From contig JAJDIC010000006.1 in NCBI GenBank assembly GCA_030266525.1, positions 1 to 49,369 of the forward strand: 49,369 nt of DNA. The letters are read 5' to 3'. Shown piece by piece: positions 1 to 49,369 of the stretch. Under the pieces are notes generated by a model. It saw only the letters and a list, made by a program, of their open reading frames with translations, was not told the origin of the DNA and ran no database searches. Position numbers and translations under genes: made by a program. This DNA comes from Desulfovibrio sp. OttesenSCG-928-G15 (GTDB lineage: Bacteria > Desulfobacterota > Desulfovibrionia > Desulfovibrionales > Desulfovibrionaceae). Each line of letters starts with the position of its first letter. The first letter of the stretch is position 1.

Positions 1-49
1 GCACAACAGGCACAACAGGCACGACAGCCGGAAAACAAACCGCGTTGGT

Positions 50-1249
50 CTACATGCTTACGCTTACAGCCGCAGCCGCTTGCTGTGCTTTTTTCTTTGC
101 GTCATCCAGGCTGTCGCCCAGGGCCAGGGCTACGCCCATGCGTCGCCGTCCGGCGATTTCCGGTTTGCCGAACAGCATGATGGCGGTGTCTTTTGCCGCG
201 AGGGCTTTATCCAGGCCGTGATATTCGGGTTTGGTGCTGGTGCCGCTGGGCAGAATAACGGCGGAAGCTGCCGGGCCGTACTGGCGTATCAGCGGGATGG
301 GCAGGCCTAGAATGGCCCGCGCGTGTAAGGCGAATTCGGACAGGTTTTGGGAAATACAGGTTACAAGCCCTGTGTCGTGTGGCCTTGGGGATACCTCGCT
401 GAAATAGACGCGGTCCTCTTCGTCGCTTGCGCCCTGTTTGACAAAAATCTCCACGCCGAAAAGACCGTAACCGCCAAGGGCCTGCGTAATTTTCCCGGCC
501 ATGTCTCTTGCCCGCTCCAGGGTGGCAGGGCGCATGGGCTGGGGTTGCCAGGAAAGGCGGTAGTCGCCGTCTTCCTGGTAGTGACCGACCGGCTCGCAAA
601 AAGAGGTGCCGCCCACGTGGCGTACTGTGAGTTGGGTGATTTCGTAGTCAAAGTCGATAAAGCCTTCCACGATAACCCGGCCTTTTCCGGCCCGGCCGCC
701 TTCCTGGGCGTAGTGCCAGGCTTTTTCCACATCTTCCGGGCTTTTGATAACGCTTTGCCCCTTGCCGGAGGAACTCATGACCGGCTTGACCACGCACGGC
801 ATGCCGATTTGCTCGACCGCCCGCTGAAACTCCTCCCGCGTGGCTGCGAAGCGGTAGGGAGATGTGGGCAGGCCAAGGTCTTCAGCGGCGAGTTTGCGTA
901 TGCCTTCCCGGTTCATGGTCAGGCGGGTGGCAAGAGCGGTAGGAATAACCGTGTAGCCTTCTTTTTCCAGCTCCTGCAAGGTTTCTGTAGCGATGGCCTC
1001 TATTTCCGGAACAATGAAGTGCGGTTTTTCGCGCTCCACCAGTTCGCGCAGGGCTTCGCCGTCCAGCATGGAGAGGGTGTGGCTTTTGTGGGCCACCTGC
1101 ATGGCGGGCGCGCCCGCGTATCTGTCTACCGCGATAACTTCAACCCCCAGCCGCATCGCTTCAAGAGCGACTTCCCGACCAAGCTCGCCAGAGCCTAGCA
1201 GCATGAGTTTTGTGGCGGTGGGAGAAAGCGGGGTGCCTATGCTGACCAT
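50..1249 (-). CDS. purT: Formate-dependent phosphoribosylglycinamide formyltransferase 2
   Basis: PurT makes formyl-GAR from GAR, formate and ATP, the third step of purine synthesis, in the cytoplasm. The product is 399 residues, close to the usual size for the family. It has the ATP-grasp layout: an N-terminal nucleotide-fold start ([17 protein letters not shown]), a central ATP-grasp domain with a glycine-rich SSSGKGQS loop, and a C-terminal ligand region with [15 protein letters not shown]. The reading frame is open 27 codons further upstream, but the ATG at 1249 is chosen because AGGAAG lies just in front of it and the protein then begins like other PurT proteins. It diverges from the nuclease gene at 1440. 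The family assignment is firm. Confidence 0.95.
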
Positions 1250-1439
1250 GATGCTTCCTTTGCTGTATGTTGCGTGAGGCGGGTAGGGGCGTGCCCGCCC
1301 CACATGCGTTATAGCCGGAATTTTTTGCAAGTTCCAGTACCCCTACCTCTCTGGCGGGCGGAAATGTTTTTTGCTATCTTCAAAACAAGGGTGCTATTGC
1401 AACCCATCGCAACTCAACGCAACTTGCTATTGGTGACAC

Positions 1440-2033
1440 ATGAATACACAATTCCTTGGAGAAGGTCCTGCCCGCCTTTTTGGCCTGCCGCTGTTGCTGG
1501 TGCTTCTTTTACTCACTGCCTGCGCCGGACCGGACAGACGGCAGCCCGCGCCGCCCATTCCGCCGGTGGAACGGGAGGATACCTGGCGCTCTACTGTGAC
1601 TTCGGTGAGTGACGGCGATACCTTTCGTGTGAAGAACCCGGATGGAGGCAAAAACATTGCTGTTCGCGTGTGGGGCATTGATACGCCGGAAAACAAGGGC
1701 AGGCAGTGGGAAAAGCAGCCTTATAGCGAAGAAAGCGGCGACCTGGCCCGTGCCCTGCTGCCGGTTGGTTCTACCGTGGCCTTGCAGGCCAGACAGAAGG
1801 ACCGCTACAAGCGCACTGTGGCCGTGGTGTACTTGCAGGACGACAAGGTCTTGCAAGAAGAATTGCTCAAGGCGGGTTTGGCCTGGGTGTATCCGCAATA
1901 TTGCAAAAACTGCGACAACTGGAAGGCACTGGAAAAAAAGGCCCGCAAAGAACAGCGCGGGCTGTGGCAGGATGCCACTCCCGTTCCCCCATGGGAGTGG
2001 CGCAAGGCCGGAAGAAAGAAGGCGAAGAAGTAG
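1440..2033 (+). CDS. Thermonuclease-family (SNase-like) lipoprotein
   Basis: A 197-residue exported nuclease of the staphylococcal nuclease family, expected to cut DNA or RNA with calcium at the cell surface or in the periplasm. Residues 13-28 form a hydrophobic signal ending in a lipobox (LTAC, Cys28), so it is probably a lipoprotein. A proline-rich linker (about 35-43) precedes the nuclease fold. The catalytic signature is intact: DGDT at 58-61, Arg76 and Glu84 in VRVWGIDTPE, and Arg125 in DRYKRTVAVVY, matching Arg35, Glu43 and Arg87 of the Staphylococcus enzyme. The basic tail (RKAGRKKAKK) may help hold nucleic acid. It stands alone, divergent from purT. Confidence 0.9.
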   Translation: MNTQFLGEGPARLFGLPLLLVLLLLTACAGPDRRQPAPPIPPVEREDTWRSTVTSVSDGDTFRVKNPDGGKNIAVRVWGIDTPENKGRQWEKQPYSEESGDLARALLPVGSTVALQARQKDRYKRTVAVVYLQDDKVLQEELLKAGLAWVYPQYCKNCDNWKALEKKARKEQRGLWQDATPVPPWEWRKAGRKKAKK

Positions 2034-2175
2034 GGCGTCAATGAAAATATGCCTTCTGTATGCGTTACTTGAAGTATTGTATGGGGAAGCATCATCTTGC
2101 AGGATAAGAGGGCGTGGGTTGTCGTTAGTTGTCAATGGTTGAGGATATCCATAGGTTCCAAGCGCGGATTTCTGT

Positions 2176-2210
2176 AAAAAGTAAAAGCCGCACTTGAACA
2201 ATTGTTCGCG
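2176..2210 (-). terminator. Possible terminator after the sigma-54 response regulator
   Basis: Just past the regulator's stop codon, the minus strand reads through a GAACAATTGTTC palindrome (2196-2207) flanked by GC-rich bases. A T-rich stretch interrupted by other bases follows. The stem is short, so this is only a moderate candidate. Confidence 0.4.
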
Positions 2211-2219
2211 CAGTGAGGC

Positions 2220-3590
2220 TTATTCCAGATCGTATTTCGCCAGTTTGGCGTGCAGGGTTTTGCGGGTAACGCCGAGGCGTCTGGCGGTTTCGCTTTTGTT
2301 GCCGCTGCATGATTCCAGGGTTTGCAAAATGGCCTGTTTTTCCACGGCGTCAAGGCTCATTCCGGCCAGGGATGCTGCTCCGGCAAATGCGTGCTGTTCT
2401 CCCCGCGCGTGTTCCACCAGGGCGGGCGGCAGTTCGCGCTCGCTCACATAATCCCCCACAAGCAAGACGACAGCCCGTTCCACAACGTTTTCCAGTTCGC
2501 GCACGTTTCCGGGCCAGGTGTGTTTGAGCAGGCAATCCATGGCGGCCGGGGTGAAGCCCTTGATCTGCTTGTTGTTCTTGTTGGCGAAAATACTTAGAAA
2601 ATGTGCGGCCAGAAGGGGAATGTCCTCTATGCGCTCGTGCAGGTTCGGCATGTACAGGGTGACCACGTTCAGCCGGAAAAACAGATCCTGGCGAAATTTT
2701 CCGGCTTTTACCTCTTCTTCCAGGTTTTTGTTTGTGGCAGCCACCAGGCGCACGTCTACCTGGATAATCTGGTCGCCACCCACGCGGGTAAACTCGCGCT
2801 CCTGAATTACCCGGAGCAGTTTTACCTGCATGGCCGGTGATATTTCGCCTATTTCATCCAGAAACAGGGTGCCTTTGTCCGCATGGGCGAAATGACCGTC
2901 CCGGCGCTTGTCCGCGCCGGTGAATGAGCCTTTTTCATGGCCGAACAGCTCGGACTCCAGCAAATTCTCCGACAGGGCGGCGCAGTTGACCGCCACAAAA
3001 GGGCCGGTGGCCCGGTTGCTGTTGCCGTGGATGGCGCGGGCCACAAGCTCCTTGCCCGTACCCGATTCGCCCGTTACCAGCACAGTGGCGTCCGACGGAG
3101 CCACCATGGACAGCATTTCCAGCAGTTTGCGCATGGGCGGGCTGGAGCCGATAATTCCGCCCGAGTCAAAGCCGCGTATCTGTTCCTTGAGGGTCTGGTT
3201 TTCGTGCTTGAGTTCGGCATGGTCGAGCGCTCTGGAAAGACCGAGTTTGAGCACGTCAAAATCCAGCGGTTTGGAAAGATAGTCGTACGCACCCGATTTC
3301 AGGGCTTCCACGGCTGACTCCACCTTGCTGTAGGCGGTCATGATCACAATAGGAATGGAGGGGTTGTAAGCCTTGATGGCTTGCAAGGCGCTTATGCCGT
3401 CCACTTCCGGCATGAGCACGTCCATCAGGATGATATCGTAAGGGATGGCTTTGCAAAGGCTGATAGCTTCTGCCCCGTTGCCCGCTTCATCCACCTTTGC
3501 TCCCCAGGCGCTGATCAGGGTGCGAAGCATGGTTCTATGGGCGGTGTCGTCATCTACTATGAGTATGCGGGCGTGCGAGAAGTCGCGCAT
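2220..3590 (-). CDS. Sigma-54-dependent response regulator (NtrC/ZraR type)
   Basis: A 456-residue transcription activator that, when phosphorylated, should open sigma-54 promoters. A receiver domain (about 8-125) carries the acidic pocket DDD at 13-15, the phospho-acceptor Asp57 (LMDVLMP), Thr85 and Lys107. The AAA+ domain has a Walker A motif (GESGTGKE), the sigma-54 contact loop as GSFTGA in place of the commoner GAFTGA, and a Walker B motif ([11 protein letters not shown]). A Fis-type helix-turn-helix ends the protein ([20 protein letters not shown]). The frame is open 65 codons upstream, but the ATG at 3590 begins at the receiver domain. It lies 38 bases downstream of its likely partner kinase and closes the operon. 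Its targets cannot be told from the sequence. Confidence 0.93.
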
Positions 3591-3628
3591 GGTTGCTGTA
3601 CCTTTTCTGATGCCTTTTGGGCCCTGCC

Positions 3629-5806
3629 CTATTCCTGCCGGGAGGGCAGGCGCAGGGTTACTACTGTGCCTTCGCCGGGGGTGCTGGCCAGGGCGATTGT
3701 GCCGTGGTGGTCTTCTACAATTTTGGACACGATGGAGAGCCCCAGCCCGGTGCCGGTAGCCCTGGTGGTGAAATATGGGTTGCATACCTGAGAGAGTATG
3801 TCCGGCTCCATCCCGTGCCCGGTATCGGCTATGCGTATGGTAATACTGTCTGCCTTGTTCGAGCGACTGGCGCTTACCGTGACGCTGCCGTCCCTCGGAG
3901 TTGCCTGTACCGCGTTGAGCAAGAGGTTGAGCAGGGCCTGGGTGATGCGCTCGGCATCGACAAGGGCCGTAAGGGTAGTGGCCGGGTCGGACGCTTCGGC
4001 GCGCAGATTCACCCCTTTGGTTTCCGCATCCATTCCGGCCAGGCGTACAGCCCGCTCTATCAGAGCAGGAACATCCTGTGGGGCAAGCTGCAAATTGGAG
4101 GGGCGGGCAAAGTCCAGCAGTTCCGAAACAACCCGGTTCAGGCGGTCCACTTCACCAATCATGGTTTTGGCGGCCTGCTTGTCAGACTCTTCGTTTTGCC
4201 GTGTGCCGAGGTACGTGGCAAAGCCCTTGATGGAGCTGAGCGGATTGCGAATTTCGTGCGCCACACGGGCCGCCATGTTGCCAAGGGTGGACAGGCGTTC
4301 GCTACGGCGCAGTTCCGCCTGCAAGCGCTTTACTTCACGCATGTCGCGCAGCAGGAACAAGATACCAAGGCTTGCGCCTTCCTCGTTAATAATGCGCGAA
4401 GCGCTCACACTTACGGGGATTGAGGTGATTTCTGTATCGCCCCGGTCCTGCAAGGCGGCTTCCGGTACGGCGCTTATCGGGGCAGGGTCCGCGGTAGCGG
4501 CTGACGGGGAAGGGCCTGCCGGTTCTGCGCCTGCCGGGACAAAGCCTTCCGGGGCAGCATCTGCGGGCAGTGAAAGGGTAAATTCCTCTTCCAGAACGGC
4601 TTCGCCCTTGGCGGCGCGTTCCGCAAGGCTTTGCCAGTTAAACCCGGGCAGTTCCTTGGGGGACAGCCCGGCCAGTTTCGCCGGTTGCAGGCCAAGAAGC
4701 CTGCCCGCCAGCGCATTGGCCTGAGCCACGCGTTCCGTGGCGTCAAGAATGACCAGGCCCAGCGGCATGCTGCTGATTACTTCTTCGGTAAAGGCGCGGG
4801 TGTCCATAAGCATGCGCCGGGACAGCTTGTAGTTTTGCGCCCAGAACAGGGAAAGAAAAGCCCCGACCCCGAGCAGGCCCACGAGCAGGGCGGTAAACAG
4901 CGTATTGCGCTCTGCCATAGTGAGGCGGCTTTCTTGTGATGAAATTTCAAGCCCGATAACGATTACCGGCTCCTTGCCGGGAGTCATTCTGGGCATGGCC
5001 TGCCCTTCCTGCTCCTCTGCGTTCGGGCTTATCGCATTGGGGCCATTCGTGTCGGGACCGAAGCCGTCCGGGGCAGGCCCGAAGGTTTGCGAAGGAGGCA
5101 GGGGCGGCATGCCTTGCGGTGCGGCAGAATCAGGCGGAGGGCCGGGTCTTTCGCCAGGAAAGAACGGCTCTGGAGGGCCTTTGGGCAGGATGCCGGGAGG
5201 CTGCATCCCGAAGCGTTTGCCGCGCATCATGGGCATGCCGTCGTGCCTGCCGTCGTGCCTGCCGTCGTGTCTGCCGCGCATGTGGCCGCCCATACGGTCA
5301 AAAAAACCGGGCAGGGGCACGAAGCGGCGGTATGCTTCAAACAGTTTGCCGCCGGTTTTACCCCGGATAATGCGCCAGTGCATCTGTTGGTAAGGCCGCA
5401 GTTCCGTGAGCTTTTTACCTTCATACAGCGTTTCGCCGATGCGGGTAGGGTCGCTGTGGGCCACAATGCGTCCTTCCGGGGTGATTACGGCTATGTATTC
5501 AATATCCGGCTGGCGGGAAATTTCTTCCAGCATGAACTGCATGTAAGAGGCCGTGCGCATCATGCCCATGCCCGCGCGCGCGCTTCCTTCCACCGCCCAC
5601 ATCAGGGCGCCTGCCCGGGCCTGCAGGTTGGCTGCCATGTTTTCGCGCTCCTGCTGGGCGTTTTTAAAGGCCCAAAAGGTAATGGCAAGGCCGAGAATCA
5701 GGGTGGACCCCACCAGCAGCCAGGGGGAAACAAGCATCGCCGTATGGCGGGGAAGGGAAGAAGGGCGCGAAAGCTGCACCCCGCTATGGTCGGCTGGTTT
5801 CCACAT
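3629..5806 (-). CDS. Membrane sensor histidine kinase with His/Met/Pro-rich periplasmic insertion
   Basis: A 725-residue two-component sensor of the ZraS/HydH type that should phosphorylate the regulator encoded next. It has TM1 at about 25-46, a periplasmic sensor region, TM2 at about 301-323, a PAS-like region, and a HisKA domain with phospho-acceptor His517 (VAHEIRNPL). An HATPase domain has its N box (NLLLNAVQAT) and G boxes (DTGHGM, GTGLGLSI). The periplasmic part contains an unusual stretch at about 172-290, rich in His, Met, Gly and Pro, with three RHDG repeats. A second Ala/Pro-rich insertion (about 413-455) sits inside the PAS region. The start is unsure: a TTG at 5836 would add 10 residues, and neither start has a clear ribosome binding site. 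It follows spoT closely. Confidence 0.9.
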   Translation of the reverse strand: MWKPADHSGVQLSRPSSLPRHTAMLVSPWLLVGSTLILGLAITFWAFKNAQQERENMAANLQARAGALMWAVEGSARAGMGMMRTASYMQFMLEEISRQPDIEYIAVITPEGRIVAHSDPTRIGETLYEGKKLTELRPYQQMHWRIIRGKTGGKLFEAYRRFVPLPGFFDRMGGHMRGRHDGRHDGRHDGMPMMRGKRFGMQPPGILPKGPPEPFFPGERPGPPPDSAAPQGMPPLPPSQTFGPAPDGFGPDTNGPNAISPNAEEQEGQAMPRMTPGKEPVIVIGLEISSQESRLTMAERNTLFTALLVGLLGVGAFLSLFWAQNYKLSRRMLMDTRAFTEEVISSMPLGLVILDATERVAQANALAGRLLGLQPAKLAGLSPKELPGFNWQSLAERAAKGEAVLEEEFTLSLPADAAPEGFVPAGAEPAGPSPSAATADPAPISAVPEAALQDRGDTEITSIPVSVSASRIINEEGASLGILFLLRDMREVKRLQAELRRSERLSTLGNMAARVAHEIRNPLSSIKGFATYLGTRQNEESDKQAAKTMIGEVDRLNRVVSELLDFARPSNLQLAPQDVPALIERAVRLAGMDAETKGVNLRAEASDPATTLTALVDAERITQALLNLLLNAVQATPRDGSVTVSASRSNKADSITIRIADTGHGMEPDILSQVCNPYFTTRATGTGLGLSIVSKIVEDHHGTIALASTPGEGTVVTLRLPSRQE
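5237..5272 (-). repeat. Three 12-bp tandem repeats inside the histidine kinase gene
   Basis: Two identical 12-base units and a third with one change lie head to tail. They encode the repeated Arg-His-Asp-Gly motif in the periplasmic sensor part of the kinase. The repeat stays in frame, so loss or gain of a unit would change the number of histidines without breaking the gene. Confidence 0.9.
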
Positions 5807-5848
5807 TGAACGTTTTGGTATTGTAAAATATATCAAAGCTGATTTGCT

Positions 5849-8023
5849 CTAGTGGGGTTCGGAGGAACCGCTTCCTGCTGCACTGGTCATACGCGAGACT
5901 TCCAGTACGTTCTCCACTTTGCGAAGCTGGTCAAGTGTGTAGAGAAGTTGCACGATATCCGATACTTCAATGACCATTTCAATTTCCGTATGCCCGTCCA
6001 CCAAAGAGCGGAACGAGCCGGAGTCAATATTTACACCGACCTTGTCCAGCGTGGCGGTGAGCTTCGCCAGGGCGCCTTTCTGGTTCTGACACAGGATGTG
6101 TATTCTTGCCGGGAAGGGCTGGCCCTCTTCACTGCCTTCCCAGAACACCGGGAGAAGGCGTTCCGGCTCCATCTGGGAAATGGTGGGGCAGTCGGCGGTG
6201 TGTACGGCAACGCCGCGCCCACGGCTGATGTAACCGATAATCGGGTCGCCGGGAACCGGGTTGCAGCACTTGGCAAAGCGCACCAGCATGTCGTCTACGC
6301 CCTTGATAACGACACTGTCAGCCTTGGTGGGTTTGTGTCCCGGCGCGGTATGTTGCTGGCGAACGTCTTCCTGGGGCTGCTCCTCTGCTTTGGGAATGAG
6401 GAAGTTGAGTATTTTGCGTGGGGTTACCCTGGCGTAGCCCACAGCGGAGATCATGTCGTCCACCGAAGAAAAGTTCAGCTCTTTGGCCACAGGCTCCAAA
6501 GTGCCTTCCTTGAGGGCTTTCTGGAGGTTAACCCCCAGCCGTCGGCCCTGCTTTTCCAGCATCTCCTTGCCAAGTGAAATGCTTCGCGCCCGTTCTTCCG
6601 TGCGGATAAAGTACTGGATTCGCGTTCTGGCTTTCGCTGTTTTGACAAATTTCAGCCAGTCCCGGCTGGGATGTCTGCCCTGGGCGGTGATAATTTCCAC
6701 AGTGTCGCCGCTTTTCAGGGGGGTGGAAAGCGGCATGAGCTTGCCGTTGATTTTGCTTCCGGCGCAGCGGTCGCCCACCTGGGTGTGGATCTGGTAGGCA
6801 AAATCCACCGGAGTGGCGTTTTCAGGCAGTTCCTTGACCTGACCGCGCGGCGTAAAAACGTAAATCTCATCCTTGAACAGGTCGAAGCGCAAAGAGCGCA
6901 GGAACTCCTTGGAATCGCTCTCCATTTTCGTCCAGTCCAGCATCTCGCGCAGCCAGTTGAACTCCGCAACGTCCTTGGCCTTCACCCTGGTGCCTTCTTT
7001 ATACAGCCAGTGGGAGGCAAGGCCGTGCTCGGCAAGCTGGTCCATTTCCTCACTGCGGATCTGCACCTCCATGCGCTCGCCCCTCGGCCCGATAACCGTG
7101 GTGTGCAGGCTCTGGTACATATTTTTTTTGGGCATGGAGATGTAGTCTTTGAACCGGCCCGGAACCGGCGTCCAGGCGGCGTGCACCAGCCCGAGCGCCG
7201 CGTAGCAGTCTTTCAGGTCGCTCACTATGGCCCGGAAGGCGATAATGTCGTGCATTTCGTCCAGGGTCACGTTCAGGTGGTTCATTTTGCGGTAAATACT
7301 GTAAATATGCTTGATGCGCCCTTTTATCCGGGCCTTGATGCCGTTTTTATCCAGCACCGATTCCAGCTTGGCGATAACAGAATTGATGTACTCCGCATCG
7401 TCCGCGCTGTGGCTTTCAATCCAGTCAGCAATCTGATTGTAGGCGTCTGGCGCGGTGTAGCGAAAGCTCAGGTCTTCCAACTCCAGTTTGACCCGGTGCA
7501 GGCCGAGCCTGTTGGCCAGGGGAGCGTATATGTCCATGGTTTCCTGGCCGATGCGGCGCTGCTTGTCCGGCCGCATGAATTCCAGGGTGCGCATGTTGTG
7601 CAGTCTGTCTGCCAGCTTGACAAACAGAACGCGCATGTCCTCGTTCATGGCGAGAATCATTTTACGGATATTTTCCGCCTGCTGCGCTTCCTTGCTGTCA
7701 AAGCTGAGCATGCTGATTTTGGTCACGCCGTCAACGATGTCTGCAACGTCTTCACCGAAGTTTTCGTCTATTTCCTCAATGGTTGCTTTGGTGTCTTCCA
7801 CAGTGTCATGCAAAAGGCCCGCGGCAACAGAGGCTGCGTCAAGGCGCATGTCAGCCAGGGTGAAGGCAACGGCAAGAGGGTGGGAAAGGTAGGGCTCGCC
7901 CGACTGGCGCGTTTGTCCGGCATGGGCTGCGGCCGCGTACACGTAGGCCTTTCGGACCAGTTCCACGTCATCGGCGGTCTGGTATTCCCCGATTTTATCA
8001 AGAATGTCCTGAATGCGGATCAT
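5849..8023 (-). CDS. spoT: Bifunctional (p)ppGpp synthetase/hydrolase, RelA/SpoT family
   Basis: A 724-residue stringent-response enzyme that makes and breaks (p)ppGpp. The HD hydrolase domain has His48 and the HDTVED motif at 72-77. The synthetase domain has RFKD at 290-293 (the RXKD form of bifunctional enzymes, not the EXDD of RelA), YQSLHTTV and EVQIRSEEMDQLAEHGLASHW. TGS (VFTPRGQVKELP) and C-terminal ACT domains follow, so the layout is complete. The start at 8023 overlaps the stop codon of the upstream peptide-binding gene (ATGA), which suggests translational coupling. The symbol spoT is used for the family; a single-copy gene would usually be called rel. Confidence 0.95.
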   Translation of the reverse strand: MIRIQDILDKIGEYQTADDVELVRKAYVYAAAAHAGQTRQSGEPYLSHPLAVAFTLADMRLDAASVAAGLLHDTVEDTKATIEEIDENFGEDVADIVDGVTKISMLSFDSKEAQQAENIRKMILAMNEDMRVLFVKLADRLHNMRTLEFMRPDKQRRIGQETMDIYAPLANRLGLHRVKLELEDLSFRYTAPDAYNQIADWIESHSADDAEYINSVIAKLESVLDKNGIKARIKGRIKHIYSIYRKMNHLNVTLDEMHDIIAFRAIVSDLKDCYAALGLVHAAWTPVPGRFKDYISMPKKNMYQSLHTTVIGPRGERMEVQIRSEEMDQLAEHGLASHWLYKEGTRVKAKDVAEFNWLREMLDWTKMESDSKEFLRSLRFDLFKDEIYVFTPRGQVKELPENATPVDFAYQIHTQVGDRCAGSKINGKLMPLSTPLKSGDTVEIITAQGRHPSRDWLKFVKTAKARTRIQYFIRTEERARSISLGKEMLEKQGRRLGVNLQKALKEGTLEPVAKELNFSSVDDMISAVGYARVTPRKILNFLIPKAEEQPQEDVRQQHTAPGHKPTKADSVVIKGVDDMLVRFAKCCNPVPGDPIIGYISRGRGVAVHTADCPTISQMEPERLLPVFWEGSEEGQPFPARIHILCQNQKGALAKLTATLDKVGVNIDSGSFRSLVDGHTEIEMVIEVSDIVQLLYTLDQLRKVENVLEVSRMTSAAGSGSSEPH

Positions 8024-9708
8024 TGGGGCGTTATCCTGTAGCGTTGGTCCTGTGAGGGAACCCACCACTCGTTGGTGTTGTGAAATATGCCCGCCGGGGC
8101 GGGGTCCAGCCCTCTGAAACGTTTGTCCACAGCGGAAAGCTGGTAGGGTACATACAAGAAACAGTAGGGCTGGTCTTCGTGCAGAATCTCCTGAAAGCGG
8201 TCATAGGCTTTTTTGCGCACCGCCTTGTCCAGGGTGGAGCGTCCCTCTTCCAGACAGGCGTCGGCTTGCGCGTTGGCATAGCTGATTACGTTCAGCCCCT
8301 GGCCGATGCGTGAGGAATGCCACACGTCATAGCCGTCCGGGTCAACAGGCAGCGTCCAGCCGAGGATGATCGCGTCAAAAAGACCCGGCATGACAAACTG
8401 CTTCAAAAACGCGGCCCATTCCAGGCTGCGTATGTTCACTTCAACCCCTATCTGCTTGAGCTGGCTTTGAATCATCACTGCGGTAGTCAGGCGCTGCTCG
8501 TTGCCCTGATTGGTCAGAAGGGTAAAGGAAAAAGGGCGACCGTCTTTTTCCAAAAGGCCGCTTTTGCCCATGACCCATCCGCTTTGGGCCAGCATTGCCA
8601 AGGCTTTTTCCTTGTCATAGGGATATTGCGCTATATTGTTGTTGTAAGCCCAGGTGTCGGGCTTGCACGGCCCGATGGTGGGTACGCCCTGACCAAGCAG
8701 GGCCACCTTGACGATGTCTTCCTTGTCAATGGCATGGGCCAGGGCAACGCGCACGTTTTTGTCGGAAAACAACGGGCTTTTGAGGTTGTAGCCCATATAG
8801 GTGTAGGCCGAGGCCAAGGTGCGGTAGGAAAGGAAACGCTGAATAAAGTCGGCTGTTTTGGTCTGGTAAAGGTATTGCAGTGCGGTGAGCGAGCCCATGA
8901 CATCCAGCTTGCCTGCTTTCAGTTCCAGAAACATGGTGGTGATGTCCGGGATGATCCGGTAAACTAACCGGTCGATAAAGGGCTTGCCCTCAAAATAGTG
9001 CGGGTTGGAAGCAAGGCTCAGGCTGGCACCGCTTTCCCAGTTTTCCAATGTATAGCCGCCCGCGCTCAGGGGCTTTCGGGCGAGCTGGGTTGTGCGCAAG
9101 TCTTGCCCTTCAAGAGCGTGTTTGGGCCAGATTCCGCTCATCCAGGTGCTCAGGGAGCGCGGAAAGGGCTTTTCATAGGCCACTTCGATTGTGTAGGGGT
9201 CTATTTTCCGAAATTCCTTGATGATTTTATAATCCCCGGCATAGGCGGTGGGCGTGGTGGGGTCAATCATCTTTTGGTAGGTGAACTCCACATCGTCGGC
9301 TGTAAGCTCGACCCCGTCCTGCCAGCGAATTCCCCTGCGCAGGGTAAAGCGCAGGAGCTTGCCGTCATCCAGTACTTCATAGCTTTCGGCGGCCCAGGGG
9401 ACCACTTCCAGGTTTTTGTCGTATTTGAGCAGACCGATGTAAAGGTGCTGGGTAATCTCGCTGGAGGCCGTGTCAGAGGCGAGGTGCGGTATAAGGTTGC
9501 TCGGCTCGCCAATCATGCCGGATAAGAGGGAATCGCCGTATTGCGGCGTTTCGCCGGGCTGCGGGGCAGATTGCGGGGTGGTTTGTGAGGCGGGCGCTTC
9601 ACCGGAGCGCGCAGCCAAAGCGCCACCAGTCAGGCCGCAGAAACCGACAAAAAGAAAAACGGCAAATGCCGCTCCGGTAAGCAGAAAAAACATACGTTGT
9701 TTTGACAC
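8020..9708 (-). CDS. Extracellular peptide-type ABC substrate-binding protein (SBP_bac_5)
   Basis: A 562-residue periplasmic binding protein of the oligopeptide/dipeptide/nickel class, which captures ligand for an ABC importer. It has a signal peptide (hydrophobic about 7-30, cleavage likely after GALA, about residue 32) and a Ser/Pro/Gln-rich linker. Family landmarks follow, such as LIPHLASDTASSEI, LRFTLRRGIRWQDG and VRVALAHAIDKEDIV. The cysteine in the signal peptide does not form a good lipobox. The start is GTG at 9708, with AAAGG seven bases upstream. No permease or ATPase genes are next to it; instead it is coupled by a 4-base overlap to spoT, so the importer partners must be elsewhere. 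The ligand is not predictable. Confidence 0.9.
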   Translation of the reverse strand: MSKQRMFFLLTGAAFAVFLFVGFCGLTGGALAARSGEAPASQTTPQSAPQPGETPQYGDSLLSGMIGEPSNLIPHLASDTASSEITQHLYIGLLKYDKNLEVVPWAAESYEVLDDGKLLRFTLRRGIRWQDGVELTADDVEFTYQKMIDPTTPTAYAGDYKIIKEFRKIDPYTIEVAYEKPFPRSLSTWMSGIWPKHALEGQDLRTTQLARKPLSAGGYTLENWESGASLSLASNPHYFEGKPFIDRLVYRIIPDITTMFLELKAGKLDVMGSLTALQYLYQTKTADFIQRFLSYRTLASAYTYMGYNLKSPLFSDKNVRVALAHAIDKEDIVKVALLGQGVPTIGPCKPDTWAYNNNIAQYPYDKEKALAMLAQSGWVMGKSGLLEKDGRPFSFTLLTNQGNEQRLTTAVMIQSQLKQIGVEVNIRSLEWAAFLKQFVMPGLFDAIILGWTLPVDPDGYDVWHSSRIGQGLNVISYANAQADACLEEGRSTLDKAVRKKAYDRFQEILHEDQPYCFLYVPYQLSAVDKRFRGLDPAPAGIFHNTNEWWVPSQDQRYRITPQ

Positions 9709-10165
9709 AGAAAAACCTTTCTATATACTCTTGCAATCATTTCCGCTTGTCGCAAAAAGCGTTTCAAGCGGCGGGATCGGCTCGAAATTTCAGTATCGCA
9801 AACTGATCGTGTAATTGCAAGCAGCCTGCGGGTGGAGGCTTTCGGAACGCGTGTCAGCCGAATCGTAATGAAACGCTATATAATAGTGGACAACTCGTAT
9901 TTTATACACAAGTATTGCTTAATGCGCCACATATCCCTTGATTCCCCTGTTTGCTTCAATCCTCTCAATCACCGTAACCCCCTGGTCACGGTCTGCTTTT
10001 TCACGTTTGGCATTTATTTGGGAACAGCCTCTTGTAAAGACGACGGACTTTGCGTATATTTCATATGTTGTTGTGCGCCCTTTGAGCCGCTAATTCAAGG
10101 GCACCCGCGTCTTTGCGTTCGCACTGCATTTATCCAACCTCTTGGCGGACCCGGTGGTCACTTCC
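9709..10165. other. Divergent intergenic region between peptide-binding protein and SNF2 helicase
   Basis: These 457 bases hold no convincing gene. They are more AT-rich than their surroundings. The helicase promoter at 10032-10060 is the only clear signal; an isolated TATAAT at 9879-9884 has no matching -35 element. No known riboswitch fold was recognised. Confidence 0.5.
10032..10060 (+). promoter_or_regulatory. Candidate sigma-70 promoter for the SNF2 helicase gene
   Basis: TTGTAA (10032-10037) and TATATT (10055-10060) are separated by 17 bases. Transcription would begin near 10067, giving a leader of about 100 bases before the ATG at 10166. Confidence 0.55.
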
Positions 10166-13100
10166 ATGGCTGATAAGTTAGTAAAGCATATAATGCAGGA
10201 ATTCACGGGAGATTCCATACCTGAGTACATTGTCGATGCGGCAAGAGATATGCTTTGCGAAAGCGGTGTGCAAAAAATCGCTCTGAAAAAGGACGATGCC
10301 TTTTGGGAAGTTGAGGGCAGTATTCAGGCCGAAGACTTTCAGATTTACAGCCCCAAGCTGACCATATCCCTGCGTGAAGAAAACGTAAGTTACCAGTGTA
10401 ACTGCCCGGATTCTTTTTCCGGCGCTTGCCGCCACGTAGCCGCAACCGCCCTGAAATTGCTTGATTCCATGCAAAGCCGCACTGAAAGCGCGGAGCAGCG
10501 GCAAAAACCGAGAACAGACTGGCGCCAGACTTTTGGGGCCTTTTTCAGCACGGAAATAGAGCCGGAGGCGGGCAAGCATTACCTTATCCTGCGCTTTTAC
10601 CCGGAGCCGGGGCGGCTTCAAGTGGCGTTTTTCAGAGGGCGGCAAAACAAGTCCGGCCTTTCTTCCGTGCAAAACGAAATCACTCTGGAACAAATCATCC
10701 AGTCGCCGGAAATGTGCGAGCTTTCACCCGGCCTGCCGCATGTGGCTGCGCTTATCGGGCGGCATGAAGACTACAGCGGCCACCGCGTTACCATACCCAA
10801 CGGCCTGCTGACCTGGTTTTTATGGTCGGTGCGCAAGGAATATTACCTTTTCTGGCAAGACTCCGACACCCCCTGTCGCATTGAGCAGCATACCATGCAG
10901 CTCAAGTTCCGACCGGACTATAACGAAGACATCGGGCTTACCTTTGATGTGCTTTTGCACCGCGAAGGCAAACCCCCTGTTTCCATTGAAGGCAGCGGAA
11001 CCACCTTTCACGGGCAGATGCCGCTCTGGGTGTGCTGGAAGCACAGTTTTTACCCGGTGTATTCCACCATAGATTCCTCGTTGGTTCAGGAAATGACCTG
11101 CGCCCCCCTGGCCGTTCCCCAGGAAGATATTTCCGAGTTTCTTGACCGGGTGTGGAGCCGCCTTCCGGCTTCTTCCCTGTACGGGCAGGAAGACTTTTTG
11201 CGCCGTATGGAGCCGTATTTTGTACCCGCTTCCTACAATCCGAAGCTTTTTCTGGATGAAGAGGGGAGCCTGCTCACGCTTCAGGTGCAAAATATCTATG
11301 AAACCATCCACGGCGAGTACATCATGCCCGGCCCCAACCCTGATTACCAGACGGGCAGCTATTTGTACGAAAACAAGACCTACCTGGTGCGCAGGCAGCA
11401 GGATGAAGAGGCAGCGCTTACAAACATGCTGCTGGAAATCAAGTTTCAGCCGCGCAACACAAGGGTATGGTTTCTTGAGCCTGAAGAGGCCATTAACTTC
11501 CTTCTGGACGTGTACCCCAAGCTGGTTGAAAGCTATCGGGTGTACGGCGAGTCGGCCCTTACCCGCTATAAGGTGCGCCTGTCCCAGCCGGTGATCACCG
11601 CCGAGGTGAAAACGGACGAAAAGGAAAACTGGTTTAACCTTGATATTGATATCCAGTATGAAGGGCAAAGCGTTCCGCTTGAAAAGATCTGGAAAGCCTG
11701 GACCCAGGGCAAGCGCTATGTGCAACTGAAAGACGGCTCATACAGCAGCCTGCCTGAAAGCTGGCTTGAGCGCATAGCCCACAAGTTGCAGGCTCTTGGC
11801 TTTGATCCTGCCAGGCCGCCGAAAGAGCAGTTTGCCCAGTTTGAGGCTCCGGTGCTGGACAGCCTTCTGGATGATCTGCCCGGCGCTGTTACCGATTCCT
11901 TCTGGAATTCGCTGCGCGACAAAATCCATACCTTCAAGGAAATCAAGCCGGTGCCGCCGCCCAAGGGGCTGAACGCCACTTTGCGCGGCTATCAGCAACA
12001 GGGCCTGGCCTACCTCAACTTTTTGCGGGAATACCACTTCGGCGGTATTCTTGCGGACGAGATGGGGCTCGGCAAAACAGTGCAGACCCTTTCTTTTCTG
12101 CAACACATGGTTGAGCAGGGGGCTACCCTGCCAAACCTGATTGTGGTGCCTACTTCCGTTTTGCCCAACTGGGAGCGGGAAGCTTCCAAATTTGTGCCCG
12201 ATTTGCGCCTGTTGACCATTTACGGCACACGCCGCGAAGGCATGTTCAAGGAAATCACCAAGTCTGACCTGGTGCTTACCACCTATGCCCTGTTGCGGCG
12301 CGATCTGGAAGAACTGAAAAAATACGAATTCAACACCATTATTCTGGATGAAGCCCAGAATATCAAGAATCCCAATACCATCACGGCAAGAGCGGTGCGG
12401 CACATCAAGGCGGACACGCGGCTTTGCCTTTCCGGTACGCCCATCGAGAACAACCTGTTTGAACTGTGGTCGTTGTTCGAGTTTCTCATGCCGGGTTTTC
12501 TCGGGGCGCAGCATGCTTTCAAGCGCGGGGTGGTCAAGCCGATCAAGGAAGGCGATGAAGAATCTCTCGCCTTTTTGCGCACGCGGGTACGGCCCTTTAT
12601 CTTGCGCAGAACCAAGTCGGAAGTAGCCAAAGATCTGCCGACCAAAATTGAGAACACCTATTTCTGCGGCCTGGTTGACGAGCAGGCGGAACTGTACGCC
12701 ATGCTGGCCAAAAAATTGAAGGAACAGGTTTTGAGCACGGTGGATAAAAACGGCATTGCCAAAAGCCAGATGTCCATTCTGGACGCCTTGCTCAAGCTGC
12801 GCCAAATCTGCTGCCACCCGAAGCTTCTCAAGCTGGATATTCCCGGTGTGTCCACCAATCTGCCCTCCGGCAAGTTTGACGCTTTCAAGGATATGGTTAC
12901 GGATATCGTGGAAGAAGGCCACAGGGTGCTTGTATTCTCCCAGTTTGTGCAAATGCTGCAAATCATTCGCTCCTGGCTGCAAATCAGTGGTATGCCGTTC
13001 TGTTATCTGGACGGGGCCAGCAAGGACAGGTTTGATCAGGTGGACCGCTTCAACAATCAGTCAGACATCCCCATCTTCCTGATTTCGCTCAAAGCGGGCG

Positions 13101-13372
13101 GAACCGGGTTGAACCTGACCAGCGCGGACTACGTTATACACTACGACCCCTGGTGGAACCCCGCTGTCGAAAACCAGGCCACAGACAGAACGCACCGCAT
13201 AGGCCAGACGCGCCAGGTGTTTTCATACAAGCTCATTTGCCAGAACACGGTGGAAGAAAAAATTCTGGGCCTGCAGGATGCGAAAAAGGGCGTTGCGGAA
13301 TCAATTATCCCCGGTGCGGAAGCCTGGAAATCCCTTTCGCGCGAAGATCTGGAAATGCTCTTTGACGTGTAA
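10166..13372 (+). CDS. SWIM zinc finger / SNF2-family helicase
   Basis: A 1068-residue DNA translocase of the bacterial SNF2 (HepA/RapA-like) class. The N-terminal SWIM zinc finger has ligands Cys78, Cys80, Cys88 and His90. A long region of unclear fold follows (about 100-590). The helicase core has Walker A (DEMGLGKT, about 631), the DEAQ box (about 727) and motif III (LSGTPIEN). The second RecA lobe has VLVFSQFVQM, LISLKAGGTGLNLT and ATDRTHRIGQ. The frame is open from a TTG at 10142; ATG 10166 is preferred because GGTGG lies eight bases upstream. It is monocistronic with its own promoter. The precise role (RNA polymerase recycling, repair or defence) cannot be decided here, and no defence-type partner genes are adjacent. 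Confidence 0.93.
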   Translation: MADKLVKHIMQEFTGDSIPEYIVDAARDMLCESGVQKIALKKDDAFWEVEGSIQAEDFQIYSPKLTISLREENVSYQCNCPDSFSGACRHVAATALKLLDSMQSRTESAEQRQKPRTDWRQTFGAFFSTEIEPEAGKHYLILRFYPEPGRLQVAFFRGRQNKSGLSSVQNEITLEQIIQSPEMCELSPGLPHVAALIGRHEDYSGHRVTIPNGLLTWFLWSVRKEYYLFWQDSDTPCRIEQHTMQLKFRPDYNEDIGLTFDVLLHREGKPPVSIEGSGTTFHGQMPLWVCWKHSFYPVYSTIDSSLVQEMTCAPLAVPQEDISEFLDRVWSRLPASSLYGQEDFLRRMEPYFVPASYNPKLFLDEEGSLLTLQVQNIYETIHGEYIMPGPNPDYQTGSYLYENKTYLVRRQQDEEAALTNMLLEIKFQPRNTRVWFLEPEEAINFLLDVYPKLVESYRVYGESALTRYKVRLSQPVITAEVKTDEKENWFNLDIDIQYEGQSVPLEKIWKAWTQGKRYVQLKDGSYSSLPESWLERIAHKLQALGFDPARPPKEQFAQFEAPVLDSLLDDLPGAVTDSFWNSLRDKIHTFKEIKPVPPPKGLNATLRGYQQQGLAYLNFLREYHFGGILADEMGLGKTVQTLSFLQHMVEQGATLPNLIVVPTSVLPNWEREASKFVPDLRLLTIYGTRREGMFKEITKSDLVLTTYALLRRDLEELKKYEFNTIILDEAQNIKNPNTITARAVRHIKADTRLCLSGTPIENNLFELWSLFEFLMPGFLGAQHAFKRGVVKPIKEGDEESLAFLRTRVRPFILRRTKSEVAKDLPTKIENTYFCGLVDEQAELYAMLAKKLKEQVLSTVDKNGIAKSQMSILDALLKLRQICCHPKLLKLDIPGVSTNLPSGKFDAFKDMVTDIVEEGHRVLVFSQFVQMLQIIRSWLQISGMPFCYLDGASKDRFDQVDRFNNQSDIPIFLISLKAGGTGLNLTSADYVIHYDPWWNPAVENQATDRTHRIGQTRQVFSYKLICQNTVEEKILGLQDAKKGVAESIIPGAEAWKSLSREDLEMLFDV

Positions 13373-13769
13373 GCGGAGCGAAGTGTATCAAGACATGCAT
13401 GAGCTTCGCACGGGGTGAGTCTGACGCGGCCAGGGGGCAAAAAGACCATTAATCAGTGCTTCCTTAAGGAAGCACTGAAAAAAACATAGACTTACGCCCC
13501 GGTGGAATGGGCTGTTCCTCCGGGGCAAGCTTGTTTAGGCGGTAAAAACCGCATACCCAGAACAGCAAGAACGGCGGCGACGGCGGCAAGTACGTTTACA
13601 AGACGCCTTCCCGCAGGCAAGCACCGCCTTTCAGAGAACTCGCCGTACTGGTTTTATGCGGTATTGTCTGAGGCTGGCAATGTGTTTTGTTGTTACATGG
13701 CAGCGTTGCCCCGGCTCTGTATTTCCGGCTGCCCGCTTGTGGCTTTTTTGCATTTTCCCCGAGGCTTGG
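13373..13769. other. Intergenic region after the helicase
   Basis: The region holds no supported gene. Its main feature is the 26-base perfect palindrome at 13453-13478. Open frames across it have no ribosome binding site and no recognisable protein. Confidence 0.4.
13453..13478. repeat. Perfect 26-bp inverted repeat
   Basis: Two 11-base arms flank a TTAA centre, and a run of seven A bases follows on the plus strand. As RNA it forms a strong hairpin, but neither strand has the usual T-tract directly after it, so it is not a standard intrinsic terminator. It may still stop transcription from the helicase, or be a binding site. Confidence 0.7.
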
Positions 13770-14648
13770 ATGCGACGGCATTTGAATATTCTTTTTTGGG
13801 TTGTTGTATGCCTTTGCTGTGTATCCGCCTTCCCGGCTGTCGCCGGGCGTCTGTTCCCGCTGGCAGTGTTTGACGGCGGCTGGAGCCAGGGGCTGGAATC
13901 GCGGGTGTTTACCGACATGGGGGGCGGGCAGTACCTGACCGAATGTCGGGCTACGCTGCGCGGGGACAGGCTGTTTGTTGAACTGCCCAATACTGATAAG
14001 GAACATTTTTTCAGTATTTCCTTTGCCATTACCGGATCGGGCTTTGAACCGGCTGTCGTGTTGCCTGGCGGTGAGGCGGGCTTTACTGCCGGGACGATAA
14101 AAAGCTGCGAACTTGTACTTTCCAAGGCACACTACGCTATGGGCGAGATGCTCAAGGGGCACCTTTCCTTTTCTTTTCTCGCAAGCAGGGAGAATGGTTT
14201 TTCCACTGACGGGGTAGAGGAAGATGAGCCTGTCCGGCCTGCGGCCTTTATGGCTCACGGGCCTTTCGCCGCTGTGGTGCGCCCGCCCGGCTTTGACCGG
14301 ACGGCAGACGCCAATGTGGCCGGATATTCTTATGATACAGCCCTGTATGAGCTGGGGGAACCTGCGGACGAAGGGGAACTTTTGCTTGACGCGCAAGGGG
14401 CTTATTCACGGACGGACCTGTGTCTGGTAGGCACACAAGCGCTGGAAGGTCTGCCGGCAGCCGCCAGGCCGGGACTTGCTTTCGTTCGCGAGGAGTTTTT
14501 GGCCCGGGGGCGTGTTGCAAACGGTCAGGCCGTGCGTGAGTTGACCTGGGTGAGCTATTTGCCTTCCGGCGAACTGGAATGCCTGACGGTCTGGTTTTCT
14601 GTGGCGAAGGGGCGCGGGGCAAAGGGATTGGGCTTTAAGCGCTGGTAA
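13770..14648 (+). CDS. Exported protein of unknown function
   Basis: A 292-residue protein that I do not recognise. Residues 1-26 form a signal peptide (positive start, hydrophobic core, FPAVAG cleavage region). The mature part has alternating beta-like segments, an acidic patch (GVEEDEP) and a late aromatic segment (ELTWVSYLPSGELECLTVWFSV), with no membrane segment. The ATG at 13770 is chosen over 38 in-frame upstream codons because GAGG lies five bases in front of it and the signal peptide then starts correctly. It is convergent with the membrane protein gene that ends at 14709. Location in periplasm or outer membrane is inferred only from the signal. Confidence 0.65.
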   Translation: MRRHLNILFWVVVCLCCVSAFPAVAGRLFPLAVFDGGWSQGLESRVFTDMGGGQYLTECRATLRGDRLFVELPNTDKEHFFSISFAITGSGFEPAVVLPGGEAGFTAGTIKSCELVLSKAHYAMGEMLKGHLSFSFLASRENGFSTDGVEEDEPVRPAAFMAHGPFAAVVRPPGFDRTADANVAGYSYDTALYELGEPADEGELLLDAQGAYSRTDLCLVGTQALEGLPAAARPGLAFVREEFLARGRVANGQAVRELTWVSYLPSGELECLTVWFSVAKGRGAKGLGFKRW

Positions 14649-14708
14649 TCGTCCAAGTCATGGAGTGGTTGCCGGCGTGCACAGTTCTCAGCAGAATATT
14701 TACAGCGC

Positions 14709-15701
14709 TTAGGCGAAATATGCGTTCAACCTGTCCTTTGACAGGGACAGGTAAGTGTAAAAGAGCAGTTGCAGAGCCATTGCACCCACAATGCAGAGAA
14801 ACAGGGCCAGGGGGGCAGAGGCGAACCAGGCGGAAATGGTTTCGGCGGATTGCGAGGCCAGGTGGGTCCATGTCCAGCGGTTTTCTTGCATGAAGGGCTG
14901 CAAAACGCTTTTATCGCGCTGCCACAACCAGAAAAGCGCGGCAGAAAGGGGCGGGCAATACAGGCAGGTAAGCTCGCGTGCAAAAGCCACGCTGAAGCGC
15001 ATACGCCAGCGCGAAACTATAAGCGCCAGAAGCGACAGCGCACCAAGCACCAGGGCAGAGGCCGCGAGCAAACGCTCCAGGACTTCCGGGCGAAGGGCCA
15101 GTGAATAGTCACTGTAAAAGGCCAGTACCCCGCCGCTGATCAGGCTTACCCCTATCGCCAGCAGTGCCGAGTAGCGCTGCATGAGCTCAATAAGCACAAT
15201 GGCCGGTATGGCGAACATAAGTACCAGAAGACAGGCCATCATGCTTTCAGTGAACAGGGCCTGATTTTGCGTATACAGAAAATAACTGAAAATCGCCGCA
15301 CCAAAAGTGGCAAAAAGAGCCTGGGCCTGCCACACCCGAAAAAGTACGGGTAAGGGCCGGCGTGAAGGCGGCGTTTTTCTTTTGAAACGGTCGAGGAAGC
15401 GCGCCAGAGGACTGGCCGGTGCTGTTCGGGCAGGGAGGCCAGCCGGTGCCGCCTGTAGCCTTTGACGGGCCGGGGCGACTCCTGCGTCGGGTTGCGAGGG
15501 AGAATGTTCCGGCGCAGCCTGGGGCTGGCTGGAATCTGTTTCCTGCGCCTCTTCTTCCGGACGGCAGGGGGGACAGTCGCCCGGACGCAGGCCAAAGGGA
15601 AGAGATTGGGCCTGCCTGCTTTCAGGCGAGTCCTTTTGCAGCGGTTCAAGGGTGCTCCAGTCAGGGTAGGAACAACGTTCCGGGCTGCGCGTATCGGTCA
15701 T
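14709..15701 (-). CDS. Multi-spanning membrane protein of unknown function
   Basis: A 330-residue protein with two parts. The first 125 or so residues are polar and rich in Pro, Gln, Ser and Glu, and probably lie in the cytoplasm as a disordered region. The rest holds six or seven hydrophobic segments (for example ALFATFGAAIFSYFLY, MACLLVLMFAIPAIVLIEL, LLAASALVLGALSLLALIV). The start at 15701 (MTDTRSPE) follows GGAGAA at nine bases; the frame is open further upstream without support. It ends 60 bases from the convergent exported-protein gene. No family is recognised. Confidence 0.65.
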   Translation of the reverse strand: MTDTRSPERCSYPDWSTLEPLQKDSPESRQAQSLPFGLRPGDCPPCRPEEEAQETDSSQPQAAPEHSPSQPDAGVAPARQRLQAAPAGLPARTAPASPLARFLDRFKRKTPPSRRPLPVLFRVWQAQALFATFGAAIFSYFLYTQNQALFTESMMACLLVLMFAIPAIVLIELMQRYSALLAIGVSLISGGVLAFYSDYSLALRPEVLERLLAASALVLGALSLLALIVSRWRMRFSVAFARELTCLYCPPLSAALFWLWQRDKSVLQPFMQENRWTWTHLASQSAETISAWFASAPLALFLCIVGAMALQLLFYTYLSLSKDRLNAYFA

Positions 15702-15802
15702 GGGAAGGGATTCTCCGGTTGAGGGCAGGTTAACTTTGCGATTTGCCGCAGTCAGTATGCAACATAACTGCCCGCCCCGCAAATCAAAGATTTGCCGTTC
15801 AT

Positions 15803-15834
15803 AAAAAGGGAGGCAACGCGGCGCGCTGCCTCCC
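15803..15834 (-). terminator. Intrinsic terminator of ald
   Basis: On the minus strand the GGGAGGCA/TGCCTCCC arms (15827-15834 and 15808-15815) enclose a GC-rich loop and are followed directly by TTTTT. It lies 28 bases past the ald stop codon. Confidence 0.85.
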
Positions 15835-15861
15835 TCAAGAGAACCTTGGAACTACAAGGCT

Positions 15862-16980
15862 TTAGCCAAGTACGGAATCCACAGGCACGTAATCTTTTTG
15901 CAGGCCGAAAGCTTCCGCAACGGCTTCGTAGGTGATTTTGCCTTTGTACACGTTCAGGCCGAGCTTGAGCGCGGCGTTTTCCTTGCAGGCCTTTTCAGCG
16001 CCCTTGTTGGCCAGCATGAGGCCGTAACGGATGGTGGCGTTGTTCAGGGCGAAGGTGGAGGTGCGGGCATATGCGCCGGGCATGTTGGCCACGCAGTAGT
16101 GCACTACGCCGTCCACTTCAAAGATGGGATCGGAGTGGGTGGTGGCGTGGGAGGTTTCAATGCAGCCGCCCTGGTCAATGGCCACGTCCACGATAACGGC
16201 GCCTGGCTTCATCATCTTGAGGTGGGAGCGTTTGACCATTTTCGGAGCAACCGCGCCGGGAATGAGGACCGCGCCGACAACGATATCCGCTGTTTTCAGG
16301 CAGCTTTCCAGGTTCACGGGGTCGCTGTACAGGGGCTGTACGTTGTCCGCCATGACTTCGCCGAGGTATTCCAGGCGGGCCAGGTTGATGTCCAGAATGG
16401 TCACGCGGCAGCCAAGACCGGCGGCAACGCGGGCAGCGTTGGTGCCCACAACACCGCCGCCGATAACCAGCACTTCCGCCGGAGCGACGCCGGTTACGCC
16501 CATGGGCAGAAGACCACGACCGCCCTGGGTTTTTGCCAGGTAGAAAGCGCCCATCAAGGAAGCCATGCGACCGGCCACTTCGCTCATCGGTTTGAGCAGG
16601 GGCAGTGCGCGGCCTTCTTCAACGGTTTCATAGGCCAGGCCGACAATTTTTTGCTTGAGGCAGGCCTTGGTCAGTTTTTCGTCGGCGGCAAAGTGGAAAT
16701 AGGTGTATACGAGCTGGTTTTCACGCATGCGCGGATATTCTTCTTCCAGAGGCTCTTTAACCTTGACGATCATGTCGGCTGTTTTCCACACGTCATCGGC
16801 GGTGGGCAGAATTTTTGCACCGGCCGCGACGTACTCTTCGTCCGGCAGGGCGCTGCCGAGGCCCGCGCCTTTTTCGATAAACACTTCATGCCCGGCGGCA
16901 ACATAGGCACCAACGGCATTCGGGGTAAGGCCAACGCGGTTCTCGTTGTTTTTTATTTCTTTGGGGCAACCGATTTTCAT
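15862..16980 (-). CDS. ald: Alanine dehydrogenase
   Basis: A 372-residue NAD-dependent enzyme that interconverts L-alanine and pyruvate plus ammonia, of normal length for the family. The substrate domain begins with the family signature [19 protein letters not shown]. The catalytic Lys lies in IVKVKEP near residue 74 and the His in YFHFAAD near 96. The NAD Rossmann motif is [10 protein letters not shown], and the conserved Asp lies in VDVAIDQGG. The ATG at 16980 follows GGGAG. The gene has its own terminator. In sulfate reducers this enzyme commonly links alanine to lactate/pyruvate metabolism. It is downstream of murJ but probably separately transcribed, given the 167-base gap. Confidence 0.96.
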
Positions 16981-17147
16981 GACGTATCTCCCTTGCGCGG
17001 CATCCGTGCCGCCGATGATAAATGATAAAAAACCCGCACTGAGTAGTACGAGTCAAACGAACGTTCAGCCTATCACAAGATGAATGCACAAGGCAACAAA
17101 TCCCCACCGGGATTTTGCTGAATTTTTCCGGGCGCGGTACCGGTTTT

Positions 17148-18743
17148 TCAGCGCTTCCACAACTTTCGCCGTATTTTGCCGCAAAATTCCAAAATCGGTG
17201 CGCAAAGCGCCGGGGCAAAGAAGTGCGTCAGACCAAGGTAGGCGGCGGCAAAAATGATACCGCTGAAAGCGATTTTACAAAAGGCGCTCCACAGGGATTC
17301 CGGGTTGAGCGCAAGATCAAGGCCCAGGCACGACCCGTAAGCCAGGGCGCAGGCCGGAAGGCAAAAGGCAAAGCAGCGCAAGGCCGTGGATACTGTGCCC
17401 GCCAGGGCCAGCGGGCCGTGCTTGCGTTGCCACACAACGCAGAGCAGCAAGGTGTAGGCGGCAACCCCGGCGGTTCCCGCAAGGGCCACTCCGGGCGCGC
17501 CCAAAAGCTTGGCCCCGAGCCAGTAAAGGGGCAGGGCGACAAGGGTTGCGGCTGTGCCAGCCAGCGCCGGTGTCAGGGTGTCCTGATAGGCGTAAAAGGC
17601 CCTGCCGAGTATTTGCTGCACAGCCCAAAAGGCCACGCCGGAGAGCATTATGGCAAGTAATATGCCGGAATTGCTGGCGTCTTGTGAAGAAAAACTGCCC
17701 TGTTGGAAAATCAGACGCATTGTCGGCTCTGCAGCGACCAGCATCCACAGAGAAAGGGGCAGGGCGATAAGCAAGGTGTTGCCAAGCGCACCGTTCAGGC
17801 TTTGGCCGAATTCTTCATGGGCGCGTTTTGCCGCCAGCGCCGCCAGAAAGGGGTAGGCGGCAAGCCCTGCGGCTTGGGCCACAACCCCCACAGGCACAAG
17901 CATGATACGCCGTGCGTAGTTGAGCAGACTTACTCCGCCTTCCCCGGTGAGCGAGCCGAAAATGCGCACAAACTGTTCATCAAGGGCTACAATGGACTGC
18001 CCGAGCATGAGCGGGAGGGCAAGAAACAAAACCGTGCGCATGTCCGGGTGTTTGAGCCGGGGCGAAAAGCGCAGCCCGCCCTGTTTCGCCGCCAAAAGCG
18101 GCAGGCAGAGACTGCCAAGCGCCGCGCCCGCCAGCACACCCCAGCAAAATCCCTCCATGCCGCGACCGGGGAAGGCATACAAAAACAGCATGCCGCCAAG
18201 GATGATGCAGCCGTTATACACCAGCGGCGTAAGGGCGGGAACGGCAAACTGGCGGCGGTGGTATAAAAGGGCGGTAAAGCAGGCACCGGGTAAAAAGCAG
18301 ACCTGCGCAGGCAGAATGATACGCAGAAAAAAGGACAAGCGTTGCTGCGCTTCTGCCGGAAAATCTGGCGCAAGCAGGGGGGCAAGCCAGGGCGTGCACA
18401 GCCAGGCAATAAAGGTCAGCGAGGCAATGGCCAGGGCGGCCCAGCATACGGCAGACGAAAAAAACTGCCAGCCGTTTTCCTCATCCTTGGCAAAGTTTTG
18501 GGCGAGAAGGGGGATAAGGGTAATGGAAAAATAGCCCCCGGCAAGCAGATAGTTCAGGAAGTCCGGCACGACAAAGGCCATGAAATATACGTCAGCCTCC
18601 AGCGAGGCCCCGAAGTAGAACGAAATGACCTTGTCGCGCACAAGGCCGAGAATGCGGGAAAGAAAAACGCTGATGCCGAGTGCGATGGCGGCAATGGCCA
18701 TGCCCTGGGTGCCGGTGAAAAAACGTTTACATGCCGAGAGCAT
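17148..18743 (-). CDS. murJ: Lipid II flippase MurJ (MviN)
   Basis: A 531-residue integral membrane protein of the MOP superfamily that moves lipid II across the inner membrane for peptidoglycan synthesis. Family landmarks are SRILGLVRDKVISFYFGAS, DVYFMAFVVPDFLNYLLAGG and FSITLIPLL near the N-terminus, then QSIVALDEQFVRIFGSL and AFYAYQDTLTPA. The hydrophobic pattern fits the usual 14 membrane helices. The ATG at 18743 has AAGGAAG four bases upstream. It diverges from the kinase-like gene at 19009. Confidence 0.94.
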   Translation of the reverse strand: MLSACKRFFTGTQGMAIAAIALGISVFLSRILGLVRDKVISFYFGASLEADVYFMAFVVPDFLNYLLAGGYFSITLIPLLAQNFAKDEENGWQFFSSAVCWAALAIASLTFIAWLCTPWLAPLLAPDFPAEAQQRLSFFLRIILPAQVCFLPGACFTALLYHRRQFAVPALTPLVYNGCIILGGMLFLYAFPGRGMEGFCWGVLAGAALGSLCLPLLAAKQGGLRFSPRLKHPDMRTVLFLALPLMLGQSIVALDEQFVRIFGSLTGEGGVSLLNYARRIMLVPVGVVAQAAGLAAYPFLAALAAKRAHEEFGQSLNGALGNTLLIALPLSLWMLVAAEPTMRLIFQQGSFSSQDASNSGILLAIMLSGVAFWAVQQILGRAFYAYQDTLTPALAGTAATLVALPLYWLGAKLLGAPGVALAGTAGVAAYTLLLCVVWQRKHGPLALAGTVSTALRCFAFCLPACALAYGSCLGLDLALNPESLWSAFCKIAFSGIIFAAAYLGLTHFFAPALCAPILEFCGKIRRKLWKR

Positions 18744-18876
18744 GGGGCTTCCTTATACTATTCTGCCGAACAGGGTAACAACGCGCCTGCGCGCCGGGAG
18801 CATTCATGTATACCATGGACGCGCAGACTGCAACGGCTGACCATTACTATTCGAACGCCGGTCGCCCCGCTGCTGC

Positions 18877-18905
18877 TTGACAGGGAAGCCTTTGGACTCT
18901 AGAAG
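18877..18905 (+). promoter_or_regulatory. Candidate sigma-70 promoter for the kinase-like gene
   Basis: A perfect TTGACA (18877-18882) and TAGAAG (18900-18905) are spaced by 17 bases. Initiation would be about 95 bases before the ATG at 19009. Confidence 0.55.
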
Positions 18906-19008
18906 GTAACTGCGCAACGAATTTTCCGGGTGTTTTGCGCGGCAGTACGCCGTGCGCGTATTTTCCGCCACGCGTTTTTTTTGATAGTAACGGTTACGGT
19001 ACAGCACT

Positions 19009-19557
19009 ATGGGCACTCCTTCTTTTATTCCCCACAAATCCAAAGTCGGCGAAAGCTGTTGTGTCAGCCTGGTGGGCATGGCCGGGGCGGGCAAGAGCAC
19101 CATCGGGCGCGAACTCGCCGCGCTTTTGGACTGGGCACACATTGATACGGACAACTCCATCGAGGCCCTTTACGGAACCCGGCTGCAAAACCTGACCGAT
19201 ATTGTGGAAAAACAGGATTTTCTGGACCTGGAAGGGGAAGTTATCAGCCGCCTCAAGCTGTGCCGCTGTGTTATTTCTACCGGCGGTAGTGTGGCCTACC
19301 GGAAAAAAGGCGTGGACCATCTTAAAACGCTTGGCCCTATTGTGCATATTGCCGTTCCGCTGGATATCGTGCTTGAACGTATTGCCCGAAAACCCGATCG
19401 CGGTCTGGCCATTGCTCCGGGGCAGACCCTGGAAGATCTGTATAACGAACGCATGCCCCTGTACGAGGCGATAGCCGATTTTACCATTCCCGGCGGTCGG
19501 GCCCCGGCTGCTTCCTATGCTGCGCAAATAGCCGCCTGGCTGCAAGAGGAAGCATGA
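19009..19557 (+). CDS. Shikimate-kinase-like P-loop kinase with altered substrate site
   Basis: A 182-residue protein of the shikimate kinase fold. It keeps the Walker A loop (GMAGAGKST, 23-31), the DTD motif (46-48), a lid arginine (Arg131) and the Arg148 of ERMPLYEAIADF. Two features differ from true shikimate kinases. The usual FR that binds shikimate reads Phe71-Leu72 (FLDLE), and the GGG motif is shortened to TGGSV (92-93 are the only two glycines). It may therefore phosphorylate another small alcohol or be a divergent AroK. The ribosome binding site is weak. Its stop overlaps the start of the next gene (ATGA), so the two are probably translated together. Confidence 0.75.
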   Translation: MGTPSFIPHKSKVGESCCVSLVGMAGAGKSTIGRELAALLDWAHIDTDNSIEALYGTRLQNLTDIVEKQDFLDLEGEVISRLKLCRCVISTGGSVAYRKKGVDHLKTLGPIVHIAVPLDIVLERIARKPDRGLAIAPGQTLEDLYNERMPLYEAIADFTIPGGRAPAASYAAQIAAWLQEEA

Positions 19558-20342
19558 ACGAAGGGCTGAAACGGGCGCTTGGCAGCGCGGCTGCCGCCGG
19601 TCAGATGAACCGGGTGGCACAGCCGGGCCAGCCGGAACGGACCGGGTCGGTGAAACGCCGGTCAGGCAAGAAGGCGTCTGGCAAAAATCAAGGCGGCAAA
19701 GCGCCGGGGCTTTTTGTCCGCATGGCCGATCTGTATGCGCGTATGGAAAAAGCCTATGACGCTTCCGCCAAAGCCGCGGGGCTTACTTGCGAAGGCTGTC
19801 CCACCAACTGCTGCACCAGCTATTTCAGGCACCACACCTATATTGAATGGGCTTACCTGTGGCGCGGGCTTTCCGCGCTGCCGGACAAGGAATGCAAGAG
19901 GCTTGTCGCCAGGGCGGAGCAGTACCTGCAAGAAGCAGGGCAGACCCTTGCCCTTGGGGGCGTTCCCACAGCAATGTGCCCGCTGAACGAGCGGGGATTG
20001 TGCGTTTTGTACCCCTACCGGCTGATGATTTGCCGTATGCACGGCACACGCAATGTGTTTTCCCTGCCGGACGGTACGCAGCAGACTTTTTCCGGCTGTG
20101 CCCGGTTTACTGCCATGCACGGTCAGGCGTCCGGCTTTGACGGGTCTTCCGCTTCTTTCCGCGCCGATGCCTGCGGTTCCGGCTCTCCTGCGTCCGGCCC
20201 GGTCGCTCTGGACCGAACGCCTTTTTACAGCGAGCTTGCGGCGCTTGAGCGGGAGTTTCGCCTCCGATGTGCCCGGCAATTGCCGAGGGTGGATATGACC
20301 CTGGCCGAAATGATGGTTGCAGGCCCTCCGCGCTTTCAGTAA
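19554..20342 (+). CDS. YkgJ-type cysteine-cluster protein
   Basis: A 262-residue protein of the CxxCxxCC (YkgJ/Fli-B related) family, thought to bind zinc or iron. The ligand cluster is Cys79, Cys82, Cys86 and Cys87 (CEGCPTNCC), with further cysteines at 142, 150 and 160 (CPLNERGLC, ICRMHGT) and a later GCARF. The first 50 residues are basic and glycine-rich, probably disordered. A low-complexity Ser/Gly/Ala stretch (about 192-218) is inserted before the C-terminus. The start overlaps the upstream kinase-like stop codon. The biochemical role of the family is not settled; the tight pairing hints at a shared task. Confidence 0.8.
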   Translation: MNEGLKRALGSAAAAGQMNRVAQPGQPERTGSVKRRSGKKASGKNQGGKAPGLFVRMADLYARMEKAYDASAKAAGLTCEGCPTNCCTSYFRHHTYIEWAYLWRGLSALPDKECKRLVARAEQYLQEAGQTLALGGVPTAMCPLNERGLCVLYPYRLMICRMHGTRNVFSLPDGTQQTFSGCARFTAMHGQASGFDGSSASFRADACGSGSPASGPVALDRTPFYSELAALEREFRLRCARQLPRVDMTLAEMMVAGPPRFQ

Positions 20343-20401
20343 GTCCATAACCCGTCAAAAGCGCTACAGCGTTTCCGCATTACAGAACCAAGAGGTATAC
20401 C

Positions 20402-22051
20402 ATGCACGCGAGCGAACTGCTCCTTTCTCTTTTGCGTAAAACAGTCTCCGACCTCGGGGTGGAGTTTCCTGCCAAAACGGTGGTGGAGCCGCCGCGTGAG
20501 AAAAAGTTTGGCGATCTGGCCACCAACCTGGCTCTTGTTCTGGCAAAACCCCTGGGGCAAAACCCCCGGCAGCTTGCCGCCACCCTTGCCGACGCGCTGC
20601 TGGCTGAAAAAGAGCATATTGCCGCCGTGGAAGTGGCTGGACCCGGCTTTCTTAATGTTACCTTCGCTCCGGCGTTCTGGCAGTCTTATATAGGCCGGGT
20701 GGAGCTTGAAGGAGAACGGTTCGGCGCATCGGAAGCGGGGGCGGGAATACGTTCGCAGGTGGAATTTGTATCGAGCAACCCCACCGGGCCGCTGCATATC
20801 GGGCATGGTCGGGGCGCGGCTGTGGGTGACAGCCTGGTGCGCATCATGCGTTTTGCCGGGTATGAGGTTGCAAGCGAATACTACCTTAATGATGCCGGAA
20901 AACAGATGCGCATTCTCGGCCTTTCTATCCGTTTGCGCGCTCTGGAACTGGCGGGGAAAAGCGAAATGCCCTTCCCCGACGATTGTTATCAGGGGGCGTA
21001 TATCGCGGACATTGCAAAAGATTTGCTCGAAAAAGAGCCGGGCCTCCTTGATTTGTCTGAAGAAGAGTGCCTTGACAGGTGCTACGCGTATGGCCTTGAA
21101 GTCATTGTTGCCGGCATCAAGCGGGACTTGCTTGATTTCGGTGTGCATCACGATGTGTGGTTTTCCGAGCGCAGTCTGGTGGACTCGGGCGCTGTGGACC
21201 GGGCTTTTGCTCTGCTGCAATCTTCCGGTTACAGCTTTGAAAAGGACGGGGCGCTCTGGTTCAGGACAAGCGATCTTGGTGACGACAAGGATCGGGTGTT
21301 GAAAAAGTCTGACGGCACCCTGACCTATTTTGCTTCGGATATAGCCTACCACGCGGATAAATACGTCCGCGGTTTTGATACGCTGACCGACGTGTGGGGC
21401 GCGGACCACCACGGTTATATTCCGCGCATGAAAGCCGCAATCGTGGCCCTTGGGCAAAAGCCGGAAAGCTTTGACGTGGTACTGGTACAGCTTGTAAACC
21501 TGCTGCAGGACGGCGAGCAGATAGCTATGTCCACGAGGGCGGGCGCTTTTGAAACCCTGGCCGACGTGATCAAGGAAGTGGGGGCAGACGCCGCCCGCTT
21601 CATGTTCCTGTCACGCAAAAGCGACAGCAAGCTGGATTTTGATTTGTCCCTTGTGCGCCAGCGCAGCATGGATAACCCGGTCTATTATGTGCAATACGCT
21701 CATGCCAGGGTACAGGCCGTGTGGCGCAGGGCGGCAGAGCGCGGCATTGATGTGAGCCTTGAAGGCGACCTTGCCCTGCTGACCGCCCCGGAAGAGCTGG
21801 ACATGCTGCGCATGTTGGACAGATTTTCCCAAGTGGTTACCGACGCTGCCAAAAACCGTGCGCCCCACTATATCAGCTATTACCTGATGGAACTTGCCGG
21901 GCTGCTGCACCGGTATTATGCCGCGTACCAGATTCTTGGGGCTGAAAACCCGGAAGCTGTGGCTGCCAGGCTGCGTCTGCTTCGCGCAGTAGGACAAACC
22001 GTGAAGAACGGCTTGTTCCTGTTGGGCGTTTCCGCGCCGGACAGCATGTAA
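20402..22051 (+). CDS. argS: Arginyl-tRNA synthetase
   Basis: A 549-residue class Ia aminoacyl-tRNA synthetase that charges tRNA-Arg. The N-terminal Add1 domain is followed by the HIGH motif as PTGPLHIGHGRGAAVGD, then the family segments YYLNDAG and DVWGADHHGYIPRMKAA. A KMSKS-equivalent reads MSTRAG, which is typical since ArgRS often lacks the canonical sequence. The C-terminal DALR anticodon-binding domain is present (RLLRAVGQTVKNGLFLLGV). The ATG follows AAGAGGT. The gene ends in its own terminator, so the SPOR gene downstream probably has separate control. Confidence 0.96.
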   Translation: MHASELLLSLLRKTVSDLGVEFPAKTVVEPPREKKFGDLATNLALVLAKPLGQNPRQLAATLADALLAEKEHIAAVEVAGPGFLNVTFAPAFWQSYIGRVELEGERFGASEAGAGIRSQVEFVSSNPTGPLHIGHGRGAAVGDSLVRIMRFAGYEVASEYYLNDAGKQMRILGLSIRLRALELAGKSEMPFPDDCYQGAYIADIAKDLLEKEPGLLDLSEEECLDRCYAYGLEVIVAGIKRDLLDFGVHHDVWFSERSLVDSGAVDRAFALLQSSGYSFEKDGALWFRTSDLGDDKDRVLKKSDGTLTYFASDIAYHADKYVRGFDTLTDVWGADHHGYIPRMKAAIVALGQKPESFDVVLVQLVNLLQDGEQIAMSTRAGAFETLADVIKEVGADAARFMFLSRKSDSKLDFDLSLVRQRSMDNPVYYVQYAHARVQAVWRRAAERGIDVSLEGDLALLTAPEELDMLRMLDRFSQVVTDAAKNRAPHYISYYLMELAGLLHRYYAAYQILGAENPEAVAARLRLLRAVGQTVKNGLFLLGVSAPDSM

Positions 22052-22074
22052 TTTTCCTGTCCGGACATTTTTTT
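22037..22074 (+). terminator. Intrinsic terminator of argS
   Basis: The CCGGACAG arm (22037-22044) lies within the last argS codons. It pairs with CTGTCCGG (22057-22064), and a run of seven T bases starts at 22068. Confidence 0.85.
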
Positions 22075-22195
22075 CTATATATAGTATAGTTTTTCTTTAG
22101 AATTCCGATTAGCTTGGGGACCGCTTCACGCAGTATTTTTTTTCAGTACATGATGTTCAGGTACAGGGTATCGTGCAAGCGGGAAAGGAGAAAGC

Positions 22196-22972
22196 ATGTC
22201 CCCCGAAGAAGCAAAGGCGTTGTCCATTAACCGTTCAAGGAGCGGGCTGACGGTTACGTTCAGCCCCATAGCCATTGCCGGAAGTCTTGCGGTTTTGTGC
22301 GCCGGCTTTATTCTCGTTTTTGCGCTGGGTGTGATGCTTGGCAGGGGACACAGCCTTGAAAGCAAAATCCCCGAGCTGGAAGCCCTGATGCCGGGAAGCA
22401 GCCACAGCGTTACCCCTGTGGTGATTGAAGGCGGGGGCGACGGGGCTGGTCATGTGGTCACTGTTTTTGAGGGCAGCGCCAGTGGCGAGCCTGTCCGGGC
22501 AGAGGTTATCGGTCCGGCAGAGCTGGAATACCGTGAAAATTTGAAAAAAACCACGCCGTCGCGTCGCGATACCCAGGAAAAAGAAACCAAAAACGCGAAG
22601 CCGCTTGCCAAAAAAACGGAAAAAAGCGCACCCGCAGCGGAAAGCAAGAGTGCTGCAGAGGCGAAAAAAGCTTCGCCCAAAACGGCCCAGACCGCTTCTG
22701 CTTCGGAAACGCAAAGCTCCGGCACGGACACGAAGAAGTACCAGTTTGTGTACCAGGTGGCTTCATCGCGCGATCAGGCCGCCAGTGAAAGCTTTGCCTC
22801 CCGCCTCAAGGGCGCGGGCCTGGACGTGCGCACAGAGAAGAACGACTCCGGCGAGCAAACCTGGTATCGGACCATTGTGAATTTTGCCGGAACCACAGCC
22901 GAAGCGGAAGCCTTTCGTGAGAGAATGAAAACTCTCGGCATTCAGAACGCGCTTTTGAAGTCGAAGAAATAG
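22196..22972 (+). CDS. SPOR-domain membrane protein
   Basis: A 258-residue bitopic inner-membrane protein. One membrane segment lies at about 26-50 (AIAGSLAVLCAGFILVFALGVML). A long Lys/Ala/Glu/Ser-rich linker (about 115-180) follows, and a C-terminal SPOR domain (about 182-256, YQFVYQVASSRDQAASESFASRL) should bind denuded peptidoglycan glycans at division sites. The topology is like FtsN or DedD. The ATG has a strong GGAAAGGAG site. It follows argS in the same direction but past a terminator. A specific division gene symbol is not justified. Confidence 0.85.
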   Translation: MSPEEAKALSINRSRSGLTVTFSPIAIAGSLAVLCAGFILVFALGVMLGRGHSLESKIPELEALMPGSSHSVTPVVIEGGGDGAGHVVTVFEGSASGEPVRAEVIGPAELEYRENLKKTTPSRRDTQEKETKNAKPLAKKTEKSAPAAESKSAAEAKKASPKTAQTASASETQSSGTDTKKYQFVYQVASSRDQAASESFASRLKGAGLDVRTEKNDSGEQTWYRTIVNFAGTTAEAEAFRERMKTLGIQNALLKSKK

Positions 22973-23010
22973 TATTCGCACTCTGTACCTGGAGCAGATT
23001 ATCTTTGCGA

Positions 23011-23048
23011 TTTGCCGCTTAACGGCGGGCAAACCCGCCTGCGGCAAA
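23011..23048. repeat. Nested hairpin between the SPOR gene and the pseudouridine synthase gene
   Basis: An outer TTTGCCGC/GCGGCAAA stem encloses an inner GGCGGG/CCCGCC stem with an AAA-containing loop. The two flanking genes are convergent, so it may end transcription from either side, although no T-tract follows. Confidence 0.6.
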
Positions 23049-23097
23049 CTCAAGGCAAGAATTTGCGGACAAAGCCTTGCCGAGCATGTATACATTT

Positions 23098-24264
23098 TCA
23101 ATGTATATGCCCTTGGTCCGCTTGGCAGGAAAGAAAAGGCCAGGGCGCTTTGGCCTCAACAGTGATTTCATGCTCATTTTCAAGGTTCAGGCGCACGCGT
23201 GCGTGGTGCAGATAGAGCGGGTGCGGCGCGTCACAAAGCCCTTGCGCGTACAGCGTTTCTCCCAGCAGGGGAAAGCCCGCATGGGCCAGGTGGGCGCGTA
23301 TCTGGTGGCGCGCGCCCCGGTGAATGCTTACTTCGACCAGCGTCACGGCTTCCGGCAGGCTGCATACGCCGGGAAACACGGCGGCAAGGGCTTCCTTTTC
23401 TTCCGGCAAAAGCAGGCGCAGGGGCGTGGCCTGTGTATGGCGGGTGCCGTCCGGTTCATCTTCCTCAAGCACTGTGGTGGTCGTGCGGTTTCGCATGTTG
23501 AGCCGCCGGGTCATTGCAAGCGGGGCTGCGAGTTCCCCGCGCACAAGAGCCATGTAGTTTTTTGTAACGCGCCCCGCCAGTTCGGCCTGTCTGAAAAGCA
23601 GGCCGCTTTTTTTTGAGCGGGCGGCAAGGACAATGCCGCTGGTCTGGGCATCGAGCCGGGTGAGCAGGATGGGCGGGTCGGGCTGTTCGCAGGTCGGGAG
23701 CGGGGACTGGAGAAGGTCGCAAAGCGGCAAGGGGGACGACGGGGGCCATGGCAGGGGCGGCGGTTGCAGGGCGACAGGTGACGGCGACGGCGGCAATACT
23801 CGCGACAAAGGGGCCAGCATGGCCTCCAGAGAGGGCAGGGGAGACCCGGAAATATGCGCGGTGTGCAAGCCCGAGGGCTTGAAAAAGGCGATCAGCTGCG
23901 CATCCGTATAGAGTATTGCAGGCCCGGTTTCGGTGGGGCTGTGTGCCTGCGCGATGTCTGCCGTATTTGCGTGGGTGCCTTTTGCGCAGCGGGGCAAAAA
24001 ACCGACCTGCCCGCTTTGCGCGGGGGCAGGTTGGTCGTGTTTCCCGGGCAAGGCGTCAATGCGGACCGTATCGCCTGGAAAGACCGTATATCCGGGGCTT
24101 CGCGGGGTGCCGTTTACTGTAATCAGGCAGGACTGCCACAACCTCCGCCTTGCCCGCAGCCCGAGCTTTGGCAGCATGAGGGCAAGCGCCGCGTCCAGTC
24201 GCATGTGCAGCGTGGACTCCCCATGGGAGGGAATACGAAAGGACGCGGGTGGCAAAAAATTCAT
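23098..24264 (-). CDS. RluA-family rRNA/tRNA pseudouridine synthase
   Basis: A 388-residue enzyme that isomerises uridine to pseudouridine in RNA. An S4-like RNA-binding domain (about 20-72, LQSCLITVNG-type turn and PGDTVRID) precedes the catalytic domain. The catalytic motif is LLTRLDAQTSG with Asp205, and HRGARHQIRAHLAHAGFPLLGE is the conserved late motif. A proline-rich insertion of about 40 residues (155-198) sits just before the catalytic motif, which is unusual. No clear ribosome binding site lies before the ATG; a small lipoprotein gene ends 26 bases upstream and may feed translation. The exact RNA target is not assigned. Confidence 0.88.
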   Translation of the reverse strand: MNFLPPASFRIPSHGESTLHMRLDAALALMLPKLGLRARRRLWQSCLITVNGTPRSPGYTVFPGDTVRIDALPGKHDQPAPAQSGQVGFLPRCAKGTHANTADIAQAHSPTETGPAILYTDAQLIAFFKPSGLHTAHISGSPLPSLEAMLAPLSRVLPPSPSPVALQPPPLPWPPSSPLPLCDLLQSPLPTCEQPDPPILLTRLDAQTSGIVLAARSKKSGLLFRQAELAGRVTKNYMALVRGELAAPLAMTRRLNMRNRTTTTVLEEDEPDGTRHTQATPLRLLLPEEKEALAAVFPGVCSLPEAVTLVEVSIHRGARHQIRAHLAHAGFPLLGETLYAQGLCDAPHPLYLHHARVRLNLENEHEITVEAKAPWPFLSCQADQGHIH

Positions 24265-24290
24265 GGCAGGTCGAATTTACCGGTGCCCGA

Positions 24291-24446
24291 TCAGCTTTTT
24301 GTGGTACCGACGGAAATGTCGTACTGCCCTTTGACCTGGACTCGCGGCGCATCATCACTGGCATTGTCCTTCGCGGCGCAGGCGCAAAGGCCGAGAGCGC
24401 AGACAGCAACCGCGGCAAGCAGGACAAGGGTGCGTGTGGTTTTCAT
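24291..24446 (-). CDS. Very small lipoprotein
   Basis: A 51-residue reading frame that translates to a classic lipoprotein precursor. It has a basic start (MKTTR), a hydrophobic core, and lipobox cysteines at about 21 and 23 (GLCACA). A short acidic tail follows, ending GQYDISVGTTKS. The start at 24446 is preferred because AAGGAG lies seven bases upstream; a second ATG directly before it (24449) sits too close. It lies just ahead of the pseudouridine synthase gene on the same strand. No function is known to me. Confidence 0.7.
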   Translation of the reverse strand: MKTTRTLVLLAAVAVCALGLCACAAKDNASDDAPRVQVKGQYDISVGTTKS

Positions 24447-24572
24447 CATGAAGCTCCTTGAGTCGGGATCACAGGTTCATGCATTGCCGTCGGGGTGTAC
24501 CTGTGGTGAACATTCTCCCATGCAGTGCCTGCGCTTGTGTATACATCTTAACACAGAGAAATGCAACAAGAC

Positions 24573-24605
24573 AGACCCGGCAGCTCCATGAGAACTGCCG
24601 GGTCT
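24573..24605 (-). terminator. Terminator of the rplM-rpsI operon
   Basis: An 11-base GC-rich stem (24573-24583 with 24595-24605) lies about 30 bases past the rpsI stop codon. The following minus-strand sequence is T-rich but interrupted. Confidence 0.65.
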
Positions 24606-24634
24606 GAGTAAACCCATAATCGCGAGAACGCGGC

Positions 24635-25027
24635 TTAACGCTTGGAGTATTGATACCGGGCGCGGGCAGCGCGCAGGCCGTACTTTTTGCGTTCTTTCTT
24701 GCGGGCGTCGCGGGTAAGGAAGCCGGCTTTCTTCAAAATGCCGCGCAGGGCGGGATCAACTTCAAGCAGAGCGCGGGAAATGCCGTGCCGAACAGCTTCG
24801 GCCTGACCGCTGACACCACCGCCCTGAACATTGACTTTTACGTCAATTTTTTCGAGCTGCTTGGAAAGGACCAGCGGCTGACGGATAATCATTTGCAGCG
24901 TTTTGCGCGGAAAATAATTATCAAAAGGACGGCCGTTAATGGTGATTTGGCCGCTGCCCGAATACAGGCGTGTACGTGCGGTCGCGTTTTTGCGGCGGCC
25001 GGTGCCGTATTTGAAATCTTGGGACAT
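24635..25027 (-). CDS. rpsI: 30S ribosomal protein S9 (uS9)
   Basis: A 130-residue ribosomal protein of normal length. It has the family start ([20 protein letters not shown]), the central [14 protein letters not shown] segment and the basic C-terminal tail ending [16 protein letters not shown], which reaches towards the P-site tRNA. The ATG has GGAGA in front. It lies 18 bases after rplM in the conserved rplM-rpsI operon. Confidence 0.98.
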
Positions 25028-25045
25028 CTGTCTTCTCCAGCCTGA

Positions 25046-25477
25046 TTATTGGAAGGAAAGGGGTTTCGGCGTTTGTGCGCTGTGCGGGTGCTCCGCGCCG
25101 GGGTAAATTCTCAGTTTTTTCAGCAGGGCGCGGCCAAGTCTGTTTTTGGGCAGCATGCCTTTAACAGCATGCATAAGGGCCAGATGCGGCTTGGTCGCCA
25201 TAAGCTTTTCAAAATTGGTTTCTTTCAGGCCGCCTACGTACCCGCTGTGGCGATAGTACATTTTTTGTGCGGCCTTGTTGCCGGTAACGCGAATTTTCTC
25301 GCAGTTCACCACGATAATGAAGTCGCCATTGTCCATGTGCGGCGCGAATTCGGGCTTGTGTTTGCCGCGAAGACGGTGGGCTATCTGGGTGGCAAGGCGG
25401 CCAAGCACCTGATTGTCGGCATCTACCAAAAACCATTCACGGTTGATGTCTTTGGGCGTAGGCGAAAAAGTTTTCAT
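25046..25477 (-). CDS. rplM: 50S ribosomal protein L13 (uL13)
   Basis: A 143-residue protein matching L13 throughout: [27 protein letters not shown], the [13 protein letters not shown] segment, and [25 protein letters not shown]. The frame is open 20 codons upstream, but the start [10 protein letters not shown] at 25477 is the family start and has GGAG nine bases upstream. It is first in the operon with rpsI and has a strong promoter at 25537-25565. Confidence 0.98.
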
Positions 25478-25536
25478 ATCTGAAGGCTCCTTGAAGCGCA
25501 GGGATCGCAGGCGTGAGCACTGCGTGAAAGACGGCA

Positions 25537-25565
25537 CTTATACGGGCTTGTTTCAGTGAAGTCAA
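25537..25565 (-). promoter_or_regulatory. Sigma-70 promoter of rplM-rpsI
   Basis: On the minus strand TTGACT and TATAAG are spaced by exactly 17 bases. Transcription would begin near 25530, giving a leader of about 50 bases. Confidence 0.75.
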
Positions 25566-25677
25566 GGCCGCAAAAGGGTTTTTTTCGTACAAAGTAGCGC
25601 CGAGTGTGAATACCCTTGTTTCAATGCTTGCGCAAGCGATAATTGCGCGCTTTTTACCATGGGGGAGGATGGATGTT

Positions 25678-25728
25678 AGAAAAAGTCTAGAAAAAGTCTT
25701 GACTTAATCTGATAGTGCGGTGCATAGT
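25678..25728 (+). promoter_or_regulatory. Promoter region with an 11-bp tandem repeat, upstream of the PagL-like gene
   Basis: Two identical 11-base units (AGAAAAAGTCT at 25678-25688 and 25689-25699) run into a -35 element TTGACT (25699-25704). A CATAGT -10 candidate lies at 25723-25728 with an 18-base spacer. The repeat is well placed to bind a regulator. Confidence 0.45.
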
Positions 25729-25833
25729 AATTCCGTGTCCGCTGTGGAAGGTGTTTTACAGTCGGTATCCATGTTTTCGGCTTATGCGTTGCGACGGTGA
25801 TTTTGCCATTGGCGCACAGGAACAGGTGTTTTT

Positions 25834-26370
25834 ATGAAAACCATCAAAATTCTTTGTCTCGGGTTTGCTTTGTTGCTTGGAACCGTTTCGCAATGCTTTG
25901 GCGCACAAACTTCGGTGAATGTGAACGTCAGCAAAGGCGAAAGCAGTACCATGGTTTATGGGCTGGACGTAAAACAAACCTACGACCCCTGGGTCAGCAA
26001 TGCCAATTTTGAGCTATCGCCCTTTGCCCAGCTGGGCGGGCATGCCTGGGTTCCCAAGCACGGCAGCGACGATACGGTGTGGGGCGGCGATTTTACTCCC
26101 GGTCTGCGTTTTGCCCTGCACACCTCTGCCATGCTGCAACCCTTTTTTGAAGGCGCAGTGGGCGCAACCATCAATAATGAAAAAGAAGTGGGCCCGCGAG
26201 AACTGGGCAGCCACGTTCTGTTCAAATACCGGGGCAGTGTAGGCGTAAGCTTTGGCGAAAGCTACCAGCACACCATACGGGGCGACTACACAAACCACTC
26301 AACCCTCGGCATGACCAAAAAGAACGATGGCTTCGGCACTTACGGCGTGAACTACGGCTATTCCTTTTAG
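25834..26370 (+). CDS. PagL-like (lipid A 3-O-deacylase related) outer-membrane beta-barrel protein
   Basis: A 178-residue exported protein with a signal peptide (about 1-23, cleavage near FGA/Q). Its beta-strand pattern and C-terminal aromatic end (YGVNYGYSF) suit a small outer-membrane barrel. The late segment YTNHSTLG...NDG resembles the active-site strand of PagL, which trims an acyl chain from lipid A. However, the His-x-Ser arrangement is shifted (His155-Ser156 are adjacent), and the position of the PagL catalytic Glu, four residues after the Asn of NDG, is Gly168. It may be an inactive or differently acting relative. Bidirectional terminator follows. Confidence 0.6.
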   Translation: MKTIKILCLGFALLLGTVSQCFGAQTSVNVNVSKGESSTMVYGLDVKQTYDPWVSNANFELSPFAQLGGHAWVPKHGSDDTVWGGDFTPGLRFALHTSAMLQPFFEGAVGATINNEKEVGPRELGSHVLFKYRGSVGVSFGESYQHTIRGDYTNHSTLGMTKKNDGFGTYGVNYGYSF

Positions 26371-26443
26371 GAAATTCCGGGTGTTCCGGCTCGCAGTCGG
26401 CAAATCCGGAATCTGAATTTCCCTCTCCACCACCTCCAACCAG

Positions 26444-26472
26444 AAAGCGGCGCACAACATGCGCCGCTTTTT
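26444..26472. terminator. Bidirectional terminator between the PagL-like gene and rubrerythrin
   Basis: The 11-base arms AAAGCGGCGCA and TGCGCCGCTTT enclose a five-base loop. The plus strand ends in TTTTT; the minus strand has a shorter T run. It serves two convergent genes. Confidence 0.85.
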
Positions 26473-26517
26473 GCTGGTTGGGCTAATGCTACCCGAACAT
26501 ACGTTTCTTCGACTTTC

Positions 26518-27093
26518 CTACCAGTTGATGCCCAGGAGTTCAAAGTGCGCCTGCGGATGCACACAGGCCGGACAGAGGTCGGGGGCGCTGACGCCTTCAT
26601 GGACATAGCCACAGTTCCTGCAACGCCACTTCACACTTTCCGGGCGTGAAAACACGCGCCCTTCCTTGATGTTGCGGGCAAAATCGAGGTAGCGTTTTTC
26701 GTGAAACTCTTCCGCCACTGCAATGGCCCGCATGGTGGCGGCTACTTCGGAAAAACCTTCCTTCTCCGCAATCTGGGCGAACTGCGGGTACATTTCGGTG
26801 TATTCGTGGTGTTCGCCCGCAGCGGCCTGGATGAGGTTGGCCCTGGTATCAGCCAGGGTTCCGGCCGGGAAGGCGGCACAAATTTCAAACTCCCCGCCTT
26901 CAAGGAACTTGTACAGTCGTTTGGCGTGTTCCTTTTCCTGGTCGGCGGTTTCGGTAAAGATGGAGGATATTTGCACAAAGCCTTCATTTTTCGCAATGCT
27001 GGCAAAATAGGTGTAGCGGTTGCGGGCTTGGGATTCGCCGGAAAAAGCAATGAGAATATTCTTTTCGGTTTGTGAACCCTTCAGTGATTTCAT
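26518..27093 (-). CDS. rbr: Rubrerythrin
   Basis: A 191-residue peroxide-reducing protein of anaerobes. A ferritin-like diiron domain (about 1-145) carries the repeated Glu/His ligands (FSGESQARNRYTYFA, DQEKEHAKRLYKFL, AAAGEHHEYTEMYP, AVAEEFHEKRYLDFA). A C-terminal rubredoxin domain holds one iron with two Cys-x-x-Cys pairs (CRNCGY, CPACVHP). The length is normal. The ATG has GGAG. It is transcribed alone; a promoter with TATACT and a 9-base direct repeat lies upstream. It most likely protects against hydrogen peroxide. Confidence 0.97.
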   Translation of the reverse strand: MKSLKGSQTEKNILIAFSGESQARNRYTYFASIAKNEGFVQISSIFTETADQEKEHAKRLYKFLEGGEFEICAAFPAGTLADTRANLIQAAAGEHHEYTEMYPQFAQIAEKEGFSEVAATMRAIAVAEEFHEKRYLDFARNIKEGRVFSRPESVKWRCRNCGYVHEGVSAPDLCPACVHPQAHFELLGINW

Positions 27094-27148
27094 TGGATAA
27101 CTCCTTTTGTATTATGTGAAGTATGGGGCAGGCAGCGTTTGCCTGTGC

Positions 27149-27183
27149 ACCACATACATAAGTATCTACAGTATACCACATAC
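27149..27183 (-). promoter_or_regulatory. Direct repeat in the rubrerythrin promoter region
   Basis: The 9-mer ACCACATAC occurs at 27149-27157 and again at 27175-27183, 26 bases apart. The upstream copy touches a TATACT -10 candidate on the minus strand. The arrangement could be an operator for an oxidative-stress regulator; no known box was matched. Confidence 0.4.
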
Positions 27184-27285
27184 AGAGAATGAGTCCAGCC
27201 CTTTTTCTTTTTTTGAAGAAAAGAAGAGAAGAGGTGGGAAACTGTCAACGGATTTCGGTGGTTACAAGAGTACGTCTGGCGGGAG

Positions 27286-28614
27286 TTACAGCCGCTTTTG
27301 CGCCATGGAGTGCAATAGCCCGCTTTGTTTTTCCAGGCAGGAGGCGAGTTCAAAGTGTTGCAAAACGGTTTGACGCGCGTTTTCGCGAACTTTTGCAAAA
27401 TCTTCCGGGGAGGTGAGGGCGTGGTCCAAAAAGCCTACAAGCGCATCCTGATCGAAAAAGTCGGCCAGCAAGCCGTTTTCTCCATGGGTAATCACTTCTT
27501 CCACCGGGGATGTTTTTGAGCCGATAACCAGTGCTTCGCAGGCCATGGCTTCGAGTATCGACCAGGAGAGCACAAAGGGATAGGTCAGGTACACATGGGC
27601 GGAAGAAATGCGGAAAATGTCGCGTAGCGCCGTATAGCTGACAGTTCCCAGGAAGTGCACCCGGGCAAGGTCAAGCTTGTCACGCTGTTCTTCCAGATAC
27701 CTCGCCTTGTAACTTTCGCCTGCGGGCAGGCCCCTGCTGTAGCTGTTGCCGTTGCTACCCACAATAAGCACATGCGCGTCCGGGTGCAGGGCCAGAATGC
27801 GGGGCAGGGCGCGCATGAAGACGTGAAAACCGCGATACGGCTCCAGATTGCGGGCTACAAAGGTGATAACCTTGTGCTGCCTTGTCAGCATAAGGGGAGG
27901 GGCGGCGGGAGCCATTTCGGTTTTTTCGCCCGGTTTATTCCATCTTTCGGCCAGCAGACTTTCACCGGGCGTGGCTAGCGGGTATACGGCAACAACGGTT
28001 TCAGCTTCTTTCGGGGCGAGTGGCGACATATGGCAGGTATCAACGCCGTCATGCAGTATGGTCATGTTTTGCTGAAAACATTCGGGGTAGCGCCCGGCCT
28101 GCCAGAGAGTCGGGCTGATGTAGCGATTGGCCGATGGGAGCGAAAGCAGTTGCGGCGCATTGCGAATGCGGATGCTTATGGCGTCGTCGATGGATTGCGG
28201 AAATTCCGGGTCAAAGGCCAGGTCCGCCTCATTGGCCCGGAAAAAAAACTCGCAAAACATGAGAATGGGCACATCGGGGAACACGTCGCGCACAAAGAGC
28301 GCCTCGCCCCAGCCGGGATGCACGCTGATGACATCCGGCGCAAGCCCCTTGCTTTTCATGTTGAACAGCGCCCTGGCAACGGCCTGGCCGCGCCGGACGG
28401 CCGCTTCCGTGCTGCGCAAATACGGGTGTATATGTTCGCCGGAACCCGAGGGTTTGGGGTAGCCGATGGTGGTAATGCCGGGAAGGGTGCCCCGGTTTGC
28501 AATATTCTCTTTTTCTCCCAGCCCGAAAATACTGTGCCCGCCCTTGTCGCGCAGGTACTGGGCCAGCCGGAGGTATTGGCCGGGGAAATTCTGATGGATA
28601 AAGAGAAAACGCAT
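27286..28614 (-). CDS. GT4-type glycosyltransferase
   Basis: A 442-residue glycosyltransferase of the GT-B fold. The N-terminal acceptor domain starts MRFLFIHQNFPGQYLRLAQYL, a signature of the Glyco_trans_4_3 group. The C-terminal Rossmann domain has TFVARNLEPYRGFHVFMRALPRI, HVLIVGSNG and the sugar-nucleotide site ending in SWSILEAMACEALVIGS and PVEEVI. It should add a sugar to a surface glycan or protein in the cytoplasm; donor and acceptor are not predictable. The gene is downstream of the unknown protein at 28641 with a 26-base gap, so they probably form one transcript. Confidence 0.9.
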   Translation of the reverse strand: MRFLFIHQNFPGQYLRLAQYLRDKGGHSIFGLGEKENIANRGTLPGITTIGYPKPSGSGEHIHPYLRSTEAAVRRGQAVARALFNMKSKGLAPDVISVHPGWGEALFVRDVFPDVPILMFCEFFFRANEADLAFDPEFPQSIDDAISIRIRNAPQLLSLPSANRYISPTLWQAGRYPECFQQNMTILHDGVDTCHMSPLAPKEAETVVAVYPLATPGESLLAERWNKPGEKTEMAPAAPPLMLTRQHKVITFVARNLEPYRGFHVFMRALPRILALHPDAHVLIVGSNGNSYSRGLPAGESYKARYLEEQRDKLDLARVHFLGTVSYTALRDIFRISSAHVYLTYPFVLSWSILEAMACEALVIGSKTSPVEEVITHGENGLLADFFDQDALVGFLDHALTSPEDFAKVRENARQTVLQHFELASCLEKQSGLLHSMAQKRL

Positions 28615-28640
28615 GCTGCTTGCTCGTAAGGGGGTACAGG

Positions 28641-29147
28641 TTAATGGACTGTGCCCGATGTGATAGCCGATGCACGGCCCGCTATGGTACTTGATGCCTT
28701 ACCGGACGAGTCACCCGAAGCGTCACTCGAAGCGTCACCCGAAGCAGCAAAAGCCGTATCGGGAGCACTGCCCCGCGCCTGACTGTTGAATTTTGCGATA
28801 TCGCCACGCATCGTTTCTTCCATGCGCTGCGACTCCATGAACATGGAATAGAGCAAAAGCAGCGTTGCGTTACTGTCTTGCGTATTGGCGCACAAGTCTT
28901 CCAGTTCGTTTTCAGGCACGGTTTCAAGTAGCCTGTCCGCAAACATGCCCACCCAGCGGGTAGAGAGTTCCAGGGGGATTTCCGGCGTATCGGCCACAAG
29001 TCTGCTTATGCTGTCAGCATCAAGGTCGGGCAGGGTGACGGCAAAAACATCCCGAAGGGCTTCACTGCGGCGCGGGCCTTGCCCGGCCAGACGGGAAATC
29101 ACTCTTGCGGTGATGAAAACGCGCATTTCTTCTTTGCTTTTGGGCAT
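28641..29147 (-). CDS. Protein of unknown function with Ser/Ala/Asp-rich tail
   Basis: A 168-residue soluble protein without signal peptide. The first 120 residues look mostly helical (MRVFITARVISRLAG, DADSISRLVADTPEIPLELSTRWVGMFADRLLETV). The tail (about 128-168) is low in complexity, made of Ala, Ser, Gly and Asp, and is partly encoded by 12-base repeats. The start at 29147 has GAGGGAG just upstream; 14 in-frame codons before it are unsupported. It leads the glycosyltransferase. I do not recognise the family. Confidence 0.65.
   Translation of the reverse strand: MPKSKEEMRVFITARVISRLAGQGPRRSEALRDVFAVTLPDLDADSISRLVADTPEIPLELSTRWVGMFADRLLETVPENELEDLCANTQDSNATLLLLYSMFMESQRMEETMRGDIAKFNSQARGSAPDTAFAASGDASSDASGDSSGKASSTIAGRASAITSGTVH
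28710..28745 (-). repeat. Three 12-bp tandem repeats in the unknown gene
   Basis: Three head-to-tail units, the middle one with a single base change, encode the Ala-Ser-Asp/Gly-Asp style low-complexity tail in frame. Confidence 0.85.
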
Positions 29148-29303
29148 GGCTCCCTCTTTTTTGCGGGATAAAATCATGCGGCGTCGCATGACAGGGGACA
29201 GTGAAAGCTGAACAAGCCAGTCCTACGTGAGAGGAGTTTTGTTTGTCAACGAGGCCGGAGCCTGAATCGGCTGCGGCCCTTCCCCTCAGTCGTTTGCGCT
29301 GAA

Positions 29304-29332
29304 TTGACGCGAAGTGTCAACTGGGGTAAATT
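29304..29332 (+). promoter_or_regulatory. Candidate promoter of the Sel1-repeat gene
   Basis: TTGACG (29304-29309) and TAAATT (29327-29332) are spaced by 17 bases. The -35 element is part of a small inverted repeat, TTGAC with GTCAA at 29316-29320, which could bind a regulator. The leader is about 90 bases. Confidence 0.55.
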
Positions 29333-29429
29333 TCATATTTCCGCGTCTGTCAGACGGCCTTTTCAGAATTTTTATGAGGTCCCGGAAGCGGTATTTTTAT
29401 TTTTACACCATGTTCTATCTGGAGCTTTT

Positions 29430-30347
29430 ATGACTATTCGTTCCCTCCGGCTCAGCCTGTGCCTTATGGCGGGTTTGTCCCTTTTTACCCTGTTCGTTTC
29501 TGATGCCTGTCAGGCCGCTTCTGCCGCAAGCTCTGACGCCAAGGAAACCACTTCCGCTCTGGACGCGGCGGTCAATGAAGACGCCGGCAGCAAGGTGGCC
29601 TCTACCGTAGACGGCCAGGAACGAGTAACCGTAAGCCCGGATCAGGCCTTTGTGCTTATCGCCGGTGAAGCGGAAAAAGGCAACGTGGACGCCATGCTCA
29701 ACCTGGGCAGCTTTTATGAAAGGGGTTTCGGCATTGCCCGCAACTTCGGCAAGGCCAAGGAATGGTATCAGAAAGCGGCAGACACCGGGAGCGGCGTCGG
29801 TTTGTACAATGTAGGCGTGTGCTACGAAATCGGCATGGGCACGGAAGTGAATGTTGCCAAGGCCCTCAGCTTTTACGAAAAAGCCGACGCGGCCTCTTTT
29901 TCTCCTGCCCCGCTCAAGATGTACACGTTGTATCTGAATGGAAGCGGCGTGCCCAAGGATGAGACAAAGGCCGTAAGCTATTTGCAAAAAGCCGCAAACG
30001 CAGGAAACAGCGAAGCCCTGAGCATTTTGGGAGTAGCTCAGCTTTACGGCCAGAACGGAATACAGAAAAACGGCGCGGAAGCGGTGAAATCCATTACCAA
30101 AAGCGCCGAAGCCGGAAACATGGAAGCCGTAAAAAACCTGGGCGTCATCTTCAAGGACGGGATAGAAGTAAAACCTTCCCCGGAAACTGCGTTGCAGTGG
30201 TTTTTTATTCTGAAAAAAGCGGGCTACCAGGGTGATGATATTGACCCGATCATTCAGGACCTGCAGCAAAAGGTCGGCGTGAACAAGGCCGGGGACAGTG
30301 AGAAAGCCGCTGACGCCTGGATTGAAAAAAGACGCGCCGCGAAATAG
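29430..30347 (+). CDS. Exported Sel1-repeat (TPR-like) protein
   Basis: A 305-residue protein with a signal peptide (about 1-29, ending CQAA) and four or five Sel1-like helical repeats, for example AMLNLGSFYERGFGIARNFGKAKEWYQKAA and VGLYNVGVCYEIGMGTEVNVAKALSFYEKA. Such repeats form a protein-binding solenoid, here in the periplasm. The ATG at 29430 follows GGAG at six bases; the longer open frame upstream overlaps the promoter and is not used. It is monocistronic. The binding partner is unknown. Confidence 0.85.
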   Translation: MTIRSLRLSLCLMAGLSLFTLFVSDACQAASAASSDAKETTSALDAAVNEDAGSKVASTVDGQERVTVSPDQAFVLIAGEAEKGNVDAMLNLGSFYERGFGIARNFGKAKEWYQKAADTGSGVGLYNVGVCYEIGMGTEVNVAKALSFYEKADAASFSPAPLKMYTLYLNGSGVPKDETKAVSYLQKAANAGNSEALSILGVAQLYGQNGIQKNGAEAVKSITKSAEAGNMEAVKNLGVIFKDGIEVKPSPETALQWFFILKKAGYQGDDIDPIIQDLQQKVGVNKAGDSEKAADAWIEKRRAAK

Positions 30348-30428
30348 CGCATACGCTTACCGTGAATAGAATGCGCTCTGCCGTCTTTGTGCGGCGGGGC
30401 GCATTATTTCTCTACAGGAAACAGCAGT

Positions 30429-30872
30429 ATGAACAGGTCACCCCTTGCTTCCGGTTCTCCCGAAACTCCCGGTCATGCCGGTGTTTCGGAGCATTCTGAT
30501 GTTCCGGTGCATTCTGACGTTCCGGGGTATTCTGAAACTCCGGGGCATTCCGAAACTTCCCGCGGTAACGGCTGTTCCCGCCTTTCCGGCTGTTCCCGCC
30601 TTTCCGGCGCGGGTGCCGTTGCCGCCCCTTGCGGTTCATCGGGCATCATTCTTCCCGACGAGCCGGACGCCAAAGAAAAACGGGCCGAGCGGGCCATAGT
30701 GCTGCTCTATCTTTTTTTCTTTGTGCTCTGGAGCGCAGGGCTTGCGCTCGGGCTGTATGCCGAAGGTCTTTTGTTCCAGGGGCTGCCGCTCTGGTTTTGC
30801 CTGGGGGCGGTCGCTTCCTACCCCATAACCTGTCTGGCTTTGTATCTTCTTGTCCGGCGGGTGTATTCATGA
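30429..30872 (+). CDS. yhdT: YhdT-family (DUF997) membrane protein with a repetitive N-terminus
   Basis: A 147-residue protein. The last 60 residues hold two membrane helices (about 89-112 and 119-142) as in YhdT, the small protein encoded next to panF in Escherichia coli. The first 60 residues are an extension rich in Ser, His, Pro, Glu and Gly, built from 18-base DNA repeats, and are absent from YhdT as I know it. The start at 30429 has GGAAA nine bases upstream. Its stop overlaps the panF start (ATGA), so the two are translationally coupled. YhdT is presumed to assist the symporter. Confidence 0.8.
   Translation: MNRSPLASGSPETPGHAGVSEHSDVPVHSDVPGYSETPGHSETSRGNGCSRLSGCSRLSGAGAVAAPCGSSGIILPDEPDAKEKRAERAIVLLYLFFFVLWSAGLALGLYAEGLLFQGLPLWFCLGAVASYPITCLALYLLVRRVYS
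30491..30605 (+). repeat. 18-bp repeats at the start of yhdT
   Basis: Four imperfect 18-base units run from 30491 to 30562. Two identical 18-base units follow from 30570 to 30605. All keep the reading frame and encode the polar N-terminal extension. Confidence 0.85.
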
Positions 30873-32446
30873 GCTCCCTGTCTTTTTCCTCCTTTCATAT
30901 GGAGCCGGGTATGGTTTTGGCCATTGCCCTGTATATCGCCGTGATGCTCGGTATCGGCTTTTTTTCGGCCAGGGTGTCACAAAGGGCAGGGGCAAACGGC
31001 GCTGGCGGCTTCATGCAGGAGTATTTTCTGGCCGGGCGCGGTATGGGCGGCGTGGCCCTTGCCATGTCGGTTGTGACCACCTACACCAGCGCTTCCAGTT
31101 TTATCGGCGGGCCGGGGGTGGCCTATACGCTGGGCCTTGGCTGGGTGCTTCTGGCCATGATTCAGGTGCCGACCACCTTTTTGACCCTGGGTATTATGGG
31201 ACGGCGCCTGGCAGCATACAGCCGCCGCACCGGGGCCGTAACCATCAGCGATTTTCTGCGCGCCCGCTATGGCTCGAAAACGTTGGTCATGGCTACCAGC
31301 CTGTTTATGCTGCTGTTTTTCATGGCGGTTATGCTCAGTCAGTTTATCGGTGGGGCGCGTATTTTCGAGGCTGCGACCGGTGTTCCCTATTCCGTGGGAC
31401 TGATGCTTTTCGGGCTGACGGTTATCGCCTACACAACCATTGGCGGGTTTCGGGCCGTTGTCATAACGGATGTTGTACAGGGCTTTGTCATGCTTTTTGC
31501 CGCAGTGGCCCTGCTGGTGGGCATTGTGGATGCGGGCGGGGGGCTTGCAGCCTGCATGGAAAAACTTGCCCGGATAGACCCCGGGCTGATAGCCCCAACC
31601 GGGGCGCAGGGGAAAATTCCCGTACCCTTCCTGCTTTCGTTTTGGGTTCTGGTGGGGCTTGGTGTGCTGGGCCTGCCCCAGACCGCGCAAAAATGCATGG
31701 CCTTTAAGGACGACAGGGCGCTTTGCCGGGGAATGCTGGTCGGCACCGTGGTTATCGGGTTCCTGCTGTTCTGTACGCACATGAGCGGCGCTTTGGGCAG
31801 AGCGGTTTTGCCCGATTTGCCCGCAGGCGATTTGATTATGCCTTCGCTCACCGTGCGGCTTTTGCCGCCCTTTGTGGCGGGCATTTTTCTGGCCGGGGTG
31901 CTGGCGGCCATCATGTCCACGGTCAGTTCCATGTTGATTATGGCCTCAGCCACACTGATTCGTGATATCTATGTGTATGGCTCACTGCGAGGCGAAGAAG
32001 ACTCGGCCAACCCCGCTTTTGTGCGCCGGGCCAGCCTGTGTATTACCGCTGTGTTGGGGCTGGCGGTTTTCGCACTGGCCCTGCGCCCGCCGGATCTGCT
32101 GGTCTGGATAAATCTGTTCGCCTTTGGCGGGCTTGAAGCGGTGTTTCTCTGGCCGGTAGTGCTGGGGCTTTTCTGGAAAAAAGCCAATGCGCGGGGAGCG
32201 CTGTTTTCCGTCTTTGCAGGGGTATTCTTTTTCATGGGCTTTACCCCCGTTCCCGACAACTTGCTGGCCCTGCTTCCCCAGGTTCTGGCTGATTGGGTGC
32301 GGGCGGTGGACAACCCCCTTCGCCTTGTCCCGCTGCACGGGGTGCACCCGATTGTGCCGAGCCTGGTCGTTTCCGGGCTGGCCTTTGTGCTGGGCAATGC
32401 GTGCGGTAAATCGCCGGGTGAAAAACGCTCCTCGGCAAACTGTTGA
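30869..32446 (+). CDS. panF: Sodium/pantothenate symporter
   Basis: A 525-residue member of the solute:sodium symporter family that imports pantothenate with sodium. It matches PanF in long stretches: NGAGGFMQEYFLAGRGMGG, TYTSASSFIGGPGVAY, GLGWVLLAMIQVP, QFIGGARIFEAATGVPY, IMSTVSSMLIMASATLIRDIY and LLVWINLFAFGGLEAVFLWP. About 13 membrane segments are expected. The start at 30869 overlaps the yhdT stop; an internal ATG at 30899 would be nearer the usual N-terminus. The open frame running further upstream is only overlap with yhdT. The biosynthetic genes panB and panC lie 7 kb downstream. Confidence 0.93.
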   Translation: MSSLSFSSFHMEPGMVLAIALYIAVMLGIGFFSARVSQRAGANGAGGFMQEYFLAGRGMGGVALAMSVVTTYTSASSFIGGPGVAYTLGLGWVLLAMIQVPTTFLTLGIMGRRLAAYSRRTGAVTISDFLRARYGSKTLVMATSLFMLLFFMAVMLSQFIGGARIFEAATGVPYSVGLMLFGLTVIAYTTIGGFRAVVITDVVQGFVMLFAAVALLVGIVDAGGGLAACMEKLARIDPGLIAPTGAQGKIPVPFLLSFWVLVGLGVLGLPQTAQKCMAFKDDRALCRGMLVGTVVIGFLLFCTHMSGALGRAVLPDLPAGDLIMPSLTVRLLPPFVAGIFLAGVLAAIMSTVSSMLIMASATLIRDIYVYGSLRGEEDSANPAFVRRASLCITAVLGLAVFALALRPPDLLVWINLFAFGGLEAVFLWPVVLGLFWKKANARGALFSVFAGVFFFMGFTPVPDNLLALLPQVLADWVRAVDNPLRLVPLHGVHPIVPSLVVSGLAFVLGNACGKSPGEKRSSANC

Positions 32447-32579
32447 GTCCCAACGCAAACGGTTGATGCCCCGTTCCCGGCGGGGAAAAAGCGGACAAAA
32501 TGCAAACGCCCGCGATAACCCGGCAAAAAGTGCCGGGTCCGCGAGGGCGCGGTCCATACGTTGCGCTTGAGCGCTCAAG

Positions 32580-32704
32580 AAACGCCGTTTTTTTCGTTTG
32601 GCAAGGCGCAAGCTCATTTCGGAGAGGAGCTGAACACTTCGGCCTCATTCTCTCTATTTCCAAGGAAAGGGGAGCTATAACTCTTCGCAAACAAGCGGGA
32701 GCCA
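32580..32704. repeat. Degenerate copy (C) of the long structured palindrome family
   Basis: The first 33 bases (an AAACGCCG start, T-tract, and GGCAAGGCGCAAG) match the plus-strand left arm and internal loop of copy A, 127 bases away in the same orientation. The rest lacks the conserved apex, though partial stems remain (AGCTC with GAGCT, TTTC with GAAA, GAGAG with CTCTC). It sits between panF and copy A. Confidence 0.55.
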
Positions 32705-32706
32705 AG

Positions 32707-32831
32707 AAAACGCCGGGTTTTTCCGTCTGGCAAGGCGCGCGTCCAGTAATTCAGGGGGCTGGACTCTTAAGTCCTGCCCCCTGAATTACTGGACGCAGCA
32801 ACGCAGTCCAGACGGAAAAAACCGGCGTTTT
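32707..32831 (-). repeat. Long structured palindrome, copy A
   Basis: A 125-base hairpin starting directly after the stop codon of the flgE paralog. The outer stem (32707-32730 with 32808-32831) pairs at 23 of 24 positions. An asymmetric internal loop of 9 and 12 bases follows. The inner stem (32740-32759 with 32776-32795) is a perfect 20 pairs. After a one-base mismatch comes the GGACT/AGTCC apical stem with a four-base loop. It may act as a terminator for two convergent genes, a mobile palindromic element or a structured RNA. Confidence 0.85.
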
Positions 32832-34346
32832 CTAGCGTTTGAGTTCAAGCGCCCGCTGTAACATGGTATCCGAGGTCGTGATGACCTTGCTGTTCATCTG
32901 GAAGCCGCGTTGGGTAACGACGAGCAGGCTGAATTCCCTGGCGTAGTCCACGTTGGACTGCTCAATGGCGTTTCCGGTTATGGTGCCGAAGTTTTCCGAG
33001 CCGGGTACACCTTCTTGCGCCACCCCGGAATCGGGCGTTGCGGAGTAGTGGTTGTTCCCCTCATGGCGCAGTCCGTCCTGGCTGACAAAGCGGTACGTGC
33101 TTACCCTGTACAGGTCCTGTTCCTGGCTGTTGGAGTAACTTGCCCGTACCAGACCGTCCGCTGTAACGTTGAGCGAGCGGATAAAGCCTTCGGCGTAGCC
33201 GTCTTGCGCACTGTATACCGAACCTGTTTCCGTGCCGTACTTGGTGGTCGCCTTTTCACCGAGAACGTGCGCCTGGTTTGTATTCAAAATAGCCTGGGGG
33301 TTGCCTGCGGCTTCTGCCGCATTGGCCAGCCCCGCGCCGCCGTTTGACGTGCCGGTTAACTGGATGCCTGTTTCAAAAGTAATGGTTTGCGCTTCCCCGC
33401 CTGTGGTCTTCACGGTAAACGCGGGCTTGCCGTTTGCCAGAGATGCCGGGGTCCAGCCGGCAAGGTTGGCGTTATTGCCGTCTGCCGGTGGGGAAAACGA
33501 GGTAAAACCGGATAGTTCTCCATTTGAGGCAAAGGTCAGCGTTCCGGCAAGGAGCAGGCCTTCTGCCTGGGTTCCCGCACGGACAGAGCCATCCTGTCCG
33601 GGGTCCAGGGTGATGATGTATTCCACGGCGCTTACGCCGCTGCTTTGTTCGGACACGCCATCATAATAGATGTTGCCGGAGCGAAGGTTGCCCCCTGAGT
33701 CGTAAAAGGAAAAACCTTCCTTGTGGCTGTATAAATTGCTGTTCAGCGGGGGCGAATAGGTCGCGTTCCACTGGGAAGCCATGCTGAAAAAGGGATTGTC
33801 CGTAGAATCGGAATTGTTTTTAATTCCACCTAGTTGCATGTAGGACGTAATGGTTCGTGTAGCCTTGGACGGCATGTACCCTTGCCCGCTTTCGTTCAGT
33901 TCCAGTGTAATGGGTTCCGGTGTGGCGTTTTCAACCCCGTTTGTTATTTTCCGGCCAAGCACGTTCCACCCGCTTGGGTCAAGCAGGTTGCCCTGGTTGT
34001 CAAAACGGAAGTTTCCGGCGCGGGTGTAGTGTGTTTTTCCGTTCTGGGTTACGCCGAAAAAGCCGATTCCGCTGATAGCAAGGTCAGTGGATTCGTTGCT
34101 GGTTTCAAAACCGCCCTGCGTGTGCAACACCCTGTGGGCGCCGGGCATAGAGCCTGCTCCCTTTTGGGAAATGTTGGTCATGGTGTTGGACGGAGAGGTC
34201 ACGTAAGAACTGACCAGATCCGAGTACTGCATGGAAATTTGCTTGAAGCCCACAGTATTCACGTTGGACAGGTTATGCGTGATAACGCTGAGTCCTTCGC
34301 TATGACTTTTCAGGCCTGTAGCGCCGATAAATAACGAACTTATCAT
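32832..34346 (-). CDS. flgE: Flagellar hook protein FlgE family, shorter paralog
   Basis: A 504-residue FlgE/FlgF/FlgG-type axial protein. It has the conserved N-terminal rod/hook motif (SVITHNLSNVNTVGFKQ), the STDLAISGIGFFGV and YTRAGNFRFD segments, a variable middle, and the C-terminal coiled segment (AIEQSNVDYAREFSLLVVTQRGFQMNSKVITTSDTML). The size suits a hook protein. The ATG has GAGGGTG just upstream. It stands alone on the minus strand, away from other flagellar genes, while a longer flgE lies 9 kb downstream. It may be an alternative hook or a rod/hook-cap relative. No sigma-54 or sigma-28 promoter was recognised in front of it. Confidence 0.85.
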   Translation of the reverse strand: MISSLFIGATGLKSHSEGLSVITHNLSNVNTVGFKQISMQYSDLVSSYVTSPSNTMTNISQKGAGSMPGAHRVLHTQGGFETSNESTDLAISGIGFFGVTQNGKTHYTRAGNFRFDNQGNLLDPSGWNVLGRKITNGVENATPEPITLELNESGQGYMPSKATRTITSYMQLGGIKNNSDSTDNPFFSMASQWNATYSPPLNSNLYSHKEGFSFYDSGGNLRSGNIYYDGVSEQSSGVSAVEYIITLDPGQDGSVRAGTQAEGLLLAGTLTFASNGELSGFTSFSPPADGNNANLAGWTPASLANGKPAFTVKTTGGEAQTITFETGIQLTGTSNGGAGLANAAEAAGNPQAILNTNQAHVLGEKATTKYGTETGSVYSAQDGYAEGFIRSLNVTADGLVRASYSNSQEQDLYRVSTYRFVSQDGLRHEGNNHYSATPDSGVAQEGVPGSENFGTITGNAIEQSNVDYAREFSLLVVTQRGFQMNSKVITTSDTMLQRALELKR

Positions 34347-34713
34347 AAATCACCCTCGTTTGCGGGGAAGTTCCGGCTTTTTCCTGTTCCTGCCGGGTTT
34401 TCTGTTCCCTTGCTATTTACGAACGCCATCTGCAGATGTATGCGGCAGTCTTTGCCGCAACATGCATGCGTACACCGCCTTTGCATGAGCTTGAAATATC
34501 GGGCGTATAGAATAAAACCCTTGTCTCATAAGCATTTCACGCAGTTTCACGGCAGTATTGACGGCGGGTAATTAATTCCCCGCACTGGGAAGTAAGCAGA
34601 AAGTGTGCCAGTATGCGCTGACTTTTGGGCGGGAGAAAAAAGAATCCCGGCCCTGGGCAAAAAGCCGTGGCCGGGATGAAGATTTTGCAGAAAAAACGGG
34701 TCAGACGGCGGCG
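34347..34713. other. Intergenic region upstream of the flgE paralog
   Basis: It contains the lipoprotein gene's terminator (34636-34677) and otherwise no supported gene. The part next to flgE is pyrimidine-rich on the plus strand. Searches by eye for a sigma-54 -24/-12 pair and for a sigma-28 box failed. Confidence 0.4.
34636..34677 (-). terminator. Intrinsic terminator of the first small lipoprotein gene
   Basis: On the minus strand ATCCCGGCC (34669-34677) pairs with GGCCGGGAT (34644-34652), enclosing a secondary GGC/GCC stem. The T-rich tract TCTTTTTT follows at once. Confidence 0.85.
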
Positions 34714-35175
34714 CTATTTTTTCCGCGCATGGTCCCAATCTTTGCCGACTATGACCACATAGCCGGTTTTTGAGGTAAGGGTCAGATCGCCGGAGTGGAT
34801 TTTTGTGCCTTTGGGGGCCTTGCATATTTTTGTGTTGGCCCTACCTATGCACTGCATGGTCTCGGGGTTGAAGTTGGGAATGACGGAACGCATTTCCTCT
34901 GGGGAAAGCTCAAAAAGGTGCAGGGCGGGCGTATCCGGCTGGCTGATTTTCCAGCCTTTGTCGTCCTTGCGCAAGAAGAAGGGCGCGGGCTTGTCCTTTT
35001 TGTTCTCGGGCTTGGGCAATATATCATAATCCCCGCTCAGTAAATCATTGCCGCTGTGATAGATTTTTTCCGGCTCTCCCATTTTGTCTATCATTTCCGC
35101 TGTCATGTTGGAGCAGCCTGCCGCAAGCGACAGCGTGCACAATATGCCGAGAAGGAGAACAAGGCGTTTTGTCAT
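34714..35175 (-). CDS. Small lipoprotein, paralog 1
   Basis: A 153-residue exported protein with a lipoprotein signal (LAAGC, Cys21). The mature part has AEMIDKMGEPEKIYHSGNDLLSGDY, KGWKISQPDTPALHLFELSPEEM, FNPETMQC and a C-terminal LTLTSKTGYVVIV. All of these recur in the protein encoded at 38296-38766, so the two are paralogs. The start at 35175 has AAAGGA nine bases upstream; the longer open frame is unsupported. A promoter lies at 35243-35271. The family is unknown to me. Confidence 0.75.
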   Translation of the reverse strand: MTKRLVLLLGILCTLSLAAGCSNMTAEMIDKMGEPEKIYHSGNDLLSGDYDILPKPENKKDKPAPFFLRKDDKGWKISQPDTPALHLFELSPEEMRSVIPNFNPETMQCIGRANTKICKAPKGTKIHSGDLTLTSKTGYVVIVGKDWDHARKK

Positions 35176-35242
35176 TTTGAGTGGTCCTTTACCGCAACAG
35201 GCGGTGGCTAAAAGTAAGGAAAACAACTGTACGTGAAGATTT

Positions 35243-35271
35243 TTTATACCTGCGCCGGCTGTATCGCGCAA
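35243..35271 (-). promoter_or_regulatory. Candidate sigma-70 promoter of lipoprotein paralog 1
   Basis: On the minus strand TTGCGC and TATAAA are spaced by 17 bases. It lies about 70 bases before the lipoprotein start, inside the 308-base divergent region that otherwise holds no gene. Confidence 0.5.
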
Positions 35272-35483
35272 GATATTTGCGGCATTCGTGGCGCTGGTTG
35301 GGGGCTTGGCACGCTGGCGGGGCTTTGGCGAACTGGCGGGAGCCGACCCCGCGAGCGGGCGGGACTTTGGCTGATCGAAAAAAAAGCGGGGCCAGTCTTG
35401 CGAATATCCAGGGGATAGTGCTAGAAGTCGAGGGCGGTGAAAAAAGCCGCGTGTTTGTAATATCGGTTTTTCGTGGAGAATAT

Positions 35484-36842
35484 ATGATTCAGTTGTTTTT
35501 ACTGTTTTGTGGCACCCGGCTGGTACGCAAGTATTGGTGGGTGCTTTTCGCATTTGGCTTTTTCTGGCTGTGCGTAGGGCTTTTTGTCATGAACGACGCG
35601 GTATTCAGCGCACACAGAATTCCGGTGGACTATTTTGCCATTCCCCTGTGCTTTGACGGCATATGGGCGCTGGGCACGGCCTTTTCAAAGGAGGGCACCA
35701 CCAGGAAGCTGCGTCTTTCACGGGCTGGCATCATGCTTGGCGTGGCCCTGCTTATTTTGTTTGCTCCGCGTTATCATGGCGTGATCATAGGTATTATTAT
35801 CGGCACCTTTATTGTTGCCGATGCCTGTTTCCGAATTGCCAGCGCCTATGTGGTGCGCTTCAAGCGGTGGCAGTTTTCTCTGGCTTTTGGCGTGTTCGAG
35901 TTTTTGTGCGGCCTGTGGTCGCTGGTGCCCTGGCCCACGTATTACGCTGGTGCTGTGGGGCACGACGTGGGCGTACTGGTCATGCTTGGCGCAATGTCGG
36001 TGTGCGGCCTGTCCCTGCGCATTCGCAGTCTGCCTTCGCAGGTATCCATCTGCACCGTATTCAGCAAGGGCTGGCCGGAGAATTATAAGGTGCATGAAGA
36101 ACGCCGCGCCCACCCGCGTGAAAACGGGGAAGAGGTCATCGTGCACGTATGGACGCCCACGGAAGAACTGGCCCCGCTCAGCGTGGGCCGCTATGTGGCC
36201 GCCACGAACAAGTCGGGTGTAATTTCCACAGGCCATGCGGCCATGGAAATCAAGCCCGATGTGTACATCAGTTTTTACCCGGCTGTGGAAATTGACCGGG
36301 ACAATATTGAGTTCATGCAGTCCCTGAACGCTTCGGACAAAAATAACGTGCAAGGCCTTTTTCAGCCCAGCTATGAGGTGGAGAGCGCGGACTGGTGCCC
36401 CTCTACCATGCAGGTGCGCATTCGCGGGCTGAACACGCGCAACATGCGCCAATTCTGGAATGCCTACCGGGAAGATATTACCTACAACCTGACCAGCCGC
36501 AACTGCGCAAGCTCTGTGGCCAAAGCGCTTGATGCGGGCCTGGAAGGCCTTTTCAGCAAGCAGATTCGCTCGTCCTTTTTCTTCCTTCCCCATCTGTTTT
36601 TCACTCCGGAAATGTGGGTGGCGGGTTTTATGCGCCAGCGGGCGGAAGCCATGGCCTGGACGCCGGGAATTCTGCTTGATTACGTGAGGGCGCTTTCGTA
36701 CATCATGTCGCTGCCGGGCAAGTGGAACCCCGTTGCCGAAGGCAAGAAGAAAAATGTAGCGCCCGGCGACAGCCCCGCTGCTGCAAGCTCTTTTGAAAAC
36801 AAGGCGCACGACGGCGCCGACACATCCCAACCTCAACAGTAA
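35484..36842 (+). CDS. HdeD-like membrane domain fused to a papain-like (NlpC/LRAT-type) domain
   Basis: A 452-residue protein with two halves. Residues 1-185 form about six membrane helices resembling HdeD/DUF308 proteins. Residues 200-410 resemble a permuted papain-like hydrolase, with His251 in STGHAAMEI, a YISFYP strand and Cys341 in SRNCASSVAKALDAG as the likely catalytic pair. The tail is low in complexity. Such a layout suggests a membrane-tethered amidase, peptidase or acyltransferase; the side of the membrane and the substrate are unknown. ATG 35484 has GGAG at five bases; the upstream open frame lacks support. The MFS gene starts 19 bases after its stop, so they likely form one operon. 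Confidence 0.7.
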   Translation: MIQLFLLFCGTRLVRKYWWVLFAFGFFWLCVGLFVMNDAVFSAHRIPVDYFAIPLCFDGIWALGTAFSKEGTTRKLRLSRAGIMLGVALLILFAPRYHGVIIGIIIGTFIVADACFRIASAYVVRFKRWQFSLAFGVFEFLCGLWSLVPWPTYYAGAVGHDVGVLVMLGAMSVCGLSLRIRSLPSQVSICTVFSKGWPENYKVHEERRAHPRENGEEVIVHVWTPTEELAPLSVGRYVAATNKSGVISTGHAAMEIKPDVYISFYPAVEIDRDNIEFMQSLNASDKNNVQGLFQPSYEVESADWCPSTMQVRIRGLNTRNMRQFWNAYREDITYNLTSRNCASSVAKALDAGLEGLFSKQIRSSFFFLPHLFFTPEMWVAGFMRQRAEAMAWTPGILLDYVRALSYIMSLPGKWNPVAEGKKKNVAPGDSPAAASSFENKAHDGADTSQPQQ

Positions 36843-36861
36843 GCAACGTGCAGGTATGATA

Positions 36862-38022
36862 ATGGATCAGGCGGAACAAAATCCCCATGTAAAAATATTG
36901 GCCTGCGGGGCGGTTATCGGTACTGCCGCGGTTTTCGGCCTGACCTATAGCCTGACCGCGGCGCTTATCGCCCTGGATCTTGCGGAAATTGGCGTCAGCG
37001 AAGGGCTGATAGGCGCAAACGCCGCCATGCACGCGGTGGGCGTTTTGATAATGGCCTTTGTGCTGCCGCGCATCACAGCTGCGCTTGGCATGCGCCGGGC
37101 AATGCTGGTGGCGCTGGCTTCCGCCGCCGTGTTCATGCCGCTTTTTCCGGCCATCATGCCTTCCCTGTTCTGGCTGTTCCCCTTGCGGGTGTTGCTGGGC
37201 TGTGCTTCGGAAGTGCTGTTCGTGCTGTCTGAAACCTGGCTCAATGCCTTGAGCGACGAAAAAACCCGCGCCCGGATGATGGCTGTATATACGGCGGCCA
37301 TGTCACTCGGCTTTGCGCTCGGGCCGCTTATTCTCATGGTCGCCGGAACAGAGGGCTACACCCCCTATCTGGTGGGCAGCGCCCTGGCCCTGCTCGCGGC
37401 GGTGTTTGTATTGTACCGGGGCCTGACCGAGCCGGAAATTGAAAAGCCGGAGCATTCCAATCCCCTGGTATACATGCGCCTCGCACCGCTGGCCCTGGCT
37501 GCCACCATGCTGAACGCGGCTATTGAAAGTTCCGGCCTGACCTTTTTGCACCTCTATGCCTTGTCGCTAGGCTGGCAGGAGGTACAGGCTACCCAGCTTA
37601 TGCCCTGCGTAATGATTGGAGCAATTTTACTGCAACTTCCGCTCGGCTGGCTCGGCGACAAGGTTGATCGGCAAAAGCTGGTTCTGGTGCTGGCAGCCAT
37701 TGCGGCAGTCAGCTGCCTGTTCTGGCCCTGGGCCATGGAGCACGAAACAACCACCTTCGCCCTGCTGTTTGTATGGGGCGGCGTGTTTGTGGGTATATAC
37801 ACCATCATGCTGGCCATAGTAGGCAGCCGCTTCAAGGGCAGTGAGCTGATAGGCATTTACGCCTCCATGGGGCTTTTCTGGGGTGCCGGTGCGCTCATTG
37901 GCCCGCTGCTGGCAGGCATAGCCATGGAAGTAGCCAAACACGGCTTCATAGCGTTTGTTTTCGCCGCCTGCGCAGGTTTTTTCGCTATGGCGATGTACCT
38001 GAGAGGAAAAAACCTGACATAG
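36862..38022 (+). CDS. Major facilitator superfamily transporter
   Basis: A 386-residue transporter with about 12 membrane helices. The N-half has the loop GMRRAMLVALASAAVF and the motif SEVLFVLSETWLNAL; the C-half has GWLGDKVDRQKLVLVLA, the expected MFS loop motif. It resembles the YcaD/YfcJ type of efflux or sugar-related carriers. Substrate is unknown. ATG 36862 is preferred because CAGG lies seven bases upstream; an ATG at 36856 is too close to it. It follows the papain-like membrane protein gene directly. Confidence 0.88.
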   Translation: MDQAEQNPHVKILACGAVIGTAAVFGLTYSLTAALIALDLAEIGVSEGLIGANAAMHAVGVLIMAFVLPRITAALGMRRAMLVALASAAVFMPLFPAIMPSLFWLFPLRVLLGCASEVLFVLSETWLNALSDEKTRARMMAVYTAAMSLGFALGPLILMVAGTEGYTPYLVGSALALLAAVFVLYRGLTEPEIEKPEHSNPLVYMRLAPLALAATMLNAAIESSGLTFLHLYALSLGWQEVQATQLMPCVMIGAILLQLPLGWLGDKVDRQKLVLVLAAIAAVSCLFWPWAMEHETTTFALLFVWGGVFVGIYTIMLAIVGSRFKGSELIGIYASMGLFWGAGALIGPLLAGIAMEVAKHGFIAFVFAACAGFFAMAMYLRGKNLT

Positions 38023-38103
38023 GAAAACGCCGCTTTTTCCATAGGGCCGCGTAGCTGCACCGTTTGGGAAGCGGGGCAGGACTGAAGCCCCTCGGGATAT
38101 CCC
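38023..38103 (+). repeat. Half copy (D) of the long structured palindrome family
   Basis: Starting right after the MFS stop codon, the plus strand carries AAAACGCCG, a T-tract, the internal-loop-like GTAGCTGCACC and the apex GGGGCAGGACTGAAG. This aligns without gaps to the minus strand of copy B at about 42 of 54 positions. The second half of the palindrome is missing and is replaced by a short CCCC closing arm. Confidence 0.7.
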
Positions 38104-38119
38104 ACCCTCTCTCCAACAC

Positions 38120-38160
38120 AAGGCCCCTGTAACGCAAAGCGTTACAGGGGCCTTGCCTTT
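38120..38160 (+). terminator. Strong hairpin downstream of the MFS gene
   Basis: A perfect 16-base stem (38120-38135 with 38139-38154) has an AAA loop, followed by GCCTTTC. The T-tract is short, so termination is likely but not certain. Confidence 0.65.
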
Positions 38161-38184
38161 CAAATCCGTCACAAAGAGGTAAGA

Positions 38185-38301
38185 CGTTGAGTTTTTCCGC
38201 AGGGCGAGGCGCAAGCCATTTGTCAGAGGGGGCCGGACTCTTCAGTCCTGCCCCCTCTGACAAATGGTGCGGCAACGAAGCCCTGCGGAAAAAAATCAAC
38301 G
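38185..38301 (-). repeat. Long structured palindrome, copy B
   Basis: The outer stem (38185-38205 with 38280-38301) pairs almost completely and includes the stop codon of lipoprotein paralog 2. The inner stem (38216-38233 with 38250-38267) is a perfect 18 pairs. The apex GGACT/AGTCC, the flanking GGGGGC/GCCCCC pairs and the internal loop sequences match copy A, while most other stem bases differ on both arms together. Confidence 0.85.
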
Positions 38302-38766
38302 TTTGACCGCGTCGCGCCAGGAATCGGGCTTCATGATAACTATATGCCCGGTTTGGGAGGTGACGGTAAGCTTGCCCAGAGTGAGCTTTTTACCTTTGGG
38401 CAGGGTGCAGAACATGCCGAAATATTTTTCATCGGCGCACTGCATGGTTTTGGGGTCATAGCCCTTAATCATGTCAGCAGCCTGGTCCGGCGGTACTTCA
38501 AACATGGTGAAAGCCCTGGTTCCGGAGTGCATTTTCCAGCCTTTTTCCACTTTCTCCATGCGGATATCCGCGTCTTTGGAGTCGTTTTTATCGCCCGGCC
38601 CGGCAAGGGTCTGGTAGGCGCCGCTCAATAGATCCGTGCCGCTGACGTACAGGTTTTCCGGTTCGGCAACCGTGTCAATCATTTCAGCCACATCAAGGCT
38701 CTTGCAAGCGGGCATGGTCGCAAAGACCAGCAGGGCGGCGAACAGGCAAAAGACATTTTTCTTCAT
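38296..38766 (-). CDS. Small lipoprotein, paralog 2
   Basis: A 156-residue exported protein, signal ending at Cys21 (TMPAC, a slightly unusual lipobox). It shares with the protein encoded at 34714-35175 the segments AEMID..EPE.LY.SG.DLLSG.Y, KGWK, a phenylalanine-rich middle, PKTMQC and LTVTSQTGHIVIM. ATG 38766 has GGAA close upstream. The stop codon lies inside the outer arm of structured palindrome B. The function is unknown; duplication within 4 kb suggests a lineage-specific family. Confidence 0.75.
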   Translation of the reverse strand: MKKNVFCLFAALLVFATMPACKSLDVAEMIDTVAEPENLYVSGTDLLSGAYQTLAGPGDKNDSKDADIRMEKVEKGWKMHSGTRAFTMFEVPPDQAADMIKGYDPKTMQCADEKYFGMFCTLPKGKKLTLGKLTVTSQTGHIVIMKPDSWRDAVKR

Positions 38767-39062
38767 GGTTTCTTCCTTGCGTTACATGACTACAAAAAAA
38801 AATACGCGCCAATACTATTCGGTAAACAACGCAATAATAACAGGAAACCGCCCGATCCGCCATGGGGAATGGCTCTTTATCCCCGGAATCATCGCCAATA
38901 AAGATTAGAAAAACACTGGAAGTTTTTGCGTTGTATGTTATAGTTAAGACTACATGTGTATCGCAAGATTTTTTAAAAATATATCGGAGTATTCGTACTT
39001 TTAAAAAAAATCGGTAGGTTGCAACGCTGTTGTTGTAAGCTGTACCGTGAAAGGAGTTGGGT

Positions 39063-39359
39063 ATGAATAAACGAAGCAATGTTACTCTCTTTCTGATCGC
39101 AGCATTTTACGTATTGGCTATTATAGGACTTTTTCTCAGATCTACTCCGACTTTTTCGGCAACACCTCAGAAACGGGAGCAGCGGGATCCCGGCTATCGA
39201 TATACCCCGCCGGGAAAAAAGTCCGAGGCTTACGGGTTGGGGAAGTATGGCCCTGAACATCTGCGGCGTATCAGTAAAACAGAGCCTTTGGCCGCCGAAC
39301 CCCAGGTGACCAGGGTGATTCCGTTGGGTATTGACGGCAGGCTGCCCCCGGAAAAGTAG
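39063..39359 (+). CDS. Small protein with one N-terminal membrane segment
   Basis: A 98-residue protein with a hydrophobic segment at about 9-27 (signal anchor or uncleaved signal). A basic, proline-rich and tyrosine-rich soluble part follows (PGYRYTPPGKKSEAYGLGKYG). The ATG at 39063 has a strong AAAGGAG at seven bases, and a clear terminator follows, so it is a real transcription unit. The upstream 296 bases are distinctly AT-rich. I do not recognise the family. Confidence 0.7.
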   Translation: MNKRSNVTLFLIAAFYVLAIIGLFLRSTPTFSATPQKREQRDPGYRYTPPGKKSEAYGLGKYGPEHLRRISKTEPLAAEPQVTRVIPLGIDGRLPPEK

Positions 39360-39394
39360 ACTGGGGGCTGGTTGAAGCTGCGCGCTGTAACATC

Positions 39395-39430
39395 CCGCGT
39401 TGCCGGAACAAACGGCAGCGCGGTTTTTTT
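39395..39430 (+). terminator. Intrinsic terminator of the small membrane-protein gene
   Basis: Arms of 11 bases (39395-39405 with 39413-39423, one G-U pair) are followed by seven T bases. The remaining 240 bases before panB hold no further gene that I can support. Confidence 0.9.
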
Positions 39431-39668
39431 ATCATTCGCGCAACTGCTGGTTCGCGCTTTTGTTTTTTACAGAACACCTTCGGTTCGCCAGGGACGCACC
39501 GCTTTTGTCAGGAATAAAGGCTGTTCGTTCAGGAGCAGGCCTGGCCTGCATATTGCCGAAGCGCGTACTTCCGGCTACAGTTTTTTCCGGACAAGGGCGG
39601 AGGGGTTTCGCGTGTTGCGCGCAGTCTGGAGCCCTTTTGCGGATATTGCCACATACACAGGAGTAACT

Positions 39669-40496
39669 ATGAAAAATACCGTGCGTACTTTTGCCGATGC
39701 GAAAATTGCGGGCAAAAAGATGACCATGCTGACAGCATATGACTATTCCATTGCAAAACTGATGGACGAGGCGGGTATTAACGCCGTTCTGGTGGGTGAT
39801 TCGCTGGGCATGGTCACGCTTGGCTATGAAGATACCCTTGAAGTGACGGTTGAAGACATGATTCATCACAGCCGGGCGGTTGCCCGCGGCCTTAAAAACG
39901 CGTTGCTGGTTACGGACATGCCCTTTATGTCGTACCAGGTAAGCGTAGAAAAGGCGCTTGAAAACGCCGGACGCATTGTCAAGGAAGGCCGGGCCCAGGC
40001 GGTCAAGCTGGAAGGCGGCCTGGAAATTGCCCCCCAAATCGCAGCCATGGTGCGGGCCTCTATTCCGGTTATGGGCCATATCGGCATGACGCCGCAGTCG
40101 GTAAATGCCTTTGGCGGTTTCAAGGTGCAGGGCCGCAAGGAGGCGGAAGCGCAGAAAATTCTGGATGATGCAAGGGCGGTGGAAGAAGCCGGGGCTTTTG
40201 CCGTGGTGCTTGAGTGTGTTCCCGCCAAGATTGCCGCCAGGGTCACGAAAGCTCTGACCATTCCGACAATCGGCATTGGGGCCGGCCCGGATTGTGACGG
40301 GCAGGTGCTTGTCTGGCAGGACATGCTTGGCATGTTTTCCGACTTCACCCCCAAGTTCGTGAAGCAGTATGCCAAGCTGGGCGAGCAGGCCCGCGCGGCG
40401 TTTGCAAGGTATATCGACGAAGTGCAGTCTGGCGAGTTTCCGGCCAAAGAGCATGCATTTACGGTAGATGATTCTGTCATCGCCAAGCTATACTGA
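39669..40496 (+). CDS. panB: Ketopantoate hydroxymethyltransferase
   Basis: A 275-residue enzyme that transfers a hydroxymethyl group from methylene-tetrahydrofolate to ketoisovalerate, the first committed step to pantothenate. Landmarks are [21 protein letters not shown], the metal-binding [37 protein letters not shown] and the catalytic region [10 protein letters not shown] with [15 protein letters not shown]. The length is normal. The true start is ATG 39669 with GGAG; the frame runs open for 99 codons upstream without support. panC follows after seven bases. Confidence 0.97.
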
Positions 40497-40503
40497 GAGT
40501 ATT

Positions 40504-41352
40504 ATGGACTACTTACAAACTGTTGAAAGTGTGCGCCGGGTTGTGGCGGCCTGGAAGCGTGAAGGGCTTCGCGTGGGGCTTGTGCCGACCATGGGCTTTT
40601 TGCACGAGGGCCATGTCAGCCTCATGCGGCGGGCCGGGGAAGAAGCAGACCGGGTTGTGGTCAGCATTTTTGTAAACCCCATGCAGTTCGGGCCGAATGA
40701 AGATCTGGCCCAATACCCCAGAGATCTGGAGCGCGATATGGCGCTTTGCGCGGAGGCCGGGGTGCACGCGGTGTTCCACCCCACGCCGGAAGAAATGTAT
40801 CCTCCCGGTTTTCAAACGTTTATTGCAACGCCGGAATTGGCTTCCGGGCTGTGCGGCAAAAGCCGCCCGACCCATTTTCAGGGCGTATGTACGGTTGTAT
40901 GCAAGCTCTTTCAGATGGTGCAGCCGGAAAAAGCCTTTTTCGGGCAAAAAGACGCCCAGCAACTGGCCATTATCAAGCGGATGACGGCGGACCTGAATAT
41001 CCCGGTTACGGTGGTAGGCTGCCCGATTATCCGCGAAGCCGACGGTCTTGCCAAAAGCTCGCGTAACGCCTACCTCGGCGAAAAAGAGCGCGTCGCGGCG
41101 CTGGTTCTTCACCGCTCGCTGGACTTTGCCCGGGAAGAAGCAAGCGCGGGCCTGAATGACCCCGCCCTTTTGCTGGAAAAGGTGCGCCACTTTATCGAGA
41201 GCGAACCTCTGGCTGAAGTGGATTATATCGAGCTGGTAGACCCGGACACCATGACTCCGGTGCAAAACCTGAACAAACCCGCGCTTCTGGCTATGGCGGT
41301 GCGTTTCGGCAAGGCGCGGCTTCTGGATAATGCGCTCATCGGGAAGGGGTGA
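40504..41352 (+). CDS. panC: Pantothenate synthetase
   Basis: A 282-residue enzyme that joins pantoate and beta-alanine using ATP. Conserved pieces are VPTMGFLHEGHVSLM (the HIGH-like nucleotide motif), FVNPMQFGPNEDLAQYPRD, RPTHFQGVCTVVCKLFQMVQP, AFFGQKDAQQLAIIKRM and GLAKSSRN (the KMSKS-like loop). The start at 40504 has GAGAG in front and lies seven bases after the panB stop; 12 upstream in-frame codons overlap panB. Together with panF in this window it covers both synthesis and import of the vitamin. No panD or panE is present here. Confidence 0.97.
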   Translation: MDYLQTVESVRRVVAAWKREGLRVGLVPTMGFLHEGHVSLMRRAGEEADRVVVSIFVNPMQFGPNEDLAQYPRDLERDMALCAEAGVHAVFHPTPEEMYPPGFQTFIATPELASGLCGKSRPTHFQGVCTVVCKLFQMVQPEKAFFGQKDAQQLAIIKRMTADLNIPVTVVGCPIIREADGLAKSSRNAYLGEKERVAALVLHRSLDFAREEASAGLNDPALLLEKVRHFIESEPLAEVDYIELVDPDTMTPVQNLNKPALLAMAVRFGKARLLDNALIGKG

Positions 41353-41470
41353 TTTTTGCGTCAGGCCGCGCCGCCTTGCCTTTGGCATACGTAAGCCCGC
41401 ATTTTTCGGGGGGGCGTTAACGAAAAGGCGTCTGGCAAAGCAATTTTTTACAAGAAATCATCCGGGCAGG

Positions 41471-41506
41471 CCGATAGAGTCTCCGAAATATATACAATTA
41501 TCGGAG
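41471..41506 (+). promoter_or_regulatory. Two mutually exclusive hairpins over the cupin ribosome binding site
   Basis: CTCCGA (41481-41486) can pair with TCGGAG (41501-41506), which contains the start of the GGAGG site. Alternatively CCGATA (41471-41476) can pair with TATCGG (41499-41504). The two share the 3' arm, so only one can form. This could control translation, but the stems are only six pairs each. Confidence 0.4.
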
Positions 41507-41511
41507 GAAGT

Positions 41512-41901
41512 ATGGGCGACTCGTTATTTCAGTGCTTTGCAAAAGGAATGCTGGCCGTTCAGGGAAAAGACCGGGACCTGGCAACTGTTCCCTGGAATGA
41601 ACACCGTGACTTCAAAGGGGTTTTTCTCAAGAATATCGTTCTGGCTGAACATACAAAAAATCTGCTGACCTGTCATTTGGTGCGCATTGAGCCGGGCTGC
41701 CGGATAGGCAAGCACGTGCATCCTGACAGCATGGAGCTGCATGAAGTGGTTGCAGGCGGCGGCTCGTGTATCACAGAATCCGGTGAAATAGCGTATACAC
41801 CAGGGGTAGTGGCTGTTTTGCCGGAAAATTCCCCGCATGAGGTAGTGGCAGGGGAGGTCGGGCTGTGCCTTTTCGCCAAGTTTGTCACAGTTCCGAAATA
41901 A
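41512..41901 (+). CDS. Cupin-domain protein
   Basis: A 129-residue single-domain beta-barrel of the cupin_2 type. The metal-binding motif 1 is GCRIGKHVHPDSMELHEVVAGGG, giving two His and one Glu ligand, and motif 2 is around VLPENSPHEVVAG. Cupins this small are often isomerases, dioxygenases or sensors of small ligands; the substrate is unknown. The ATG has a strong GGAGG site. It is convergent with the AraC-type regulator, and the two reading frames overlap by 17 bases at their ends, which suggests a linked history. Confidence 0.85.
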   Translation: MGDSLFQCFAKGMLAVQGKDRDLATVPWNEHRDFKGVFLKNIVLAEHTKNLLTCHLVRIEPGCRIGKHVHPDSMELHEVVAGGGSCITESGEIAYTPGVVAVLPENSPHEVVAGEVGLCLFAKFVTVPK

Positions 41902-42639
41902 TGGTGGCCTGTTTGAATTGCCTGGGGGTTAATCCGTGGTGCAGCTTGAACAGTTTCTGCATGTGGCTTTGATCGGAAAAACCGGCAGCCGCAGCCGCTT
42001 CTGCCGCTGTTGTACCCTTGCGGGCATGGAGCGTAGTACGCCAAGGCGGCAGTTCATCTGATAGGCATGGGGGGTAAGCCCCGTTTCTTTTTGAAAAAGG
42101 CGTAAAAAATGCCACCGGCTATACCCTGCAAGGCGGGCCATTTCAGGAACCGGAAATGGCTCGCCGGGGTATTCATGAAGCATTTTTACTACGCGCAGTA
42201 TGGGTAAAGACAAGGGCGTCGCCATGGCTGCGTCCCGTTGATGTTTGACCAGCTGCTCCATAAGGTGTTGCACGACATGAAAATGCGTATGCGGGCGCAT
42301 GTGGGGTAAAAATGCACCCTGTTCCTGCACGTATGCGGTAATGGGCGGGAAATTCTCATGGGCGCTCCGGTCTTTCTGCGCCGGCAAGCAGAGAACGGCC
42401 AGGGAAGTATCTGTGGCTGTAGCCAGGGTATGGGCAGTATTGGGAGGAAGGATAAAAACATGCCCATGGGAGAGAACCCGTTTGCTCGACCGCGTTTCCA
42501 GAAGGGCAGAACCGGAGCATACGAAACCCGCTGTCCAGTGGCGCGTGTGCGTATGCCAGGGATAGGCGCGCGCGTTGTGCCGCGTAAGGATAAACTCTGC
42601 GCCGGATAGTCTGGAGTAGTGGTAAAACGTATTGAACAT
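41885..42639 (-). pseudogene. AraC-family regulator with a one-base frameshift
   Basis: The N-terminal cupin-like sensor (from MFNTFYHYSRLSGAEFILTRHNARAYPWHTHTRHW) and the first helix-turn-helix (PVPEMARLAGYSRWHFLRLFQKETGLTPHAYQMNCRL) lie in one frame. The second helix-turn-helix (AAEAAAAAGFSDQSHMQKLFKLHHGLTPRQFKQ) lies in another. The frames join near 42022-42027; one extra base after the ATG there would restore a continuous 251-residue protein. It is either a recent pseudogene or a sequencing error. The start at 42639 suits the family; ATG 42729 with GAGGA upstream would add 30 residues. Confidence 0.8.
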
Positions 42640-43037
42640 GGGGAAAGTATTGCCTATTTCCGTGCTTGCCACAACCTGTCTACTTGTTCCGCAAACTGTT
42701 TCGCAAAAAGACCATGCGTATATACGCATGTCTATTCCTCGCTGCATGGTTTCTATGCCCGGTTGATGCTGTTCATGAACCAGCCCCAAATAGCTTGGAA
42801 TCCTGATGAGGCGACAGCCTTGCCCTTGAACTGGAAGAACTGCGTGAACGGTTTTGTGAAGAATCCCGGCGTATGTTTTGCCTGTATTCTCCGCTGGAGA
42901 ATGTCGGAAAAAGAGGGAAGCGCTGCCTGTCCTGACAGGCGTGGGGAGTAGATATTCCGGGAATGTTTCCTCTGAGTGGAATTGTGTTGTTTCAGTATGC
43001 TTGAAACATACACAGTCCAAAAGGATGAGGAGGCAGC
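42640..43037. other. Divergent intergenic region between the AraC gene and a small acidic protein gene
   Basis: No gene is supported here. It holds three inverted repeats: the 18-base palindrome at 42713-42730, a GCCTGTC/GACAGGC hairpin at 42925-42940, and a GTTTCA/TGAAAC repeat at 42989-43007 just before the small gene. If the longer AraC start is right, the first 90 bases are coding. Confidence 0.45.
42713..42730. promoter_or_regulatory. Perfect 18-bp palindrome upstream of the AraC-family gene
   Basis: CATGCGTATATACGCATG reads the same on both strands. It lies about 75 bases before the shorter AraC start and overlaps the longer one. It is a plausible operator for a dimeric regulator. Confidence 0.5.
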
Positions 43038-43238
43038 ATGCATATGAACGGAAGCGACAGGAAGTACCGGTTTGAGGACTTTCATGATGATGAATCGGCT
43101 GGCGGACAGGCTGCATCGCGTGGCGAATTGCGTACCGAATTGCGTAAAGAAATCGACAGCATGTCGCTTGAAGAGCTGCGTGAGCTTTTTGTAACAATCC
43201 TGTTCCTGGAGGATGACGACAAGCCTCGCAGCGCATAG
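43038..43238 (+). CDS. Small acidic protein of unknown function
   Basis: A 66-residue soluble protein with alternating charged stretches: a polar start (NGSDRKYRFEDFHDDES), a predicted helix (ELRTELRKEIDSMSLEELRELFVTILFLEDDD) and a short tail. A perfect GAGGAGG precedes the ATG, and a bidirectional terminator follows, so it is probably translated. A second ATG two codons in is an alternative start. The helix could mediate protein contacts; no family is recognised. Confidence 0.65.
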   Translation: MHMNGSDRKYRFEDFHDDESAGGQAASRGELRTELRKEIDSMSLEELRELFVTILFLEDDDKPRSA

Positions 43239-43271
43239 GGGGCCGTCTGCTATGCCGCACCAGGCAAAAGA

Positions 43272-43302
43272 AAAAGGGGAGGCCTGCAATACCTCCCCTT
43301 TT
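43272..43302. terminator. Bidirectional terminator between the small acidic gene and flgE
   Basis: Eleven-base arms AAAAGGGGAGG and CCTCCCCTTTT enclose a nine-base loop. The A and T ends give a T run on both strands, serving two convergent genes. Confidence 0.88.
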
Positions 43303-43338
43303 GCCATGGTAGTCTGAAAGCGTTTGCGCCGCGCTTTT

Positions 43339-45939
43339 TTACCTCTTCATATTGATGACAGTTTCCAGCATGGTATCAACGGTGGTGATGCCCTTGGAGT
43401 TGGCCTGGAAGCCGCGCTGGGTTGTAATCATGTTTACGAACTCGCGTGAAAGGTCCACGTTGCTCTGTTCAAGCGAGTAACCTTGCGTTGTGCCGAAGGT
43501 TCCGGTTCCGGCCGCGCCGGAGCTGGGGTTGCCCGATGCCGGGGTTTCCGAGAACAGGTTGCCGCCTTCCCTGCGCAGGTTTTGCGTGCTGGCAAAGTCG
43601 TGCAGGGTAATCTGGTACAGCTCCAGCGAAACGCCGTTGGAGTAGTTGGCGGTAAGAATACCGTCCGGGCTGACGTTCACGTTACGCAGGTCGCCGTATG
43701 TATAGCCGTCCTGAATCTTGCCGCTGTGCTCGTAGAAGTTGTCGCCAAGACAGGTGGTGGTCACGTTCTGCAGTTCGCCTGTAGCGCCCAGGCCGTTGAT
43801 GAAGTAGCGGTTGGAGGCGGTTACTGTTTGCATGACAGGGTCAAATGTGCCCGTGGGGGCCACTGGAACGAAGCCAGAATTGTAATCTATCCTAGAGGGA
43901 ATCGCACCGGTGGTGGCAATGGTATCCGGGTCGGATTGTGACGCCCAGTAATATTCATCGGCGTTGTTGCCTTGCGCTGATGAAGAGACTCCCGGCTTAA
44001 TAGGAGAAGTATCGGCTGTTGTTACGTCAGCAACCACCGTGCCGTTGCTTGAGCTAACTTGCCAATAAAACTCAGTGGCACCTACCGGGTTCGCTTGATT
44101 GTCCCACGGTTGCGATTTCATGAAGTTCTGTACTGCGGTTGCGGAACTACCCACAGGCAGCTTGGACAGAGGGGCGGTAAATGTCGCTCCAAAGTCGGGA
44201 TATTTGGATATATCATCAACCCACACTCCATTAACGCCATCGTCGGAGTACAACTCCCATGTGCTGGACTTAAAGTCACTTGGAGCAGTAAGGCTTGCAG
44301 TAGTCGAAGCGCGAACAATATTAATTGAAGAATCACTGGTAGTGTAAGTATGGCTAAGGGCGTTGCTTTGGTTTTTGGGGTTGGCAGTAATAGTGAACGA
44401 GCCGCTGTCCACGGTTGTCTGCACTTTTTGAGGGTTTGTGCCTATGATATTACCAGAAAGAGTGAGTTCCCAGTAATATTCTGAAGCATTACTGCCAACA
44501 GGAGTTGTTCCCCAGTTGCTAAGATTTGGATTGCTTGATGTACTGCTGACGGTATAGGGCTTATACGTGACCGGATCTATTACGGTACCGCTCCATTGGT
44601 ACTTACCGTTTTCCTTCACCTGTTCTTCAAAAGTTCGCGACATACCCGAAGCCTTCACCAGGTCCGTCTTGTTGCCTGCTGTGTCCACATAGGTGGCGGG
44701 CGTGTTGCCGTTCGGATCGCCGGTAAAGCTCCAGCTGTTGTTCTTGCTGCGAAGGCCCAGGTCCACGGCTACCAGCTTGCCGGTGGCGTTGACGTTGGGT
44801 TGGTCCCATACGCCGTTTTGATAAGCCTGGGAAAGGCCCGCTGTGCCGGAAAAGTTGGGGGCGATAACCGGCAGGCCGTCCGAGTTGATGGGCGCGGCAA
44901 TCCACTTGTCCAGATTTACCTTGGCGGTTGCGCCTTCGCCTGTCCACCAGTGGTCGGAAGCCGAACCATCGGTGTGCGGTACAAAAGCGGTCATGTCTTT
45001 CAGTTCGCCGTTGGACGAAAAGGTAAGCGTCCCTGCACCGAGCAGACCCTTGAGCTTGTCAGGCACGTCGGGAGTTGTGGCGGCGGTCATGCCGGGGGTG
45101 TACGTTGAGCTGAAATCACGCATGTCGTCTGCCGGGTCCATGGTGATGATGTACTCCCAGTAGCTTTCGCTGTCTGTGTATTCGTCAATGCGCGAAGTGT
45201 CGCTGTTGGAAACCCGGTCGTAATAAATGGTCAGCTTGTGCAGCTTGCCCGCTTCGTCGTACACTTCCATGGTACTTTGATAGGCATAGTTCTTCGAGCC
45301 GATGGGCTGTTCCTGCGTTGCGTCCCACGTCTTGAGCATGGAGAAGAAGGGGTCTTCCGTGTTGGTGCAGTTGTCGTCGTCACTCGCTGCCTTGGAGTTC
45401 TTCAGGTTCACGGGAACGGTCATGTTTTGCGTGGCCCGCGGCGGGCAGGTGAAGTTGTCCAGCTTGATATCCACAGGAGCGCCCGTGCCGATAATGCCGG
45501 TGGAAGAACGGTTTCCGGCAAGCTGCGAAGCGCGGTCAATGGCCCATCCTTGCAGCACGTAGCCATGCGGGTCAACCAGCGAGCCGTCCTTGTCAAAGCG
45601 GAAGTTCCCGGCCCTGGTGTAGTAAGTCATATTGTTGTTCTGCGGCTTGACCGCGAAAAAACCGTTGCCGGAAATGGCTATGTCTGTGGAAGCCGTCGTC
45701 GTTTCCAACGAACCCTGCGAAAAGTCGTTCATGACTATGCCTATGCTGGTGCCGCGTCCAACCTGACCGGTGCCCGCCGCCGTGCCTATTCCCTGATACA
45801 CGAAATCCTGAAAATCCATGCGCTGGCTCTTGAAGCCCACGGTGTTGACGTTGGAAATGTTGTTACCCACGACATTCATCTTTTCCCCATGGGCGAGAAG
45901 GCCTGAAACGCTGGTCCACAAACTTGCGGTAAGACTCAT
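43339..45939 (-). CDS. flgE: Long flagellar hook protein
   Basis: An 866-residue hook subunit, about twice the length of the Escherichia coli protein. The conserved ends are intact: KMNVVGNNISNVNTVGFKSQRMDFQDF, STDIAISGNGFFAV and YYTRAGNFRFDKDGSLVDPHG at the start, and YSLEQSNVDLSREFVNMITTQRGFQANSKGITTVDTMLETV at the end. The extra length is a large surface-exposed middle part in which xEYYW/xEFYW motifs recur. The DNA at about 43.9-44.6 kb, encoding part of this region, is visibly richer in A and T than the ends. ATG 45939 has AAGGAT at six bases. The FlgN-like gene lies 66 bases upstream on the same strand. Confidence 0.92.
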   Translation of the reverse strand: MSLTASLWTSVSGLLAHGEKMNVVGNNISNVNTVGFKSQRMDFQDFVYQGIGTAAGTGQVGRGTSIGIVMNDFSQGSLETTTASTDIAISGNGFFAVKPQNNNMTYYTRAGNFRFDKDGSLVDPHGYVLQGWAIDRASQLAGNRSSTGIIGTGAPVDIKLDNFTCPPRATQNMTVPVNLKNSKAASDDDNCTNTEDPFFSMLKTWDATQEQPIGSKNYAYQSTMEVYDEAGKLHKLTIYYDRVSNSDTSRIDEYTDSESYWEYIITMDPADDMRDFSSTYTPGMTAATTPDVPDKLKGLLGAGTLTFSSNGELKDMTAFVPHTDGSASDHWWTGEGATAKVNLDKWIAAPINSDGLPVIAPNFSGTAGLSQAYQNGVWDQPNVNATGKLVAVDLGLRSKNNSWSFTGDPNGNTPATYVDTAGNKTDLVKASGMSRTFEEQVKENGKYQWSGTVIDPVTYKPYTVSSTSSNPNLSNWGTTPVGSNASEYYWELTLSGNIIGTNPQKVQTTVDSGSFTITANPKNQSNALSHTYTTSDSSINIVRASTTASLTAPSDFKSSTWELYSDDGVNGVWVDDISKYPDFGATFTAPLSKLPVGSSATAVQNFMKSQPWDNQANPVGATEFYWQVSSSNGTVVADVTTADTSPIKPGVSSSAQGNNADEYYWASQSDPDTIATTGAIPSRIDYNSGFVPVAPTGTFDPVMQTVTASNRYFINGLGATGELQNVTTTCLGDNFYEHSGKIQDGYTYGDLRNVNVSPDGILTANYSNGVSLELYQITLHDFASTQNLRREGGNLFSETPASGNPSSGAAGTGTFGTTQGYSLEQSNVDLSREFVNMITTQRGFQANSKGITTVDTMLETVINMKR

Positions 45940-46005
45940 GGCTGTATCCTTTTTTAAAAAGTATCCGGTGTTGCAGCACCGTTGATTATGGTTTTTACGC
46001 TGTAT

Positions 46006-46437
46006 TTACGCGCTACGACGTGCGGAAGACGCCGGGCTGCCAGTTATCGTCCTGATGCGGTTCAGGGCTTTCATGCAAAGCCATTCACCGCGCTTTTTCC
46101 CGGCTGCCAGTTCCAGCAGGGCATTACCGAGTTCATCTCCCACATCCGACGCATACGCCTCCAGGCTTTGCCCCTTGAGCAGGGCTTGTACCTCTTCCTG
46201 CAGTTCCACTATGGCCACTGACAGGCGGGCGATACCACTTTCTGCGTTCAGGGCGCTTTCCATGTCAGAGGCCGTCAGAGCGTCATGCTGCGCTTCAAGG
46301 TAGGAGTGAAGCTCATTGGTGAGGTACTGCAACCCGGACAGGGCGCTTCTGATACTTTGGTACGAGTTTTCCGGATGATTCCCGGTAGCGCCGGTTGCCA
46401 TGGCAGAAGCAGGTGAATGTTGGGTGTATGAAAGCAT
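46006..46437 (-). CDS. FlgN-like helical protein (putative flagellar chaperone)
   Basis: A 143-residue soluble, mostly helical protein. The core (about 24-110, SYQSIRSALSGLQYLTNELHSYLEAQHDALTASDMESALNAESGIARLSVAIVELQEEVQALL) looks like the long antiparallel helices of FlgN-type export chaperones. The tail is basic. ATG 46437 has a very good AAGGAGA site; 31 upstream in-frame codons overlap the promoter region. It precedes flgE on the same strand, which supports a flagellar role, but the family call is tentative. Confidence 0.55.
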   Translation of the reverse strand: MLSYTQHSPASAMATGATGNHPENSYQSIRSALSGLQYLTNELHSYLEAQHDALTASDMESALNAESGIARLSVAIVELQEEVQALLKGQSLEAYASDVGDELGNALLELAAGKKRGEWLCMKALNRIRTITGSPASSARRSA

Positions 46438-46481
46438 GGGATTCTCCTTATGCGGACTATTTTGTGTTTTTATTATCAAAA

Positions 46482-46525
46482 AACATACCAAAGTATGTTG
46501 TTCGATTTGATTCGATCCATATATT
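46482..46525 (+). promoter_or_regulatory. Shared operator and promoter region between the XRE gene and the flagellar genes
   Basis: A palindrome with 7-base arms AACATAC and GTATGTT and a 4-base spacer lies at 46482-46499. It overlaps the end of a plus-strand promoter, TTGTTC (46498-46503) and TATATT (46520-46525) with a 16-base spacer. On the minus strand it lies just upstream of a GATAAT -10 candidate for the FlgN-like/flgE transcript. Autoregulation and joint control by the XRE protein are plausible. Confidence 0.5.
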
Positions 46526-46547
46526 GTCAATGGATTGAGGAGAATAA

Positions 46548-46871
46548 ATGTCTAAAACCAAGGCTTTTCTGGCAGAAAATCTGAAAGCCAGAAGAAAGGA
46601 CGCCGGACTCTCGCAGGAAGAATTTGCCGAGCAGGTGGGAATTTCAAAGGCACAGATCAGTGAAATTGAGCGGGGAATAGCCAACCCCACGATAGGCATT
46701 TTGGAAAAAATTGCCGACTACTTTCGTATTACCGTTGCCGAACTGCTGAATATAGATGATGTACTCAACGACCCCCGCCGGTTGAAAGAACATCTTGCTG
46801 GCCACCTCGACAAACTTTCCACCAGGCAGCTTCAAATTATTCTGTCGCTAATCAGGGCTACAAAAGAGTAA
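46548..46871 (+). CDS. XRE-family helix-turn-helix regulator
   Basis: A 107-residue DNA-binding protein. A Cro/CI-type helix-turn-helix spans about 8-65 (LKARRKDAGLSQEEFAEQVGISKAQISEIERGIANPTIGILEKIADYFRITVAELL), as in SinR-like repressors. A C-terminal helical part (70-107) may form dimers. The ATG has GAGGAG at six bases. It diverges from the FlgN-like/flgE genes across 110 bases that hold a palindrome. Confidence 0.9.
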   Translation: MSKTKAFLAENLKARRKDAGLSQEEFAEQVGISKAQISEIERGIANPTIGILEKIADYFRITVAELLNIDDVLNDPRRLKEHLAGHLDKLSTRQLQIILSLIRATKE

Positions 46872-47102
46872 GAGGCACGGCCTTTCCCGGCCTGACCCGA
46901 CGCGTATCACAACACCAGTTACAACGGGTTGACCGCAGGCCGTCTTCAAGGTATTAGGTCCGTGTCCCAAGCCATGGGGCGCGATTCAGTTTACTTGCGC
47001 AGTGAGCGTTTTCTGCGCATACCTTACTCATGCATATACAAAAACGGCGATTCTCTTTCGCTTTGTCTGCGTATTTTTATGCCGGACGGCAATACACAGA
47101 GC
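46872..47102 (+). other. Unassigned transcribed-looking region before a strong terminator
   Basis: These 231 bases lie between the XRE gene and a strong plus-strand terminator. A 66-codon frame inside (46929-47129) has no ribosome binding site and runs into the terminator, so I do not call it. The stretch could be an untranslated tail or a small RNA gene. Confidence 0.35.
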
Positions 47103-47145
47103 AAAGGTGCTTTCACAGCGTGGCTGTGACAGCACCTTTCTTTTT
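47103..47145 (+). terminator. Strong intrinsic terminator upstream of the Nif3-family gene
   Basis: AAAGGTGCT pairs with AGCACCTTT and, after a one-base mismatch, TCACAGC pairs with GCTGTGA around a GTG loop. CTTTTT follows. It ends transcription from the XRE side only 15 bases before the next start codon. Confidence 0.9.
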
Positions 47146-47159
47146 ACTCCGGGGGCACA

Positions 47160-48020
47160 ATGAAAGCCGCTGAAATAATTAACATTATAGAAAAAATTGC
47201 TCCCCTGGGGGCGCAGGCCCCGTGGGACGCTTCCGGCGTGCAGGTAGCGTCTTTCAAGGAAGAATGCGTACACTTGGCTGTTATGCTCGACCCGACATTT
47301 TCCTCTGTGGAGAATGCGGTGGCGGCCGGGGCGGATTTTATCCTGTCACATCATCCTTTCAGCATGCAGCCGCGTTTTCCCAATCGGGCAGACGAGTATC
47401 TGGCGGTTCTTTCCCGGCTTATTTCCCGCAATATATGGCTGTATAGCGCCCACACCTCGCTGGACGCCAGCCCGGAAGGGCCGGTGCGCTGGCTGGCCGG
47501 GGAACTGCAACTGCACAATCTCAGCCTGCTTGAGCCAACGGCTTCGCCAGAAGGCGGCGCTGCTTCCGACGCGGGCGGGGCGCAAGGCCACGGCTTTGGT
47601 TTTGTCGGCGATTTGCCGGGGGCGCTTTCCTATGAAGAATTTTGCAGCAGGCTTTCCGCCTGTCTCGGTCGGGAAGAGTGGCAGGCCTGTGGTGAAAGGC
47701 CTGCGCATGTGCATCGCGTAGCCTGTTGCCCCGGCTCCGGCGGCAGCATGTTCAAGGAAGCGCGGGCTGCCGGGGCAGACGTTTATATTACCGGCGATGT
47801 GAAGTACCATACCGCGCTTGACGCGGCCACAGCGGGAATTCGCATTCTGGATGTGGGCCATTTCATCCTTGAGGAAGAAATGATGCGCCGTCTTGCGCTG
47901 CACCTGCACGAGGTTTTGCCCATTCCGGTAACTTTTGTTCCGGGCGTTGATCCCCTTGGCGGGGAGCATGTCCGGGATTGCTGCGGAGTCGCTTCGGGCG
48001 TTCCCGCAGAAGAAGAGTAG
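47160..48020 (+). CDS. Nif3-like dinuclear metal center protein (GTP cyclohydrolase I type 2 / YbgI family)
   Basis: A 286-residue member of the widely conserved NIF3 family. The dimetal ligands are present: His64 and His65 in SHHPF, His98 and Asp102 in SAHTSLDA, and His234 and Glu238 in VGHFILEEE. Sequence GDVKYHTALDA also fits. The middle contains a variable Gly/Ala-rich part (about 128-145). The cellular role of the family is not settled. It is followed 50 bases later by the zinc-ribbon protein gene, an arrangement also found in other bacteria, so the pair probably forms an operon. Confidence 0.92.
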   Translation: MKAAEIINIIEKIAPLGAQAPWDASGVQVASFKEECVHLAVMLDPTFSSVENAVAAGADFILSHHPFSMQPRFPNRADEYLAVLSRLISRNIWLYSAHTSLDASPEGPVRWLAGELQLHNLSLLEPTASPEGGAASDAGGAQGHGFGFVGDLPGALSYEEFCSRLSACLGREEWQACGERPAHVHRVACCPGSGGSMFKEARAAGADVYITGDVKYHTALDAATAGIRILDVGHFILEEEMMRRLALHLHEVLPIPVTFVPGVDPLGGEHVRDCCGVASGVPAEEE

Positions 48021-48070
48021 AGCATGAAACGTGAACTTGTTGTAATGGTCATATACTTGAGGAGGACCCA

Positions 48071-48805
48071 TTGAGCCTTTACCTGAAACAGATTGAGCAA
48101 CTCATCTCCCTGCAAAAGGTGGATGACGAAATTCATGAAATATCCACGGAACTGGAAAACGCGCCCAAAGATCTGGAAGACTTGCGCACCCGCTTTGCTT
48201 CTGTAAGCCAGCAGCTTGCCCTCCAGCAGGATAAAATGGCCCACCTGAAAGACCAGGAAAAGCGCATCGGCCTCGAGATTGAAGATGATTCGGCCAAGTT
48301 GAAAAAAAGCAAGGGCAAACTTATGGCTGCGGGTAATTCCAAGGAATACCACGCCATGATGCGGGAAATGGATTCCATGGAACGCGTGAACAGAAACCGC
48401 GAAGAAGAAAAGACCGCACTGGCGGAAGAACTTGAGCGCCAGACCTCCATGCTGGAAGAAATTGAAGCGGATCACCTGAAACTGCAAAACGACCTCGCCG
48501 CCTGCGAGGCCAGCCTGCAAGAGCGCATGAGCGTGGCCCAGGCCACCATGGACACCCTGATGGTACGCCGCCAGGGCACGGCAAAAGAGGTGCCGCCGCC
48601 GGTATTCACCCGCTATGAGTTTATTCGCGAGCGCTTGCAGCACCCGGTTATCGTTCCGGTAACAGACGGGGTTTGCTCGGGCTGCAATATAGCCATTCCG
48701 CCCCAGAATTATATCGAGTTGCAAAAAGCGGCGCAGATACTTTCTTGCCCGAACTGCCAGCGCCTGATGTTCTGGAGCAAGCACTTCACTCCGGCTGAAG
48801 AATAA
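48071..48805 (+). CDS. C4 zinc-ribbon coiled-coil protein
   Basis: A 244-residue protein of the zf-RING_7 / CT398 type. Residues 1-165 form a long coiled coil with regular heptads (LEDLRTRFASVSQQLALQQDKMAHLKDQEKRI). A C-terminal zinc ribbon uses Cys202, Cys205, Cys226 and Cys229 (GVCSGCN, LSCPNC). The start is TTG at 48071, chosen because a perfect GAGGAGG lies five bases upstream. In chlamydiae a related protein binds flagellar/type III export factors and sigma-54, but no such link is shown here. The Nif3 gene upstream is its usual neighbour. Confidence 0.9.
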   Translation: MSLYLKQIEQLISLQKVDDEIHEISTELENAPKDLEDLRTRFASVSQQLALQQDKMAHLKDQEKRIGLEIEDDSAKLKKSKGKLMAAGNSKEYHAMMREMDSMERVNRNREEEKTALAEELERQTSMLEEIEADHLKLQNDLAACEASLQERMSVAQATMDTLMVRRQGTAKEVPPPVFTRYEFIRERLQHPVIVPVTDGVCSGCNIAIPPQNYIELQKAAQILSCPNCQRLMFWSKHFTPAEE

Positions 48806-49010
48806 ACAGGCGAACTGACCGTGACTGCGCGGCTGGTTCGTACAAAGGGCAGGCTTTTCCAATCACAGCCGCCATGTAGATAAAGCTCCGGCACCCATAT
48901 GCCGGGGCCAGGAATGGCAATTCCTTGCGGGGCGTGGGATGGACCCCACATCCTCTCGATGGCTTCATCAAAATTGGATTTGCGGCCTATGCAGTAAAAA
49001 GTTCCAAATC

Positions 49011-49369
49011 AAGGCGGGCCGGGCTGTCGTCGCGCGCGGAAGCAATTCCTGCGCGGGGAGGAAAGTCCGGGCTCCGAAGGGCAGGACGCTGGGTAACGCC
49101 CAGGGGGCGAAATCCCCGGAAAGTGCCACAGAAAACAAACCGCCCCGTTTACGGGGTAAGGGTGAAACGGTGGGGTAAGAGCCCACCAGTTGCCGTGGCG
49201 ACGCGGCAAGCTAGGTAAACCCCGTCCGGAGCAAGACCAAATAGGGAAGCGCTGAACCGGCCCGGTGAGCTTCCGGGTAGGTTGCTTGAGGCCGCAAGTA
49301 ATTGCGGTCCTAGAGGAATGACAGCCACCGCCTCGTATGTTGGCGGAGACAGAACCCGGCTTACAGGCC
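49011..49369 (+). ncRNA. rnpB: RNase P RNA, bacterial class A (3' end cut by the window)
   Basis: The catalytic RNA that trims the 5' leader of tRNA precursors. The conserved P4 5' strand GAGGAAAGTCCGGGCTCC starts near 49058 and is followed by the GGCAGG...GGTAACGCC region. The J11/12-type AGAGGAATGACAGCC block and the P4 3' strand with AGAACCCGGCTTA (49351-49363) follow. The last bases, ACAGGCC, begin the P1 3' strand and would pair with GGGCC near 49016, so only the end of P1 is missing. The 205 bases upstream hold no gene, only small hairpins; a weak TTGGAT/TAAAAA pair at 48974-49000 may be its promoter. Confidence 0.97.

Follow-up and report, generated by a model that had tools for sequence, protein, structure and literature searches.

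The window analysed here, a stretch of DNA of 49,369 nt, contains two long imperfect palindromes, referred to below as copies A and B (Table 1). Each lies between convergent genes and touches the stop codon of a minus-strand gene, as the first-pass annotation had proposed and as the gene map bears out. The small gene at B encodes a product that returned no match in a Pfam search and shares 39 % identity (157 columns) with the product of 34714–35553.

Table 1. Genes, palindromes and palindrome parts at copies A and B (positions in the window)
Feature	Position	Strand	Details
Copy A, whole imperfect palindrome	32705–32833	+	R1 130.5 bits, R3 89.3 bits (A in both alignments); model match 32706–32832
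Copy A, left outer arm (stems I and II)	32705–32730	+	Partner 32808–32833; 26 nt, 96 %
Copy A, conserved left internal loop GGCAAGGCGCGCG	32729–32741	+	Conserved in alignments A1 and A3
Copy A, inner stem III and apex	32739–32796	+	Arms 32739–32765/32770–32796; 27 nt, 96 %
Copy A, conserved right internal loop GCAACGCAGTCC	32798–32809	+	Conserved in alignments A1 and A3
CTAG, YTAR-type site at the right end of A	32832–32835		Holds the stop of the FlgE-like gene, 32832–32834 (TAG on the minus strand); by reading
FlgE-like flagellar hook gene	32832–34346	-	Pfam FlgE_D2, Flg_bbr_C; stop codon meets the right end of A
Copy B, whole imperfect palindrome	38180–38306	+	R1 118.3 bits, R3 91.7 bits (38180–38305); B in both alignments
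Copy B, left outer arm (stem II)	38192–38205	+	Partner 38280–38293; 14 nt, 100 %; longer with mismatches allowed
Copy B, conserved left internal loop GGCGAGGCGCAAG	38203–38215	+	
Copy B, inner stem III and apex	38216–38267	+	Arms 38216–38239/38244–38267; 24 nt, 96 %
Copy B, conserved right internal loop GCAACGAAGCCC	38272–38283	+	
Small gene, lipoprotein-like by eye	38296–38766	-	Last codons and stop (38296–38298) inside the right arm of B

RNA folding of the + strand gave −99.6 kcal/mol for A (z −15.4) and −86.5 kcal/mol for B (z −12.5), values that none of 200 shuffles equalled. The pattern GGACTCTTNAGTCCTGCCCCC matched twice in the window at ≤3 mismatches and not at all in 100 shuffles. When A and B were compared over 39 model pairs, 20 were identical, 14 had changed on both sides and were paired in both copies, one had changed on one side and four were gapped; among the inner unpaired columns, 25/31 were identical. 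The two palindromes thus share one common fold in which the core is conserved and the arms covary, as had been noticed from the sequence alone.

Three covariance models were used: R1, with A and B in its alignment; R2, without Gammaproteobacteria; and R3, a model of 30 rows that holds gammaproteobacterial copies as well as A and B, the tested ERIC loci being left out. The suggestion that A and B belong to a family is upheld by many further copies in relatives: 77/348 genomes of the order Desulfovibrionales matched the covariance model (E≤1e-5), and the matches listed in one 3.46-Mb contig fall at 113 distinct places. With a deeper model, 77/369 genomes of a gammaproteobacterial sample matched (E≤1e-5). 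Low R1 scores (50–70 bits) do not represent unrelated hairpins in the 27 + 20 matches that were read, all of which have the shared loops. On true copies, R1 gives a score to the opposite strand as well (in the window, 77 and 58 bits), where R3 returned no reverse-strand match. Copies are extragenic (0/162 within a called gene; in a second set, 1/29 flagged as inside, L240) and most of those inspected stand alone; L241 instead holds a tandem array, and in L391 and L392 copies lie next to each other. The apex pattern was not found in the viral contigs searched, nor the element of L358 in phage and plasmid records.

In recently active Desulfovibrionales lineages, the element takes the form of a MITE: its ends are of IS5 type and it duplicates a YTAR target. 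Both ends were found in 35 of 87 copies in a first set, with identical flanking 4-mers in 24 of the 35, and the right 4-mer was YTAR in 44/80 cases vs a background of 0.26 %. An enlarged set yielded identical flanks in 44/85 copies, and such identity was above the level in shuffles (2000) in genomes G114, G016 and G008 (P<0.0005 each) and in G065 (P=0.011). In relatives, an IS5 transposase gene (NCBIfam transpos_IS5_4, 6e-47) is bounded by ends of this kind, and YTAR was present at 15/23 end-like sites around IS5 transposase genes (loci listed twice counted once). A transposase search of 12 genomes gave no match in ten, one fragment in G006 and 19 matches in G017. The element resembles IS5-family MITEs in being short, in lacking a gene and, in the relatives, in its terminal inverted repeats GGAARCRCTGATTAA and YTAR duplication; it differs in the additional outer repeat at its left end and in that its structured core exists without these ends too. 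R3 gave no match in loci that carry the same ends without the core (L144–L151, L157–L160 and the IS5 remnant L163), and its one further strong match, L153, has the core. The first-pass annotation had named a known transposon end as an observation that would speak against its reading; such ends, with target duplications, are indeed present in the recently active relatives, whereas those of A and B are worn, A being flanked by CAAG (32703–32706, a 3/4 match) and CTAG, and B having no recognisable target duplication.

It is the right end of the element that meets stop codons; the left rarely does. YTAR itself contains TAA/TAG. At the palindrome edges, contacts were distributed 60:4 (right:left) among 162 copies, and 16:1 of 29, 12:0 of 19 and 13:0 of 22 in further sets; for the 85 copies with both ends known, exclusive contacts numbered 23:4 (P=3e-4). 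Stop codons were occupied by 30/85 copies vs 141/1435 YTAR sites outside genes. The share of copies at stop codons ranged from 4/23 in G016 to 14/22 in G007, which suggests a trend with age across six genomes, G065 lying off it (5/11 at 95.5 % identity). Stop-codon copies are not better conserved than others (P=0.52); hence, present selection on them is without support. The convergent neighbours of A and B are not typical of the family, as 93 of the 143 copies with known neighbours lie between tandem genes and 40 between convergent ones. Transcription of the abutting gene uses the + strand as template, its mRNA carrying the minus strand, and the + strand folds better than the minus strand in 37/38 deep sequences and in 22/23 of a second set.

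The covariation is real: double-change cells number 244 vs 77 when shuffled, and the observed covariation lies above all 500 shuffles. Selection on RNA, sought as an excess of G·U within genomes, was not supported overall, with G·T and A·C mismatches near equal (118:93; G114, 42:42) and an excess only in G007 (19:5). Between lineages, an excess of G·T over A·C is clear (83:32). Copying of one arm from the other, which the annotation had offered as an alternative to selection, receives some support from two observations. A core inverted relative to its flanking loops is clear in 3/20 G006 copies (a count that leaves out one cut G008 copy and two G286 copies with a poor loop-pattern match), and a 3-nt arm block in G008 is, by reading, mismatched in 14/19 copies and matched in three (L127, L129 and L130).

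Among known systems, no Rfam family, the other class of match named in the annotation, reached its curated threshold over the element, sub-threshold matches being mostly to microRNA-like models. The family shares with REP/BIME its nature as a multicopy extragenic palindrome but is set apart from them by size, with ~125 nt and three nested stems vs the 20–40 bp given for REPs in the part of PMC3733652 consulted. The statement that no named element has these features is probably wrong, as the layout, loops and apex resemble those of ERIC/IRU, with the reservations set out below. Like ERIC/IRU/RU-1, the element is an intergenic, multicopy, imperfect palindrome of ~127 bp (the model matches of A and B are 127 nt each), with an AAGGCG-type left loop, an AACGC right loop and an apex of the type GGAG-stem-GTGAC. 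Both are extragenic and mobile with TA at the target (the YTAR duplication in relatives, invisible in A and B). At the annotated ERIC loci, a stop codon lies by the same end in 2/4 cases (cusC in L393, at 7 nt, and an ABC transporter gene in L396, at 1 nt). Unlike ERIC, the family occurs in another phylum, has dissimilar outer and inner arms and, in some lineages, displays clear IS5-type ends and a 4-bp YTAR duplication.

R3 matched 6/6 ERIC loci, all on the same strand (E values 6e-13 to 1.6e-4, the next other match being at 0.69), a result to be read with possible ERIC-like rows in R3 in mind and with two of the loci, L393 and L399, being near-copies of each other. R2 matched 1/6 of these loci, and R1 scored 9.8 bits (E 0.077) on one ERIC locus, lower than at an unrelated site of that stretch (15.6 bits). 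Sequence-only profiles found 0/6. We then compared the conserved columns with structure-kept randomised sequences. With rows L385 and L390 left out, 0–3 of 100 randomised sequences reached the observed value at each of the six loci; with all A4 rows, the counts were 0, 0, 1, 26, 14 and 6 of 100. Using the Desulfovibrionales-only alignment A3, 2/6 loci beat all 100 controls, and at least 95 of 100 controls were beaten at 2/6 loci with Desulfovibrionales alone and at 3/6 with all of A4. The sequence-only profiles and these controls weaken a direct link to ERIC. We conclude that the family of A and B is probably an ERIC-type element, linked through gammaproteobacterial intermediates. ERIC has a central core that is used for PCR primers. 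By reading, this core is absent from A and B, and the ERIC-like relative L385 had no blastn match in E. coli genomes; hence, we write of an 'ERIC-type' element rather than an 'ERIC copy'.

We consider it reasonably likely that the two palindromes are old copies of a mobile hairpin of ERIC/IRU type, one that builds up at stop codons and whose arms are kept complementary. Such an element would be mobile but non-autonomous, a ~125-nt hairpin built of three nested stems, with a CAAGG left loop, an ACGC right loop and a small apex hairpin. It would spread by means of a borrowed DDE transposase, a step visible in relatives, where the Desulfovibrionales form with IS5-type ends duplicates the 4-bp YTAR. 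Copies whose right end falls on a stop codon would then accumulate, the gene being transcribed into that right end, which may account for the observed pattern. The hairpin would form the start of the 3′ untranslated RNA of the gene and probably alter its decay or processing, by analogy with ERIC in Yersinia, for which the available parts of PMC2229807 (section 10) and PMC10969869 report an effect at the 3′ end, the former describing an effect on the upstream mRNA that depends on direction. We infer on these grounds a role at mRNA 3′ ends; counting against it, the mRNA of the abutting gene carries the minus strand, the weaker fold in 37/38 sequences. Finally, compensatory change and arm copying by template switching may together preserve complementarity, mainly in lineages in which the element is still spreading, with single inserted copies decaying almost neutrally.

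A purely selfish IS5-type MITE without a host role is a real possibility, if an unlikely one. Here, template switching during replication would mend the palindromes and so suffice to hold their arms complementary, and gene ends would simply be the least harmful sites. The target duplications and IS5 ends are consistent with this, as are the inverted G006 cores, which are by-products of the kind reported for template switching in the portions of PMC8604942 and PMC8794818 consulted. Within genomes, single changes outnumber Watson–Crick double changes by 365 to 77, which points the same way, together with the parity of G·T and A·C in G114 and the lack of better conservation at stop codons. However, a selfish element leaves unexplained why it is the right end that meets stop codons, why the loops are conserved across Desulfovibrionales and Gammaproteobacteria, and why one strand folds better.

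Integron attC sites lie after stop codons in a fixed orientation, and it is their bottom strand that folds. The family of A and B likewise follows stop codons in one direction with one better-folding strand, the + strand, from which the abutting gene is transcribed; a single-stranded DNA fold recognised by a recombinase or nuclease would fit the strand bias in both sets of sequences. Such a reading is nevertheless very improbable, as the ends vary between copies without a shared core box or end boxes (alignment A3, by reading), recent copies show transposase-type target duplications, copies are mostly single rather than in cassette arrays, and no candidate enzyme was found. Ordinary bidirectional terminators are scarcely credible: A and B both lie between convergent genes, have long stems, and A ends in GCGTTTTC on both strands, but the family is dispersed and multicopy with mostly tandem neighbours, stem II has its long A/T run so placed that, whichever strand is read, the 3′ side carries an A-tract, and the terminator scan was empty in A and gave one weak 5-pair minus-strand site at the right end of B. 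An intrinsic terminator (a GC-rich stem followed by a T-tract) was rejected on the scan and the tandem neighbours.

Returning to the ERIC/IRU-type hairpin, its kinship would, if true, make ERIC part of a much wider class, one branch of which shows movement through IS5-type ends and YTAR duplication. ERIC repeats are in wide use for strain typing, and their origin, mover and role are, to our knowledge, open. According to the sections of PMC10969869 available, ERIC is known from Enterobacteriaceae and Vibrionaceae, and a 2011 survey of ERIC in Gammaproteobacteria is cited there. The literature covered, among it PMC10969869, PMC13155455, PMC2267715 and PMC2229807, contained no report of ERIC in Desulfovibrio or of this family; both the broader distribution and the rule of direction may be partly known already. 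Whatever the family is called, the meeting of stop codons by the right end and seldom by the left, and the better folding of one strand in nearly every sampled lineage, are sharp and testable patterns, and its more than 100 copies are material for separating compensatory selection from arm copying by template switching.

A bolder proposal, which we hold to be speculative and unlikely, is that ERIC is the enterobacterial tip of an element class of Gammaproteobacteria and Desulfovibrionales that marks the 3′ ends of genes in a fixed direction. What is maintained would be the fold of a single strand, the template of the tagged gene, whose loops hold across phyla while its stems can vary; for its transport the element would rely on whatever transposase ends it picks up, here of IS5 type. 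Selection would then act on strand-specific folding, through a conserved host protein that recognises the fold in single-stranded DNA or in antisense RNA.

The hairpin family to which palindromes A and B belong (hereafter the element) is represented in the window by two long imperfect palindromes, as the first-pass annotation had described. Each folds into a single hairpin, of -99.6 kcal/mol in A and -86.5 kcal/mol in B, and both are far more stable than their shuffles (z -15.4 and -12.5, respectively). The same annotation held that the stems differ between the copies and yet stay paired, and on the family model 14 of the 39 pairs are indeed changed on both sides with pairing kept, while 20 are identical, four are gapped and a single pair carries a one-sided change; 25/31 of the inner unpaired columns are identical. 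The contact with stop codons was also recovered: at its right end A adjoins a FlgE-like gene (Pfam FlgE_D2, Flg_bbr_C) at the stop codon, and a small gene without a Pfam match has its last codons and its stop inside the right arm of B. The perfect hairpin that precedes B is perhaps a real terminator and was unflagged in the terminator scan.

Coordinates of the element copies and other features (R1, covariance model of the element)
Feature	Sequence	Position	Remarks
Palindrome A	window	32705-32833
Palindrome B	window	38180-38306
Worn piece resembling a left arm of the element	window	32578-32612	just before A
Worn piece resembling a left arm of the element	window	38023-38146	just before B; R1 match on the minus strand, E 0.0064
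Perfect 17-bp hairpin, CAAGGCCCCTGTAACGC/GCGTTACAGGGGCCTTG	window	38119-38155	between MFS gene and B
Gene, lipoprotein-like by eye	window	34714-35553	no Pfam match; 39 % identity over 157 columns to 38296-38766
Gene, lipoprotein-like by eye	window	38296-38766	no Pfam match
RNase P RNA (class A)	window	49011-49369	303 bits; continues past window end
Tandem array, at least four element copies	L241 (G070)	about 1050-1650 (reverse-strand numbering)	units ~152 nt
Three element copies	L392	1501-1623, 1754-1876, 2306-2428	rRNA operon spacer, around two tRNA genes

A scan with the FlgE-like protein returned eight loci, and in one genome of those loci (G006) the DNA of A gave 20 matches at E<=0.0144. 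Across the 15 genomes of this genus, where no more than 40 candidates were scored in each, G006, G007, G008 and G016 held 20 to 41 matches each at E<=0.1, and six further genomes held one or two weak matches each. The covariance-model search of relatives that had been proposed in the first pass found the element widely: R1, built from 34 copies, matched 55/288 genomes of the family (E<=1e-3) and 77/348 genomes of the order (E<=1e-5), few candidates being scored per genome. A second model, R2 (38 rows), matched 77/369 genomes of the class of G349 (Sulfuritalea, source of locus L008) at E<=1e-5; this class we take to be Gammaproteobacteria in GTDB. Deep scoring of G114, a single contig of 3,464,070 bases, gave 140 matches, in at least 113 distinct places among the matches listed, and the counts elsewhere were 54 (G065), 39 (G286), 24 (G062), 14 (G138) and 9 (G139), in all of which a copy may also have been scored on its reverse strand, as was observed. 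Several draft contigs of G016 and G008 end inside copies (e.g. the ends of G016 C20 and G008 C82), and drafts therefore underestimate the number of copies. Among the weaker matches, 27 copies in 15 genomes within the family and 20 in 12 genomes beyond it were read, and these have the same loops and different stems; a further 23 copies, 22 from the class of G349 and one (L367) from G136, of the Desulfovibrio family, share this layout. Some insertions at the same site are common to different species (G042/G040/G045 and G044/G047), and all three copies in the L392 spacer are oriented with the rRNA.

The first-pass annotation knew of no named element with these features. This is probably not right: A and B are not copies of ERIC, the enterobacterial repeat family, but they are probably members of an ERIC-type superfamily, since the element is probably linked to ERIC via intermediates. 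Two loci, L385 and L390, start ATACCC-like and end GGTAT, and the outer stem of L385 is ERIC-like; the ERIC features used for this likening were seen in an ERIC locus. A third model, R3, whose 30 rows combine gammaproteobacterial copies with those of Desulfovibrionales and of the window, found all six ERIC loci, themselves located with an ERIC core sequence, in the correct position and on the + strand, with E values of 6e-13, 9e-7, 4e-6, 5e-6, 4e-5 and 1.6e-4 (next other match 0.69), two of them (L393 and L399) being near-copies of each other. R2, without gammaproteobacterial copies, found one of the six, R1 ranked L393 (E 0.077) below an unrelated place, and sequence-only profiles found 0/6. 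Judged by conserved-column matches against structure-kept randomised controls, all six ERIC loci stood out when L385 and L390 were removed from alignment A4 (reached by 0-3 of 100 controls), three with all of A4 (the others reached by 6, 14 and 26 of 100) and two with Desulfovibrionales alone; family members, some of which belong to the last alignment, stood out 6/6 in every setting. Among four annotated ERIC loci, a stop codon lies beside the right end in two (that of cusC at L393 and that of an ABC transporter gene at L396) and in neither of the others. In Desulfovibrionales these probable ERIC-type hairpins strongly favour one end for contact with stop codons, and one of their strands folds better than the other. 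For Yersinia ERIC, a direction-dependent effect on upstream mRNA via an RNase E site has been reported (PMC2229807; PMC10969869).

For one branch of the ERIC-type hairpins a mover was identified, of the IS5 type. In these lineages the hairpin is an IS5-type MITE (a non-autonomous element), because IS5-type ends, the 4-bp target YTAR and target duplications are found there; outside them the element ends differ, so the known transposon end that the first pass had named as a counter-case applies in part. The G016 element extends left beyond the palindrome as GGAAGCACTGATTAAATGGATTTC and ends on the right in AATCAGCGTTTCC. Flanking 4-mers were identical in 24/35 copies of a first set (those of 87 with both ends locatable) and in 44/85 of an enlarged set; by genome, the counts were 14/18 in G016 (4.4 by shuffling), 7/11 in G008 (1.3), 15/39 in G114 (3.7) and 4/10 in G065 (1.1), the test being uninformative for G006, G007 and G139 (4, 1 and 2 copies). 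YTAR was the right 4-mer in 44/80 copies, against a background of 0.26 %. The pattern TAAGGAARCRCTGATTAA, present in 13/15 genomes of the genus, also occurs on other short elements and flanks a broken IS5 transposase gene at L163 (NCBIfam transpos_IS5_4, 6e-47), and YTAR adjoins 15/23 end-like sites around loci with such genes. A longer piece of the transposase had no match in ten of 12 genomes searched, including G114, G065, G016, G007 and G008; G006 had one fragment and G017 had 19 matches. Other elements share these ends: ~155-bp MITE-like elements with a different palindrome (GCTACGGCTCAGAATGAC type) at L144, L147, L148 and L160 (the last with one end worn), and elements carrying GGGGC-NNN-GCCCC and related GC-rich hairpins at L150, L157, L159 and L146.

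Stop-codon distances rest on gene calls from our own simple, unrefined codon-bias caller. By these calls, the genes on either side of 162 copies are tandem in 93 cases, convergent in 40 and divergent in 10, a neighbour being absent on one side in the other 19, and 0/162 lie inside a called gene. A stop codon falls within -15 to +6 nt of the palindrome end at the right in 60 and at the left in four; as many copies extend ~28 nt further left, the fair test of the ends uses the 85 copies with both transposon ends, where the contact was right only in 23, left only in four, both in three and neither in 55 (P 3e-4). Thus 30/85 touch a stop codon, against 141/1435 stop-containing YTAR sites outside genes. 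Copies without transposon ends gave 16 right and one left in a first set of 29 (the left contact is in L338, which has a stop at either side; two of the set, L303 and L304, are counted in the 162 as well), 13 and 0 in a second set of 22 (two from G136 and the other 20 from beyond the family), and 12 and 0 in a gammaproteobacterial sample of 19. Copies between tandem genes that lie away from stop codons showed no clear direction: it is the right end that faces the upstream gene in 25 of them and the left end in 32. The stop-codon share appears larger in older families, from 4/23 in G016 (95.4 % like consensus) and 17/51 in G114 (94.6 %) to 6/10 in G008 (86.9 %), 14/22 in G007 (84.9 %) and 5/10 in G006 (81.7 %), with G065 (5/11; 95.5 %) departing from the trend; copies that contain N, are of odd length or lack a neighbour are left out of these six counts. 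The trend points to retention more than to insertion preference, and against retention counts that stop-codon copies are no better conserved than others (51 vs 73 copies, P 0.52). The element may act at mRNA 3′ ends.

Selection for structure and copying of one arm from the other had both been offered for the paired differences, and we conclude that a mix of the two keeps the arms complementary in spreading lineages. The proposed covariation test gave 142 cells changed on both sides among 34 copies (39 in shuffles) and 244 among 38 deep sequences (77 shuffled), with 22/24 pairs affected. Between lineages, the + strand folds better in 37/38 sequences, by a mean of 11.8 kcal/mol (the exception is A), and in 22/23 further copies; G.T exceeds A.C (83 vs 32), with more G.T in 26 deep rows and fewer in two. 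Within single genomes, 365 single changes stand against 77 double Watson-Crick and 17 other double changes (~39 doubles expected with independent sides), and the mismatches left by single changes are nearly as often A.C (93) as G.T (118; G.T vs A.C 42 vs 42 in G114, 19 vs 5 in G007); young copies therefore decay, neither RNA strand being under much selection. In 3/20 G006 copies (L041, L044 and L054), the core hairpin points the opposite way to the loops that flank it, a kind of product that has been described for template switching from one arm to the other (PMC8604942, PMC8794818). On reading the G008 inner stem, GAT or AAT lies opposite GGA in 14/19 copies, and TCC, which matches it, in L127, L129 and L130.
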